A stretch of DNA of 43,870 nt from a virus: IMG/VR virus record IMGVR_UViG_3300042876_001067, positions 1 to 43,870 of that record; one strand, given 5' to 3'. Positions 1-43,870 of the stretch are shown piece after piece. The notes beneath the pieces were generated by a model, which had not been told where the DNA came from, searched no databases, and saw nothing but the letters and a program-made list of their open reading frames with translations. The first letter of the stretch is position 1; every line of letters starts with the position of its first letter. Both the position numbers and the translations under genes were made by a program.

Positions 1-1462
1 TAAAATCAAAATTAAGAAGATCTTCAATATTCATTTTTTTTCTAAAATTGTATTGCTGTTTATGGTATAACAACCATCTGAAATAATTTTTATGAAAATT
101 GCTATAGATGCCAGTATCATCATAGTCAGTAATATAAGCATAATCCCCATTATAATTATTTTCTCCTTTTGGGTAAAAATAACTTGGTCCGTTATCCGGA
201 GAAACCATGCCTGTATAAAATATAATCCTTGGTTTATTAGTAGCCCAATCACTTGAATTTTGTTTGCATGTTGGAACAAATCCCCACATTGATGAACCAC
301 CTGGGTTAAAATCTTGAGCAACCCGAGTTAGATATGAAAAATCAGTATCGACGGTTTGTATCTTAGAACCAGTTTGACCATATTGAATATATTCTTCCTG
401 GGCCAGGAAATTTTCATCCAACTCATCAGGATTCTGTTTTAGCAAAAATCCATCATATTCAATATCCGTTTCCTTTTTGTAATATGATTCGACATTTTTA
501 TTGAAATCAATAATATCCGGACATTGTATAACATCCTGCATCTGCACAAATTCAACGGTCCTATTCCTGTTATTGAAAATATAACGGATATTAAGGTAAT
601 TGCTTAAATGCAACAAAAAATCATAAACCTTTACCTGGGGCAAATGATTCGAAATCGAAATGTTATAATGATTTAAATTATCTTTTACAATTGCATATGT
701 ATTAAATAAACAAGCGCGGTACCAATTGGGATTCTTACTAAAAAAATTATCATTTACTTTGAAAGGATTTGGAGTGGTATAAGTAGTAGCCCCATCAACA
801 ATTATATTGGTGTTGCGGGTAAAAATTTCAGTTAAAACATTATATAGCCTTGGAAATATTACATATTGTTCGTTATCACATGGAGACCATCGTCCGGCAA
901 AGGCACAGTCGTTTATACTCCATTGATTGATCCATGGGTATCCGGGATTAGCTTCATCAACATATTTAAATATTTCATCATAAACCGGAAAGACATAATA
1001 TGGTATTTGAGGATTATCTAGATTTGAACTTTGTGCTATTGCTGCAAAAGTATCGAGCAAAGCATCTTTTGTAGTAAATTGAGTATATTGTGTTGATGCT
1101 CCAAATACGCACTCATTAAGAAGTTTGTCAAAATTCAACAAAGGAGTTTCAATAAAATTGACGTTGTATTTGTTCTTTTCAAAATTAGTTATATTAAGAT
1201 TTCCACGCCACAGGCAATACTGATCCCAATAAATGTCCAGTGGAATTTTATTGGTAAAATTACTTATATTTCTAACCGGGGGCGATATCCTATTTTGATT
1301 TTTTAGAATGGGGTCGTTTACCCTATTGGATGAAATTGAAAAAGGAAAACTCCTGGTTAAGGTAATATCATTCAAAGTCATTAACGGACTTTTCTGTAGC
1401 ATACGGATTGAAGTTTCGCCTCCAATCTCTAATTCTCTACCTTCGCTTACCAGTCTTAACAT
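1..1462 (-). CDS. Phage tail protein, probably distal tail/baseplate (3' end cut by window edge)
   Basis: An open reading frame starts at the ATG at 1462-1460 and stays open for about 487 codons to the left edge, so no stop is seen and the gene is partial. It starts one base after the TAA of the upstream gene (TAATATG), which supports the start. The protein begins MLRLVSEGRELEIG and is rich in aromatic residues and Asn, with no signal peptide or membrane segment. It lies three genes after the tape measure, where siphovirus-like phages usually encode baseplate or tail-tip proteins. I do not recognise a specific domain; the tail role is inferred from position and composition. Confidence 0.75.
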   Translation of the reverse strand, partial: MLRLVSEGRELEIGGETSIRMLQKSPLMTLNDITLTRSFPFSISSNRVNDPILKNQNRISPPVRNISNFTNKIPLDIYWDQYCLWRGNLNITNFEKNKYNVNFIETPLLNFDKLLNECVFGASTQYTQFTTKDALLDTFAAIAQSSNLDNPQIPYYVFPVYDEIFKYVDEANPGYPWINQWSINDCAFAGRWSPCDNEQYVIFPRLYNVLTEIFTRNTNIIVDGATTYTTPNPFKVNDNFFSKNPNWYRACLFNTYAIVKDNLNHYNISISNHLPQVKVYDFLLHLSNYLNIRYIFNNRNRTVEFVQMQDVIQCPDIIDFNKNVESYYKKETDIEYDGFLLKQNPDELDENFLAQEEYIQYGQTGSKIQTVDTDFSYLTRVAQDFNPGGSSMWGFVPTCKQNSSDWATNKPRIIFYTGMVSPDNGPSYFYPKGENNYNGDYAYITDYDDTGIYSNFHKNYFRWLLYHKQQYNFRKKMNIEDLLNFDF

Positions 1463-1463
1463 A

Positions 1464-2585
1464 TTACTTTTTTATCAAAACAAGTTGAAAAATTGCATCT
1501 TCCGCATCACCGTTAGAGCCGTTTTTATCAATAACAATTTCCAGTCGATCATTTGCTTTTATGTCAAAATTATCTTCAAATAATGCAGGATCATTTACGG
1601 TATAAACATCATATATTTCTATACCTTTATTAGTATTATCTGCAAAAAATAATTGCTCAGTAGGAGCAAATGAATATGCATCTCCTGCAATATGACTTCC
1701 ACCATTAAAATGAATTGAAATCCCATCAATAAGATAATGAAGTTGCGTTTCATGTATACTCAATTCTGTACTCCAGGAATCGCTGGATTTTCTCCATTTA
1801 AATTTTTCTCCTGAAGTAATTTCCACCTGGTAGATATCTCTTGAATCACCTCTTAGGGAATTACCAGAATACACACCTACAATTGATATATCATTTTCTC
1901 CGGATCCTGAAAATGTCGGTTCAGTCATTCGGATTCTTTTAAAATTAATTAAAGAATTATAGGAAGAACTGTCTTTTTTTATGCAAAATGCAGTAAGTCT
2001 GACGGGGTAAGCGGTAGAATTTTGCCAAATATTTAAATCACGCAATTGATTGATAAGTACATAATAATCGCTATTTGCTGCAAATGCGCCACCAGGAATG
2101 CTAAATTTTTCGGTAATAACTTTAGAATTATCACCAATCCATAAACCGGTTGGCGTTATATCAATTACCCCAGAAAGTGTATATACCTTTTCCAATCCAT
2201 CTGTTATTATATTTGTTATTAATACATAATTATATGTATAAGTATCCCCGTCATAAATCCTAACAGGAGTATTTATGCCAATTATGCTATCCCATGTTGC
2301 TGTAGATGTTAATCTAAAATGCGTAGAATCATCAATTGTAATATCGTCTATTATCGAAATCCAACCATTTGTATATTTTAATGGATTTATCGCTTCATTA
2401 ACTGATTCAACAAAATCAGTAATATCGCTTACAGTATGCGTATGACTGGGAGGTATTGCATCTTTTGCATAATCAAGAACATCCTGAACAATAGGTTGCA
2501 ATTTTGTTGCACTTATTGCCTGTGCATGATTGGTTGCTAAATCTGTAGCTATTTCTGCTGCGATGGCTGCATATGTTTTACTCAT
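1464..2585 (-). CDS. Tail fibre-like structural protein
   Basis: A protein of 373 residues. The N-terminus (about 1-45) is Ala-rich and probably helical. It is followed by a PPSHTHTVSDITDF segment near residues 45-60, a His-x-His motif resembling repeats in phage fibres and collar proteins, where such histidines often bind metal in a trimer. The rest is rich in Ser, Thr, Asn and Tyr, as expected of a beta-structured fibre or receptor-binding module. It is separated from the next gene upstream by three bases and from the next downstream by one, so it belongs to the tail operon. The exact role (fibre or baseplate decoration) is inferred. Confidence 0.6.
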   Translation of the reverse strand: MSKTYAAIAAEIATDLATNHAQAISATKLQPIVQDVLDYAKDAIPPSHTHTVSDITDFVESVNEAINPLKYTNGWISIIDDITIDDSTHFRLTSTATWDSIIGINTPVRIYDGDTYTYNYVLITNIITDGLEKVYTLSGVIDITPTGLWIGDNSKVITEKFSIPGGAFAANSDYYVLINQLRDLNIWQNSTAYPVRLTAFCIKKDSSSYNSLINFKRIRMTEPTFSGSGENDISIVGVYSGNSLRGDSRDIYQVEITSGEKFKWRKSSDSWSTELSIHETQLHYLIDGISIHFNGGSHIAGDAYSFAPTEQLFFADNTNKGIEIYDVYTVNDPALFEDNFDIKANDRLEIVIDKNGSNGDAEDAIFQLVLIKK

Positions 2586-2588
2586 GGC

Positions 2589-4175
2589 TTATATATTAAA
2601 ATCATTATTAAAATCGTCATTAAAATCACCAAACTCAGGCATTACAGCCGTTGTACCTGCTATTTTCTCATATTCAAATTCCGCTGCGTACATAAAAACA
2701 TCATCTTTTCTCTTGCCATATTTGGTGCTTGTGATTACAATTGGGATTAATTTTTCTTCAGCTGTTATTTCAAAAATATCTTCAGACTGGAAAAACTGCA
2801 TGAAATAATGCAATTCATCCAAGGTAATCCAACCTGTATTTGCTTTTACCTTCTCTGTTAGTATGGTCGTATTTATTTGTTTTTTAACCCTGGTATTGGT
2901 TTCAAAATCTTCCGGCAGATCTATTTCAATAAATTCTTTTGTTAGTTCGATCGAAGTTTCAAAAATACCCCTGGAAATTATAGTATCATAATACATATCG
3001 GATTTGAACAGGAATTGACGCCTGTTCTCATAATACGTATTATCAATAGTATATGTCCTGGTTTCTGATATTTGAGAATATGAACCACCACCAACGGCAC
3101 CCTCCAGCCAAACTTCATATTTTGTTGCTGTTTTTGCAGGATCAAATAAAGAAGTCAATTTATTTACTAATATTTCTATAATATTACTGGTAGTTATTAT
3201 CTGCTCTGCTGTTAATCCACTATAAGTTCTGTTATCAGAATAATATACTTTATATCCAATTTTTAAGTGATCACAGGTTTCTACAAAAAAGTATAATTTT
3301 TCAATTGCCGTTAAATCACTTCTTTTGTTCTGTGGAGCATAGCTTAAAAATGTTTTATTGACACTAAAATAAGTATATAAGGCTTCTGCCAATTCATTTG
3401 ACTGTGCTGCATAATAATGTGGAACTTTTCCCTGGATGGCAATAAATGAACCTGATTCAACCCCAACTTTGTTATCACCGGTTATAAATTCAAGAAAACA
3501 TCGGATTTTAAAAATCAGTTTTGAAATTGTATGTACTACAATATAGGAAGTTCCATTCGGATAAGTATAAGCAGCTTCTAATATATTATTAATGTATTGA
3601 GCAATATCAGTTTTTGTAGTTAATGCATAATAGGTGCTATAGTCTTCTGCTATTTTATTCCATTTAGCACCATCATAAGTAAAAATCTGGTAAATACAAA
3701 TCGGGCATTCTGAAATGGAAATAACTCCGGAGGTACCAGCACATGAACTTACTAATCCACTTGAACCGGTCAGGTATATGATATCATATTTTGCTCCATA
3801 ATTTACTGCGGTAAAATAAATATAATTGCCAGTTACTGTAATAACATAATAGGTGGAAAAATAATAAAGGGTTTCTAATCTTGCTTTAACCCGCAACAAC
3901 CATGCATTTACGGTTTCAACTCCATCCCAGGCAGGAATTTCATTGTTTAAAACAGGTGTTGTTTTTGCTGTATATGTACTGGTAACACTTACACCTCCAA
4001 CCACATTCCAGATGGTAAAAAATTCATCGGCAACAGCTGGCCTTGCAAATAATAAATATTTGTTTGAATAAGTGCCTGGCGTGGCATAATCGCCAGATTC
4101 AATCTGTGTTTTAAAAATAACAGGATTTCCTGAAAAATCAATTGCGTCTGGATTTTGTATAATTGTAAGTGCCAT
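2589..4175 (-). CDS. Tail/baseplate protein downstream of tape measure
   Basis: A protein of 528 residues beginning MALTIIQNPDAIDFSGNP, a type of opening I associate with Bacteroidota phage tail proteins. The body is rich in Tyr, Thr and Ile and looks beta-structured. It ends in an acidic repetitive tail, DFNDDFNNDFNI. It lies directly after the tape measure gene and before the fibre-like gene, a position typical of distal tail or baseplate components. There is no enzyme motif, signal peptide or membrane segment. The family function is not established; the structural role is inferred from context. Confidence 0.6.
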   Translation of the reverse strand: MALTIIQNPDAIDFSGNPVIFKTQIESGDYATPGTYSNKYLLFARPAVADEFFTIWNVVGGVSVTSTYTAKTTPVLNNEIPAWDGVETVNAWLLRVKARLETLYYFSTYYVITVTGNYIYFTAVNYGAKYDIIYLTGSSGLVSSCAGTSGVISISECPICIYQIFTYDGAKWNKIAEDYSTYYALTTKTDIAQYINNILEAAYTYPNGTSYIVVHTISKLIFKIRCFLEFITGDNKVGVESGSFIAIQGKVPHYYAAQSNELAEALYTYFSVNKTFLSYAPQNKRSDLTAIEKLYFFVETCDHLKIGYKVYYSDNRTYSGLTAEQIITTSNIIEILVNKLTSLFDPAKTATKYEVWLEGAVGGGSYSQISETRTYTIDNTYYENRRQFLFKSDMYYDTIISRGIFETSIELTKEFIEIDLPEDFETNTRVKKQINTTILTEKVKANTGWITLDELHYFMQFFQSEDIFEITAEEKLIPIVITSTKYGKRKDDVFMYAAEFEYEKIAGTTAVMPEFGDFNDDFNNDFNI

Positions 4176-4215
4176 ATACTAAAACTAACTTTATTTTATC
4201 TTAATGTCAATGACA

Positions 4216-7200
4216 TTAACTTGATCGAGTAAACTTACTTTCATCAATTATTTTATTCACTGTTTCATCTGCTTCCTGGATATCATCATAAAGAATGAAT
4301 CCTCTAAATGGTATTCCTAACTTATTATTTAAGATAGCTACCGAACTATTTAAATTTATAATTGAATTTAATATCATTTGAAATATCGGATCGGAAGTAT
4401 TAAAATTTCCGCTTTGTTTTACATCCTGGGTAAATCCTCCGGTTTCATATTGTGGAACACGGTTAGATTTGATATTTTCTATCGCAGATACCCAATTCAG
4501 AACCTGTGGATTTTTCATAGTATTATAATCAATCACGTATTCAGGTTTATTTTCTGCTGCCAGGAATAAAGATGGATTGGTATACAAACCTGTTTTTGCC
4601 GGTCCCATAAATTTGGCATTATATTGTCTTCCATCGTTAGCTCCGGTAACAGTTGTATAACCTCCCGAATCTAAATTCATAACTGCATCTCTCTGCTTCA
4701 TTGCATTTGATATCTGAATAGCGCCAGTTGCCCCAATAAGCACGGCAGCAATCGCGCCAGCAATTGGCCCCAACTGTGCAAATCCTTGCATTATTGACAA
4801 AGCAGTGCTCGCAATAATTTTAGCAACGGTAACTTTAAATTCAATTTCAGCATATTGTTTTTGTAACTGTTTTTTCCGTTCTTCTGCTGCTGCATCCAAT
4901 GCTTCTTTTTTTGCTTGGTTTGCTTCGTCCATTTTTGCTTTTTTGTCAGCATATTTTTTTTCAATAGCCTCAATTTTATCTTTATCGCCTTTGGCCGCTG
5001 CAATTTCTGTAGCTTTTGCTTTGTTAAATGCCGTTAAATCTTTTTTCAGCTTAGCATCGTATTCTTTGGCTTCCCGATTATTGATTGCATCAATTTCGAG
5101 CGCTTCGCCTTCCTTTGCTGCAGCAATCATATTACTGGCTGCTTCAATAATTGCCTGAAATTCCTGTACATATTTTTGTGCTACTTTTAGCTTTTCTTCA
5201 ATTAATTTCTTTTCATACTCAACGCCCATATCAGCGTATTTCTTTTCTATATTAAATCTCTGTTCAGAAGTATCTGTAATTCCAGCAATGAGAGCATCTT
5301 TTTCCATTTGCTGTAACTCATCATGTTTTTTTTTATCCAATCCGGATATGGCTTCTTTTACACCCTCTACTCCTTCTTTTTTAGGGGCATTATAGCCATA
5401 TTTATCTTTAAAATCTTTTAATAGTTTTTGCGTTTCTTCTCCCTTTTTTAGTTCAGCTTCATCGTAGATTTTTATCAGTTGCATCTTACGGATGAGAAAT
5501 TCTTCTTCATCAATCAGTTTTTTATTTAATTGATCAGTGAGTGATGCAAGGTCGTGTTCATAAATTTCTTTATCGGTAAGAAGTCCAGCATTTTTCTTTA
5601 AGTTATACAAATTATCCTGGTACTTTTTTTCCTGTTCTTCTCGCTTATCATAAATTTCTTTTAGTAAACGCTCCTGTATAACTTTCCAAAGTTCTAACTG
5701 TGCGGTTTCAATGGCGGTTCTCTCACTTGAAGTTTTTAAATAAATAGCATCAATTAAAGCCTGGTTTATTTTATGGGTTTCAAGTTCTTTTGCATATTTG
5801 TCGCGAATTATCTGGATTTCACGTTCATTAGCATTAAGCATTTCCTGATGAAGTTCCTGTGCATTTTTCTTTTGTGCGGCAATAAGATCGGCCAAATATT
5901 TGTCGAGATCTTCCTTTTCTTGCTGTTTTTTTGATTTTCCTGTACCACCACTTTTTGTTTGTTCTATTTGATTTTCTTGTGGTATGGACCCGGAATTTGC
6001 ACCACCATTAATATAAGGTATTTTTGTTGTGTTTTTTTCTGGATTCAATATATTTTTCAAATCATTTGCTTTTTTATATGCCAAATCCATATCAATATTT
6101 GATTTTGTTAATATATCGAGATTTTTTTGCATATACTTACCCTTTTCGATCTCCAATTGTACTAAAGCTTCTTCTATCTTTTTTATTTGAACCTGGTTAA
6201 AAACTTTTTGATATTCTTTTTGTGGATCATTAATTTTAGCCTCAAGTTCTGCTCTTCTTTCAGTTAATTTATTTATTTCACCGGCTATTTCTTTTAATTT
6301 TTCACCATGAACTTCCATTTGTATTTTTTTGTATATTTCCTCATTAACTTTTTTTAATGATGAAGTCAATTGTTCATTACTTGCTGTTTCAGAAATAATA
6401 TAACCGAGATATGTTCCATATTTTTCATTTAATTCTTTTATAAGTTCGGATCTTTCTTTTGTTCCTATTTTTGTTTGCTCAATTCTTTTCATATACATAT
6501 CCAAATCAATTTGTTCTTGAGCCATTTTTTTATGAATTTCTTCCTGGGCATCAGCAAATCTTTTTTGTTCTTGTGTTGCACCACTTAATTTAGATATATA
6601 TGCAGCAATAGCTATTCCTGCGCCTATAACAACTCCTGTTAATAATTTCCATGGATTTATATTTCTAACAATATTCATAACAGCATCATATGCTATAACG
6701 AATTGTCTCGCAATTCTAAATGCTATAGATTGCGCATTAATTGCTATAGTCATTGCAACAATACCAATAATTGCTGCATTAATTAACCTGCTATGTTCTT
6801 TATAAACATTGATTACTGCCATAATGCCTTTTAATAGATAGCTAAATGCATTAGTTGAGAATGTTAATGCAGGTGCAAGTTTTTCTCCTAATTCAATTGC
6901 CATTAACGCGGCTTTGTTTTTCGCCTGGTCTAATTTTGCAGCATTGGTGCTGGTATTAATATTTGCCTGTTCATAAGCAACTTTAGTGCCAGTTACCGCC
7001 TTTGTTAATTCATTTACACGTTCTTTATTGTTCATTAAAATATTTGCCACAGTATAATTCTCAAGTCCAAAAAGTTTTGTCATTTCTGTAGCTGAAAGAT
7101 TCTTTGCTTTCAAATTTTCTAAAGCAGTGCCAATACCAACCAGGGATGGATTCAAAGTGTCGTCTCCTGAAGTAGCTAATTTCAATAAAACGTTTCTTAG

Positions 7201-8241
7201 ACCGGTACCTGCAACTTCTCCCTTTATTCCTTTTTCTGATAATGCTTCGATCATCCCGACAGATTGTTCTATTGAAACATTGAATTGATTCGCAGCAGAA
7301 CCGCATTTTATAATAGCTGCTGAAATATCTTCAACTTCAGCAGCACCTTCTTTTGAACCAGCTGCCAATACATTTATAAAACGTCCAGCTTCTGATGCAG
7401 GAGCATTAAATTGATTCATTGTATTTGCTAGTCCTTCAACTGCAGGGACAGTTTCCATACCTGCTGCCAATGCAAGTGTTAATGCTTCTTTTGTAACAGC
7501 TGCAAGTGCTTCTTTGTTTTTTAATAATTCTGGTTTTGCTGAACCCATTTTCGTGAAAGCATCAACTATATCGCCAGCACTTTTAGTAATTCTAACTCCA
7601 TTTGCATCAGTGGAAATGCTCATTTTTTTAGCTTCATCAGAAAGCCATTGTAAGTTTTCTCCTTGCAATCCAGTTAATGATGAAAGCATTGCTACCTTTT
7701 TTTCATACTCATCTGCAGCTTCCACTAATTTTTTAAAACCAAAAACAACTCCAACCAAAGAGGCAGAAACAGCAGCAAATATTCCTCCAAATCTATTAAA
7801 TCCATCTGCCATTCTACTCCACATACTTCCACCTGCTGTAGACACTCCATACATTTCAACTTTTACTTTTTTAAGTTCTGCTTCAACTAATTGCAATTGT
7901 TTTGATTTATCTATATAAGCATGAGTACCACGCTCCATTTTTGAAAGTTCGGCAGTTATTTGGGTTTGTGCTTTTTTTAAATCTGCAAGGTTGGTTCCAT
8001 TAAGGTTTTTTAATACTTTTGCAACATCGACGACATTCGCCTGGACCTTTTTCATGGATCCATTCACATCATCAATTTCGCCTTTAAGTTTTTTCCAGGT
8101 TTCCTTGTCTCCACCTTTAAAAGCCTTGTCCATCTCGGCTTTTAATTCCTTGGTTTGTTTTTTTAAATTTTCAATCTCCCAAGCTGCTTCTTTCCCATCG
8201 ATGATAACTTCGGCTTTTGCTATTTCAGTATTATTTGCCAT
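4216..8241 (-). CDS. Phage tail tape measure protein
   Basis: This is the longest gene in the window, 1341 residues. The N-terminus (about 1-130) is a charged coiled coil. Residues about 145-470 resemble the TP901 tape-measure core, with AADEYEKK, LALAAGMET, a long Ala/Gly-rich helical stretch and VAGTGLRNVLLKLA. Hydrophobic segments follow near 455-500 and 520-550, then long Lys/Glu coiled coils (about 560-1110) and a hydrophobic Ala/Gly/Ile patch near 1165-1200. Tape measures set tail length during assembly and enter the cell envelope at infection, so a long tail is implied. Genes before and after it are small tail-assembly and baseplate candidates. A short inverted repeat (4201-4219) spans its stop codon. 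Confidence 0.93.
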   Translation of the reverse strand: MANNTEIAKAEVIIDGKEAAWEIENLKKQTKELKAEMDKAFKGGDKETWKKLKGEIDDVNGSMKKVQANVVDVAKVLKNLNGTNLADLKKAQTQITAELSKMERGTHAYIDKSKQLQLVEAELKKVKVEMYGVSTAGGSMWSRMADGFNRFGGIFAAVSASLVGVVFGFKKLVEAADEYEKKVAMLSSLTGLQGENLQWLSDEAKKMSISTDANGVRITKSAGDIVDAFTKMGSAKPELLKNKEALAAVTKEALTLALAAGMETVPAVEGLANTMNQFNAPASEAGRFINVLAAGSKEGAAEVEDISAAIIKCGSAANQFNVSIEQSVGMIEALSEKGIKGEVAGTGLRNVLLKLATSGDDTLNPSLVGIGTALENLKAKNLSATEMTKLFGLENYTVANILMNNKERVNELTKAVTGTKVAYEQANINTSTNAAKLDQAKNKAALMAIELGEKLAPALTFSTNAFSYLLKGIMAVINVYKEHSRLINAAIIGIVAMTIAINAQSIAFRIARQFVIAYDAVMNIVRNINPWKLLTGVVIGAGIAIAAYISKLSGATQEQKRFADAQEEIHKKMAQEQIDLDMYMKRIEQTKIGTKERSELIKELNEKYGTYLGYIISETASNEQLTSSLKKVNEEIYKKIQMEVHGEKLKEIAGEINKLTERRAELEAKINDPQKEYQKVFNQVQIKKIEEALVQLEIEKGKYMQKNLDILTKSNIDMDLAYKKANDLKNILNPEKNTTKIPYINGGANSGSIPQENQIEQTKSGGTGKSKKQQEKEDLDKYLADLIAAQKKNAQELHQEMLNANEREIQIIRDKYAKELETHKINQALIDAIYLKTSSERTAIETAQLELWKVIQERLLKEIYDKREEQEKKYQDNLYNLKKNAGLLTDKEIYEHDLASLTDQLNKKLIDEEEFLIRKMQLIKIYDEAELKKGEETQKLLKDFKDKYGYNAPKKEGVEGVKEAISGLDKKKHDELQQMEKDALIAGITDTSEQRFNIEKKYADMGVEYEKKLIEEKLKVAQKYVQEFQAIIEAASNMIAAAKEGEALEIDAINNREAKEYDAKLKKDLTAFNKAKATEIAAAKGDKDKIEAIEKKYADKKAKMDEANQAKKEALDAAAEERKKQLQKQYAEIEFKVTVAKIIASTALSIMQGFAQLGPIAGAIAAVLIGATGAIQISNAMKQRDAVMNLDSGGYTTVTGANDGRQYNAKFMGPAKTGLYTNPSLFLAAENKPEYVIDYNTMKNPQVLNWVSAIENIKSNRVPQYETGGFTQDVKQSGNFNTSDPIFQMILNSIINLNSSVAILNNKLGIPFRGFILYDDIQEADETVNKIIDESKFTRSS

Positions 8242-8244
8242 TAT

Positions 8245-8613
8245 TTATTTATCTTCTAATGTTTCTTTAACATATAAAACTCCTTCATGTGCATATTTTG
8301 ATGCCAGCATATTCCCTAGCTTTTTAACTTCTAATAAAAATGTTTTAGAAAACCACATCTTTGGCTTTCTTTTGCTATTATTTTGATTACTCAGGTTCAC
8401 TCCTTTCCCTACTCCCATATCTGTAAACTTTAAAAAATATTCAAATGCAAATTGTATTCTTGCTACATCCCCGCCTGCATTTGCCATTACATGATTATAA
8501 AATGATCTGGCATGAACATATGGGTTATTAATACCTAATTCCTCCATTTTTCTGATCCAAATCTGGATAACCACATCGGCCCATTCTTGTATAGTTAATC
8601 TATAATCACTCAT
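8245..8613 (-). CDS. Small phage protein before tape measure
   Basis: A protein of 122 residues if translation starts at the ATG at 8613, which overlaps the upstream stop as ATGA and is therefore preferred to the ATG at 8625. It is mostly helical by composition, with RLTIQEWADVVIQIW near the N-terminus and a basic NSKRKPKMW segment near the middle. It lies three bases from the tape measure start, where many siphovirus-like phages encode a tail assembly chaperone or a small tail protein. I see no motif that settles which; no coding overlap or slippery frameshift was seen that would mark a gpG/gpGT pair. Confidence 0.65.
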   Translation of the reverse strand: MSDYRLTIQEWADVVIQIWIRKMEELGINNPYVHARSFYNHVMANAGGDVARIQFAFEYFLKFTDMGVGKGVNLSNQNNSKRKPKMWFSKTFLLEVKKLGNMLASKYAHEGVLYVKETLEDK

Positions 8614-9122
8614 ATTTCTAACCAATCTTCTTCATTATAAATCGCTCCTGGTTTTTCTGAATTTGTAAAAATGCAAAGCATTCCATAAAATCCATTACCT
8701 ATTGGCCCAATTGGCCTGTAATATATACTGGGTTTATCAAGATTTCTTAATCCCAATTTTGGGCCTCCTTGTTGATCTACCAATTTATCATGAAACATTT
8801 TAGACCATATTTTCACCAGCGCTTTCTTGCTATCTTCTTTTGACTGCTCAATTTTATCAATATCATTTACTGGTGCGTATTTAGCAATGTAAAATGTATG
8901 GTACATATTATCAAGGATAGAACTTTGATTTTCACCAATTTTGCCCTCATAATTATTCTCAACACATAATATCATATCCTTTGCAGTTGTTGCTTTTAAT
9001 AACAATTCTTCTAATGTTGACAATCCACCTACCCTAAAAAAGCGAGGTGCTTTTTCAGTATGTTGTATTTCTTTCAACCTCGTGGCAACATCCTTCATAT
9101 ATGTTACAAAATCGAATGCCAT
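8610..9122 (-). CDS. Putative tail completion/assembly protein
   Basis: A protein of 170 residues beginning MAFDFVTYMKDVATRL. It has no signal peptide, membrane segment or recognisable enzyme motif. It sits one gene before the small pre-tape-measure gene and shares an ATGA overlap with it, so the two are probably translationally coupled. In the usual order of tail modules this position fits a tail terminator or tail-associated protein, but the sequence alone does not show this. Unknown function otherwise. Confidence 0.6.
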   Translation of the reverse strand: MAFDFVTYMKDVATRLKEIQHTEKAPRFFRVGGLSTLEELLLKATTAKDMILCVENNYEGKIGENQSSILDNMYHTFYIAKYAPVNDIDKIEQSKEDSKKALVKIWSKMFHDKLVDQQGGPKLGLRNLDKPSIYYRPIGPIGNGFYGMLCIFTNSEKPGAIYNEEDWLEI

Positions 9123-9123
9123 A

Positions 9124-10026
9124 TTATTTCTTCTTTACTTTGTCAAACTTTTCTTTCATTTCAATATTTTGCAAAGCCAGTTCATTTAATGTTTCTAATA
9201 CTTCATACAAATATGTTTGCCTTATTTTTTCGTTTTTAGTGACATCACTTTGAGCCAGCGCATTAACCATTTTCATCATTCCCCTGAATGCATTTTGTTT
9301 TTTTGTGGATCCACCTCCCGTAAAAATTTCAGGAAATATTTCCTGAATATGATTCCTGGTCCCGGAATAGAATAAATATATTTTTTGACAAATATCTTCA
9401 GGAAGATCTGCTAAAAATTCAGCACGTGAGGAAACCAGAAAAGCATTAAATGGTTCTCTCCGATCACCATTATATTCAATAGCTTTTGGATTATATCCTA
9501 AAATCTCAGGTCTGTATAGGATGGAAACTAATTCAATCAAATATTTATTATTCTTTGTATTACAGAAATTAATAAATGCAGGTTCTGCGTACATATATTC
9601 TAAGAATATGATATTTGTCAGAGCATCATCTGGTCCGTAAAAGGTTTTTTTATTGTGCGTAAATGAGGGTAAAAGGTTTTTTATAAGTTTACTATATAAT
9701 AATGTATTTTCTGTACCATCCTTCCTTTTTTCTTTTTTAAAAAGAAAATCCAAGGTGTTTGCACAAAAAGACAAATCTTCAGGATCCATTAAAAACTTTT
9801 TCTTTCCTATTGAAAGCAAAAACCAGGGCTTTTGATATTCCTTTTCAATCTCTTTTTTTATATGAACCTTTATATTTGAGATATAAAGAAATAATTTTGT
9901 TTTAAAGTCCATAATTGGCAATGGCATTGTAAGCAGTTTTGCCATGATTGAAAACTGCTTTTCAGTTAATTCATTCCATTCTGATGGGGTGGAAATTTTA
10001 ATATTATTTATTGTGATTGTATGCAT
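9124..10026 (-). CDS. Conserved-looking phage protein of tail region, function unknown
   Basis: A protein of 300 residues, beginning MHTITINNIKISTPSEWNEL and ending in a basic helix. It is rich in Lys, Phe, Ile and Asn and appears soluble. The opening motif followed by a long helical body resembles proteins I have seen next to tape measure genes of Bacteroidota phages, but I cannot name the family. It lies between the lysis gene cluster and the small tail genes, one base from the next gene, so co-transcription with the tail genes is likely. Confidence 0.6.
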   Translation of the reverse strand: MHTITINNIKISTPSEWNELTEKQFSIMAKLLTMPLPIMDFKTKLFLYISNIKVHIKKEIEKEYQKPWFLLSIGKKKFLMDPEDLSFCANTLDFLFKKEKRKDGTENTLLYSKLIKNLLPSFTHNKKTFYGPDDALTNIIFLEYMYAEPAFINFCNTKNNKYLIELVSILYRPEILGYNPKAIEYNGDRREPFNAFLVSSRAEFLADLPEDICQKIYLFYSGTRNHIQEIFPEIFTGGGSTKKQNAFRGMMKMVNALAQSDVTKNEKIRQTYLYEVLETLNELALQNIEMKEKFDKVKKK

Positions 10027-10031
10027 TATTT

Positions 10032-10562
10032 TTATTCAGATAATGTGACAAAATTTTCATCTGTTAAAAGATTACCGGGGGATTTTTTATACCAATCAGG
10101 AAACAAACCGGTAAATTTATTATATACAAAAGTTACCCATCCGGAACAAACAGTCCTTAAATCTTTCATTGTAGTGCCACCAATCCAAATTGCTTTGCCA
10201 CATTTTTTTGAAATAATATAAAATGGGTGTGCAATTATAAGATCAAAGAAACTATATTTTACCTTACCTAAAAATGGAAGCATAAATTTTCCATATTCTG
10301 AACCATCCACATCAAATTTAGGTCTACGAATAATTAATAATCTACCGGATTTTAAATAATCATCATATGGTGTAGTTATCAATCCAACCCCACGATTATA
10401 TTTATCTTCTTCTATAATCATTAAAACTCCATAGTTCCACCAAAACATGCCAGAATGATTTACTTTGCTTTCAGTAAACCAACGAATAGCTTTTGATAAG
10501 AAACTTTTGCCCCCTCCAACAAGAAGCAAATCGCCTGTTTTTATATTTTCTGCTTTTATCAT
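10032..10562 (-). CDS. Permuted NlpC/P60-like (YiiX-type) cysteine hydrolase
   Basis: A protein of 176 residues. It opens with IKTGDLLLVGGG, the GD motif that starts YiiX/permuted papain-like domains, followed by VNHSGMFWW (His about residue 36) and later VCSGWVTFVYNKF (Cys about residue 138). His before Cys is the order of the permuted NlpC/P60 families, which cleave amide bonds in peptidoglycan peptides or lipids. It overlaps the amidase gene by four bases (ATGA), so it is in the lysis cluster and may assist cell-wall degradation. The catalytic assignment is from motif reading; substrate is unknown. Confidence 0.65.
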   Translation of the reverse strand: MIKAENIKTGDLLLVGGGKSFLSKAIRWFTESKVNHSGMFWWNYGVLMIIEEDKYNRGVGLITTPYDDYLKSGRLLIIRRPKFDVDGSEYGKFMLPFLGKVKYSFFDLIIAHPFYIISKKCGKAIWIGGTTMKDLRTVCSGWVTFVYNKFTGLFPDWYKKSPGNLLTDENFVTLSE

Positions 10563-11020
10563 TTGTACATATTTATTTGAGAAACACCTATGTTACCTAA
10601 CCATTTCGATACATCGAAAGAAGGGCATAGTTTACTGGATACCTGGTTATGTCCTAACACAATTATTTTAGGATATTTTATAATTAAATCTTTTACATAT
10701 TTGGTAAGCACTTTTGTTTGTTCTGGTGTTCTGGTGTCGATTCCTTCACCCCCGCCAACATATACAATATGTCTACTTTTGCTATTCATACCAGCAACCC
10801 CATTCGTTATTTCTCTAGGGTCAACCCAATCATCATTATTGTAGGGTACTAAATTTTCAATAACACCATCTAAATGAACCATATCAGAATACCCTACTTG
10901 CTTCCATCCCCTTCCGTCTGGAGGTGGTGAAAGATGCCATTGTCTAATATCATCAGAAGATACATTTCTTCCGGCTGGCGTGTCAGTACAATGGATTACT
11001 AAAAATTCTAGTTTTTTCAT
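10559..11020 (-). CDS. Endolysin: N-acetylmuramoyl-L-alanine amidase (Amidase_2 type)
   Basis: A protein of 153 residues. It starts with LEFLVIHCTDTPAGR, the typical Amidase_2/T7-lysozyme opening with the first zinc-binding His. GHNQVSSKLCPSFDV near the C-terminus supplies the second His and the third ligand (Cys) seen in this family. The enzyme would cut the bond between muramic acid and the peptide stem and lyse the host. It lacks a signal peptide, so it needs a holin, and two small membrane proteins are encoded immediately upstream. It shares one base with the upstream gene and an ATGA with the downstream hydrolase. Confidence 0.9.
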   Translation of the reverse strand: MKKLEFLVIHCTDTPAGRNVSSDDIRQWHLSPPPDGRGWKQVGYSDMVHLDGVIENLVPYNNDDWVDPREITNGVAGMNSKSRHIVYVGGGEGIDTRTPEQTKVLTKYVKDLIIKYPKIIVLGHNQVSSKLCPSFDVSKWLGNIGVSQINMYK

Positions 11021-11277
11021 TATTTACATTTTTTTCTAAATCCAAATATATTTTTTTTATGTCTACGACGTTCAATCATTCCATAGATTGCAATTCCAGA
11101 CATTATTAAAGTAGACAACATAGCAAGACATGTTAATAGCCAGGTTATATTAAGTTTAGTTTCTTCACTAATAACAAATCCTGTAACGAATGATATATAA
11201 GCAAAGACCATCGAGACTTTAGTTATAAGTGGTGTAATTAGCAAGAGTCTCACTGGAGCCATAGTATTATATTTCAT
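11020..11277 (-). CDS. Small membrane protein, holin candidate
   Basis: A protein of 85 residues with two predicted membrane segments, about residues 15-36 and 46-66, followed by a basic tail (ERRRHKK). Size, two helices and charged C-terminus fit a class II holin. It lies immediately before the amidase, overlapping it by one base, and after another small membrane protein. Holin function is inferred from context; the partner protein could equally be the holin. Confidence 0.6.
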   Translation of the reverse strand: MKYNTMAPVRLLLITPLITKVSMVFAYISFVTGFVISEETKLNITWLLTCLAMLSTLIMSGIAIYGMIERRRHKKNIFGFRKKCK

Positions 11278-11509
11278 CTTTTGTCGTTTCGGCCACTTCC
11301 TTTTTTTGACTCTGAGCAGTAATTCCTAAGGCACTGCCAACCCAAACAACTATATTTGCAATTTTTAGAACAGTCACTGGAATAACCAGAACTGATGCAG
11401 GTGTTGCTTTAGCTAAAACCGATAATGTAACGGCCAAAATAGCTACATTTCTTAATTTTGCCCACCCCTTAGGGGTAGGACTTATTAAATTACTAAAAAA
11501 CTTTTTCAT
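11267..11509 (-). CDS. Small membrane protein of lysis cluster, holin-like
   Basis: A protein of 80 residues starting MKKFFSNLISPTPKGWAKL, with one or two hydrophobic segments (about 22-37 and 41-61) and a charged C-terminal tail. The PTPKGWAKLRN segment recalls small holin-like proteins of Bacteroidota phages. It overlaps the next small membrane protein by 11 bases and begins the lysis cluster that includes the amidase. It may be holin or an antiholin-like partner. Confidence 0.55.
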   Translation of the reverse strand: MKKFFSNLISPTPKGWAKLRNVAILAVTLSVLAKATPASVLVIPVTVLKIANIVVWVGSALGITAQSQKKEVAETTKDEI

Positions 11510-11523
11510 AATACAAAATTTAA

Positions 11524-13809
11524 TTAATGAATATATGCTCCGATATCATTTGTGCCGTTTGTTTTGGTTGTTATAATAGGTAATTGGGTATCGCTACCCC
11601 AATTTGTAGATGCGTCTAAACCTATGTTATATGGGGCGGAAATAGAAGTTCCTGAATTTATCGCCGTACTACCTGCTTTAAGGGAATAATCACCTGCAGC
11701 ATAATTGGTGAATAAATTATTAAATTGTTCAGTGGTCAAAAATATGGAGTGCTGATCATAACCGAGTGCTTGCCATTCGCTCCATGTCTTTATAACTCCA
11801 TTTATTGAAAATGGCTTTGCTACAGTTGAATAATAGATATTAAAGTCTAATGTATTACTAGCACAGGATGTTGTAAGAAAGTTAACCAATAAGCCAGTTG
11901 TATTGATAAAAATATTGTTTTTTATTATATTACCTTTTGCTGGATCGCCGCCTGCATTTTCGGTAAAATATAATTCGTCTGCACCATTTTCTATAAAAGT
12001 ATTATTCGTAATATTTACACTGTCCGAACCTTTGAAAACAAAACCATAATTCTGTTGGCTTTTTACAACATTTCCAAAAAAATGCGAACTTGAATAATCT
12101 GTGTTGGTTCCTTTAAAACCAATAAGGCCCGAATACGATAAATAATTATGTTTTATAATTATAGGTACGCCTTGAAAGCCTACAAATAACCCATGACAAG
12201 TAACATTGTTGCCAGGATAGTAATATTTATTACCTCTTACATAATTATTATTTATTGTAACCGATGTTAGCGTATTGTCCGCTATAGTAGTTGCTTCATC
12301 TCCAATCTTCACAATATGACCAATATCGTATTTGCCAAAAATCTTATTCCCATAAATAGTATGAGTTCCTAAAATATCAGCAGTACTATTGTATATTTCT
12401 ACAGATTCAGCGCCATTGGTAGTGATTAAGTTGTTATTTGTGAAAGTATTTCTGACCGAATTGAATAAAGTAAACTGTCCATTCGTAAGATTTACGACAT
12501 TATTGTTTGCTGTAACCGTATCAAATGATTTAATCACTTGCAAAACCCCGACATTTGTAAAATTAAGTCCTGTTACCTTGTTATAAGAAAAATCAAAATC
12601 ATTTGTAAAGTTGGGTTGATTTGATGTGAAGAAGTTATAAGCTGTTGTTATGTTTATTTCATTGCCTTTTATTGTAACAGGCTTATCTGTTGCTATTGTT
12701 ATGTCGGTTGCAACCCTATTGTAATTAATTCTTGAATTTAATATTATTAATGTATCGCAGGTACTTGCAAATGAGAAGTAAGCTAGATCAAAATAACAGG
12801 TATTAAAATAACCTGTATTATTTACTACAATGGGTTTAGCCCCGCTTATAATAGTATTTGATATAACACCTCCGTTTGCAACAGCATCTATTTTTAATAC
12901 GGTGGTAGCTGCATTTTTAATTAAACACTTATCTAACGTTTCGTTATTTCTACATAAATAAGCAACGGTAGTAGTGTTAGTTTCTCCATCAATTACCCAT
13001 CCAGTAAGTTTTTTTGATCCGTTGGCACTTGTAATAAAGACATAAGTCGTACCTGTGGATTGTAACGTATTCAACCCCAATCCCCTAAATTCAATTAATT
13101 TGGATATATTTAAGTAGTTTGTCTCTTTATAGGTGCCTGTTTTAGTATAGGTTAAATCTCCATTAGTACTACCCGAATTAACCTTAACCTGGGTTAACCA
13201 GGGGCTTAGTTTTGTACCTGTGTTTGGCGAATCATTACCAGCCTTAGAACACCATCGTACGTTTGAAGTCTGTTCTGTTGGAACTTTAAAATAAGTATTA
13301 CAAGTAGTTAATTGAGTGCCTGTTTTGGCTGTATTGTATAAAACTATTTCTAAAACACATGGTTCGGCAAACTCGACACCGTTTTCATTTAAAATCTGTT
13401 TTTGATGTAAACAGAAAAATTTGTTTTCATGATCAATATTTTGAAACAAACTAACCACGGGTATTTGATTAGGTACACTATCTGCCGCATTGTATAAAAA
13501 ACTATTTAAGTCTGCAGCGATCAATATTGTATCTCCAATTGGAGCTGAAATAGTTGCAGCGCTCTTGTATGGCAAACCCCTTTTCCAGCCTACAGGAAAA
13601 TCATAATTTGTAATTAGAAAATGTCTGTTATTTCCACTTATATCTCGAAAATAATAACTGCCTGAAATATTTATAATAGTGCCGTCTAAATATACATTAG
13701 TATTACCTTTATATGGTATTTCTTTGTTTGAAATATCATACCACGTTTGAACCTGCGAAAATACAGGTATGCTAAAAATTAATAATAGCAATAATATATA
13801 TTTCTTCAT
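11524..13809 (-). CDS. Exported right-handed beta-helix protein (tailspike- or lyase-like)
   Basis: A protein of 761 residues. Residues 1-18 form a typical Bacteroidota Sec signal peptide ending FSQ. Residues about 25-200 look like a beta-sandwich or binding domain. From about 200 to 660, repeated short motifs with Asn/Ile ladders (such as IKNNIF, VTINNNYV and NITNNTFIENGA) indicate a right-handed parallel beta-helix as in polysaccharide lyases and tailspikes. The start overlaps the stop of the upstream gene by four bases (ATGA), so the pair is coupled. A signal peptide on a phage fibre-like protein is odd: it may be exported to the periplasm or surface by the lysogen, or be an exported depolymerase. 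Confidence 0.7.
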   Translation of the reverse strand: MKKYILLLLLIFSIPVFSQVQTWYDISNKEIPYKGNTNVYLDGTIINISGSYYFRDISGNNRHFLITNYDFPVGWKRGLPYKSAATISAPIGDTILIAADLNSFLYNAADSVPNQIPVVSLFQNIDHENKFFCLHQKQILNENGVEFAEPCVLEIVLYNTAKTGTQLTTCNTYFKVPTEQTSNVRWCSKAGNDSPNTGTKLSPWLTQVKVNSGSTNGDLTYTKTGTYKETNYLNISKLIEFRGLGLNTLQSTGTTYVFITSANGSKKLTGWVIDGETNTTTVAYLCRNNETLDKCLIKNAATTVLKIDAVANGGVISNTIISGAKPIVVNNTGYFNTCYFDLAYFSFASTCDTLIILNSRINYNRVATDITIATDKPVTIKGNEINITTAYNFFTSNQPNFTNDFDFSYNKVTGLNFTNVGVLQVIKSFDTVTANNNVVNLTNGQFTLFNSVRNTFTNNNLITTNGAESVEIYNSTADILGTHTIYGNKIFGKYDIGHIVKIGDEATTIADNTLTSVTINNNYVRGNKYYYPGNNVTCHGLFVGFQGVPIIIKHNYLSYSGLIGFKGTNTDYSSSHFFGNVVKSQQNYGFVFKGSDSVNITNNTFIENGADELYFTENAGGDPAKGNIIKNNIFINTTGLLVNFLTTSCASNTLDFNIYYSTVAKPFSINGVIKTWSEWQALGYDQHSIFLTTEQFNNLFTNYAAGDYSLKAGSTAINSGTSISAPYNIGLDASTNWGSDTQLPIITTKTNGTNDIGAYIH

Positions 13810-14969
13810 TTTACTTTAATTGAGTACCACCATTCATAACCATCATATAGCCAGCAAATCAAACTTACCTGATTTAAAGTTGGGTCAAAAATATCTGAGC
13901 CGTTCACGCCTGAAAATGTTATTGTATGTGTACCATCTCCGATTACCCTTTGAATTGCGGTATAACCAGCAACAGCATTAATACGTCTAGGTATTAGTGT
14001 TATGCTTGCTGTGATCGTATCAGTAGTATAAACCGTAACTGGCCGATCAAAATAAATAGAGTCAGAACCTACGCGGGTTTTTGTTTGCTTATAAAAATTA
14101 ATCAATCCAGGTTTTGTAGCTACCGTATCCCCGGCGACAGTTAAAGAATATTTGGCTATTAAATTTCCATTAATTGTTAATCTGCTATTTATAGGAGAGC
14201 TATTTTCTAAACCGGAAAATAATGCATTAGCTGTGTCTTGATTAACATTTCCCCAACCCATTGTAGTTAATATTATTCTATGTGAGCTATTCGTTAAATA
14301 ATAACCAGCTTTATAACCAATCATAATATTATAACTACCAGAGGTATCTTCATATGCTGCATAAGGTCCTAAAAATGTATTATAATCTCCTTTTTTATGT
14401 GATCTTCCACATAGTCTTCCGATACTAACATTGCTGCTTCCAGTTGTTAATGAAAATCCTGCAGTGTGACCAATATTTATATTATATAATCCAGTGATAG
14501 TATTGTTACCAGAATATATTCCTAAATTAATATTATGTTCTGTATTATCAAGATTTCCAATTATAATGCTATCATTAGAATAAAATTTATTTATCATTAT
14601 ATTTTTTACACTATATAAATACAATGAACCAGGTCTGACAAGTTGCCAATAACTTATTCCTGTTGGCATTGTTATCAATGGACTACCATCCTTTAAAAAA
14701 AGAGTATCACCAAAATGAACGCTTTTATTGAAATAAAACCCCTTATTTGCTGAAGAATTATAGAAATAAATATTTTGATTTTGAAGGTAAATCTGTCCGT
14801 AGTTATTATTTTTATCCTTGAGTTTATAAAAGGGTATTCCACCAGTTTTATTGGACCTCATAATATGATAAAAATAATCATTAGTCCTGGTGTTATATAT
14901 GCTATCGGTTTGGCTAAAAGCCGATGTTAGCATAAAAATTGAGATAATTAGTAATAGTAATTTTTTCAT
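13806..14969 (-). CDS. Exported fibre-like protein with YadA-head-like repeats
   Basis: A protein of 387 residues. Residues 1-19 are a signal peptide (Lys-Lys, Leu/Ile-rich core, ending AFSQ). The middle, about 140-240, holds repeats of roughly 24 residues built around INIGHTAGF, VSIGRLCGR and IMIGYKAGY, the pattern seen in trimeric autotransporter (YadA-like) heads and some phage fibres. The C-terminus is beta-rich. It is coupled by ATGA overlap to the beta-helix gene. A role as a surface or virion adhesin is inferred; as with its partner, the presence of a signal peptide within a structural operon is unusual. Confidence 0.65.
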   Translation of the reverse strand: MKKLLLLIISIFMLTSAFSQTDSIYNTRTNDYFYHIMRSNKTGGIPFYKLKDKNNNYGQIYLQNQNIYFYNSSANKGFYFNKSVHFGDTLFLKDGSPLITMPTGISYWQLVRPGSLYLYSVKNIMINKFYSNDSIIIGNLDNTEHNINLGIYSGNNTITGLYNINIGHTAGFSLTTGSSNVSIGRLCGRSHKKGDYNTFLGPYAAYEDTSGSYNIMIGYKAGYYLTNSSHRIILTTMGWGNVNQDTANALFSGLENSSPINSRLTINGNLIAKYSLTVAGDTVATKPGLINFYKQTKTRVGSDSIYFDRPVTVYTTDTITASITLIPRRINAVAGYTAIQRVIGDGTHTITFSGVNGSDIFDPTLNQVSLICWLYDGYEWWYSIKVK

Positions 14970-14982
14970 TTTAAATTATTTT

Positions 14983-15870
14983 TTAGTGTCCGAATGTGAA
15001 AGTTTTATTTTCTGCCGAATTTTCATAGTAATATGAAGTTCTATCTGCTTCATATATATCTGATGCTTTATACAGTGGGTAATTGTCAGGGTTTTTATCT
15101 ATTATTTCCCTTATAGTTGATAAGTAATGCTCCCCAATGTTTTTATATTTAAGGCCCATTTCTGCCTCAAATGCTGTTAGATTTGCTGTTGCTTTCAAAA
15201 TATTAGGAAGAATAACTTTATTTGCAGTACTAACATTATTTGCTAATACTTCTTCTTTTATGGTATCTGCCAAAGCTTTTGAAATAGTAGATTCAATTTG
15301 TAACGTTTCTACGTTTTTCATGTCGGTCCTGAATCCTTCAAATTTTAACCTGCTTTTATCAATATTGACATATTTGTTAAATTCTTCAGCTGTTTTTATA
15401 AAAACTTCAGTAAACTTTATATAGGCATCACTACCTACCCAATCTGTATAATCTCCTTTATTTTTCAATAAAAAAACCTGCAATTTTTCTATCTGTTGCC
15501 ATCCTAATTCCAGCATTGAATCTCTTATTGCTTTTACTCTTTCCTTACTTGCAGGTGCTGATGTTGCAGTCATTGAAACTTCAAACCCCATAGCAGATAA
15601 TCGAGTATCAATAGAAGGGGCAGCCACATAAACTGTAAATTTTGCTAATGCATCCTGAATAAATGGTAATAATTCTTTATATTTTGAATTTTCAACAGCA
15701 GGATCTGCATTATACCAAGCTTCCATTTTATCAAATAATTCTTCCCCCAATATGTCTTTTATGTAATCATCCTGAGTGTTTTTGACAAAAGGTAATAAAG
15801 ATTCCATCTCATTACTTACGTCAGCTTTGAGGTATAATCTAAATTCCTCTATGTTTTTTATTAGTGCCAT
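14983..15870 (-). CDS. Head completion-like protein (DUF6712-like)
   Basis: A protein of 295 residues starting MALIKNIEEFRLYLKADVSNEM. It is helical and soluble, with DDYIKDILGEELFD near residues 35-50. The opening and helix-rich N-terminal half resemble the DUF6712 proteins found beside portals of Bacteroidota phages, which I take to be head completion or connector proteins. It follows the portal gene by 12 bases. The family assignment is from memory of sequence pattern and is not certain. Confidence 0.6.
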   Translation of the reverse strand: MALIKNIEEFRLYLKADVSNEMESLLPFVKNTQDDYIKDILGEELFDKMEAWYNADPAVENSKYKELLPFIQDALAKFTVYVAAPSIDTRLSAMGFEVSMTATSAPASKERVKAIRDSMLELGWQQIEKLQVFLLKNKGDYTDWVGSDAYIKFTEVFIKTAEEFNKYVNIDKSRLKFEGFRTDMKNVETLQIESTISKALADTIKEEVLANNVSTANKVILPNILKATANLTAFEAEMGLKYKNIGEHYLSTIREIIDKNPDNYPLYKASDIYEADRTSYYYENSAENKTFTFGH

Positions 15871-15882
15871 AATTTAATAGAG

Positions 15883-17298
15883 TTAAGAAATTACTTTTTG
15901 TGAGCCGGTACCTTTATCCAAAGTAGTTAATTCAATATTAGGTACTCTAAAATGAATGTCAGGTGGCCATTTATTAATAGCTTTTATTAAATAATACGGA
16001 TACACTAGGATATCTCTAAATGGTTTTAATAATGCCTGTTTAATGATAAACAATTCTCTCGCCTCTGTTCCATTAATTGTTTTTGCTTTCCCGTGGGACC
16101 CAATCAAAGAACTGTGTATACTATTTCCATAATGAATTATATTGCTTACTGTTTCTGAATCTTCAATATATTCACCACCTGCTGTTTTTGTTTCTATAGG
16201 TACAATTTGAATAAGTTTTATTTCTTTTCCATCAGGAGCATGATTTATCCTTCCAATTACTGCTTTTCCTGCATTTGGTGCACCAGCTAAATAATTGCCT
16301 ATATCATCATATTCTTTTTTTATTCTTGCTTTCTTTTTTTCTTTATCTGTTATATTTTCTTCAGCAAAAATGGCAGGGAAATATTCAGAAGATATATATA
16401 CCATATATTTAATGCTCATTGAATTGTTTAACATGGCCCTTTTAAACTCAGGTATTAAAATTGCCAAGTCCAACCATCCAGATTCAATCAAACTATACCA
16501 AGGTGGTTTGGGATAATAAAACCTTCCTGGTGTTGGAAAAAATGTTGGTATTATATATCGATATACGCCTTCATCTTTTATTGTTCCTTTTGCATCTGCA
16601 TAGGGTTCTCTTCCAATTCTTCTTTTTAAATCTAATATTGGATTTTTTCTTGATAGTACTTTTGTTACATCAATATCTTCTGCTTTCGGTGTACCATCAA
16701 CCCACTTTGAAGAATAGAAATGATTTTCTATGATCCCGGTCTTAGGATTCATTTCTTCCCATCTGGAGAAGGATGCTTCCTTATTATTTAACTCAACAAC
16801 TTTTCTTTTTGCTGGTTCATCTATATTCAGTAGTATTTCTGGAAATGTACTATAGAAATAGTTCATATCCATTAGTTGTTCCAATAAATATATAGTACTG
16901 TTATTATTCTCAAAAAACATATTTATTTCTTCATTATCTACAACTGGTATAGCAATCTTTTTTCCGTTTGAATCATATGTATATTTAACAGGCGTTACTC
17001 CATCGCCATATCCAGCCAATATGTTAAATAACATATCAGAAGAAGCATCAACACTCTTTCCTACCTTTTTAGTAATTTGATCTGGCAAATCATTATTTTC
17101 TCCCCAAGGGACTACACCTCTATATGTTTTACCATCACTTACTGAAACTATTTTTGGTTTAGCATCAGGATTAGCAAACATATCTCTACTATCTGTCACC
17201 ATTACTGCAGCAGCCGATGCATTATTAAAAGTTATGTATGCAGCTGTACTACCTATTTGTGTTACCTTTACATTTTTATTCATAGACATCTTGGTCAT
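15883..17298 (-). CDS. Portal protein
   Basis: A protein of 471 residues from the ATG at 17298; MNKNVK at 17283 is an alternative start with a smaller overlap with the upstream gene. The C-terminal third, including NGTEARELFIIKQALLKPF and IELTTLDKGTGSQ, matches the pattern of Bacteroidota phage portal proteins as I know them. Portals form the dodecameric ring at one capsid vertex and are the docking site of the terminase. Unusually it is separated from the terminase large subunit by about 2.5 kb of opposite-strand genes, although portal and terminase usually lie together. Confidence 0.75.
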   Translation of the reverse strand: MTKMSMNKNVKVTQIGSTAAYITFNNASAAAVMVTDSRDMFANPDAKPKIVSVSDGKTYRGVVPWGENNDLPDQITKKVGKSVDASSDMLFNILAGYGDGVTPVKYTYDSNGKKIAIPVVDNEEINMFFENNNSTIYLLEQLMDMNYFYSTFPEILLNIDEPAKRKVVELNNKEASFSRWEEMNPKTGIIENHFYSSKWVDGTPKAEDIDVTKVLSRKNPILDLKRRIGREPYADAKGTIKDEGVYRYIIPTFFPTPGRFYYPKPPWYSLIESGWLDLAILIPEFKRAMLNNSMSIKYMVYISSEYFPAIFAEENITDKEKKKARIKKEYDDIGNYLAGAPNAGKAVIGRINHAPDGKEIKLIQIVPIETKTAGGEYIEDSETVSNIIHYGNSIHSSLIGSHGKAKTINGTEARELFIIKQALLKPFRDILVYPYYLIKAINKWPPDIHFRVPNIELTTLDKGTGSQKVIS

Positions 17299-17521
17299 TA
17301 ATTTTAATGATACTTATATGTCTTATCTTTCTTATCGCACCACTATCTACCCACTTTATGTTATATGTTCTTGGTCTGTAATGCGATGACAGACATTGGC
17401 ACTTTTCTCCTGTAACAATCCCGCCAGATCCTAATGTTATAAATTCCATTGAAAACATAGCAGGTTTACCTGTTGGTGTTTTCTTTTCCATAATTTTATT
17501 TATAACACTATTGTGTATCAT
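17276..17521 (-). CDS. Small protein preceding portal, function unknown
   Basis: A protein of 81 residues from the ATG at 17521, or 71 from the ATG at 17491 (MEKKTPTGKPAMFSMEF). It contains GEKCQCLSSHYRPRTYNIKWVDSG, with two Cys and a basic stretch, and ends IIKINDQDVYE. It overlaps the portal start by up to 23 bases, so the two are probably expressed together. It is the first gene left of the inserted plus-strand cassette and thus the first gene of this stretch of the structural operon. I do not recognise it. Confidence 0.55.
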   Translation of the reverse strand: MIHNSVINKIMEKKTPTGKPAMFSMEFITLGSGGIVTGEKCQCLSSHYRPRTYNIKWVDSGAIRKIRHISIIKINDQDVYE

Positions 17522-17594
17522 CGTTTATTTTTATTTAAATTAAATATGAATAACATAAAAAGTCAATGACAAAAACTTCTAATACATCAAGCTA

Positions 17595-17691
17595 AGAGCA
17601 TGTATTTTTATAATCAAAAATCCATGCACTTATCTTGGTAGTAGCATAAGTTTTACAAACCTATGCAGGAGTTCATTAGTAACGATGCTCT
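17595..17691. other. Nested inverted repeats: candidate structured RNA leader or recombination site
   Basis: An outer stem pairs AGAGCAT (17595-17601) with ATGCTCT (17685-17691). A first inner hairpin pairs GCATG.ATTTTT (598-602, 604-609) with AAAAAT.CATGC (616-621, 623-627) over a six-base loop; it competes with the outer stem at its base. A second pairs ACTTAT (628-633) with ATAAGT (646-651) over a 12-base loop, and GCATA (644-648) can alternatively pair with TATGC (662-666). The density of pairing is unusual for such AT-rich intergenic DNA. On the minus strand it lies about 75 bases before the first gene of the portal operon. No family recognised. Confidence 0.4.
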
Positions 17692-18001
17692 CATAGGGGG
17701 GGTTTTTCAAAAAAATTCCACAGCATATTGCATAAAAAAAGTTCTGTTTTTCTGAGACAAGGACAGGGCGGTGCAGGGTCTTGATACACAAAAAAGGAGA
17801 AAATCTCCCTTTTAACCCTCTTTTTTTTTGATTTTCAATTTATTAAGGATTTTATTTTTGAAAATTCTAAATTAAAAAAATAACAATTTATTGTTTTTGT
17901 AGACATACAAAACTATATATTAGATATACAATATTATTTTATAGCTATAAACATATATTTAAATTTTTATGATATATCTTTTTTTTGTACTTTTATTATA
18001 T

Positions 18002-18015
18002 AATTAACTGATTTA
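18002..18015 (+). promoter_or_regulatory. Shared 14-bp upstream element, copy 1
   Basis: AATTAACTGATTTA, 22 bases before the ATG at 18038. The identical 14-mer occurs before the next gene (18480-18493). The position just upstream of two cassette genes suggests a common promoter, operator or translation element. The overlapping 11-mer GATTTACAAAT (18010-18020) also matches the right half of the palindrome at 43302-43320. Confidence 0.4.
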
Positions 18016-18037
18016 CAAATTCTTAAATTTTACAATT

Positions 18038-18427
18038 ATGATTAACAAAGACAAAAACTCAAATGTAAAGGTTGAAAAAACAACAGAAAATGAAACTAAA
18101 AACACTCCTTTAACAATTGTTAAAGAAGAAAAAAAAGAAAGCAAAGAAACAATTGAATTAAGTTTTGCAGACAAGATGAAACAAATTAAAGAACTACAAA
18201 GTCTGACTGTAAAACTTGATCAAATGGAAGCGACTGAAATTAAACTCAAATCATTCAAATTAAAATCTGATGGAATGAACGATTATTTATCTATTAGGGA
18301 TGACAACAGAAACGAATTTTCAACTTCAAATAGTGAAGTAATAAAAGTAGTTTTTAACTTAATACAGGAGACTGTAACACAAAAACAAATTGAATTAAAA
18401 AATAAAATTAATTCTTTCAGTATTTAA
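18038..18427 (+). CDS. Mobile-element accessory protein, function unknown
   Basis: A protein of 129 residues. The first 45 residues are Lys/Glu/Thr-rich and disordered; the rest is helical, starting ELSFADKMKQIKELQSLTVKL. The segment KLKSFKLKSDGMNDYLSIRD followed by ...EFSTSNSEVI recalls small proteins of Bacteroidota conjugative elements and plasmids that sit beside ArdC-like genes, and here the next gene is ArdC-like. Function is not known. It is on the plus strand, against all structural genes, and is closed by a strong terminator. Confidence 0.65.
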   Translation: MINKDKNSNVKVEKTTENETKNTPLTIVKEEKKESKETIELSFADKMKQIKELQSLTVKLDQMEATEIKLKSFKLKSDGMNDYLSIRDDNRNEFSTSNSEVIKVVFNLIQETVTQKQIELKNKINSFSI

Positions 18428-18437
18428 TTAAAAATAC

Positions 18438-18475
18438 AAATCCCTTCTTGCTGGCAGGCTTGAAGGGATTTTTTT
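18438..18475 (+). terminator. Rho-independent terminator after the 18038 gene
   Basis: AAATCCCTTC (18438-18447) pairs with GAAGGGATTT (18462-18471) over a 14-base loop and is followed by a T run to 18475. It lies eleven bases after the stop codon of the gene at 18038-18427. Confidence 0.85.
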
Positions 18476-18479
18476 CTAA

Positions 18480-18493
18480 AATTAACTGATTTA
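18480..18493 (+). promoter_or_regulatory. Shared 14-bp upstream element, copy 2
   Basis: AATTAACTGATTTA, identical to 18002-18015, 19 bases before the ATG at 18513. Because a terminator separates the two genes, each probably has its own promoter and this element is a good candidate for part of it. Confidence 0.4.
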
Positions 18494-18512
18494 AATTTAG
18501 ATAGACAAATGT

Positions 18513-18887
18513 ATGAATAAAACAGAAAATTATAAAAGAAATAGAGAAGTTTTAAAAAGTATGAGCAGAAAGGCCAGACTTATAAGAGAAACCCAAATTG
18601 CAAAAGCAGTACAAAGCAATAATGAAGAAATGCTTATGTATTGGAGTAATTTAAAAATAAATGATATTTTAATGAAAGTGCTTTATAAAAAAGGAGAAGC
18701 AAAAGTTTTTAATACTTTCTTTCAATGGAAAGCAGAAAATAAAATAATTTTAAAAGGCTCAAAAGCAATAGTTATTTGGGGACAACCAAGAACAAAAACC
18801 CAAGAGGTAGACGGCAAGGAAATTGACGAATATAGTTTTTATCCATTGTGTTATTTGTTTAGTAATTTGCAAGTAACAGACCGTTAA
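18513..18887 (+). CDS. ArdC N-terminal-like protein (short)
   Basis: A protein of 124 residues. The region from about 65 to 120, with FNTFFQWKAENKIILKGSKA, IVIWGQPR and SFYPLCYLFSNLQV, resembles the N-terminal domain of ArdC antirestriction proteins, which bind single-stranded DNA and protect incoming mobile DNA. The C-terminal metalloprotease part of full ArdC is absent, and the protein ends where that domain would begin. Together with the preceding gene it looks like a pair typical of Bacteroidota mobile elements, here carried by a phage. Antirestriction activity is inferred from family resemblance only. Confidence 0.6.
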   Translation: MNKTENYKRNREVLKSMSRKARLIRETQIAKAVQSNNEEMLMYWSNLKINDILMKVLYKKGEAKVFNTFFQWKAENKIILKGSKAIVIWGQPRTKTQEVDGKEIDEYSFYPLCYLFSNLQVTDR

Positions 18888-18909
18888 TAAAATATTAAAA
18901 TAATTTCGT

Positions 18910-18947
18910 AATCTTATTTAGAATAATTCTGAATAAGATTATTTTTG
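18910..18947 (+). terminator. Terminator after ArdC-like gene, possibly bidirectional
   Basis: AATCTTATT (18910-18918) and AGAAT (920-924) pair with ATTCT (926-930) and AATAAGATT (932-940), joined by a T-G wobble, giving an almost perfect 15-bp stem. ATTTTTG follows on the plus strand. The gene ends at 18887. Confidence 0.75.
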
Positions 18948-18954
18948 CCCGGGC

Positions 18955-18993
18955 TACTTTTTTTCTTTTATGTATCGATATAGAAAAAAAGTA
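18955..18993. repeat. 12-bp inverted repeat
   Basis: TACTTTTTTTCT (18955-18966) and AGAAAAAAAGTA (18982-18993) are perfect complements around a 15-base spacer. It lies between the terminator and the next promoter and could be a second terminator or an insertion boundary. Confidence 0.6.
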
Positions 18994-19017
18994 ACAAAAA
19001 AAGAAAAGCGATACTTT

Positions 19018-19049
19018 TTGGCTCTAATATAAATTAATTGTTAAATTTG
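19018..19049 (+). promoter_or_regulatory. Bacteroidota-type promoter for the 19085 gene
   Basis: TTG at 19018-19020 (in a run TTTTTG) is followed after 21 bases by TAAATTTG (19042-19049), matching the -33/-7 consensus of Bacteroidota sigma factors. Transcription would start about 28 bases before the ATG at 19085, so this gene has its own promoter. Confidence 0.7.
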
Positions 19050-19084
19050 AATTTATTAACACTTATTTAACCGAAAATAACAAT

Positions 19085-19993
19085 ATGAAACTAATAATTA
19101 ATTGGAATGATTTTCAAAATGATATAAATGCTTTTATCACTAAGGGAATTGGAATAGTAAAAAATGAATCAAATACTAGAGATAATAATTCATTTGAAGA
19201 AATTAAAATAGAAATAGATAATTGGACAAAAAATTGTTATAATTATTTAAAGAAATCCTTTGATGATTCAGAAAATATTATTGCAAACACATTTATTCAA
19301 GAGAAATTAAATTTTAATCTTTCTATGAAGCTTCCAATACTTCAACAAATTAGAAATGAATTTATAGAATTAAAAAATAGAATTGGAATACTACATTATA
19401 CGCTAAAAATATTAGGAATATCTGATGCAATTATTAAACCTGATGAAATAGATTTAGAAATTCGGAAAAATTATTCTACTGAAGATATTATTGAATTTCT
19501 ATTAGATAAATTATATGATCTTTATGATGATTGTTATTATGGAGTTGCATTTATTTTAGAAGGCAATGGAATTAAATTAACCAAAAATAAAGAAGAGAAG
19601 CAATTAATAAATTATTTAGTTGAAAATGAATACGTGATAACCCAAAATTCAAATGTTGTAGATGCACAATTAACTCTTAAAGGAAAAATTTATGTTGAGA
19701 GAAAAAGAAAAGCAAATGAAATAACTTATGATGGCATTGAAAATTCTAAAGAAGAAATATCTAATAAAATTGATGAATTATTTAATGAGCTTAATAAACT
19801 TGGATTAGGTCAAGAGGTATTATTTGAAGAGTTAGAAGATCTAAAAGAATTATATGGAACACTCAATAAAACAAATTGGGGCAAATTATTAAAAGGGAAA
19901 TTAATTGATTTAGGATTGGCTAAAACTATTAATTTAGATACTATGAAGTTTGTATATGAATTTTTAACAAAAGATATATTAAGGTTAACCTGA
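19085..19993 (+). CDS. Unknown protein with own promoter, accessory (moron-like) gene
   Basis: A protein of 302 residues, acidic and helical, with no signal peptide, membrane segment or recognised catalytic motif. Two parts can be seen: residues about 1-190 (long helices, including a DELYDDCYYG-like Asp/Tyr cluster near 145-155) and a C-terminal module of about 230-302 ending in TNWGKLLKGKLIDLGLAKTI followed by FLTKDILRL. I have seen that type of C-terminal module in several unrelated stand-alone or defence-type proteins, but cannot name it. The gene converges on the terminase gene and overlaps its 3' end by nine bases. A lysogen-expressed protective function is a guess. Confidence 0.6.
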   Translation: MKLIINWNDFQNDINAFITKGIGIVKNESNTRDNNSFEEIKIEIDNWTKNCYNYLKKSFDDSENIIANTFIQEKLNFNLSMKLPILQQIRNEFIELKNRIGILHYTLKILGISDAIIKPDEIDLEIRKNYSTEDIIEFLLDKLYDLYDDCYYGVAFILEGNGIKLTKNKEEKQLINYLVENEYVITQNSNVVDAQLTLKGKIYVERKRKANEITYDGIENSKEEISNKIDELFNELNKLGLGQEVLFEELEDLKELYGTLNKTNWGKLLKGKLIDLGLAKTINLDTMKFVYEFLTKDILRLT

Positions 19994-21628
19994 TTGATTC
20001 CACTGGTAGGCTGATCCAATTTGACTTATTGTATCTATAGGATAAAAATTCATTCCAATATATAAAGTATCCCATGCATCTGTAATATGTGTTTTTTTTT
20101 CGTCAGGGTTTTCTGGTGTATCCGGATCCTTCTCTGCAGATTTGTCTTTTTCAAATCCATTACGTCCTTGTTTAATTCCAGTTTGCTCCATGGCCAATAA
20201 AAGATATTCATTGTTGTCCTGGTTAAATGTTGGAAACAAATAAGCTGGATCTCCTTTAAAAGCTTTATCAATATACTCATGTTTTAAATTGTGCTTCATT
20301 GGATTGCCAATGTAAACACCAAATACATTAAACCCTGCTTTTCTAAGTGTTTTAATTACTATATCTGCAAATGTTTCTGAAGTTACTGCTGATTTCTGAA
20401 TCATTGTGCTATCATAATAATAAACGATATCTCTATTTTTTAAATGCTTATAGTATGAACACCAATCTTCAACTGCTTCCTGGAGTTTTCTTGGTGTTTT
20501 AACATAATTACTTCGTTCGCAACGGGCTTCTCTTCCTATTCTTTGTCCATTGCATATGGAATTAATTGCAGAATTTGAATCATTAGCAATACACATTGGT
20601 AGGCTTGAATCAATATCTCCATCCCAACGACATTCAGTCTTATTTTTTTCATTAATAGGTTCTAAATTATCAATATATTGATAATCATAACTGGAATAAT
20701 AATGGGTTTTTTCATCCAATCCTGAATAGAATCCGCCTTCTAATTTTCTCATTCGCTCATTTAAAATTGAGGTTCTGAAAATCAAAGGTGGGAGATCCCT
20801 TTTCATTTGTTTTACAAAATCTTCTCCAACAACTTCAATATTCCAAAATATATCATACTCTCCATAATGAATAGCGTTTTTTCTGTATTTATTGAGTTCT
20901 GCTTTTAATGATTTTACTTTCTGTTTATAGCTCGGATATTTTTCTGATTTAACTTTTGCATATGCATATTCCTTATAGGTAAGACTAATTAGTTCAATTA
21001 GATCCTTATCTATTTTTTTTTCTTCCTCCAGTAACCACATTCCCATTTTATTTGTTGGCATATCTGATGTCCAAAGAGTGCCATGATGCCATGGACAATT
21101 TCCAAAATATTGGATATTACCACGATTAGCAGGACCAACTTCTTCAGTAATTTTTTTATAATCAAGAAATTTCGCTTCAAATCCTTTTACCCAGTCGAGG
21201 GACATTGAATTTGCAGACATTGGCCTATCAAAAGAAATTAAATGAGCAATTGAGCCATTATACCAACTCATTACGTATTCATAATCGAATGGCTCAATAT
21301 AAGGTGTATTATAATTTAAATGTTTAGGTGGTTTCTTACCAATAACATAATGTATATTTCTGTAATAGCCAAGCCGTTCAAGAGCACTGCATACTGCCGG
21401 CAATGTATTTCTTAATAGTTTTCCATAAGTTGGGGATAAAAGAGCACCTGCACTTCTTGGCATAGCATGAACATCCCTAACCAAACTTGTTGCATCAAAT
21501 CCTTCAGATTTTCCGAGAGCTCTTGAACAAATATAGGTAGAATCCTTTGCAGCTATTGTCATAGCTTGCAATTGCGCTTTATTAAAATATTTTTTTACTT
21601 TTCCTGATTCCTCATTCATCATCTTCAA
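19985..21628 (-). CDS. terL: Terminase large subunit
   Basis: A protein of 547 residues. CSRALGKSEG (about 34-43) is a divergent Walker A with the GKS kept but the leading Gly replaced. The following RDVHAMPRSAGALLSPTYGK and FDRPMSANSMSLDWVKGFEA are typical of the terminase family of Bacteroidota phages. The C-terminal half has DIVYYYDST and HITDAWDTLYIG, placed like the acidic residues of the RNase H-type packaging nuclease. It would pump DNA into proheads and cut it. It follows a small-subunit candidate with a 17-base overlap and is followed by an opposite-strand cassette instead of the portal. Confidence 0.85.
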   Translation of the reverse strand: MKMMNEESGKVKKYFNKAQLQAMTIAAKDSTYICSRALGKSEGFDATSLVRDVHAMPRSAGALLSPTYGKLLRNTLPAVCSALERLGYYRNIHYVIGKKPPKHLNYNTPYIEPFDYEYVMSWYNGSIAHLISFDRPMSANSMSLDWVKGFEAKFLDYKKITEEVGPANRGNIQYFGNCPWHHGTLWTSDMPTNKMGMWLLEEEKKIDKDLIELISLTYKEYAYAKVKSEKYPSYKQKVKSLKAELNKYRKNAIHYGEYDIFWNIEVVGEDFVKQMKRDLPPLIFRTSILNERMRKLEGGFYSGLDEKTHYYSSYDYQYIDNLEPINEKNKTECRWDGDIDSSLPMCIANDSNSAINSICNGQRIGREARCERSNYVKTPRKLQEAVEDWCSYYKHLKNRDIVYYYDSTMIQKSAVTSETFADIVIKTLRKAGFNVFGVYIGNPMKHNLKHEYIDKAFKGDPAYLFPTFNQDNNEYLLLAMEQTGIKQGRNGFEKDKSAEKDPDTPENPDEKKTHITDAWDTLYIGMNFYPIDTISQIGSAYQWNQSG

Positions 21629-22214
21629 TTATATGCGCTTCTTGTATATTTAATCCTTTATACTTAGCTCTTAGCTTTTCCCTTTTTTCTTCATCGATCG
21701 GAGTAAATTTATTTTCATTGCTATCTAATACAGTAATGTCTGGTACTGGTTCAAAATTTGGAGGCAATATTTTATTCCAGGGCATTTCTTCATTTTCATT
21801 CTGATCACACATTGTGTATTTACCTATTTTGTCATAACCTAAAATCATTGCTTTTGGATCATTATTTTGGCGGGCTATTTCAATTGATTCCAAACAACCC
21901 TGTACAATAATATGTCTATACCAACTCTTCTTGGCATTTTTCACATTACCAAGTAATATCTTTATACCAAATAAGTCATTGTATGCTGTTGTCTTTTCAA
22001 TTCCAAATTCATCCATTAACCAGTCAATAACCATATTGTCCGTTAATGATGGAGTATCACACCAATGCGCAAAACCCGCCCGGGCCCTATTGAGTATCTC
22101 CATTTCTTTTGGAGTCATTACGATTTCATTTCGTTCCTTTCTTTTGCCTTTAATTTCAGCATTATCGGTAAAAAGATATTTTTCGATTTTTTCGTATGTT
22201 GTTAATTTACTCAT
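21612..22214 (-). CDS. terS: Terminase small subunit-like protein
   Basis: A protein of 200 residues. It starts with a Lys/Glu-rich helix. A helix-turn-helix-like stretch follows near 60-85 (IDWLMDEFGIEKTTAYNDLF), and an acidic tail ends IIEDDE. Its place directly before the large subunit, with a 17-base overlap, fits the DNA-recognition subunit. The call rests on context plus the HTH-like helix; the 93-residue gene just upstream is a rival candidate. Confidence 0.6.
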   Translation of the reverse strand: MSKLTTYEKIEKYLFTDNAEIKGKRKERNEIVMTPKEMEILNRARAGFAHWCDTPSLTDNMVIDWLMDEFGIEKTTAYNDLFGIKILLGNVKNAKKSWYRHIIVQGCLESIEIARQNNDPKAMILGYDKIGKYTMCDQNENEEMPWNKILPPNFEPVPDITVLDSNENKFTPIDEEKREKLRAKYKGLNIQEAHIIEDDE

Positions 22215-22492
22215 TTCTTATCTTCGATTTCCTGAGTTTTTATATACTTATTTACCATCGCTTCAGCATTTGGACTTCCATGTTTTGCCATCTTTATTAT
22301 ATTTTTGCGAAGCTCCATCTTTGTTATTGTTTTACCTTTGTTATAGGCAATATTAGCAGGAGTATTTTCTTTTTTTATTTCTGCCTTCAGCTCTTTTTTA
22401 TTTTTATTAAGCAATAAGGCTATCTCTTCAATATTGAGAAACAGCCCAGCTTGTTCCTCAATTTGCAGTAATTCTTCTTGTGTCAGATTCAT
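22211..22492 (-). CDS. Small helical protein before terminase
   Basis: A protein of 93 residues. Helices include FLNIEEIALLLNKNKKELKA, an HTH-like stretch, and the end is Lys/Glu-rich (KTQEIEDKK). It overlaps the next gene by four bases (ATGA-type coupling) and the PLD-like gene upstream by 35 bases. It may be a terminase accessory or the small terminase itself. Confidence 0.55.
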   Translation of the reverse strand: MNLTQEELLQIEEQAGLFLNIEEIALLLNKNKKELKAEIKKENTPANIAYNKGKTITKMELRKNIIKMAKHGSPNAEAMVNKYIKTQEIEDKK

Positions 22493-22961
22493 GTTTATCC
22501 TGATTTAAAGAGACACCATTTTCCATGGCACCTTTAAAAAATTCCAGAAAAACATCAGCAACACTTTTTAAGGTACATATAACCCCAACTTCATATCTTT
22601 TATTTTCAGTTAAGTTTGCACTTGTAATTAAAGTAACATTAAAGTTTTCATTTGAAATCAATATTATCTTAGTATGATTACTGCATAAACTTACCTGATC
22701 TGATATGTTTAATAAAAAATTTGCTAAATCCATTCGCGATTTTCGAATACTAAAATCCACAACGCATTTTAGCTCCGTAATTAGCCCAGCATCTTTCATA
22801 TTTTTGAGTGAGCAAATTGCTTCGTCGCAAATAGAAAAAGTGCTAAACATAATTCTAGCTGGTCCTGTTTTTTCAAGAATTTTTCTAATGATTTTGTGCA
22901 ATGAAGTATCGTTAGTCAAATAGATCTGCCACTCATTTTCTAATTTCAATTCTGGTATCAT
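22458..22961 (-). CDS. Phospholipase D-like domain protein
   Basis: A protein of 167 residues. The segment NHTKIILI at about 95-102 followed by LITSANLTENKRYEVG resembles the HxK...(D)...N/S...E motif of the PLD superfamily, with Asp replaced, in a single-copy form. PLD folds include nucleases and phospholipases, and such short proteins occur next to terminases in Bacteroidota phages. A possible role is DNA end processing or a nuclease in packaging; activity is doubtful because the motif is incomplete. It overlaps both neighbours. Confidence 0.55.
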   Translation of the reverse strand: MIPELKLENEWQIYLTNDTSLHKIIRKILEKTGPARIMFSTFSICDEAICSLKNMKDAGLITELKCVVDFSIRKSRMDLANFLLNISDQVSLCSNHTKIILISNENFNVTLITSANLTENKRYEVGVICTLKSVADVFLEFFKGAMENGVSLNQDKHESDTRRITAN

Positions 22962-23106
22962 TTATTGTTTTTAAAAATTTAGTATATGTTTCTATTTTCT
23001 TTTTTTGTTTAGGCTTATTGGTATCAGCATACCTGGCAATATATCGGCGTGCTGCATTAACCTTATTTACCAATTCTATTAAGCTTATTTTAGAATCATC
23101 AGCCAT
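22933..23106 (-). CDS. Small basic protein, 57 aa
   Basis: An ATG at 23106 opens a 57-residue frame ending in TGA at 22933, overlapping the PLD-like gene by 29 bases. The protein starts MADDSKISLIELVNKVNAAR and is strongly basic and helical after residue 20 (KPKQKKKIETYTKF). It fills an otherwise empty gap in the terminase operon. No family recognised. Confidence 0.5.
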   Translation of the reverse strand: MADDSKISLIELVNKVNAARRYIARYADTNKPKQKKKIETYTKFLKTINDTRIEIRK

Positions 23107-23145
23107 AACAATATTTATACTATTCCCTGATTAGTAGGGAGAAAA

Positions 23146-23700
23146 TTATTTTTTTTCTATTTTATTCTCTTTCCACCATTCATCAATCTTTTTCCAGTTT
23201 AAATCACGCTGTTCTTCCATTGCAGCTTTTTCATTTACAAGTTTTTTTCGGTCTTTGTCATATTTTTTACCCTTTGGTAACTTGGTCATTTCTGCATGTT
23301 TTTTAGCCATATCGCTGGTTAATGTACCGTTTTGATCATATAACTTTTGTAAGTTTTCAGGAAGCTCTTTATAATCTACAATTGGATTTTTTTTGATTAC
23401 TGGTTTATCAGGATTCTTTACAGGTGTACCTGGTCTCAAAGGTTTGACTGTTATTTCCGGAAGATCATTCACCTGGTTAAAATGATTATTTTGTTCCAGG
23501 ATCCTGAAGATGTTTTTTACTGCTTTCTCCAGTAAATTAAATCTTAATTCACCTGTTTTGGCTTTTTCTTCATTGAAAAATTTATCCTGATCAGATGTAA
23601 CTGATTTAAATTTTTCATCATTTTTAAAGTGATTAAACACTTCTAACATTTTAGCATAATCATTGCTGATTATTGCATTATAAACTTGTTCTCTTTTCAT
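23146..23700 (-). CDS. Helical, charged protein of unknown function
   Basis: A protein of 184 residues. The N-terminal 80 residues are helical. A proline-rich linker (about 90-110: PLRPGTPVKNPDKPVIKKNP) precedes a charged C-terminal helix region rich in Lys/Glu ending ENKIEKK. This layout suggests a two-domain adaptor or DNA-associated protein. It sits two bases after the methyltransferase-like gene and before the terminase cluster. Not recognised. Confidence 0.55.
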   Translation of the reverse strand: MKREQVYNAIISNDYAKMLEVFNHFKNDEKFKSVTSDQDKFFNEEKAKTGELRFNLLEKAVKNIFRILEQNNHFNQVNDLPEITVKPLRPGTPVKNPDKPVIKKNPIVDYKELPENLQKLYDQNGTLTSDMAKKHAEMTKLPKGKKYDKDRKKLVNEKAAMEEQRDLNWKKIDEWWKENKIEKK

Positions 23701-23702
23701 AA

Positions 23703-24206
23703 TTAATTTATTTTTAAATTTTGTTTGTTTATAAATAATGCTGTTTGCAAATTCCCATCGTAGTATATTATTTTAACATAATCCGGAGGGACTTCAATTT
23801 TGTGCCAATTATAACCTTCGTATTCAAAATCATGAGCTACAATCATTTTGGCTTTATGAAATAAATAATTAACACAGTTAGCCCGTGAATCCATATGGCC
23901 ATCAATAAATGCTAAATCCACAGGACCAAGTTTATCAATTATTTGTACCGGTACTTCAGGACCTAAATTTAAAATCGGATGCCAATTCTTTTTTTTAATT
24001 TCAGAAGTCATTTTATCATACCAGGATTTTTCCTGTTGTTCAATACTGCAAACATTGCAGTCATTAAACAAAAAAAACTTTGTTGAAAAATTTCCCATTC
24101 CGAATTCCAAGACATCGTTAATTTCATATGCCTGAAATAAGAATCTTAAAAATGGTAGATGGGTTCCGTATCCGGATCCGTCATCTTCAAAATCTTCTGA
24201 AGTCAT
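23703..24206 (-). CDS. SAM-dependent methyltransferase-like protein
   Basis: A protein of 167 residues. NDVLEFGMGNFSTKFFLF at about 30-47 fits motif I (E/DxGxGxxS) of class I methyltransferases, and PVDLAFIDGHMDSRAN at about 97-112 fits the acidic strand of motif IV/post-II. It overlaps the glycosyltransferase gene by four bases (ATGA), so the two enzymes are coupled and probably act on the same target, perhaps a host surface glycan or virion glycan. Substrate unknown. Confidence 0.6.
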   Translation of the reverse strand: MTSEDFEDDGSGYGTHLPFLRFLFQAYEINDVLEFGMGNFSTKFFLFNDCNVCSIEQQEKSWYDKMTSEIKKKNWHPILNLGPEVPVQIIDKLGPVDLAFIDGHMDSRANCVNYLFHKAKMIVAHDFEYEGYNWHKIEVPPDYVKIIYYDGNLQTALFINKQNLKIN

Positions 24207-24922
24207 ATGTCAACTGTATTGATATTCCATTTTATAGTGTTGATTATTTCTGTCTGATACTTATCATTCTTATTACAGTAATTATGAATAGAATAACTAT
24301 CATCATGCAGGTGGCTAATCCATATCCATCTTTCCGGTCTGGCTGGATTCATAATTGGAATTTTTCTTTTCTGCAGAAAAATACTGAACCAGATGTCAGT
24401 CATATTTATGGTTTTAAAAATTGATAAATCAACTTTTGGTAAAGTGTCTGTATGAAATGCCATTGCACCGGTACCAAGTTCATGAACAAATTTATCCTCC
24501 TGAAAACCCATTAAGCAACCTCTGAATTCTTTGGCATCATAATAATAGGTTTTGCATGGGCGATCGAAAAATATACGTCCATGCGCAGATATAACAGCTT
24601 CGCGTTTATATTTTTCCACAACCTCAATCATTCTTTCAGTATAATTGGATGGATACAATAATTTATCATCAACTGTAAAAATGTAAGCATTTTTCCAGCT
24701 GCTGCACTTAAAAAACTTTCCCACATCTCCAAGATCTCCAAGATGATCCTGACTCTTGAAAATTTTAATTTTAGGATGTTTTAAAAAATCAGGAATGCTT
24801 TTAAAGTCATTGAGATAAATATTAATGATATCACATTGGGGTAATATCCTTGCTATGCTTTCCTCCAATGCTTTAATTCTTGGTGGCATAGTAGCCATAT
24901 TGTAGATTATTTTTTCTTTCAT
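24203..24922 (-). CDS. Glycosyltransferase-like protein
   Basis: A protein of 239 residues from the ATG at 24922 (MKEKIIYNMATMPPR). An upstream ATG at 24967 lies inside the terminator hairpin 24947-24984 and is unlikely to be used. MATMPPRIKALEESIARIL and FTVDDKLLYPSN (an acidic DD cluster in the place of a DxD motif) fit the GT-A nucleotide-sugar glycosyltransferases. Phage glycosyltransferases can modify host surface or DNA. The ATGA overlap with the methyltransferase gene points to a joint pathway. Acceptor and donor are unknown. Confidence 0.65.
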   Translation of the reverse strand: MKEKIIYNMATMPPRIKALEESIARILPQCDIINIYLNDFKSIPDFLKHPKIKIFKSQDHLGDLGDVGKFFKCSSWKNAYIFTVDDKLLYPSNYTERMIEVVEKYKREAVISAHGRIFFDRPCKTYYYDAKEFRGCLMGFQEDKFVHELGTGAMAFHTDTLPKVDLSIFKTINMTDIWFSIFLQKRKIPIMNPARPERWIWISHLHDDSYSIHNYCNKNDKYQTEIINTIKWNINTVDI

Positions 24923-24946
24923 TTCGTCTTGACCATTTTTAATCAG

Positions 24947-24984
24947 ATAAAAAAAAGAGCCATCCATAGAATAGAATGGCTCTT
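24947..24984 (-). terminator. Rho-independent terminator after the 24990 gene
   Basis: On the minus strand AAGAGCCAT (24984-24976) pairs with ATGGCTCTT (963-955) over 12 bases, followed by a run of T to about 24947. It sits a few bases downstream of the stop at 24990, separating the head genes from the glycosyltransferase operon. Confidence 0.8.
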
Positions 24985-24989
24985 AAACT

Positions 24990-25226
24990 TCATTTTTTTA
25001 ACTTTTCTTTAACATCAATTTTTTTTACTTCAATTGGTTTTTCTTCTGGAAATAATTTTTTTCTTCCTTCTGGTGTAGGTTCGACAAATCGGCACTTATT
25101 AAGATACAATTGTTCGAGTTTTTCATCAGAAAGATTATCTAAATAAACTTCCTGGAAGACACCATCAAGTTTTAAATTGACATGGCCAGGCGCTTCAATG
25201 CCTTTTCTTTGAAATAGTTTTCCCAT
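24990..25226 (-). CDS. Small charged protein
   Basis: A protein of 78 residues: a beta-rich N-terminal half (GHVNLKLDGVFQEVYLDNLS) and a Lys/Glu/Pro-rich C-terminal half. It is the last gene before the terminator at 24947-24984. Small proteins of this type follow capsid or tail-tube genes in other phages, but no family is recognised. Confidence 0.55.
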   Translation of the reverse strand: MGKLFQRKGIEAPGHVNLKLDGVFQEVYLDNLSDEKLEQLYLNKCRFVEPTPEGRKKLFPEEKPIEVKKIDVKEKLKK

Positions 25227-25244
25227 TTTTTTTCAAAATTTAAA

Positions 25245-25976
25245 TTAAGAAGAAACTGCTGGTAAAGTTTCACCACTTAATGGTATTTCACCATTATATG
25301 TGAAACCAGGAACAAATGAATCGGTTGTGAACTCACATTCAAACCCTTTAGCATCTGCTGCTTTGGAACCAGATTTTCCTTTTGGTTTAAAAGTAACAGG
25401 TCTTTGTTGTGTTCCGATGGATATCCTGGTACCATCGTCATCAATAAAAATCAAAACGCCTGAAGAATTATTTAAAATTCTGGCTAATGCTCTTGGTTTA
25501 TTATTAAAACCAGCAATAAAGAACTTGCCTTTTGGCTGAAATGATTTACCCCCAACATTTTCACCCTGACTTTCAGGATCCAGGTTTATTGAATCTGGTG
25601 AATAGTATATTTTTATAAAATACATACCAGCCATCATCACATAATTACCATTTAATGTTACCAATTCATCATCATTTGTTGGGTTTGCCGGTAATGTTGG
25701 ATAAGTTTTAATATGAGATCGTAATGCCAGATAACCGACCGATCCAAAACCACCCATACCTTCATCTCCATCTTTTGCACCTGCCTCTTTGGAAAGAGAA
25801 TAACTTGTAAGATTAATACCTCCGGCCAATGTTGCTCCCACTCCATGGTTAAAAATTGACAAATCAATTCCGACATGTGGAGCTGCAAGAAAGAAAATAA
25901 ATAAGGCCAGGCTTATTATGCAAAATGTCCATTTTATTACTCCCAGACATAATTTCCATTTTATGTTATTTTTCAT
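25245..25976 (-). CDS. Possible major tail or head-decoration protein with N-terminal hydrophobic segment
   Basis: A protein of 243 residues. Residues about 10-32 are a strong hydrophobic segment (CIISLALFIFFLAAP), which could be a membrane anchor or signal peptide. The rest is Gly-rich and beta-structured, with KGFECEFTTDSFVPGFTYNG near the C-terminus resembling tail-tube-type endings. It lies after the major capsid protein and its terminator. The structural role is inferred from position; the hydrophobic N-terminus is unexpected for a tube protein. Confidence 0.45.
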   Translation of the reverse strand: MKNNIKWKLCLGVIKWTFCIISLALFIFFLAAPHVGIDLSIFNHGVGATLAGGINLTSYSLSKEAGAKDGDEGMGGFGSVGYLALRSHIKTYPTLPANPTNDDELVTLNGNYVMMAGMYFIKIYYSPDSINLDPESQGENVGGKSFQPKGKFFIAGFNNKPRALARILNNSSGVLIFIDDDGTRISIGTQQRPVTFKPKGKSGSKAADAKGFECEFTTDSFVPGFTYNGEIPLSGETLPAVSS

Positions 25977-26024
25977 TTGAATAATTTTAATTTGTTATTA
26001 CTTATTTTATTTGTTTGAATCAGT

Positions 26025-26054
26025 TAAAATTAAAAGGGGGAATTTCACCCCCTT
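26025..26054 (-). terminator. Terminator after the capsid gene
   Basis: On the minus strand AAGGGGG (26054-26048) pairs with CCCCCTT (26040-26034) over a seven-base loop, followed by TTAATTTT. It starts five bases after the stop of the major capsid gene, a typical way to boost capsid mRNA. Confidence 0.85.
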
Positions 26055-26058
26055 GGGA

Positions 26059-27087
26059 TTAAGAACGATAATCGCCTGCCAGATCGTTACCTGTATTTAA
26101 TTGGTCATTGACCATAAATACTTTTTGATCAACGTCAAAGATTCTGGTACCTAAACCAAATTGGCACCAGAATTGGACATAGTTAGGATCTTCAAATGGT
26201 TTACGTACTTCTATGAATTGAGATGCTGCTGCAGTATTCATATTTAATTGAAGATTGTATTCAGTGGAAAATACCCAACAATCCCCACTACCAAGAATAT
26301 CATCAATTAATAGAATTAAATTGTTGCATTGAGTTTTTACCTTCAAATAAGCAAGAAATTGTTCATCACTTATTAATGTGGTTTTTTCCAGTTCAGTTGT
26401 TAATGCATCTTGTGCTTTGAAATAAGATGATGGAGAGATATATAAATATCCTTTTTTCCTTAATTGAGCATTGGCTGCTCGGATAAATTGAACTAGTTTT
26501 GTAAAAGCATTAGAGGTTGTAATAGCACCTGTTGGGTAATAATTCCCTTTTGCCTGGGAAATTTCTCCGGATACAATTTTTTTAGCAACAATGGTATAAA
26601 AGCCATCAACCAAACCCATTGGTGATAGATCTGCTTCATTTCTTGCAGCATGAAAAGTTGAATCAAGAATATCTTCACTAACAGTGATTGGTACTTTTGA
26701 TAAGATAAAGGATTCCAATGGATGTTTTTTACTGATGTTGTCAGCTATTTCAGAATCTGGTTGATTTGAAATAACTCTCTTTAATTGCATATTTTTGATA
26801 TGATCAACAAAAGGAAGCACACAATCAAATGATTCAAGGGTTGTTTCAGAAACTTTTCCAATTTCGTTAATATAGTCTGGTGTTCCTCCAACAACTTTTT
26901 TAACATAAGGTCTTGTTTGGCCTCCTTTTCTGCGGAACAAAACATCTTTTACAGTCTCCTTTTCAGAAAGACGTGCAATTTTTAATTTGGTGAGAATAGG
27001 ATCCATTTCATTATAAGGAAGCTCTCCCAAAGTAGGATTATATTTTATTGCAAACCTATTCAGGTCGTCGATATTTATGATAGGCAT
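26059..27087 (-). CDS. Major capsid protein
   Basis: A protein of 342 residues, a usual size for HK97-type capsid proteins. It has a long charged N-terminal part (about 1-75, often an arm or delta domain), a central ESFILSKVPITVSEDILD region, and a C-terminal region of PNYVQFWCQFGLGTRIFDVD, consistent with capsid subunits. It follows a scaffold-like coiled coil and an S49 protease, the classic protease, scaffold, capsid order, and ends at a strong terminator. The call rests on order and size; no domain is proven by sequence alone. Confidence 0.75.
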   Translation of the reverse strand: MPIINIDDLNRFAIKYNPTLGELPYNEMDPILTKLKIARLSEKETVKDVLFRRKGGQTRPYVKKVVGGTPDYINEIGKVSETTLESFDCVLPFVDHIKNMQLKRVISNQPDSEIADNISKKHPLESFILSKVPITVSEDILDSTFHAARNEADLSPMGLVDGFYTIVAKKIVSGEISQAKGNYYPTGAITTSNAFTKLVQFIRAANAQLRKKGYLYISPSSYFKAQDALTTELEKTTLISDEQFLAYLKVKTQCNNLILLIDDILGSGDCWVFSTEYNLQLNMNTAAASQFIEVRKPFEDPNYVQFWCQFGLGTRIFDVDQKVFMVNDQLNTGNDLAGDYRS

Positions 27088-27151
27088 TTTTCTACGTTTT
27101 AGGGTTAATAATTATTTTATTTAGTTTTTTTGTTTTTGTTTTTTAGCACTA

Positions 27152-27589
27152 CTATTTCTTTCTGGGAAATAATTCCTGAATAGCTTTTTGTTTTTCAACA
27201 GGATCATCCGTTGATTCGATTTTTTTGTTAACAACATCCCATTTGTCTTCCCCATCATTTCCACCATGATTTTCAGTAGAAGAAGTTATTAATGCAGAAT
27301 CTGCACCAGGTAATGCTTTTAACCTGGTAATATCTTTTTCCTGTTTTTGAATTGTTTCTTTTGCTGTTGCCAGTTCTTTTTCAGCATTTCCTTTTGCTGT
27401 TATAGCAACCTGTAAATCTGATTCTGCCTTTTCTTTTGCAGTTGTCAGATCTTTATTCGTAGTTACTAGCTCAGAAATTTTTATTTCTAAGTTTCCTTTT
27501 TCGGTTTTTAATGCAGTTAACTGATTTTCTAGTTCAGTTTTTTCCTTAACTACACTATCATATTTTTCTTTACTTTCAAAAAGTCCCAT
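27152..27589 (-). CDS. Scaffold-like coiled-coil protein
   Basis: A protein of 145 residues, almost entirely a long Glu/Lys/Thr/Ala heptad coiled coil (about 5-90) followed by a flexible Asp/Gly-rich segment and a short C-terminal helix (EKQKAIQELFPRKK) that may bind capsid subunits. It lies between the S49 protease and the capsid gene, as scaffolds usually do, and would be removed by the protease during maturation. Confidence 0.7.
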   Translation of the reverse strand: MGLFESKEKYDSVVKEKTELENQLTALKTEKGNLEIKISELVTTNKDLTTAKEKAESDLQVAITAKGNAEKELATAKETIQKQEKDITRLKALPGADSALITSSTENHGGNDGEDKWDVVNKKIESTDDPVEKQKAIQELFPRKK

Positions 27590-27609
27590 GGTTTAAAACA
27601 TTTAGGTTT

Positions 27610-28488
27610 TTATTTATAATAATTATGAATTGATTGTACTAATTCTTCAAGAGTTCCAACTCCATCAATAAGACCAATTTTTTCAGCTTCATCTGCAAAA
27701 AATAATTTGCCAGTATTCCATTCTTTATCTTTTCCCAACTTGCCAGCTCTATTTTGTTTTACATCAGCCAGAAATTGATCATTAAATTTGTTTACTTTTT
27801 CTTTTATTCCTGCCAGATCACCTTTTAAAGCATCATAATAATCTTTGTTTTTATCAACAGAAGCATCCGCATAAACTTCAATTTGTTTTATTCCTTCCAG
27901 TTTCATTGCTTCAGTAAAATCATTTATGGTTACAAAAGTTCCAATAGAACCAATGTTTGCCAATTCAGAATTAGCCATAATAAAATCACATGGAGATAAA
28001 ATCAAATATCCAGCACTTGCAGCAGTATCTTCAGCAAATCCTAAAACAGGTTTATTTCTTTTACGAATTGTTTGTTGCAAAAACATAGCAGCCCTTCCTT
28101 CACCACCAGGAGAGTCTACTTTTAAAATAACAGAATCAATATTTTCATTTAAATAACACCTGGTGAGAAGATCTGCTTTTGAAAGCATACCAACAGGTCC
28201 ACAATATTGATCATATTTTGTAATTACGTCAATTATATTTATAATTGCTACTGAATTTGCAGGTGCATCTTCAGGGGCCAATGCCATACCATATTCTGAA
28301 ATTTGATAAATTCCGTTTTTATAGACAGCAAATTGTATTGCCCTTGATCTTGATCTTTCTTGGGAATTATCTGAATTTTTATATTCTCCCTTTAAAATGG
28401 ATAATACTAAAGGATAATAAACTTCGGCTTTCTGCCGATCGATCATCCAAATTCCATCAAAAATTTCATATATGGTTTTAGAATACAT
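27610..28488 (-). CDS. Prohead protease, S49 (SppA/ClpP-fold) family
   Basis: A protein of 292 residues. VDSPGGEGRAAMFL (about 124-137) is the oxyanion/SPGG loop and EDTAASAGYLI (about 153-163) holds the catalytic Ser (about 158) in the family pattern AASAGY. NIGSIGTFV and the following helix carry the region of the catalytic Lys. Phage S49 enzymes mature the prohead. It precedes scaffold and capsid in the same operon. Its start codon touches an inverted repeat (28487-28514). Confidence 0.85.
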   Translation of the reverse strand: MYSKTIYEIFDGIWMIDRQKAEVYYPLVLSILKGEYKNSDNSQERSRSRAIQFAVYKNGIYQISEYGMALAPEDAPANSVAIINIIDVITKYDQYCGPVGMLSKADLLTRCYLNENIDSVILKVDSPGGEGRAAMFLQQTIRKRNKPVLGFAEDTAASAGYLILSPCDFIMANSELANIGSIGTFVTINDFTEAMKLEGIKQIEVYADASVDKNKDYYDALKGDLAGIKEKVNKFNDQFLADVKQNRAGKLGKDKEWNTGKLFFADEAEKIGLIDGVGTLEELVQSIHNYYK

Positions 28489-28514
28489 TGCAATGATTTA
28501 TTATTCATTGCAAT
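28487..28514. repeat. Inverted repeat at the S49 start codon
   Basis: ATTGCAATGA (28487-28496) and TCATTGCAAT (28505-28514) are exact complements over an eight-base loop; each arm itself contains the palindrome CATTGCAATG or nearly so. The S49 start codon (28488-28486) lies at the end of the arm, so the structure could affect translation start or be an operator. Confidence 0.45.
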
Positions 28515-28546
28515 TATACTATTTAGAATATGTCTTAACAATGACA

Positions 28547-29020
28547 TTAAATCATATAGAACGGCGAAGGTTTTTCGCTTTGGCAAGAAAACTCATAACT
28601 AAATCCATTAATACCTGAAGGTTTTTTTTCAATTTTCTGACTAAATTTAAAACCAATTCCATTTTCATATCCCAAACACCTTATTTTTCCATTGTTGTCT
28701 TTTACTAAGACAATATGGCGGGTTTTTGACATTTCAAAAAATAAGGTTAAATATTCAGAAGTTAGTTTTGGAACCATACCAACTAACTTTGTTTTGAAGA
28801 AATCACCGGCATTTGAACTCTCTTGAGTTTCATCAAACTCAAGTGTATCCATAATTGATACACCTTCAAAAATTGCTTTGCCCGGAAGCGGACTTATTGC
28901 CGTCGTGAGTTCACTCAAATCATTTATATTTGCTAAACTATTGACGTCTTTAAATGGGATATACTGAAATTTTTCAAGTCCTCCCATTGATTCGAAATCG
29001 AATTCTGGAAAATTTTTCAT
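28547..29020 (-). CDS. Phage protein of head region, function unknown
   Basis: A protein of 157 residues starting MKNFPEFDFESMGGLEKFQ, with GKAIFEGVSIMDTLEF and a C-terminal NGFSYEFSCQSEKPSPFYM, beta-rich. The gene precedes the protease by 58 bases and follows the 29073 gene. The type, a small beta protein before the head genes, suggests a structural or connector component (decoration or neck), but I do not recognise it. Confidence 0.5.
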   Translation of the reverse strand: MKNFPEFDFESMGGLEKFQYIPFKDVNSLANINDLSELTTAISPLPGKAIFEGVSIMDTLEFDETQESSNAGDFFKTKLVGMVPKLTSEYLTLFFEMSKTRHIVLVKDNNGKIRCLGYENGIGFKFSQKIEKKPSGINGFSYEFSCQSEKPSPFYMI

Positions 29021-29072
29021 GTTGATTTTTTTATTACTGACAAAAACTGACCTATTTTTTTATAATTTAGAA

Positions 29073-29564
29073 TCATTCTACATAAGAAAATTTCTTTTTC
29101 TTTCGATAATAATCTCTCAAAACTGAATCTTCATTTATATCTTTTGCATTTATATTATAAATGGCTAAAAAATTATTTAAACCAATGTCTGTAACAAAAT
29201 TCGGGGTAAATAATTTGTTAGCCTGGATGAAAATATTTATTTCATCTCTTAATCTTCCATCTAAATATTTATTGATATAAAATATTTTTTCATATGTTAA
29301 AAATAATCCGCATTTCTTTATATACATTGGTTTTAAATAGATGTTTATTTTTTGATCGAGACTTTTTACAAATTCCTGAATTTTGCAATTGGTAGATGTT
29401 TCGTAAAAATCTCTTTTTTTCTGTAGCAAAGGGAGTAAATACATTCCAAAACATAAAGAGTCATTAACACTTAATAGATACTCATCATCAGCGATATTTA
29501 GTCGCTTTGTTATATACTTTTTCAAGTAGTTTTTAAGAGGGAGATCTATATAAATGCTTTGCAT
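29073..29564 (-). CDS. Unknown phage protein
   Basis: A protein of 163 residues, basic, rich in Lys, Ile, Tyr and Phe. It starts MQSIYIDLPLKNYLKKYITK and ends RKKKKFSYVE. No membrane segment or enzyme motif. A candidate promoter lies just upstream (29581-29613), so this may be the first gene of the head/structural operon. No family recognised. Confidence 0.55.
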   Translation of the reverse strand: MQSIYIDLPLKNYLKKYITKRLNIADDEYLLSVNDSLCFGMYLLPLLQKKRDFYETSTNCKIQEFVKSLDQKINIYLKPMYIKKCGLFLTYEKIFYINKYLDGRLRDEINIFIQANKLFTPNFVTDIGLNNFLAIYNINAKDINEDSVLRDYYRKKKKFSYVE

Positions 29565-29580
29565 TATTAATTAAAACCGT

Positions 29581-29613
29581 TTCACAAATATAAAAAAAAA
29601 TATTCATTGTGAA
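29581..29613 (-). promoter_or_regulatory. Candidate promoter/operator before the head operon
   Basis: On the minus strand TATATTTG (29592-29585) fits the -7 box; the -33 position has TTC instead of TTG, about 18 bases further. A 7-bp inverted repeat (TTCACAA 29581-29587, TTGTGAA 29607-29613) encloses the box, suggesting a regulator binds here. Start sites near 29578 would serve the gene at 29073-29564. Confidence 0.35.
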
Positions 29614-29631
29614 GTTTTAATTAACGTTATA

Positions 29632-30042
29632 TCAACTTATTTTAATAAGGTTCGAGTCCAATAAATATTCCTGGTTCAAAAATTCTACTTTGTTTTTTTT
29701 CCATCTATCATATTGATGCATCAGGTGCATTATGATAGTTTGCTCGAAGGATCCTAAAAAATCCACAACCAGGTCCTGCTCAAAAATTGTTATGAAACTA
29801 CAGATTTCTGTATGTTTCATGCGGAAGGAATATTTCTTTTTGCGTTTTTTTGGGATCAGGTTTTTTAGTTTTTTCTCCAGTTTAATGGATAGTTCTGAAA
29901 TTGTTATATGAAGTAATTCGTTTGTTTCCTCGCTTTTATAAACATTATACCATTTCATTTTTTCACATTCTATAAGAATGAAAAGCAATGATTTTAACTG
30001 ATCTAATGATAAGCTTTCTATGGTAATGGTTTGGTTTTCCAT
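29632..30042 (-). CDS. Unknown phage protein
   Basis: A protein of 136 residues, helical, with a basic stretch (KKLKNLIPKKRKKKYSF) in the middle and a C-terminal region rich in Trp, His and Met (EQTIIMHLMHQYDRWKKN). It may bind nucleic acid through the basic stretch. No family recognised. The stop is 67 bases before the next gene, across the candidate promoter. Confidence 0.5.
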   Translation of the reverse strand: MENQTITIESLSLDQLKSLLFILIECEKMKWYNVYKSEETNELLHITISELSIKLEKKLKNLIPKKRKKKYSFRMKHTEICSFITIFEQDLVVDFLGSFEQTIIMHLMHQYDRWKKNKVEFLNQEYLLDSNLIKIS

Positions 30043-30044
30043 AA

Positions 30045-30308
30045 TTATTGGATATCATCCTTTGGGGCAAGAAATGTTATTTTACTATGGCCAATATGTC
30101 TAATTGCGGGTTTAATATCGCCATTTTTTGAAAGATAATTTGGCTTACAAAGAACAACATAATAATCATCTAAAGATAATTTGTATAACTTGCTTTTACA
30201 ATTTGGACATATAGTTTCATTTTCACCGCCTTCATAACCTATGCAATTAGGATTTATACAACAATTATCTAATTCTTTTCTTTTAAAATATTCCGATATT
30301 AAATCCAT
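30045..30308 (-). CDS. Zinc-ribbon protein
   Basis: A protein of 87 residues with CCINPNC (about 16-22) and CPNCKSKLY (about 34-42), two Cys-rich knuckles of a zinc ribbon. The C-terminal half is beta-rich. Zinc ribbons in small phage proteins often bind nucleic acid or RNA polymerase. It is two bases from the next gene. Confidence 0.6.
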   Translation of the reverse strand: MDLISEYFKRKELDNCCINPNCIGYEGGENETICPNCKSKLYKLSLDDYYVVLCKPNYLSKNGDIKPAIRHIGHSKITFLAPKDDIQ

Positions 30309-30332
30309 ATCTTATCTAATATAATTACAATT

Positions 30333-30761
30333 TTAATTACGTTTATAATTTGGTTTTGTTGCAGCTTTCCCAATACATTTAGATTCTCCATATATTCTTT
30401 CTGCTAATATCAAGTAATTCTTTATTCTCATTTCATTGTCTAAAACTGTTTCTGAATTATCATTTTTAATTCCATCTGGTATTATCAGGCTTTGTAAATC
30501 ATTAATAATGCCATTATATAACTCATTCATCATTTCAAATTTATCCATATCGGAAATATTCCCTGTTGCATACATAGCATCTAAATTGCATGCATTATTA
30601 AAGCTTTGTTTTTTATATTCTGCTAACAACTGCTTAATTTTTCCTTGAAACTTAACATATATATCATTTGTATATTCATTTAGAAACTCATTTATCTGGG
30701 TAGTTGACATTTTTCTCATTTGATACTGGATTATCTTATCCATCATTTCATATCTTTTCAT
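30333..30761 (-). CDS. Helical unknown protein
   Basis: A protein of 142 residues, helical and Met/Asn-rich, with IIQYQMRKMSTTQINEFLNE at the N-terminus and LDNEMRIKNYLILAERIYGE near the C-terminus. I checked it as an Avd candidate for the DGR: it is helical and basic-to-neutral but lies 4 kb from the RT and does not show an Avd pattern I recognise. Unknown function. Confidence 0.55.
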   Translation of the reverse strand: MKRYEMMDKIIQYQMRKMSTTQINEFLNEYTNDIYVKFQGKIKQLLAEYKKQSFNNACNLDAMYATGNISDMDKFEMMNELYNGIINDLQSLIIPDGIKNDNSETVLDNEMRIKNYLILAERIYGESKCIGKAATKPNYKRN

Positions 30762-30783
30762 ATAAAAATTTTATTTTTAATTT

Positions 30784-30927
30784 TTATTTCAAATTTAGTT
30801 TAATTTTTATTGCCTTTTTGATTTCTCTTAAAACTTTTCTTAATGCAATATTAACAAGAAGAAGAGCCCCTAAAGTAGTATTATATTTTATGGAAAATCT
30901 TTGAAATTCATTTAAAAATAATTTCAT
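30784..30927 (-). CDS. Very small protein, 47 aa
   Basis: ATG at 30927, TAA at 30784. The protein starts MKLFLNEFQRFSIKYNTT, with a hydrophobic middle (GALLLVNIAL) and a basic C-terminus (RKVLREIKKAIKIKLNLK), so it could be a membrane-associated peptide. It fills the gap between the flanking genes. Weak support beyond spacing and frame. Confidence 0.4.
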   Translation of the reverse strand: MKLFLNEFQRFSIKYNTTLGALLLVNIALRKVLREIKKAIKIKLNLK

Positions 30928-30944
30928 ATTTTTTGCTTCCCTTT

Positions 30945-31349
30945 TTATTCATTAAAAAATTTAATAACCTTCCAATATCCTTTTGCTTTCAGATTTGGAT
31001 GGGTGTGTATAATTCTTTTACAGATCTTATACATTTTTCTTTTAGGCAACCAGGTTGAATAAAATTCCAATGAAAATCTATTTATCATGTGCTTATAATC
31101 ACAATTTTTATAAAAAGATTCTGGAATCCAATATAATTCCCAAGTTCCCCATTTTTTTAAAAACCATCTTGAATTATTCGCATAAATAATAAATCCACCT
31201 TCCCAGAATTCCGGCTTTTTGTCTTTTGACAATAATTTTACATATTTATAAAAATCATAATCTTCATAATCATCGTTTGTCTTTTCGATTATAAATTTTA
31301 AAAACATAAGCAAACATACAATTACAATTAATATTATTATAGTTTCCAT
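30945..31349 (-). CDS. Membrane-anchored small protein
   Basis: A protein of 134 residues. Residues 3-22 form a membrane segment (IIILIVIVCLLMFLKFII). The rest is Lys/Tyr/Trp-rich (WFLKKWGTWELYW, SFYKNCDYKHM). The topology suggests a cytoplasmic or periplasmic domain anchored in the inner membrane. It is six bases from the next gene upstream. Not recognised. Confidence 0.55.
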   Translation of the reverse strand: METIIILIVIVCLLMFLKFIIEKTNDDYEDYDFYKYVKLLSKDKKPEFWEGGFIIYANNSRWFLKKWGTWELYWIPESFYKNCDYKHMINRFSLEFYSTWLPKRKMYKICKRIIHTHPNLKAKGYWKVIKFFNE

Positions 31350-31355
31350 ATTGTT

Positions 31356-31571
31356 TTAACTCCTTTCTGGCAATAACTTTAGTTTATCAAAATCCTGTTG
31401 ACACATAATTATTTTATTATCAAACTTAAAAACTTTATGAACTAACTCCCTTCTGAAATTAACACTTCTTTTACTCCACTTTTTCCGGATCCGCTTTTTT
31501 TTACTTTTTGGAAACCTGAATTGTTTATATTCTTCATTAATACAAACTAAATCATTTATAATTATTTCCAA
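31356..31571 (-). CDS. Small basic protein
   Basis: A protein of 71 residues with a strongly basic stretch (FPKSKKKRIRKKWSKRSVNF, about 20-39) likely to bind nucleic acid. The C-terminus is CQQDFDKLKLLPERS. No family recognised. Confidence 0.5.
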   Translation of the reverse strand: MEIIINDLVCINEEYKQFRFPKSKKKRIRKKWSKRSVNFRRELVHKVFKFDNKIIMCQQDFDKLKLLPERS

Positions 31572-31623
31572 ACTTCCCGGGGGTGGAAAAAAGGATGCGA
31601 AATTTTGTTAATTCATAATATAC

Positions 31624-31794
31624 TTACTTTTTGTGGGATATTCTAATTTCAAAATATGTGTGTAATCCCAAATTATCTTTAGGATTAAGTAACATAAGTC
31701 TAATACCTGCAGAATCTTTTATTTCTATAAGCTCAGAATTTAGACGCTTAACCACTATTCCCATCTTTAATTTTGTTTTTTGTTTATTTTTCAT
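31624..31794 (-). CDS. Small protein, function unknown
   Basis: A protein of 56 residues from the ATG at 31794, overlapping the upstream stop by 11 bases; upstream ATGs extend it to 74 residues but with larger overlap. Content: MKNKQKTKLKMGIVVKRL then a beta-rich SAGIRLMLLNPKDNLGL. Reads like a small beta domain. Unknown function. Confidence 0.45.
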   Translation of the reverse strand: MKNKQKTKLKMGIVVKRLNSELIEIKDSAGIRLMLLNPKDNLGLHTYFEIRISHKK

Positions 31795-32035
31795 AATAAT
31801 AGTTTTCATTGTCTTTAATATGTTCAATAACTCCATTTTTATCTGCATTACCCCATTTTCTCTTTTTATTTACTTCCAGTTTATTATAAGTAATCGTTAG
31901 AAGCTCGTCTGCATTAATTCCAAAATGGGTACCTGATCCTGCGAAAAATTCATAAAATTCAGAGCAGTATGGAATCTCATTAATTATTTTATGTATCAAA
32001 CCTGGTATGTTTTTTTGCCCGGGATATTTTTTCAT
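31784..32035 (-). CDS. D12-type adenine methyltransferase N-terminal fragment
   Basis: A protein of 83 residues. KYPGQKNIPGLIHKIINEIP and EFYEFFAGSGTHFG match the N-terminal KYPGxK and FxGxGT (motif I, SAM-binding) of D12-class (Dam-like) N6-adenine methyltransferases. Full enzymes are about 250-300 residues and contain the catalytic DPPY, which is absent here. The protein may be a stand-alone SAM-binding decoy, or a decaying remnant. It is coupled to its neighbours by short spacing and looks intact as an ORF. Confidence 0.6.
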   Translation of the reverse strand: MKKYPGQKNIPGLIHKIINEIPYCSEFYEFFAGSGTHFGINADELLTITYNKLEVNKKRKWGNADKNGVIEHIKDNENYYYEK

Positions 32036-32036
32036 T

Positions 32037-32279
32037 TTAAATATTAATTAGTTCACCTTTTTCAAAATCTTTGATAAGTAAATTGATTTCATTGGGATAA
32101 ACTCCTCTTTTTTTACTGAAAGTAAAATTGTCATTACTCATTAACAATCTTGGTTTTTGATTTTCATCCTCACCAAACATTATTATTCTTCCCCAAAACC
32201 CTTCAGGATGCTTAACTTTTTGTCCTAATTCAATTTTACACCTTCTTTTTTGGTTATTCTGTGTTATAATTGCTTCCAT
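32037..32279 (-). CDS. Small beta-rich protein
   Basis: A protein of 80 residues with an SH3-like look: KIELGQKVKHPEGFWGRIIM and later KKRGVYPNEINLLIKDFE. Such small folds often bind nucleic acid. It lies one base from the D12-fragment gene. No named family. Confidence 0.5.
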   Translation of the reverse strand: MEAIITQNNQKRRCKIELGQKVKHPEGFWGRIIMFGEDENQKPRLLMSNDNFTFSKKRGVYPNEINLLIKDFEKGELINI

Positions 32280-32282
32280 TTC

Positions 32283-32519
32283 TTATTTAATTTTTCTACA
32301 AAACTTATTATTTATGCATTTTTTATATGTTCCAGGGATTTGCTTCCTGAAAGTATATACTAATCTATAAATCCATTCTTTTTGTTTATCCGTTAATTCT
32401 GATTCCGGATTATTCAGCGATTGAGAATGAACATCCCGAACAAATCTTTTTGTCCAGGATGCCATTGGAAGACGGCAACAATTTAAATTATGAACAATTA
32501 TAATTTCGTCTGCGGTCAT
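32283..32519 (-). CDS. Small protein, function unknown
   Basis: A protein of 78 residues, basic, with MASWTKRFVRDVHSQ, LTDKQKEWIYRLVYTFRKQI and several Cys (NCCRL, KKCINNKFCRK) that may bind zinc. The start overlaps the previous gene's stop by four bases (ATGA), so it is translated together with the 32516 gene. Confidence 0.5.
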   Translation of the reverse strand: MTADEIIIVHNLNCCRLPMASWTKRFVRDVHSQSLNNPESELTDKQKEWIYRLVYTFRKQIPGTYKKCINNKFCRKIK

Positions 32520-33019
32520 TTTAATCTAGATTTCAATAGTTTAACATACCAGACATTGTCTATATCTTCATTAGTAATTTCTTTTAATTTTTCAATACTC
32601 TCAATTTCACCCCACCAGCTTTCACATCCATAAATTATTTTGCCTAATTCAGGAACAAATATTGCAGGATTATGATTTGCAAAATTTAACTGAATTTTAT
32701 TATCGGACAAACCAACAGAACTACCTAATGCAATATCTCCAAGATAAAACCCAACATAGGTTTTATTTTTATATTCTTCTCCACATGGCCTAATAGAAAC
32801 TAATGTACCTTGCTTTTCAGAATCACGAATAACTTTATTTTTTGGAAAAGCAATATCTTTAATATCTGACATTTCAGCATGTAACAAAATTTGTCCTAAT
32901 GTTTCATGCAATTTTGCCAATGTTTTTACTCCATCATCTGCAGAGAATAAATGTTTAAATTTGCCCCATTCATTTGTGGCTTCGTAAGCTTCTTGTAATT
33001 TCTTTTTTAAATTTTCCAT
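32516..33019 (-). CDS. Unknown phage protein
   Basis: A protein of 167 residues. N-terminal helical (MENLKKKLQEAYEATNEWGK), then beta-rich with GKIIYGCESWWGEIESIEKL near residues 127-146. It contains no motif I recognise and lies between the ASCH-like gene and a small Cys-rich gene. Confidence 0.5.
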   Translation of the reverse strand: MENLKKKLQEAYEATNEWGKFKHLFSADDGVKTLAKLHETLGQILLHAEMSDIKDIAFPKNKVIRDSEKQGTLVSIRPCGEEYKNKTYVGFYLGDIALGSSVGLSDNKIQLNFANHNPAIFVPELGKIIYGCESWWGEIESIEKLKEITNEDIDNVWYVKLLKSRLK

Positions 33020-33023
33020 TTTT

Positions 33024-33698
33024 TTATTTTTTAATTTCTAAAATTCTAAATTTAATTACCCAAACCCAGGGATTTTTATCCCAGGATCCTTTGTCGTTTA
33101 TTTTATCCCATAAACTTTCATAACTATCAATTGGATTCCTATTCCAGTGTAATAGATCTCTTTTTCTTGCTAAATAATTTTTAAACATAAAAAAGAATCC
33201 ATCAACTGCAAGCATTTCTTTATATTCTATTCCTTCTGAAATTGCATCTATTTTTGAAATATCATTAAGCCTTTCAACATTTATTTTTTCAACTTGCAAC
33301 TTAATACGACAAGCAGCTTTGGGCATAAAAATTGAAGGTTTCCATTTCCATTCAGAAATAAATTGTTTTGATTCAGATGCTTTATACCTATATCTTTCAC
33401 CAAATTCAGGATAATTTGGTCCATTAATCCAAGTTTCACGAACCCAAAGAATATCTCCTATTATACCATATGGACATTTTATATGCATCCATGTATCGGT
33501 TCCCACTATTTTAAAATAAGCATGTAAAGCATCATCCTTTTCATTTTCCGGATTTGGTCCCAATCCCACAAATTCCCAATTATTTGGATTTTCATTAATT
33601 TTATCCAATCCTTTCGTACGTCTTGTTTGGTTTTTTAATTTATTTAGAATCGCTTGCACCATTGGTGTGCTAAATAACATTGGGATTTCTTTACTCAT
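33024..33698 (-). CDS. ASCH-domain protein
   Basis: A protein of 224 residues. The opening MLFSTPMVQAILNKLKNQTR followed by R, then DILWVRETW, and CRIKLQVEKINVERLNDI match phage ASCH-domain proteins. The fold is PUA-like and is thought to bind RNA or modified nucleic acid. The gene lies near the radical-SAM-like gene and the D12 fragment, which suggests a nucleic-acid-modification cluster. It is separated from the next small gene by ten bases. Confidence 0.75.
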   Translation of the reverse strand: MSKEIPMLFSTPMVQAILNKLKNQTRRTKGLDKINENPNNWEFVGLGPNPENEKDDALHAYFKIVGTDTWMHIKCPYGIIGDILWVRETWINGPNYPEFGERYRYKASESKQFISEWKWKPSIFMPKAACRIKLQVEKINVERLNDISKIDAISEGIEYKEMLAVDGFFFMFKNYLARKRDLLHWNRNPIDSYESLWDKINDKGSWDKNPWVWVIKFRILEIKK

Positions 33699-33708
33699 TT
33701 AAAATTGT

Positions 33709-33801
33709 TTAATTTGATTTAAAAGACCATAAAAGAAATTTAACAATAGCATGTATTATTAAACATATTGCTCTTATTATATCTCTCATTAATTTTTTCA
33801 T
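33709..33801 (-). CDS. Hydrophobic micropeptide, 30 aa, coupled to radical-SAM-like gene
   Basis: ATG at 33801 overlaps the TGA of the upstream gene (ATGA at 33798-33801); TAA at 33709. Residues about 5-27 (MRDIIRAICLIIHAIVKFLL) are mostly hydrophobic with scattered Arg/Lys, like a single-span membrane peptide. The ATGA overlap is the main support. Confidence 0.45.
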   Translation of the reverse strand: MKKLMRDIIRAICLIIHAIVKFLLWSFKSN

Positions 33802-34490
33802 TTTAAAAGTCTTTTAAGATTAGTTTTTTGTTTGACTTTTGTAAATTTTTCCAATTCTTCAATGAGACGAAGAATTTTTTCTTTCCCTGGTTCAGGAAGA
33901 TGATTATTTCCTGAATCGGCTCCAATATTTACTTGTAAAGGTTTACACATCCAAATAAAATCAACCACCGGTGCTAAATCAAAATCCATTATTGGTTCCA
34001 TTGTTATATAAGTTTCGATAACATCACTTATTTCATACATTGCTTTTACTCTGTCTTCTGGCTTAGGAGCGTTTTTCATTATTTCAGGATAATGCCTGTT
34101 TGTCTCTATTGTAGTGCATAAAACAGATTTATCTGAAATTACACAAGCATCTATATAGTCCCAAAATCTAAATGGATTTTTGGTCTGGAATAGATATTTA
34201 TTTTCGAACATTTCGCAACGTTTTAATATCTTCCGGATCCATTCATCAGGAATATCTTCCGCAAATAGGTCATTTTGGGCCACAACAAAAATAAAATTAT
34301 TTTTACCCAGGCTTACCTTTAATTCTTCTTCCATTAAACAAGGTGGTCCCGAATATTTTTTTATCAGATGTTCATAAAAAAACTTATTTGTACTGCAATA
34401 CGTACAAGCATGAGTACAGTTGCCTCCTAATGGATTCCAGGTATGTGTGACAAAATCGTACATATTACCTTTTTGTTTATTTAGTGGCAT
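33798..34490 (-). CDS. Radical-SAM-like protein, Gp37/Gp68 (DUF5131) family
   Basis: A protein of 230 residues. TWNPLGGNCTHACTYCSTNK holds a Cx3Cx2C cluster (C25, C29, C32) that binds the 4Fe-4S cluster of radical SAM enzymes. FIFVVAQNDLFAEDIP, FQTKNPFRFWD, LCTTIETNRHYPE and TMEPIMDFDL are typical of the phage Gp37/Gp68 family. Its reaction is not known to me; the family is common in phage genomes, often beside nucleic-acid enzymes. It is coupled to a 30-residue hydrophobic peptide and followed by ASCH and methyltransferase-like genes. Confidence 0.85.
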   Translation of the reverse strand: MPLNKQKGNMYDFVTHTWNPLGGNCTHACTYCSTNKFFYEHLIKKYSGPPCLMEEELKVSLGKNNFIFVVAQNDLFAEDIPDEWIRKILKRCEMFENKYLFQTKNPFRFWDYIDACVISDKSVLCTTIETNRHYPEIMKNAPKPEDRVKAMYEISDVIETYITMEPIMDFDLAPVVDFIWMCKPLQVNIGADSGNNHLPEPGKEKILRLIEELEKFTKVKQKTNLKRLLK

Positions 34491-34491
34491 A

Positions 34492-34782
34492 TTACTTAAT
34501 TTTTAATTTTGCTTCTTTATATGTTTTTGTCATTATAATTGGTGGTGTTTTGCAAATTGATTTTAATGTCCATTTCAGCCAATTTATTTGCTGATCTTTT
34601 TCATTATTTGCTTTATTTAGAATATCTACTTTGATTTGTAAATTTTCTGCAGTTCTTTTTATTTGCAAATTATCAACCCAAAGCAATATATATAACAATA
34701 AATTTATAGTTAAAACAACAAGCCAAATAAGCTTTTCTGTTTGAGAAATATCCTCTTTTTCAGGTAAATTTATATCTTTCAT
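34492..34782 (-). CDS. Membrane-anchored coiled-coil protein
   Basis: A protein of 96 residues from the ATG at 34782 (MKDINLPEKEDISQTEKL), which gives a short overlap with the upstream gene; the ATG at 34818 would make a longer overlap. It has one membrane segment (about 16-34: KLIWLVVLTINLLLYILLW) followed by a coiled coil (LQIKVDILNKANNEKDQQIN). The layout resembles Rz/spanin-like or small signalling membrane proteins. Its gene lies next to the DGR but is probably unrelated to it. Confidence 0.5.
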   Translation of the reverse strand: MKDINLPEKEDISQTEKLIWLVVLTINLLLYILLWVDNLQIKRTAENLQIKVDILNKANNEKDQQINWLKWTLKSICKTPPIIMTKTYKEAKLKIK

Positions 34783-35065
34783 TATCTTCAATAATAATAG
34801 TTGTAAAAGGAAATCCAATTTCAGGTACCTGTTTTATTTGTTCAATTAAACAGTTAGATCCTGTAAAAATTATATGTTTTTTGTTTTCATATGAAATTTG
34901 TAAATGCAAGCATTTACCGCTACCCTTTTCTTTAAAAACCTTTGAATCTTCAATTTTAAAATCATGAACCACAATTTTACGATTTAGTATTTTAGACATT
35001 TTAATTTTTTCACCTTCAAACCCTTTTGTATTTGTTTTTATATCGAATTGGTTAAAACTGTTCAT
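34760..35065 (-). CDS. Small protein coupled to the DGR reverse transcriptase
   Basis: A protein of 101 residues whose ATG (35065) overlaps the RT stop as ATGA, so it is probably translated with RT. An internal Met at position 23 (MSKILNRK) is an alternative start. KGSGKCLHLQISYENKKHII and FTGSNCLIEQIKQVP resemble a small beta protein seen in many Bacteroidota phages. It is not like Avd (a basic helical bundle). It may be a general phage protein merely following the RT, or an accessory for this DGR; the sequence does not decide. Confidence 0.6.
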   Translation of the reverse strand: MNSFNQFDIKTNTKGFEGEKIKMSKILNRKIVVHDFKIEDSKVFKEKGSGKCLHLQISYENKKHIIFTGSNCLIEQIKQVPEIGFPFTTIIIEDNERYKFT

Positions 35066-36009
35066 AATAATTTTTTTAATAAGTGTTTAGAATTGCAATG
35101 CGATGCCCAACCATAATAAGATGCTATAGATTTGGCATTTTTGTTTTTATGGATCATCCTAGCAAAATTTTGTTTAATACTTTTGCGTAGCAAGGTATGG
35201 GTATGGTAGAAAACATATCCGACAAAATCAATTCCACGGGCTTCTACAGGAAAAACCTGGTAATTATCTTTAACTGTAATTTTCAATTTTTCCTGAAGAT
35301 ATGTCCTGATTTCAGCAAATAATTGATGTAAATATGCTTTATTGTCAGCTAATATTACCATATCATCAGCATAACGAAAATAGTATTTAACGAGTTTTGT
35401 TTCTTTGATCCAGTGATCGAAATAGGTTAAATAGAAATTAGCAAAATATTGACTTAAATAATTACCGATTGGAAGCCCTTCGGTACTGTCAATTATTTCA
35501 TCTAATAACCAAAGCAAATCATTGTCCTTTATTTTTCTGCGAAGCAATTGTTTTAAAATTTGATGATCCACATTCGGATAAAACTTTTTTATATCTAACT
35601 TTAAACAATACCTGGTATAATTTATATCGGTCAAAGCTTTTTTAACTGCCTTTTCAGCTGCATGAATACCACGTTTTTTGATGCAACTATATGTATCTGC
35701 AGTAAATGTTGAAACAAAAACAGTTTCTAAAATATTCATTACTGCATGGTGTGTAATGCGATCAGGGAAATATGGAAGTCTGAATATAAGCCGTTCTTTT
35801 GGTTCATAAATTGGGAAAGTAGTATATTCTGACGTTTTATAAGTTTTATTTTTAAGCATTAAATGCAAATCTTGTATATTCTTTTCGCGGTTCTTATCAT
35901 GAACCATTACACCAGGTTGTTTTAATTTTCCTTTTCGGGCAATAGAATCTGCTAATTGAAGATTTTCAATGCTGCAAATTCTTTCATATAAATTGTTTTT
36001 TCTTTTCAT
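35062..36009 (-). CDS. DGR reverse transcriptase
   Basis: A protein of 315 residues. LDIKKFYPNVDH (about 138-149) is RT motif A with catalytic D139. LPIGNYLSQYFANFYL (about 179-194) is the DGR-type IGNxxSQ signature, where other RTs have QGxxxSP. YADD (213-216) is motif C. The C-terminus (GWASHCNS) fits the thumb. The enzyme would copy the adjacent template RNA into cDNA with errors at adenines, and this cDNA replaces variable repeats. It lies about 100 bases after the template repeat and after the two nearby targets, the classic DGR order. There is no clear Avd nearby. Confidence 0.95.
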   Translation of the reverse strand: MKRKNNLYERICSIENLQLADSIARKGKLKQPGVMVHDKNREKNIQDLHLMLKNKTYKTSEYTTFPIYEPKERLIFRLPYFPDRITHHAVMNILETVFVSTFTADTYSCIKKRGIHAAEKAVKKALTDINYTRYCLKLDIKKFYPNVDHQILKQLLRRKIKDNDLLWLLDEIIDSTEGLPIGNYLSQYFANFYLTYFDHWIKETKLVKYYFRYADDMVILADNKAYLHQLFAEIRTYLQEKLKITVKDNYQVFPVEARGIDFVGYVFYHTHTLLRKSIKQNFARMIHKNKNAKSIASYYGWASHCNSKHLLKKLL

Positions 36010-36109
36010 TCCTTTGCTTTCTAAAGATCGCTTTCTCCGTAGATACTAACGCTCTTTTTTATTATTTTTATTTTTTGCCTTGTTGGCATGGTTTATGCTT
36101 CATATGTTC

Positions 36110-36190
36110 GCATAGGTGCGAACTGCAATTCGTATTCGTGTTCGTGTAATTGTAATTCGAATTATCGAACCTGAACCTGGACGACAAAAC
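36110..36190 (-). repeat. DGR template repeat (TR)
   Basis: Eighty-one bases in a non-coding gap between the 36224 gene and the RT gene. The coding strand would read V-L-S-S-R-F-R-F-D-N-S-N and so on, with many AAY and ACG codons, the usual make-up of a TR. Compared with the three variable repeats over 80 positions, all differences are at the 23 adenines of this strand; each of these adenines is changed in at least one VR and none of the other positions varies (VR2 homology ends after 78). TTCGCA (36107-36112) and TGCGAA (36117-36122) form a small hairpin at its 3' end. Confidence 0.95.
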
Positions 36191-36223
36191 TGGCAGTTCT
36201 AAAAGCATACAACCCATTTTTTT

Positions 36224-36634
36224 TTATTCTGAATAAAGTAAATATTCCTGGTATTCCTTTTCAAATTGTTTTGCTATATACAACGCCTTTTCTGAAGTAT
36301 CTGTGCAAAGGCGCGAACCGCAAAGCGCATTCGAGTGCGCGTAAGTGAAATACGAATCAGCGAACCCGAACCCGGACGACAAAACCCTATACCATGGAAA
36401 ATATTTATATTGGTTCCAATCGCTCCAATCTGGTTTCCAACCATTATTTATTGCTTTATAAATGATCATTAATTTATAACCTGCAATAATTGGCTTTTTA
36501 AATTCATCATTTGGAACTTCAGGAAGTTCTTCAGGATCTAATCCTAATTTTTTGCAAGCATCTGCAAAACTCTTGATTGTTTTATAATCAAAAGGTGAGT
36601 TGCTTTTAACTGGTTTTGTTGTTTTTTTTGCCAT
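36224..36634 (-). CDS. DGR variable protein 1
   Basis: A protein of 136 residues. An N-terminal helical part (FDYKTIKSFADACKKLGLDP, about 15-34) is shared with the other two targets. NGWKPDWSDWNQYKYFPWYR leads into the variable segment (residues 84-110), SSGFGF...CGSRLC, whose flanking G-F-G-F and G-S-R-L motifs resemble C-type-lectin/FGE-type folds. The short C-terminus (ALYIAKQFEKEYQEYLL) is a helix shared by the family. No signal peptide. The type is common in Bacteroidota phages, but no binding target is known to me. VR1 spans 36305-36385. Confidence 0.9.
   Translation of the reverse strand: MAKKTTKPVKSNSPFDYKTIKSFADACKKLGLDPEELPEVPNDEFKKPIIAGYKLMIIYKAINNGWKPDWSDWNQYKYFPWYRVLSSGFGFADSYFTYAHSNALCGSRLCTDTSEKALYIAKQFEKEYQEYLLYSE
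36305..36385 (-). repeat. DGR variable repeat 1 (VR1)
   Basis: Aligns to the template without gaps over 80 positions; 16 of 23 template adenines are substituted and no other base. CGCCTTT (36284-36290) can pair with AAAGGCG (36307-36313), an inverted repeat spanning the 3' end of the VR. Confidence 0.95.
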
Positions 36635-36637
36635 AAT

Positions 36638-37093
36638 TTACTTTATAAATTGTTTATACAGATCTAAAAATTGTTGCGCTGCATAATTTGATTTTTCTTT
36701 GCTTTCGAAGCAAAGGCGCGAACCGCAATCCGCAAACGTGAACGCGCAAGAGTAACACGAATCATCGAACCCGAACCCGGACGACAAATCAAACCATGGA
36801 TACCATTTTTGTTGATTAGAGTCATTCCAATCTGGTTTCCATCCTTGATTTATTGCTTCAATAATTATCTTTAATTTTTTGTAAGCAATTTCATCTGAAG
36901 AATCGCATTTGTTTATTTCTGCATATGGATCCTTATTCAATGCTTCACATGCATCTTCAAAAGTTTTAATGCTTTCAAAAGATATTTTATTGACAAGATC
37001 TTTGCCAAATTCTTTACTTAAAAGTTCTTGGAACCAATCAGGTGATTCAGGATAAACTTTTTTTGCTGTTTTTAAATCAATGTTTAATGACAT
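36638..37093 (-). CDS. DGR variable protein 2
   Basis: A protein of 151 residues. Its N-terminus is longer than in the paralogues (about 1-36, ending SKEFGKDLVNK). It then shares the helical module (SIKTFEDACEALNKDP), NQGWKPDWNDSNQQKWYPWF and the variable C-terminal segment SSGFGF...CGSRLCF (variable residues about 103-128), followed by EKSNYAAQQFLDLYKQF. It is three bases upstream of variable protein 1, probably co-transcribed with it, the template and the RT. VR2 spans 36710-36788. Confidence 0.9.
   Translation of the reverse strand: MSLNIDLKTAKKVYPESPDWFQELLSKEFGKDLVNKISFESIKTFEDACEALNKDPYAEINKCDSSDEIAYKKLKIIIEAINQGWKPDWNDSNQQKWYPWFDLSSGFGFDDSCYSCAFTFADCGSRLCFESKEKSNYAAQQFLDLYKQFIK
36697..36715. 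repeat. Hairpin at 3' end of VR2
   Basis: CTTTGCTT (36697-36704) and AAGCAAAG (36708-36715) form a perfect 8-bp stem with a three-base loop, overlapping the VR end. A similar but shorter stem (TGCTT/AAGCA) lies at VR3. In the Bordetella phage DGR a hairpin next to the VR is needed for target recognition, so a similar function is plausible. Confidence 0.6.
36710..36788 (-). repeat. DGR variable repeat 2 (VR2)
   Basis: Aligns to the template over 78 positions; 18 template adenines are substituted and no other base. Homology to the template stops after position 78, two bases earlier than in the other copies. Confidence 0.95.
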
Positions 37094-37114
37094 AATTTTT
37101 AAATTTTTATTTTA

Positions 37115-37504
37115 TTAAGGATTATAGAATTTTCTTTCTAATTGACCCGATTCGCCTATGAAATATTCGTTTGTATAATCTTGTTTTATCTCACCATCAA
37201 TCCATTTTTTTATTAGTGAATATGGAGAAGGAAAATAATTATCAAATAATAGCATTTCTCTGGTATTGTTTTTAATATGGGATGCTTTATAAATTAAGGC
37301 TTCCATTTCGTTTTTGAATTTATTTTTTGATAATGAATTTAGTTCCTTTAAAGTGATGTCGCCCCTGTATGTGAATTTTGGATTTTTCCCATATTTTTCA
37401 TTCGGATAAAACAAAACTCTCAATGTGAAATGGGAAACTTTTTGTCCTTTTTGTGTTTTGGTTTTTATTTTTGTTGGTTTATATTTTACAGGTAAATCGC
37501 TCAT
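37115..37504 (-). CDS. Unknown protein upstream of the DGR targets
   Basis: A protein of 129 residues: N-terminal basic (KYKPTKIKTKTQKGQKVSHF), then beta/alpha (HFTLRVLFYPNEKYGKNP) and a C-terminal Tyr-rich stretch. No membrane segment. It precedes variable protein 2 by 21 bases and could share its transcript. No family recognised. Confidence 0.5.
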   Translation of the reverse strand: MSDLPVKYKPTKIKTKTQKGQKVSHFTLRVLFYPNEKYGKNPKFTYRGDITLKELNSLSKNKFKNEMEALIYKASHIKNNTREMLLFDNYFPSPYSLIKKWIDGEIKQDYTNEYFIGESGQLERKFYNP

Positions 37505-37550
37505 ATCTAAGTGTTTTTCTTTAATTTTTGTCGCATAAATTCTAAGAAAA

Positions 37551-37604
37551 CTAACAAGCTAACAAGCTAAAAATAACTAACAAGCTAACAAGCTAACAAG
37601 CTAA
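37551..37604. repeat. Array of 8-bp direct repeats, candidate iterons (replication origin)
   Basis: CTAACAAG occurs exactly five times: 37551-37558, 37559-37566, 37577-37584, 37585-37592 and 37593-37600, each block followed by a partial CTAA, with a 10-bp interruption between copies two and three. It lies in a 167-base gap without genes, just downstream of a winged-helix protein and a DnaA-domain protein, where a phage origin is expected. A palindrome TTTCTTTAAGAAA (37608-37620) follows. The repeat could instead be a regulatory site for the DGR operon. Confidence 0.6.
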
Positions 37605-37671
37605 GAATTTCTTTAAGAAACTATCTTCATATTATGCTAATAACAAAAATTTGCAGTTGTATCATAAAAAA

Positions 37672-38463
37672 TTAAATAATTTCAACCAAATCGGGCATTA
37701 TTGCAAATGTTAGCTTTTGTGGTCGCGAATAGTAAACACATCCAATCGTTGTTTTTCTTACTCTTGGCTCTGATTTAAATCTTCTGTGTTCAAATTGCAG
37801 CAAACCCACTTTAGCTAATTTTCTTTTTGTATAGGTGCCGGAAGAAGAACTTCTGCGATTGTTAAAAATCTCGGCAATTCTATACGTGTTCATATTATCA
37901 TCACTGTTGTATGCATTTAGCATTTCTATTTCATCCTTCGTATATAATTCAGGATTAGTAAAAGCTTTTATAACACAACTTAAAACGGCTCTCCTTGAGA
38001 AAATATCGGATCCTGTTATATTACAAAGCGCTTCTCTTAATTCTGGATTTTTATTTACCTTTATTTTATATGCTGCCTGCATTCTTTTCTTTGCCTCTAA
38101 AATGGCTTTAGCCTCCAGCACCAGTTCGAGCTGAACAATTTTTTCGTATTTAACATAGTAATAATATTTTTTAACATTGAATTTTTCACATATATCATCC
38201 CAGGAAGCCAATAAAATACCACCTGGTGTTTTTTTAGCTAGTTTATTTGATTTTAATAATGCCAACCTGGTCCAAAATGTTCTTTCTGAAATTTGGCATT
38301 GTTCTGCAATTGTTTTAATGTTTTTCGAGATATTTAATACAACACCATTATCATAATGATGTTTTAAATAAAAGAAAGTTTCAAAAGCCTTTTTCAAAGT
38401 TTTGTCGCTTGCTATTTGCGTAGGAATATTTTTTAATATTTTAATCTTTGCGGACATAACCAT
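37672..38463 (-). CDS. Winged-helix protein, replication-initiator candidate
   Basis: A protein of 263 residues. ISKNIKTIAEQCQISERTFW (about 45-64) is a wHTH recognition region as in phage replication organisers. A Lys/Ala-rich helical middle (about 125-150) and a basic C-terminal part follow. It stands between the DnaA-domain gene and the iteron-like array, so binding to those repeats is a natural guess. Start: the ATG at 38463 overlaps the previous gene; MSAKIKI at 38457 is also possible. Confidence 0.6.
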   Translation of the reverse strand: MVMSAKIKILKNIPTQIASDKTLKKAFETFFYLKHHYDNGVVLNISKNIKTIAEQCQISERTFWTRLALLKSNKLAKKTPGGILLASWDDICEKFNVKKYYYYVKYEKIVQLELVLEAKAILEAKKRMQAAYKIKVNKNPELREALCNITGSDIFSRRAVLSCVIKAFTNPELYTKDEIEMLNAYNSDDNMNTYRIAEIFNNRRSSSSGTYTKRKLAKVGLLQFEHRRFKSEPRVRKTTIGCVYYSRPQKLTFAIMPDLVEII

Positions 38464-38788
38464 ATTTTAAAATTTCCTTTTCAATTTGCTGAAAATGCCA
38501 TTTGTATTCAGGGTTTGAAAGATCGTCTTCTACCTTTTCAATAGAATGCAAAACTGTGGAATGATTATTGATACCTGGCGAAAAAAGATAGGCAATATCC
38601 TGAAGTGACATTTTACTACATTTATTAATAAAAAATATTGCCAATTGCCTGGCTTCCCTGATTTCTTTTTTCCTGGATCTGATTTTTAGATTTTCAGGTG
38701 GTATTCTTTTATATTCGGCAATAATTTCTTGTATTTCCTTTCTACATCCGGGAAATGAATATGGATTATTATTTAACATTTTTTTCAT
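38441..38788 (-). CDS. DnaA domain IV (DNA-binding) protein
   Basis: A protein of 115 residues. REARQLAIFFINKCSKMSLQ, DIAYLFSPGINNHSTVLHS and IEKVEDDL match the DnaA C-terminal DNA-binding domain including the signature SLxxIAxxF...HSTVLH (about 61-82). Only this domain is present, without AAA+ or helicase-loading parts, so it may recognise a DnaA-like box or act as a regulator of host DnaA. It overlaps both neighbours. Confidence 0.8.
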   Translation of the reverse strand: MKKMLNNNPYSFPGCRKEIQEIIAEYKRIPPENLKIRSRKKEIREARQLAIFFINKCSKMSLQDIAYLFSPGINNHSTVLHSIEKVEDDLSNPEYKWHFQQIEKEILKYGYVRKD

Positions 38789-39008
38789 CTTTTAAATAAT
38801 ACTCTTTAACTCTGGCAATTTTGCCATTCGCTTTTCTCACATTAATCCAATCACCGTCTATATGCAAATGGTAAATGTCTTTTAAATCCTTAATTCTCCT
38901 TGGAAGATGTCCAATACCAAATAAAATAGAAGCAAGAAAAAGAGTAACCCTGCCTCCTTTTTCCAGGTATTGGCGTAATGCTTTATTTTGTGCTAATACT
39001 TCTTTCAT
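38769..39008 (-). CDS. Small winged-helix-like protein
   Basis: A protein of 79 residues. LFLASILFGIGHLPRRIKDL followed by a beta wing (YHLHIDGDWINVRKANG) looks like the small helix-turn-helix proteins of Bacteroidota phages in which xxLAxRIxDLRxxG is typical. It overlaps the DnaA-domain gene by 20 bases and the next upstream by four (ATGA), so it belongs to the replication block. Confidence 0.55.
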   Translation of the reverse strand: MKEVLAQNKALRQYLEKGGRVTLFLASILFGIGHLPRRIKDLKDIYHLHIDGDWINVRKANGKIARVKEYYLKDEKNVK

Positions 39009-39265
39009 TCGGTTTCTCCCTTCAAATATTTATTTAAAGAATTGTAATGAATTTTACCATTATTTGTTGTTTTCAACTTTTTGGTTAATATCAATTCTTT
39101 TAATCTCGGATCGCCAATCCTTAATATTTTTTTAGCTGCTGCTTGTGAAAGTAATTTATCTTCAATTTGTTCTGATTTAAATTTTTCAATAGCTATTTGA
39201 GCAACTTTAACAGCAAATGCCTCTAGGTCGCCCCATTTTAATTCAACTATTGTTTTTGTATCCAT
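39005..39265 (-). CDS. Excisionase-like HTH protein
   Basis: A protein of 86 residues. LLSQAAAKKILRIGDPRLKE followed by LTKKLKTTNNGKIHYNSLNK fits small MerR/excisionase-type HTH proteins. It shares an ATGA with the next gene. It may control transcription or recombination. No integrase is visible in the window. Confidence 0.55.
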   Translation of the reverse strand: MDTKTIVELKWGDLEAFAVKVAQIAIEKFKSEQIEDKLLSQAAAKKILRIGDPRLKELILTKKLKTTNNGKIHYNSLNKYLKGETE

Positions 39266-39277
39266 AAAATAAAGTTT

Positions 39278-39457
39278 TTAAAATAAAAAAAGCAATGACA
39301 AAATAATCCCAATAAAAAGATTGATAATCATTAGCCAATCCCTTGTATTTAATTTTTTTATGGGCTTAATTGGACTCATTCTAAATAATTCCATCAGAAT
39401 ACTTATTATGATAAATATTGCTAAGATTAATTGAATAATATAAAGTGCTAGTTTCAT
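39278..39457 (-). CDS. Small membrane protein with two spans, 59 aa
   Basis: ATG at 39457, TAA at 39278. Two hydrophobic segments, about 3-22 and 40-58, flank a basic loop (RMSPIKPIKKLNTRDW). A two-span protein of this size could be a holin, antiholin or superinfection factor. It fits neatly between two genes. Confidence 0.55.
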   Translation of the reverse strand: MKLALYIIQLILAIFIIISILMELFRMSPIKPIKKLNTRDWLMIINLFIGIILSLLFLF

Positions 39458-39464
39458 AATTATT

Positions 39465-39917
39465 TTATTGAAAAATTAGTTCATAGTTTAACTTTGAGGC
39501 ATTGTAATGTTCCATAATTGCTCCGTTCGATTCAGTATAATCTTTCAGAAAATAAACTGCAGTGCATTCAGGCCTAAGCATTTTAGAAAGAAGAAATCGC
39601 ATACATATTTTCCATTCAGGAATAATATCAATACCATATTCCTTTATTATCTCTTCCACCGGATTAATTATTTTAGCAAATGGAAATAATTCTTTCAGAT
39701 ATTTTTCTGCCGTTTTAAATTTGGCCCTGCAATTTTCCATTTCTTCACCTGTTACTTTACCTGAAATATAGATGTATTCATCTTCATGTTTTTTGTCTAA
39801 AATAACCTGTTGTTTTAACTTTTTGCTCAACTCCGTTAAATTTTTAGACATTTCGGAAGTAACTTTGTTTGGAACAATTGTTCTCTTTTTCTTATATATT
39901 GCTTGTTTTTCGCTCAT
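39465..39917 (-). CDS. DUF4406 protein (nucleoside 2-deoxyribosyltransferase-like)
   Basis: A protein of 150 residues. YIYISGKVTGEEMENCRAKF, INPVEEIIKEYGIDIIPEWK and VYFLKDYTESNGAIMEHYNA reproduce the DUF4406 pattern: an SGxVTG start, an INP motif and SxGAxxE with the catalytic-like Glu. The family resembles nucleoside 2-deoxyribosyltransferases, so a role in nucleotide salvage or modification is possible. It shares one base with the small gene upstream. Confidence 0.8.
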   Translation of the reverse strand: MSEKQAIYKKKRTIVPNKVTSEMSKNLTELSKKLKQQVILDKKHEDEYIYISGKVTGEEMENCRAKFKTAEKYLKELFPFAKIINPVEEIIKEYGIDIIPEWKICMRFLLSKMLRPECTAVYFLKDYTESNGAIMEHYNASKLNYELIFQ

Positions 39918-40075
39918 TAGTTTTGCATATATTTAATGTGATTACTAATTAATTTAAAATCTTTTGCTTTGTTACAATTTAACCCTTTTAGTCTTGCAAT
40001 TATGAGTATCATTGGCACGATATCGTTATATTTCATAACTCCAAAGGGAGAAAATGGCCTTTCTTGCTTATACAT
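39917..40075 (-). CDS. Small protein, 52 aa
   Basis: ATG at 40075, overlapping the upstream gene's stop by eight bases; TAA at 39919-39917 overlaps the DUF4406 start by one base (TAATG). The protein is mixed helical, beginning MYKQERPFSPFGVMKYNDIV and ending ISNHIKYMQN. The tight overlaps on both sides support a real gene. Unknown function. Confidence 0.55.
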   Translation of the reverse strand: MYKQERPFSPFGVMKYNDIVPMILIIARLKGLNCNKAKDFKLISNHIKYMQN

Positions 40076-40322
40076 TAGTTAAGAAATTAAAAAAATAAAC
40101 TATATTTATATTAAAAAGAAAGTAACCAATTAAAAAACCCAACGCTATAAGCATAATTATATAGTATTTAGCAATTTTTTTTCGTTCTTTTCTCCAAATA
40201 AGTGCTTTTGCAGCTTCAAATTTGGCTTCATTTGTTGTAGCATATCCATAATCTTCTTTAATGTCTTCAAAGAACTTCTCAATGTTTTCTTTTCTGTAGG
40301 TTTGTATAGGTACGTTTGCCAT
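40068..40322 (-). CDS. Small membrane protein
   Basis: A protein of 84 residues: a charged soluble N-terminus (about 1-50, with NIEKFFEDIKEDYGYATTNE) and a membrane segment near 53-72 (YIIMLIALGFLIGYFLFNI). It is two bases from the upstream coiled-coil gene. Role unknown. Confidence 0.5.
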   Translation of the reverse strand: MANVPIQTYRKENIEKFFEDIKEDYGYATTNEAKFEAAKALIWRKERKKIAKYYIIMLIALGFLIGYFLFNINIVYFFNFLTNV

Positions 40323-40324
40323 AA

Positions 40325-40615
40325 TTATATTTTGTTTTTATTATCTTCAATTTGTTTCAAAGAAAGATCTAATTCAGCATCACGATCTTTTAAGGTTCCG
40401 GCAATTGCCTTTATTTCATCAACCTTTAGGGTTTCTTTTGCTTTTGCCGGCAAAGATTTTAAAAATTCAACCTGGGTTTTTGCTGTATCTATCACAGTAT
40501 TTAATAACCCCCGAACTTCTTGTGCAACTTTTACATCAATTTTTCCTTCTTTGAGTTTTTTTATTGTGTCGAAAGCTTCGTTTCGAACATCAGTGAGTGT
40601 TATACCTGAATTCAT
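40325..40615 (-). CDS. Helical phage protein
   Basis: A protein of 96 residues, Lys/Glu/Asp-rich coiled coil. LTDVRNEAFDTIKKLKEGKI followed by VAQEVRGLLNTVIDTAKTQ resembles small proteins found in many prophages next to early genes. Function unknown. Confidence 0.5.
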   Translation of the reverse strand: MNSGITLTDVRNEAFDTIKKLKEGKIDVKVAQEVRGLLNTVIDTAKTQVEFLKSLPAKAKETLKVDEIKAIAGTLKDRDAELDLSLKQIEDNKNKI

Positions 40616-40648
40616 ATGTTTTTATTTATTTGTCTTGTTAATGCTGAT

Positions 40649-41266
40649 TTAACTCTTATTAAACTTTGAACCTCTTGAGGTAAATTTCTGAAAGTGTTTA
40701 ATTTCATATTGTTCTTTTAATGAAACAACTACAATATCATTAATTGTAGGACAAATATTTATATCATGCCCATCTTTCAGCCTAGGAATTTTACCGGTCA
40801 GATCAATTTCATTTATTTGACATAAATGAACCAGGTAAGATTTTCTTTTGTTTTCATGTTGTATTTTCCAGGTTCTTTCAACATATCCATTCTCTCTTGT
40901 TCTTTCATAAATGTATGGTTCGTAATTATGGACCATTGTGGCAGGAATATGACCTTTTTTGAACATTGTTTTTGCACATTTTTCATACAATTCAGCGCTC
41001 ATTTTTTGCCCTTTATTGACAGGAATATTTCCTTTTTTAAATCTATATTCTTTACCTGCAATTGAACCTTTTATAAAAACTCCTGATTCTTCGCTCTGCA
41101 TGAATTCTTTTGTTTTTTTTAAACCCAATAATGAAGCCTGGGCATAAACTGATTTTACAGATCTTGCCATTTTTTCAGCAACTTTAGAAGAAGACATATG
41201 AGGATAATCTTTTTTCATAATCTCATTTTCTTCCAGAGTCCAAATTTTTCTGTTAACTGGTTTCAT
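40649..41266 (-). CDS. HNH/Myb-like phage protein
   Basis: A protein of 205 residues. WTLEENEIMKKDYPHMSSSK with VAEKMARSVKSVYAQASLLG (about 8-53) is a Myb-like DNA-binding N-terminus. FKKGNIPVNKGQ (about 77-88) is the NUMOD-like motif. The C-terminal half, with a His-rich HLCQINEIDL and PRLKDGHDINICPTINDIVV, resembles phage HNH-type endonucleases, but the HNH triad is not clearly complete. It may be a free-standing endonuclease or a degenerate one. An ATGA joins it to a broken small gene upstream. Confidence 0.6.
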   Translation of the reverse strand: MKPVNRKIWTLEENEIMKKDYPHMSSSKVAEKMARSVKSVYAQASLLGLKKTKEFMQSEESGVFIKGSIAGKEYRFKKGNIPVNKGQKMSAELYEKCAKTMFKKGHIPATMVHNYEPYIYERTRENGYVERTWKIQHENKRKSYLVHLCQINEIDLTGKIPRLKDGHDINICPTINDIVVVSLKEQYEIKHFQKFTSRGSKFNKS

Positions 41267-41475
41267 TTACACTTTTGTTTATGTAATTTATCTATCCTAC
41301 AAGCAATAACACTATTATAACATTTAGAAATATCTACAGGTGAAAGCCCTATTTTTTTTAGATTGTAATTTTCCCCTTCAACATTTTCATAATATTCTCT
41401 TTCTAAATAGACTCTTCTTAATCCATTCTGTCTTAGCGATATTCTTATTGCCTTTTTAAATTATAATTGATTCAT
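41263..41475 (-). pseudogene. Small gene with premature stop at codon 5
   Basis: An ATG at 41475 reads M-N-Q-L and then TAA. The same frame continues open from 41460 to a TGA at 41265-41263 that overlaps the ATG of the HNH-like gene as ATGA. The translated remainder is KKAIRISLRQNGLRRVYLER and then SPVDISKCYN and so on, a normal protein composition. No alternative ATG, GTG or TTG exists in frame in the remaining part. I infer a small gene inactivated by one nonsense change or indel, or one that uses a non-standard start; the ATGA coupling suggests it was once translated. Confidence 0.55.
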
Positions 41476-41486
41476 ACCGAATTACA

Positions 41487-41885
41487 TTAATATAAAAATC
41501 CATTATATAATTCGATAAATTGCTTAGCGGTGTAATCGCTTTTTTCTCTGCTTTGAAAGCAAAGGCGCGAACCGCAACCCGTAAACGCGAACGTGCAATT
41601 GTAACTCGAACTATCGAACCCGAACCCGGACGACAAAACCTCAAACCACGGATAAAATTTGGGTTGGTTACAATCTTGCCAATTGGGTTTCCAGCCATTA
41701 TTTACCGCTTTAATAACTAACTTGAGTTTTTCATAATTTATGGTATCAGGATCAAGCCCAAGTGCATCAAATTTTTTATTAAATTCTTTTTCTGAAGTTC
41801 CAAATGCCTTACAGGCATCATTAAAAGTTTTGATTGTTCTGAAATCAAATTCTTTTTTTTCTGTTTTTTTTACTTTTGCTGACAT
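41487..41885 (-). CDS. DGR variable protein 3 (remote target)
   Basis: A protein of 132 residues, paralogous to variable proteins 1 and 2: FDFRTIKTFNDACKAFG, NNGWKPNWQDCNQPKFYPWF and the variable segment SSGFGF...CGSRLCF (variable residues about 83-109), then EKSDYTAKQFIELYNGF. It lies 5.4 kb from the template repeat, outside the DGR cluster, immediately after a tRNA gene. It must be retargeted in trans by the RT at 35062. VR3 spans 41559-41639. Confidence 0.9.
   Translation of the reverse strand: MSAKVKKTEKKEFDFRTIKTFNDACKAFGTSEKEFNKKFDALGLDPDTINYEKLKLVIKAVNNGWKPNWQDCNQPKFYPWFEVLSSGFGFDSSSYNCTFAFTGCGSRLCFQSREKSDYTAKQFIELYNGFLY
41559..41639 (-). repeat. DGR variable repeat 3 (VR3, remote)
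   Basis: Aligns to the template without gaps over 80 positions; 15 template adenines are substituted and no other base. TGCTT and AAGCA (near 41549-41561) form a short stem at the 3' end. Confidence 0.93.
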
Positions 41886-41904
41886 GTTTTTTATTTAAGT
41901 TTTG

Positions 41905-41978
41905 TAGCGCAGGCGGGACTCGAACCCGCGATCTTAGGATTATGAGTCCTACGAGATAGCCATCTTCTCCACCGCGCA
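41905..41978 (-). tRNA. tRNA with anticodon CAT (Met, or Ile if lysidine-modified)
   Basis: A 74-base cloverleaf on the minus strand. D-stem GAGA/TCTC, anticodon stem TAGGA/TCCTA with loop CTCATAA (anticodon CAT), variable loop AGATC, T-stem GCGGG/CCCGC with loop TTCGAGT. The acceptor stem pairs six of seven positions (one G-T wobble); the outermost 1:72 pair is T-T. No CCA is encoded. CAT can serve elongator Met, initiator Met or Ile(AUA) tRNA; the sequence does not decide. It lies 19 bases before the start of variable protein 3. Confidence 0.9.
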
Positions 41979-42040
41979 ATAATTATTATTAATAAATAAA
42001 GATATGTGCGACTTAAGTATTCTCTTAAATCTCAAATATC

Positions 42041-42346
42041 TCAACCTCGTGTAATGCTTAATTCTGTATATATATATATATTCTTCCTCACAATAACAGG
42101 AACAGAATTCATTCCTAATTCCAACGCAATTGCCAACCTGTTATTTCCATTTGATAACAGGGCTTTGTTTTTATAAACAATTAATTCCAATGGATTTGTA
42201 ATTCCATTAATTTTAATTGATTCCTTTAATTTATCATAATCAGTAACATATAAACCCCAAATCTGAGGAACCTTTTCAACTGTCCTATCATATTCGCGAT
42301 AACGAATAAGAATTGATGGGTTAATATATATTACCTTAGATTTCAT
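42041..42346 (-). CDS. ParB-like (sulfiredoxin-fold) protein
   Basis: A protein of 101 residues. YDKLKESIKINGITNPLELI followed by LSNGNNRLAIALELGMNSVP matches the ParB/sulfiredoxin N-terminal domain with its GxxR-type box. Only this domain is present; full ParB DNA-binding parts are missing. Phages use such proteins as nucleases or CTP-binding regulators. The gene shares an ATGA with the LuxR-type gene. Confidence 0.7.
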   Translation of the reverse strand: MKSKVIYINPSILIRYREYDRTVEKVPQIWGLYVTDYDKLKESIKINGITNPLELIVYKNKALLSNGNNRLAIALELGMNSVPVIVRKNIYIYTELSITRG

Positions 42347-42903
42347 ACCAGGTTTTTTTTAACTGCCCACATTGCCAATTCTGTTCTGTTTTGGCATTTT
42401 GTTTTTTCAAATAATTTTACAATTACATTTGTAACTGTATTTATTGATATTCCTCTTAAATGAGAAATTTCTTTGTTTTGCAGTCCCTTACCTATAAGTT
42501 TTAGAATCTCTGTTTCTTTTTTTGCAATAAACTTTCCATTTTCAGCAGCAATGCCACCGCATATCTGACAGTTAAATGGACAAACATTTCTTAATCCACA
42601 GTCCCAAAACTCCGGATTAAAAACATTGTCTGCAGTCATATCTGATTCTGTATTGAATCCACCAAAACAACAAAAAACGTATTGCTTTAGCATTAATTCT
42701 TGTGATTCATATCCAGCAGAAGCAAAGCCTTTTAATGCTTTTGTATTTTTAAGCATATGGTCCAGAAATTTTTCTTTTATATCTGAAGGCAGTTCACCAA
42801 ATTCCATGTGATCGCCTTTATAAATTGCTTTTAATTTGTCTTCAAAAGCGTATATTTCAAGGTCATTTCCTTCTATAAATGCCGGTATTGTATTATTCAT
42901 CAC
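42343..42903 (-). CDS. LuxR-type HTH regulator with Cys-rich N-terminal domain
   Basis: A protein of 186 residues. The C-terminal part (about 130-186: LKLIGKGLQNKEISHLRGIS, INTVTNVIVKLFEKTKCQNR) is a LuxR-type HTH. Cysteines in CCFGGF, WDCGLRNVCPFNCQICGG (about 73-120) probably bind zinc. Proteins of this layout are frequent in Bacteroidota phages as early-region regulators. It overlaps the Cro-like gene by 11 bases, so it is expressed early from the minus-strand promoter near 43320. Confidence 0.75.
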   Translation of the reverse strand: MMNNTIPAFIEGNDLEIYAFEDKLKAIYKGDHMEFGELPSDIKEKFLDHMLKNTKALKGFASAGYESQELMLKQYVFCCFGGFNTESDMTADNVFNPEFWDCGLRNVCPFNCQICGGIAAENGKFIAKKETEILKLIGKGLQNKEISHLRGISINTVTNVIVKLFEKTKCQNRTELAMWAVKKNLV

Positions 42904-43123
42904 AAACCTCCTTAATTTCTTTTTCCACTTGCAAGGCCTTATTTTTATCTTCTTTTATAAGTTTAATTGCTTCGTCAATTATTCCTAGATTGTCATCTCT
43001 GAAGCCGCATACGACATTCCATATATGGCCTTCAGAGCAATTGAACTTTTTAGATAGCGTTTTTCTATATCCTTTAGGCAAGTTTTTTCTTAAACTCTTG
43101 CTTTGTTCTGTTTTTATTCTCAT
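42893..43123 (-). CDS. Cro-like small HTH protein
   Basis: A protein of 76 residues. KGYRKTLSKKFNCSEGHIWN and VVCGFRDDNLGIIDEAIKLI look like a short HTH followed by a helix typical of small Cro-like regulators of Bacteroidota phages. It is close to the repressor region and transcribed away from it. It partly overlaps a 59-residue frame upstream. Confidence 0.6.
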   Translation of the reverse strand: MRIKTEQSKSLRKNLPKGYRKTLSKKFNCSEGHIWNVVCGFRDDNLGIIDEAIKLIKEDKNKALQVEKEIKEVCDE

Positions 43124-43253
43124 TGTTACTAAAATTTAATTCGAAATATTTACGGTTAACTTCATTTAATTGACAAATGGTTCTTAAAGCATCAATTCTG
43201 TTATCTATGTTGGTAAGATTTGTTACAAGTGCATCAATATATTCGATTTCCAT
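43074..43253 (-). CDS. Small protein, 59 aa, first gene of leftward operon
   Basis: ATG at 43253, TAA at 43074. The protein, MEIEYIDALVTNLTNIDNRI followed by ALRTICQLNEV, is helical and ends with a basic stretch. It overlaps the Cro-like gene by 50 bases in another frame, so only one may be a real gene over the overlap. It would be the first gene after the minus-strand promoter. Confidence 0.45.
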   Translation of the reverse strand: MEIEYIDALVTNLTNIDNRIDALRTICQLNEVNRKYFELNFSNNENKNRTKQEFKKKLA

Positions 43254-43270
43254 ATGGCTAAATTTTACTA

Positions 43271-43300
43271 TTGACTTTATTTTATTTTGATGTATATTTG
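43271..43300 (+). promoter_or_regulatory. Plus-strand promoter for the repressor
   Basis: TTG (43271-43273), 19 bases, TATATTTG (43293-43300): exact Bacteroidota -33/-7 pattern. It would drive the repressor gene at 43399 with a leader of about 90 bases. Confidence 0.65.
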
Positions 43301-43301
43301 T

Positions 43302-43320
43302 TTTGTAAATGATTTACAAA
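43302..43320. promoter_or_regulatory. 19-bp palindromic operator
   Basis: TTTGTAAATGATTTACAAA: 9-bp arms around one central G. It sits two bases after the plus-strand -7 box and overlaps the minus-strand -7 box, so a repressor dimer here would control both promoters. Confidence 0.6.
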
Positions 43321-43347
43321 TGTAAGTATAAAAACTGCATTTGTCAA
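43317..43347 (-). promoter_or_regulatory. Minus-strand promoter for the leftward early operon
   Basis: On the minus strand TTG (43347-43345), 20 bases, TACATTTG (43324-43317). It faces the plus-strand promoter across the palindrome, giving start sites only a few bases apart and overlapping transcripts. Confidence 0.6.
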
Positions 43348-43398
43348 GTAAAAACTTCAACAAACATCAATTTATATTAAGACTTATTATAAATAAGA

Positions 43399-43788
43399 AT
43401 GAAATCAACTATAAACCAAAGAATTAAAGAATATTTAGAACGTAAGAAAATAACTGCAGAAACTTTTGGAAAACCAATAGGCGTTTCAAGACAAGCTGTA
43501 AGTCAATGGATGTCAAATATGAATGGTCCCAATGCTAGCACTATTATTAAAATAATTGAAATTTATCCTGATATAAATGCAAGATGGTTAATAACAGGCA
43601 ACTTTTCATATGAAAATGAAAATATTTTAAACGAACCCATTGAAGAATATAAAAAAATAGAAAAATGCAGTAAATGCGAGGTAAACGAAAGGCTTATTAA
43701 AAGCCTTTCTGAACAAATAGAAGGATTAAAAAGAGAGTTATTCCTAGTTACAAAGGATGATAGCTATAAACAAACAAAAGCTTCTTAA
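43399..43788 (+). CDS. cI-like phage repressor (HTH, no protease domain)
   Basis: A protein of 129 residues. TAETFGKPIGVSRQAVSQWM (about 20-39) is a clear helix-turn-helix of the lambda-cI type, followed by LITGNFSYENENI and a C-terminal coiled coil (about 90-120). The S24 peptidase domain of SOS-cleavable repressors is absent, so induction must work differently. It is the only plus-strand gene at this end and likely keeps the leftward operon silent in lysogeny. Confidence 0.8.
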   Translation: MKSTINQRIKEYLERKKITAETFGKPIGVSRQAVSQWMSNMNGPNASTIIKIIEIYPDINARWLITGNFSYENENILNEPIEEYKKIEKCSKCEVNERLIKSLSEQIEGLKRELFLVTKDDSYKQTKAS

Positions 43789-43870
43789 AAATTACATATA
43801 GGAGGGCAAGTACGTTTAACATATTTATTATTATAATGTTTCAATTTATCAGAAATTCAGTATTAATACC

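Follow-up and report, generated by a model that had tools for sequence, protein, structure and literature searches.

Introduction

Which proteins does a phage diversity-generating retroelement (DGR) rewrite when its variable repeats lie in small genes outside the tail module, and what would such rewriting be for? Phage DGRs are usually read as host-range devices, because nearly all of those studied diversify tail proteins; viral DGR targets are mostly tail proteins with lectin-fold variable repeats at the C-terminus (Roux et al., PMC8144416). The question is raised by a virus sequence of 43,870 nucleotides (IMG/VR record IMGVR_UViG_3300042876_001067; this whole stretch is called the window below), in which an earlier note, made from the letters of the sequence, had recognized a complete, adenine-specific DGR. 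That identity is supported by the pattern of template repeat (TR) and variable repeats (VRs), by the target reading frames and by the placement of the reverse transcriptase (RT). The interval given for it, 36110-37093, does hold the TR, VR1 and VR2, but VR3 (in the reading frame 41487-41885) and the RT (35062-36009) lie outside. Three features had escaped notice: the location of the targets away from the tail genes, a conserved 101-aa gene behind the RT, and a structured RNA in the spacer between TR and RT.

We are fairly confident that the window carries a complete DGR of a temperate-type Bacteroidota phage, that it belongs to an active lineage, that its targets are early cytoplasmic proteins and that the cassette is mobile as a unit. 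The evidence for each part is set out below, together with the alternatives that bear on it.

Template and variable repeats

The coding strand of the TR and of the VRs is the minus strand. The TR (36110-36190, minus strand) is 81 nt long and contains 23 adenines, as delimited by repeat alignment and by a mismatch scan in which any single base type was allowed to mismatch, each base type in turn. A program alignment joins it without gaps over 81 nt, close to the 80 bp first estimated, to three VRs on the same strand: VR1 (36305-36385, 16 mismatches) and VR3 (41559-41639, 15 mismatches, about 5.4 kb from the TR) differ from it at TR adenines alone, and VR2 (36710-36790) differs at 18 TR adenines and at one other base. 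This sole non-adenine mismatch falls on TR position 2, at the extreme edge of VR2, whose homology begins at TR position 3, and the statement that no other base differs until the homology ends is upheld. No further VR was found in the 43,870 bases of the record.

In the window, the scan returned repeat pairs for adenine alone, and across the window and 80 related loci adenine accounted for 156 pairs, guanine for 5, cytosine for 2 and thymine for none. In the 51 loci with at least two VRs, 1283 non-adenine positions of the VR core are unchanged and 1 is changed, and the VRs disagree with one another at 571 adenine positions. Chance repeats as the source of the likeness between TR and VRs are ruled out by these scans and core counts.

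The adenines do not all behave alike. All 23 are changed in at least one VR, as had been counted (16, 18 and 15), but this holds for the union of the counts: the idea that all 23 are diversified had to be given up, since five carry the same base in all three VRs and only 18 vary. The 18 lie in the variable core (TR positions 26-62; 36129-36165, minus strand, from the repeat alignment), where the three VRs disagree among themselves at them; this core includes six AAY codons, and a peptide space of about 5e10 per VR was computed from it. The fixed differences, at TR positions 13, 19, 67, 74 and 78 (to G, G, G, G and T, identical across the three VRs), lie in the two flanks. In the 5′ flank (36166-36190, minus strand) the adenines at 36178 and 36172 are G in every VR, and in the IMH*-like 3′ flank (36110-36128, minus strand) those at 36124, 36117 and 36113 are G, G and T, the last change being synonymous (CTA/CTT). 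Within the 44 flank nucleotides the five fixed differences are exactly the five adenines, for which random placement gives a probability of 9e-7.

This flank pattern runs through the whole family: in the 51 loci with at least two VRs, the 24 nt ahead of the variable core show a concordant change at 88 of 112 adenines, against 48 of 1112 other bases. We infer that the outer TR adenines are fixed differences of the IMH/IMH* type and would act as such. A comparable case, given in PMC4372165, is that of nanoarchaeal DGRs, in which a VR has TGGGGT and the TR has TGGAAT. One speculative reason for keeping adenines in the flanks is that an error-prone copy could still pair with the VR while the TR does not; TR adenines opposite a fixed G or T in the VRs suggest how a template might escape rewriting itself. 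Behind the VRs the folding signal was weak, and no hairpin or cruciform of the BPP-1 type was evident there.

Reverse transcriptase

The RT gene (35062-36009, minus strand, 315 aa) matches phrog_1423 ('Reverse transcriptase', E 5e-124), and both LPIGNYLSQ and YADD, on which the first identification had relied, are present. The best match among PDB sequences is 8ub7_A ('Reverse transcriptase', 6e-41), which we take to be the BPP-1 DGR RT, and group II intron RTs follow at 1e-16. In a tree of 76 RTs (quick maximum likelihood, with several long branches) the window RT sides with those of BPP-1, ANMV-1 and LBR48, and four group II intron RTs stand across a branch with 100% SH-aLRT support. Profile match and tree both put the RT with DGR RTs and not outside them, as the earlier note had anticipated; a group II intron is ruled out by the ranking of the PDB matches and by the split in the tree.

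Activity of the lineage

The DGR lineage is diversifying in nature now, as seen in close relatives; the window phage itself is one genome. The lineage is called active because near-identical contigs differ at template adenines inside the VRs. Five such contigs (L021, L025, L026, L027 and L028) are 0-0.2% different outside the VRs, and single VRs differ at 9-13 TR adenines, which is the adenine-biased diversity in relatives that had been proposed as a check. Two differences among the five are at other bases, both in one L025 VR.

One may ask whether the cassette of the window phage is a relic, with a dead RT or dead homing and VRs that are a frozen record, as the single genome and the five differences from the TR common to all three VRs might suggest. 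We consider this very improbable: the RT is intact (315 aa, YADD and IGNYLSQ), no VR shows drift at non-adenine positions within the repeat, and demonstrably active relatives show the same kind of fixed flank differences. Active diversification is therefore kept as the reading of the lineage. In two Versailles-type relatives (L192 and L193 5989-6654) the early genes are near-identical and the protein differences cluster in the VR, which suggests that this early target is under active diversification as well.

Target proteins and their genome location

The VRs lie in three small genes of the minus strand. Target gene B (36224-36634, 136 aa) holds VR1, target gene A (36638-37093, 151 aa, with an N-terminal extension) holds VR2, and a third target gene (41487-41885, 132 aa), close to where the leftward run of early genes begins, holds VR3. 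All three match phrog_11581, a family of unknown function (E 2.5e-25, 5e-31 and 8e-28, respectively). The window targets have no significant match in Pfam, nor has the target profile among PDB sequences. The target alignment contains no stretch of sufficient conservation for a profile-based scan of viral contigs. An AlphaFold2 model of target gene A (pLDDT 88 overall, 66-78 around the VR) predicts a helical protein in which the VR forms a hairpin. Foldseek found nothing for it in the PDB at E<=1e-3, VIA-align against PDB folds gave a best Z of only 2.3, and the matches in BFVD were solely uncharacterised phage proteins. A model of the longer relative L192 (pLDDT 75, VR part under 50) was left out of use.

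Across the relatives, target sizes are about 115-185 aa and each phage has two or three copies. The usual layout consists of a pair of tandem paralogues with TR and RT; a third paralogue is present at some loci, and a distant extra copy at some, as in the window. At four loci (L061, L119, L122 and L124) additional small targets, located to one or the other side of the RT, hold VRs at a distance of 3-9 kb from the TR; remote targeting recurs in the small-target clade. A signal-like N-terminus was found in 0 of 139 targets and a TM-like stretch in 2 of 139.

The position of the targets in the genome bears directly on what they may be. In the window, the tail tape measure gene lies at 4.2-8.2 kb, the head protease gene at 27.6-28.5 kb and a repressor-like gene at 43.4 kb, and the targets lie at 36-42 kb, outside the virion structural module, as judged by comparing gene maps of the window and its relatives. 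In Elizabethkingia and Pedobacter prophages the cassette comes after Mu-type transposase/MuB genes, in Niastella it adjoins primase and methyltransferase genes, and in Flavobacterium it is near a DnaB helicase gene. Relatives of the targets also occur in the early modules of Versailles (between NinB and the replisome organizer), cr56_1, BI-TP1 (among methyltransferases) and Dulem 41. By these gene maps, the targets belong to the small proteins of early/DNA-metabolism modules of unrelated Bacteroidota phages, not to those of tail modules. Their most likely place is the cytoplasm, judging by this early location, which is no proof of absence from the virion, and by the lack of signal and membrane segments.

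The Elizabethkingia and Pedobacter cassettes (L102 2818-5782 and L107 3155-6183) occupy the early region of Mu-like (MuA/MuB) prophages, and these locations suggest that the cassette was transferred whole between phage types. Two further features of the surroundings may be recorded. A short tandem array of CTAACAAG units occupies 37548-37608 of the window, in intergenic DNA that lies upstream of the gene 37115-37504, and is possibly a regulatory or protein-binding site. At 33798-34490, near the DGR, there is a Radical SAM/DUF5131-like gene, and a related phrog_2045 gene is found near the Niastella cassette (L101 13348-14487).

A possible path from tail to early targets

Some relatives have both kinds of target. 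Versailles has one TR, which serves two VRs. The VR of an RT-adjacent tail protein differs at 11 of 22 adenines and agrees with the TR at 86 other bases; that of an early protein about 43 kb off differs at 14 of 22 adenines and agrees at 85 other bases. The sites concerned in this Bacteroides phage are L085 5872-6453 and L086 3624-3731; the early gene is annotated as 'tail protein'. The single TR of the crAss-like phage cr56_1 similarly matches a tail protein and an early relative of the targets, the early VR having 18 of 24 adenines changed and 43 other bases identical. Here, a remote adenine-specific VR lies in an early hypothetical gene besides the tail VR (L087 4998-5405 and L172 5780-5872). 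The RT reading frame of cr56_1 holds five TAG codons, and TAG is therefore probably read as a residue in this phage.

The RT tree shows the same neighbourhood from another side. Small-target RTs require 3 label changes on the tree, against 21 in shuffles, and their main clade (99%), which has 44 rows with small targets and one with a tail target, is nested among tail-target RTs. The targets of lower-identity sister RTs are mostly 430-1070 aa long; their VR lies at the extreme C-terminus, again with the GSRLCF ending. The motif GF.........GSRLCF is common to these C-terminal VRs and to the window-type targets, and in the latter the VR is followed by about 27 residues. The sister lineages retain a separate tail target. 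The simplest history would be that a tail DGR gained an early second target and that one lineage then retained early targets alone. Two small-target DGRs (L151 and L163) have RTs outside the main clade, and the target type may therefore have been acquired more than once.

The shared motif and the single TR that serves a tail and an early protein in Versailles and cr56_1 can also be taken to mean that the element is a classic tropism DGR, whose small proteins would be minor constituents of the tail or receptor-binding structure, their early gene position being incidental, so that their diversification alters host attachment. Most known phage DGR targets are indeed tail proteins (PMC8144416), and some room has to be left for a surface role because one TR serves a tail protein in these two phages. 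Yet the targets are found in early/DNA-metabolism modules of several unrelated phage types, come in two or three copies of about 115-185 aa without a recognised fibre-like or anchoring domain, and have sister lineages in which a separate tail target is retained. A tropism function consequently appears unlikely, and the targets are treated below as early, intracellular proteins.

An apparent accessory gene behind the reverse transcriptase

A gene of 101 aa (34760-35065, minus strand; phrog_19665) overlaps the RT stop by 4 nt and is an apparent DGR accessory, a role suggested by linkage. It lies directly behind the RT in 130 of 160 RT loci, and every other gene of the window between 30 and 43.8 kb, RT and targets apart, is found in at most 10 of the 160. 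Where RT identity is at least 66% and there is room behind the RT, it is present in 117 of 118 loci; at lower identity, it is present in 8 of 9 loci with a small target versus 3 of 28 without one.

Searches with the 101-aa family alone, blind to the RT, recovered 26 viral loci, all 26 with a DGR RT directly in front, and both matches in 299 Flavobacteriaceae genomes are behind such an RT. The family has just two matches in 50,697 phage genomes, ANMV-1 and vir525 (profile E 1e-23 and 9e-27); both are archaeal viruses and have the gene directly behind a DGR RT.

The gene might instead be an unrelated phage gene, present in the RT operon only as a passenger. In keeping with this, it is missing from 25 of the 28 lower-identity loci without a small target, and tail-type RT relatives mostly lack it. 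Against it stand the facts that this is the only neighbour to be kept, a few nucleotides behind the RT or overlapping it, that 50,697 phage genomes yield just the two matches, behind DGR RTs of archaeal viruses, and that an RT accompanies all 26 loci of the RT-blind searches and both Flavobacteriaceae matches. We find the passenger explanation quite unlikely, and prefer to regard the 101-aa protein as a candidate accessory.

Such an accessory would differ from the known one. The 101-aa family has no significant match in Pfam or PDB, and its profile (A3) does not match BPP-1 Avd or bbp4. A PF05635 (Avd) search found nothing in the window, but it also missed BPP-1 Avd itself. There is no reading frame of at least 60 aa between target and RT, and the position ahead of the TR that would be that of Avd is empty in the window. 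A DGR-associated protein without a Pfam, from an earlier DGR survey, is mentioned in PMC10053308, and this might be the 101-aa family. Linked to the RT in viruses of bacteria as well as archaea, the gene is a candidate for another class of DGR accessory, which could be useful for building DGR mutagenesis tools.

Structured RNA between template and reverse transcriptase

The spacer between TR and RT (36023-36109, minus strand) is a covarying structured RNA, with a TGCC..GGCA hairpin and a GAGCG..GGTA..GAAA..CGATC stem. About 100 nt are strongly conserved, and in 60 sequences two-sided compensatory changes occur in 9 of 11 predicted pairs. Its similarity to Rfam RT-14 (36023-36125, E 0.012, 34.6 bits) and to RT-17 (25.5 bits) stays below the gathering thresholds of 48.1 and 40.4, respectively, and none of 18 relatives gave a match at gathering level. 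In BPP-1, RT and Avd are recruited by the spacer, from which cDNA synthesis is also primed (PMC12875486), and for this reason the window spacer likely has the same recruiting and priming role.

Mechanism and possible purpose

In the mechanism that we propose, the TR transcript would be copied by the RT with errors at adenines, and the cDNA would replace the middle of the three VRs. About 12 codons would be randomised in this way, in the predicted beta-hairpin of three small paralogous proteins. These are most likely cytoplasmic and not part of the virion, and would be made when infection or induction begins. For the 101-aa protein, the most likely role is one in cDNA synthesis or homing, like that of Avd in BPP-1. 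The cassette as a whole (two tandem targets, TR, structured spacer RNA, RT and 101-aa protein) would move as a unit between unrelated phages.

A whole clade aims DGR machinery at small early proteins, and accelerated evolution is therefore apparently spent on something inside the cell. What the proteins would bind there can be proposed tentatively: variable factors of the host's defence, or factors from rival phages, are possible partners rather than probable ones. The wider picture, in which a DGR clade switched from tail fibres to intracellular early proteins, keeping two to four self-mutating small binders against host or competitor factors and an RT that relies on an accessory of its own (phrog_19665) rather than on Avd, is conjectural to a similar degree.

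Alternatively, the targets may serve the lysogen, as recognition proteins that the prophage expresses to exclude superinfecting phages or defend against them, and would then be under host-level selection. The cassette is retained in many prophages of sequenced Bacteroidota, DGRs linked to conflict systems are known in multicellular bacteria (PMC10907252), a DGR role in immunity has been proposed (PMC10053308), and a second VR lies beside methyltransferase or defence genes in Quimbyvirus and further prophages (PMC8008677, PMC12629997). However, no defence or effector domain is recognised in the targets, and relatives are also found in crAss-like phages, a group for which lysogeny is not generally known. 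We regard selection at the level of the host as rather doubtful, and the binding of host or competitor factors during infection or induction is retained as the working proposal. Carriers exist in culture (Flavobacterium, Niastella, Pedobacter and others), and the binding partners of the hypervariable early proteins are therefore directly testable.

Comparison with known systems

The DGR of BPP-1 (brt-avd-TR-mtd) resembles that of the window in its YxDD RT, the TR between target and RT, the adenine-specific VR changes, the spacer RNA between TR and RT, and the difference between TR and VR at the 3′ end (IMH/IMH*). It differs in its target, a C-type lectin protein of the tail whose VR lies at the very C-terminus, where the window has small early proteins, and in encoding Avd before the TR, where the window has no reading frame between target and RT and has a different small gene behind the RT. 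Tentaclin DGRs (PMC10743442) are alike in that one TR serves two different targets and a beta-hairpin is hypermutated, but their targets bind receptors and are large proteins that contain C-type lectin and Ig domains. The archaeal viruses ANMV-1 and vir525 share the 101-aa homologue directly behind the RT, but have a tail-type target (the Mtd-like AdtA in ANMV-1); the passages of PMC4372165 consulted do not name the homologue as a DGR component.

Similar as well are the DGRs of Versailles and the crAss-like cr56_1 and cr52_1, whose RTs are 44-59% identical to that of the window and whose target family is common with it, the early VR being adenine-specific in Versailles and cr56_1. Unlike the window, they have one TR with an RT-adjacent tail target and a remote early target, and Versailles and cr52_1 have no 101-aa relative directly behind the RT.

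Quimbyvirus has a second, non-structural target that was termed without precedent (Benler et al., PMC8008677), and four prophages with a distal VR near counter-defence genes have been described (PMC12629997). Both resemble the window in having a non-structural target near methyltransferases. In Quimbyvirus, however, the first target of the cassette is a tail protein, whereas every target found in the window is of the small family; both Quimbyvirus targets are called C-type lectin proteins (PMC8008677), and the Pfam and PDB searches with those of the window gave no match that would confirm such a fold. A possible link is BI-TP1, whose gp84 is 26% identical, belongs to the same target family and adjoins TIGR02757/methyltransferase genes; the gene content resembles the description of Quimbyvirus, and we infer that the two are related. 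A search for relatives of the BI-TP1 protein gave none.

A DGR clade with small early targets alone (environmental Bacteroidota and Ignavibacteria) and a linked 101-aa family was not found described in the literature searched, from which the Wu et al. 2018 survey was left out. Non-structural DGR targets as such have a precedent in Quimbyvirus; what appears to be new, in target, layout and accessory gene, is a clade dedicated to them, together with its own accessory.
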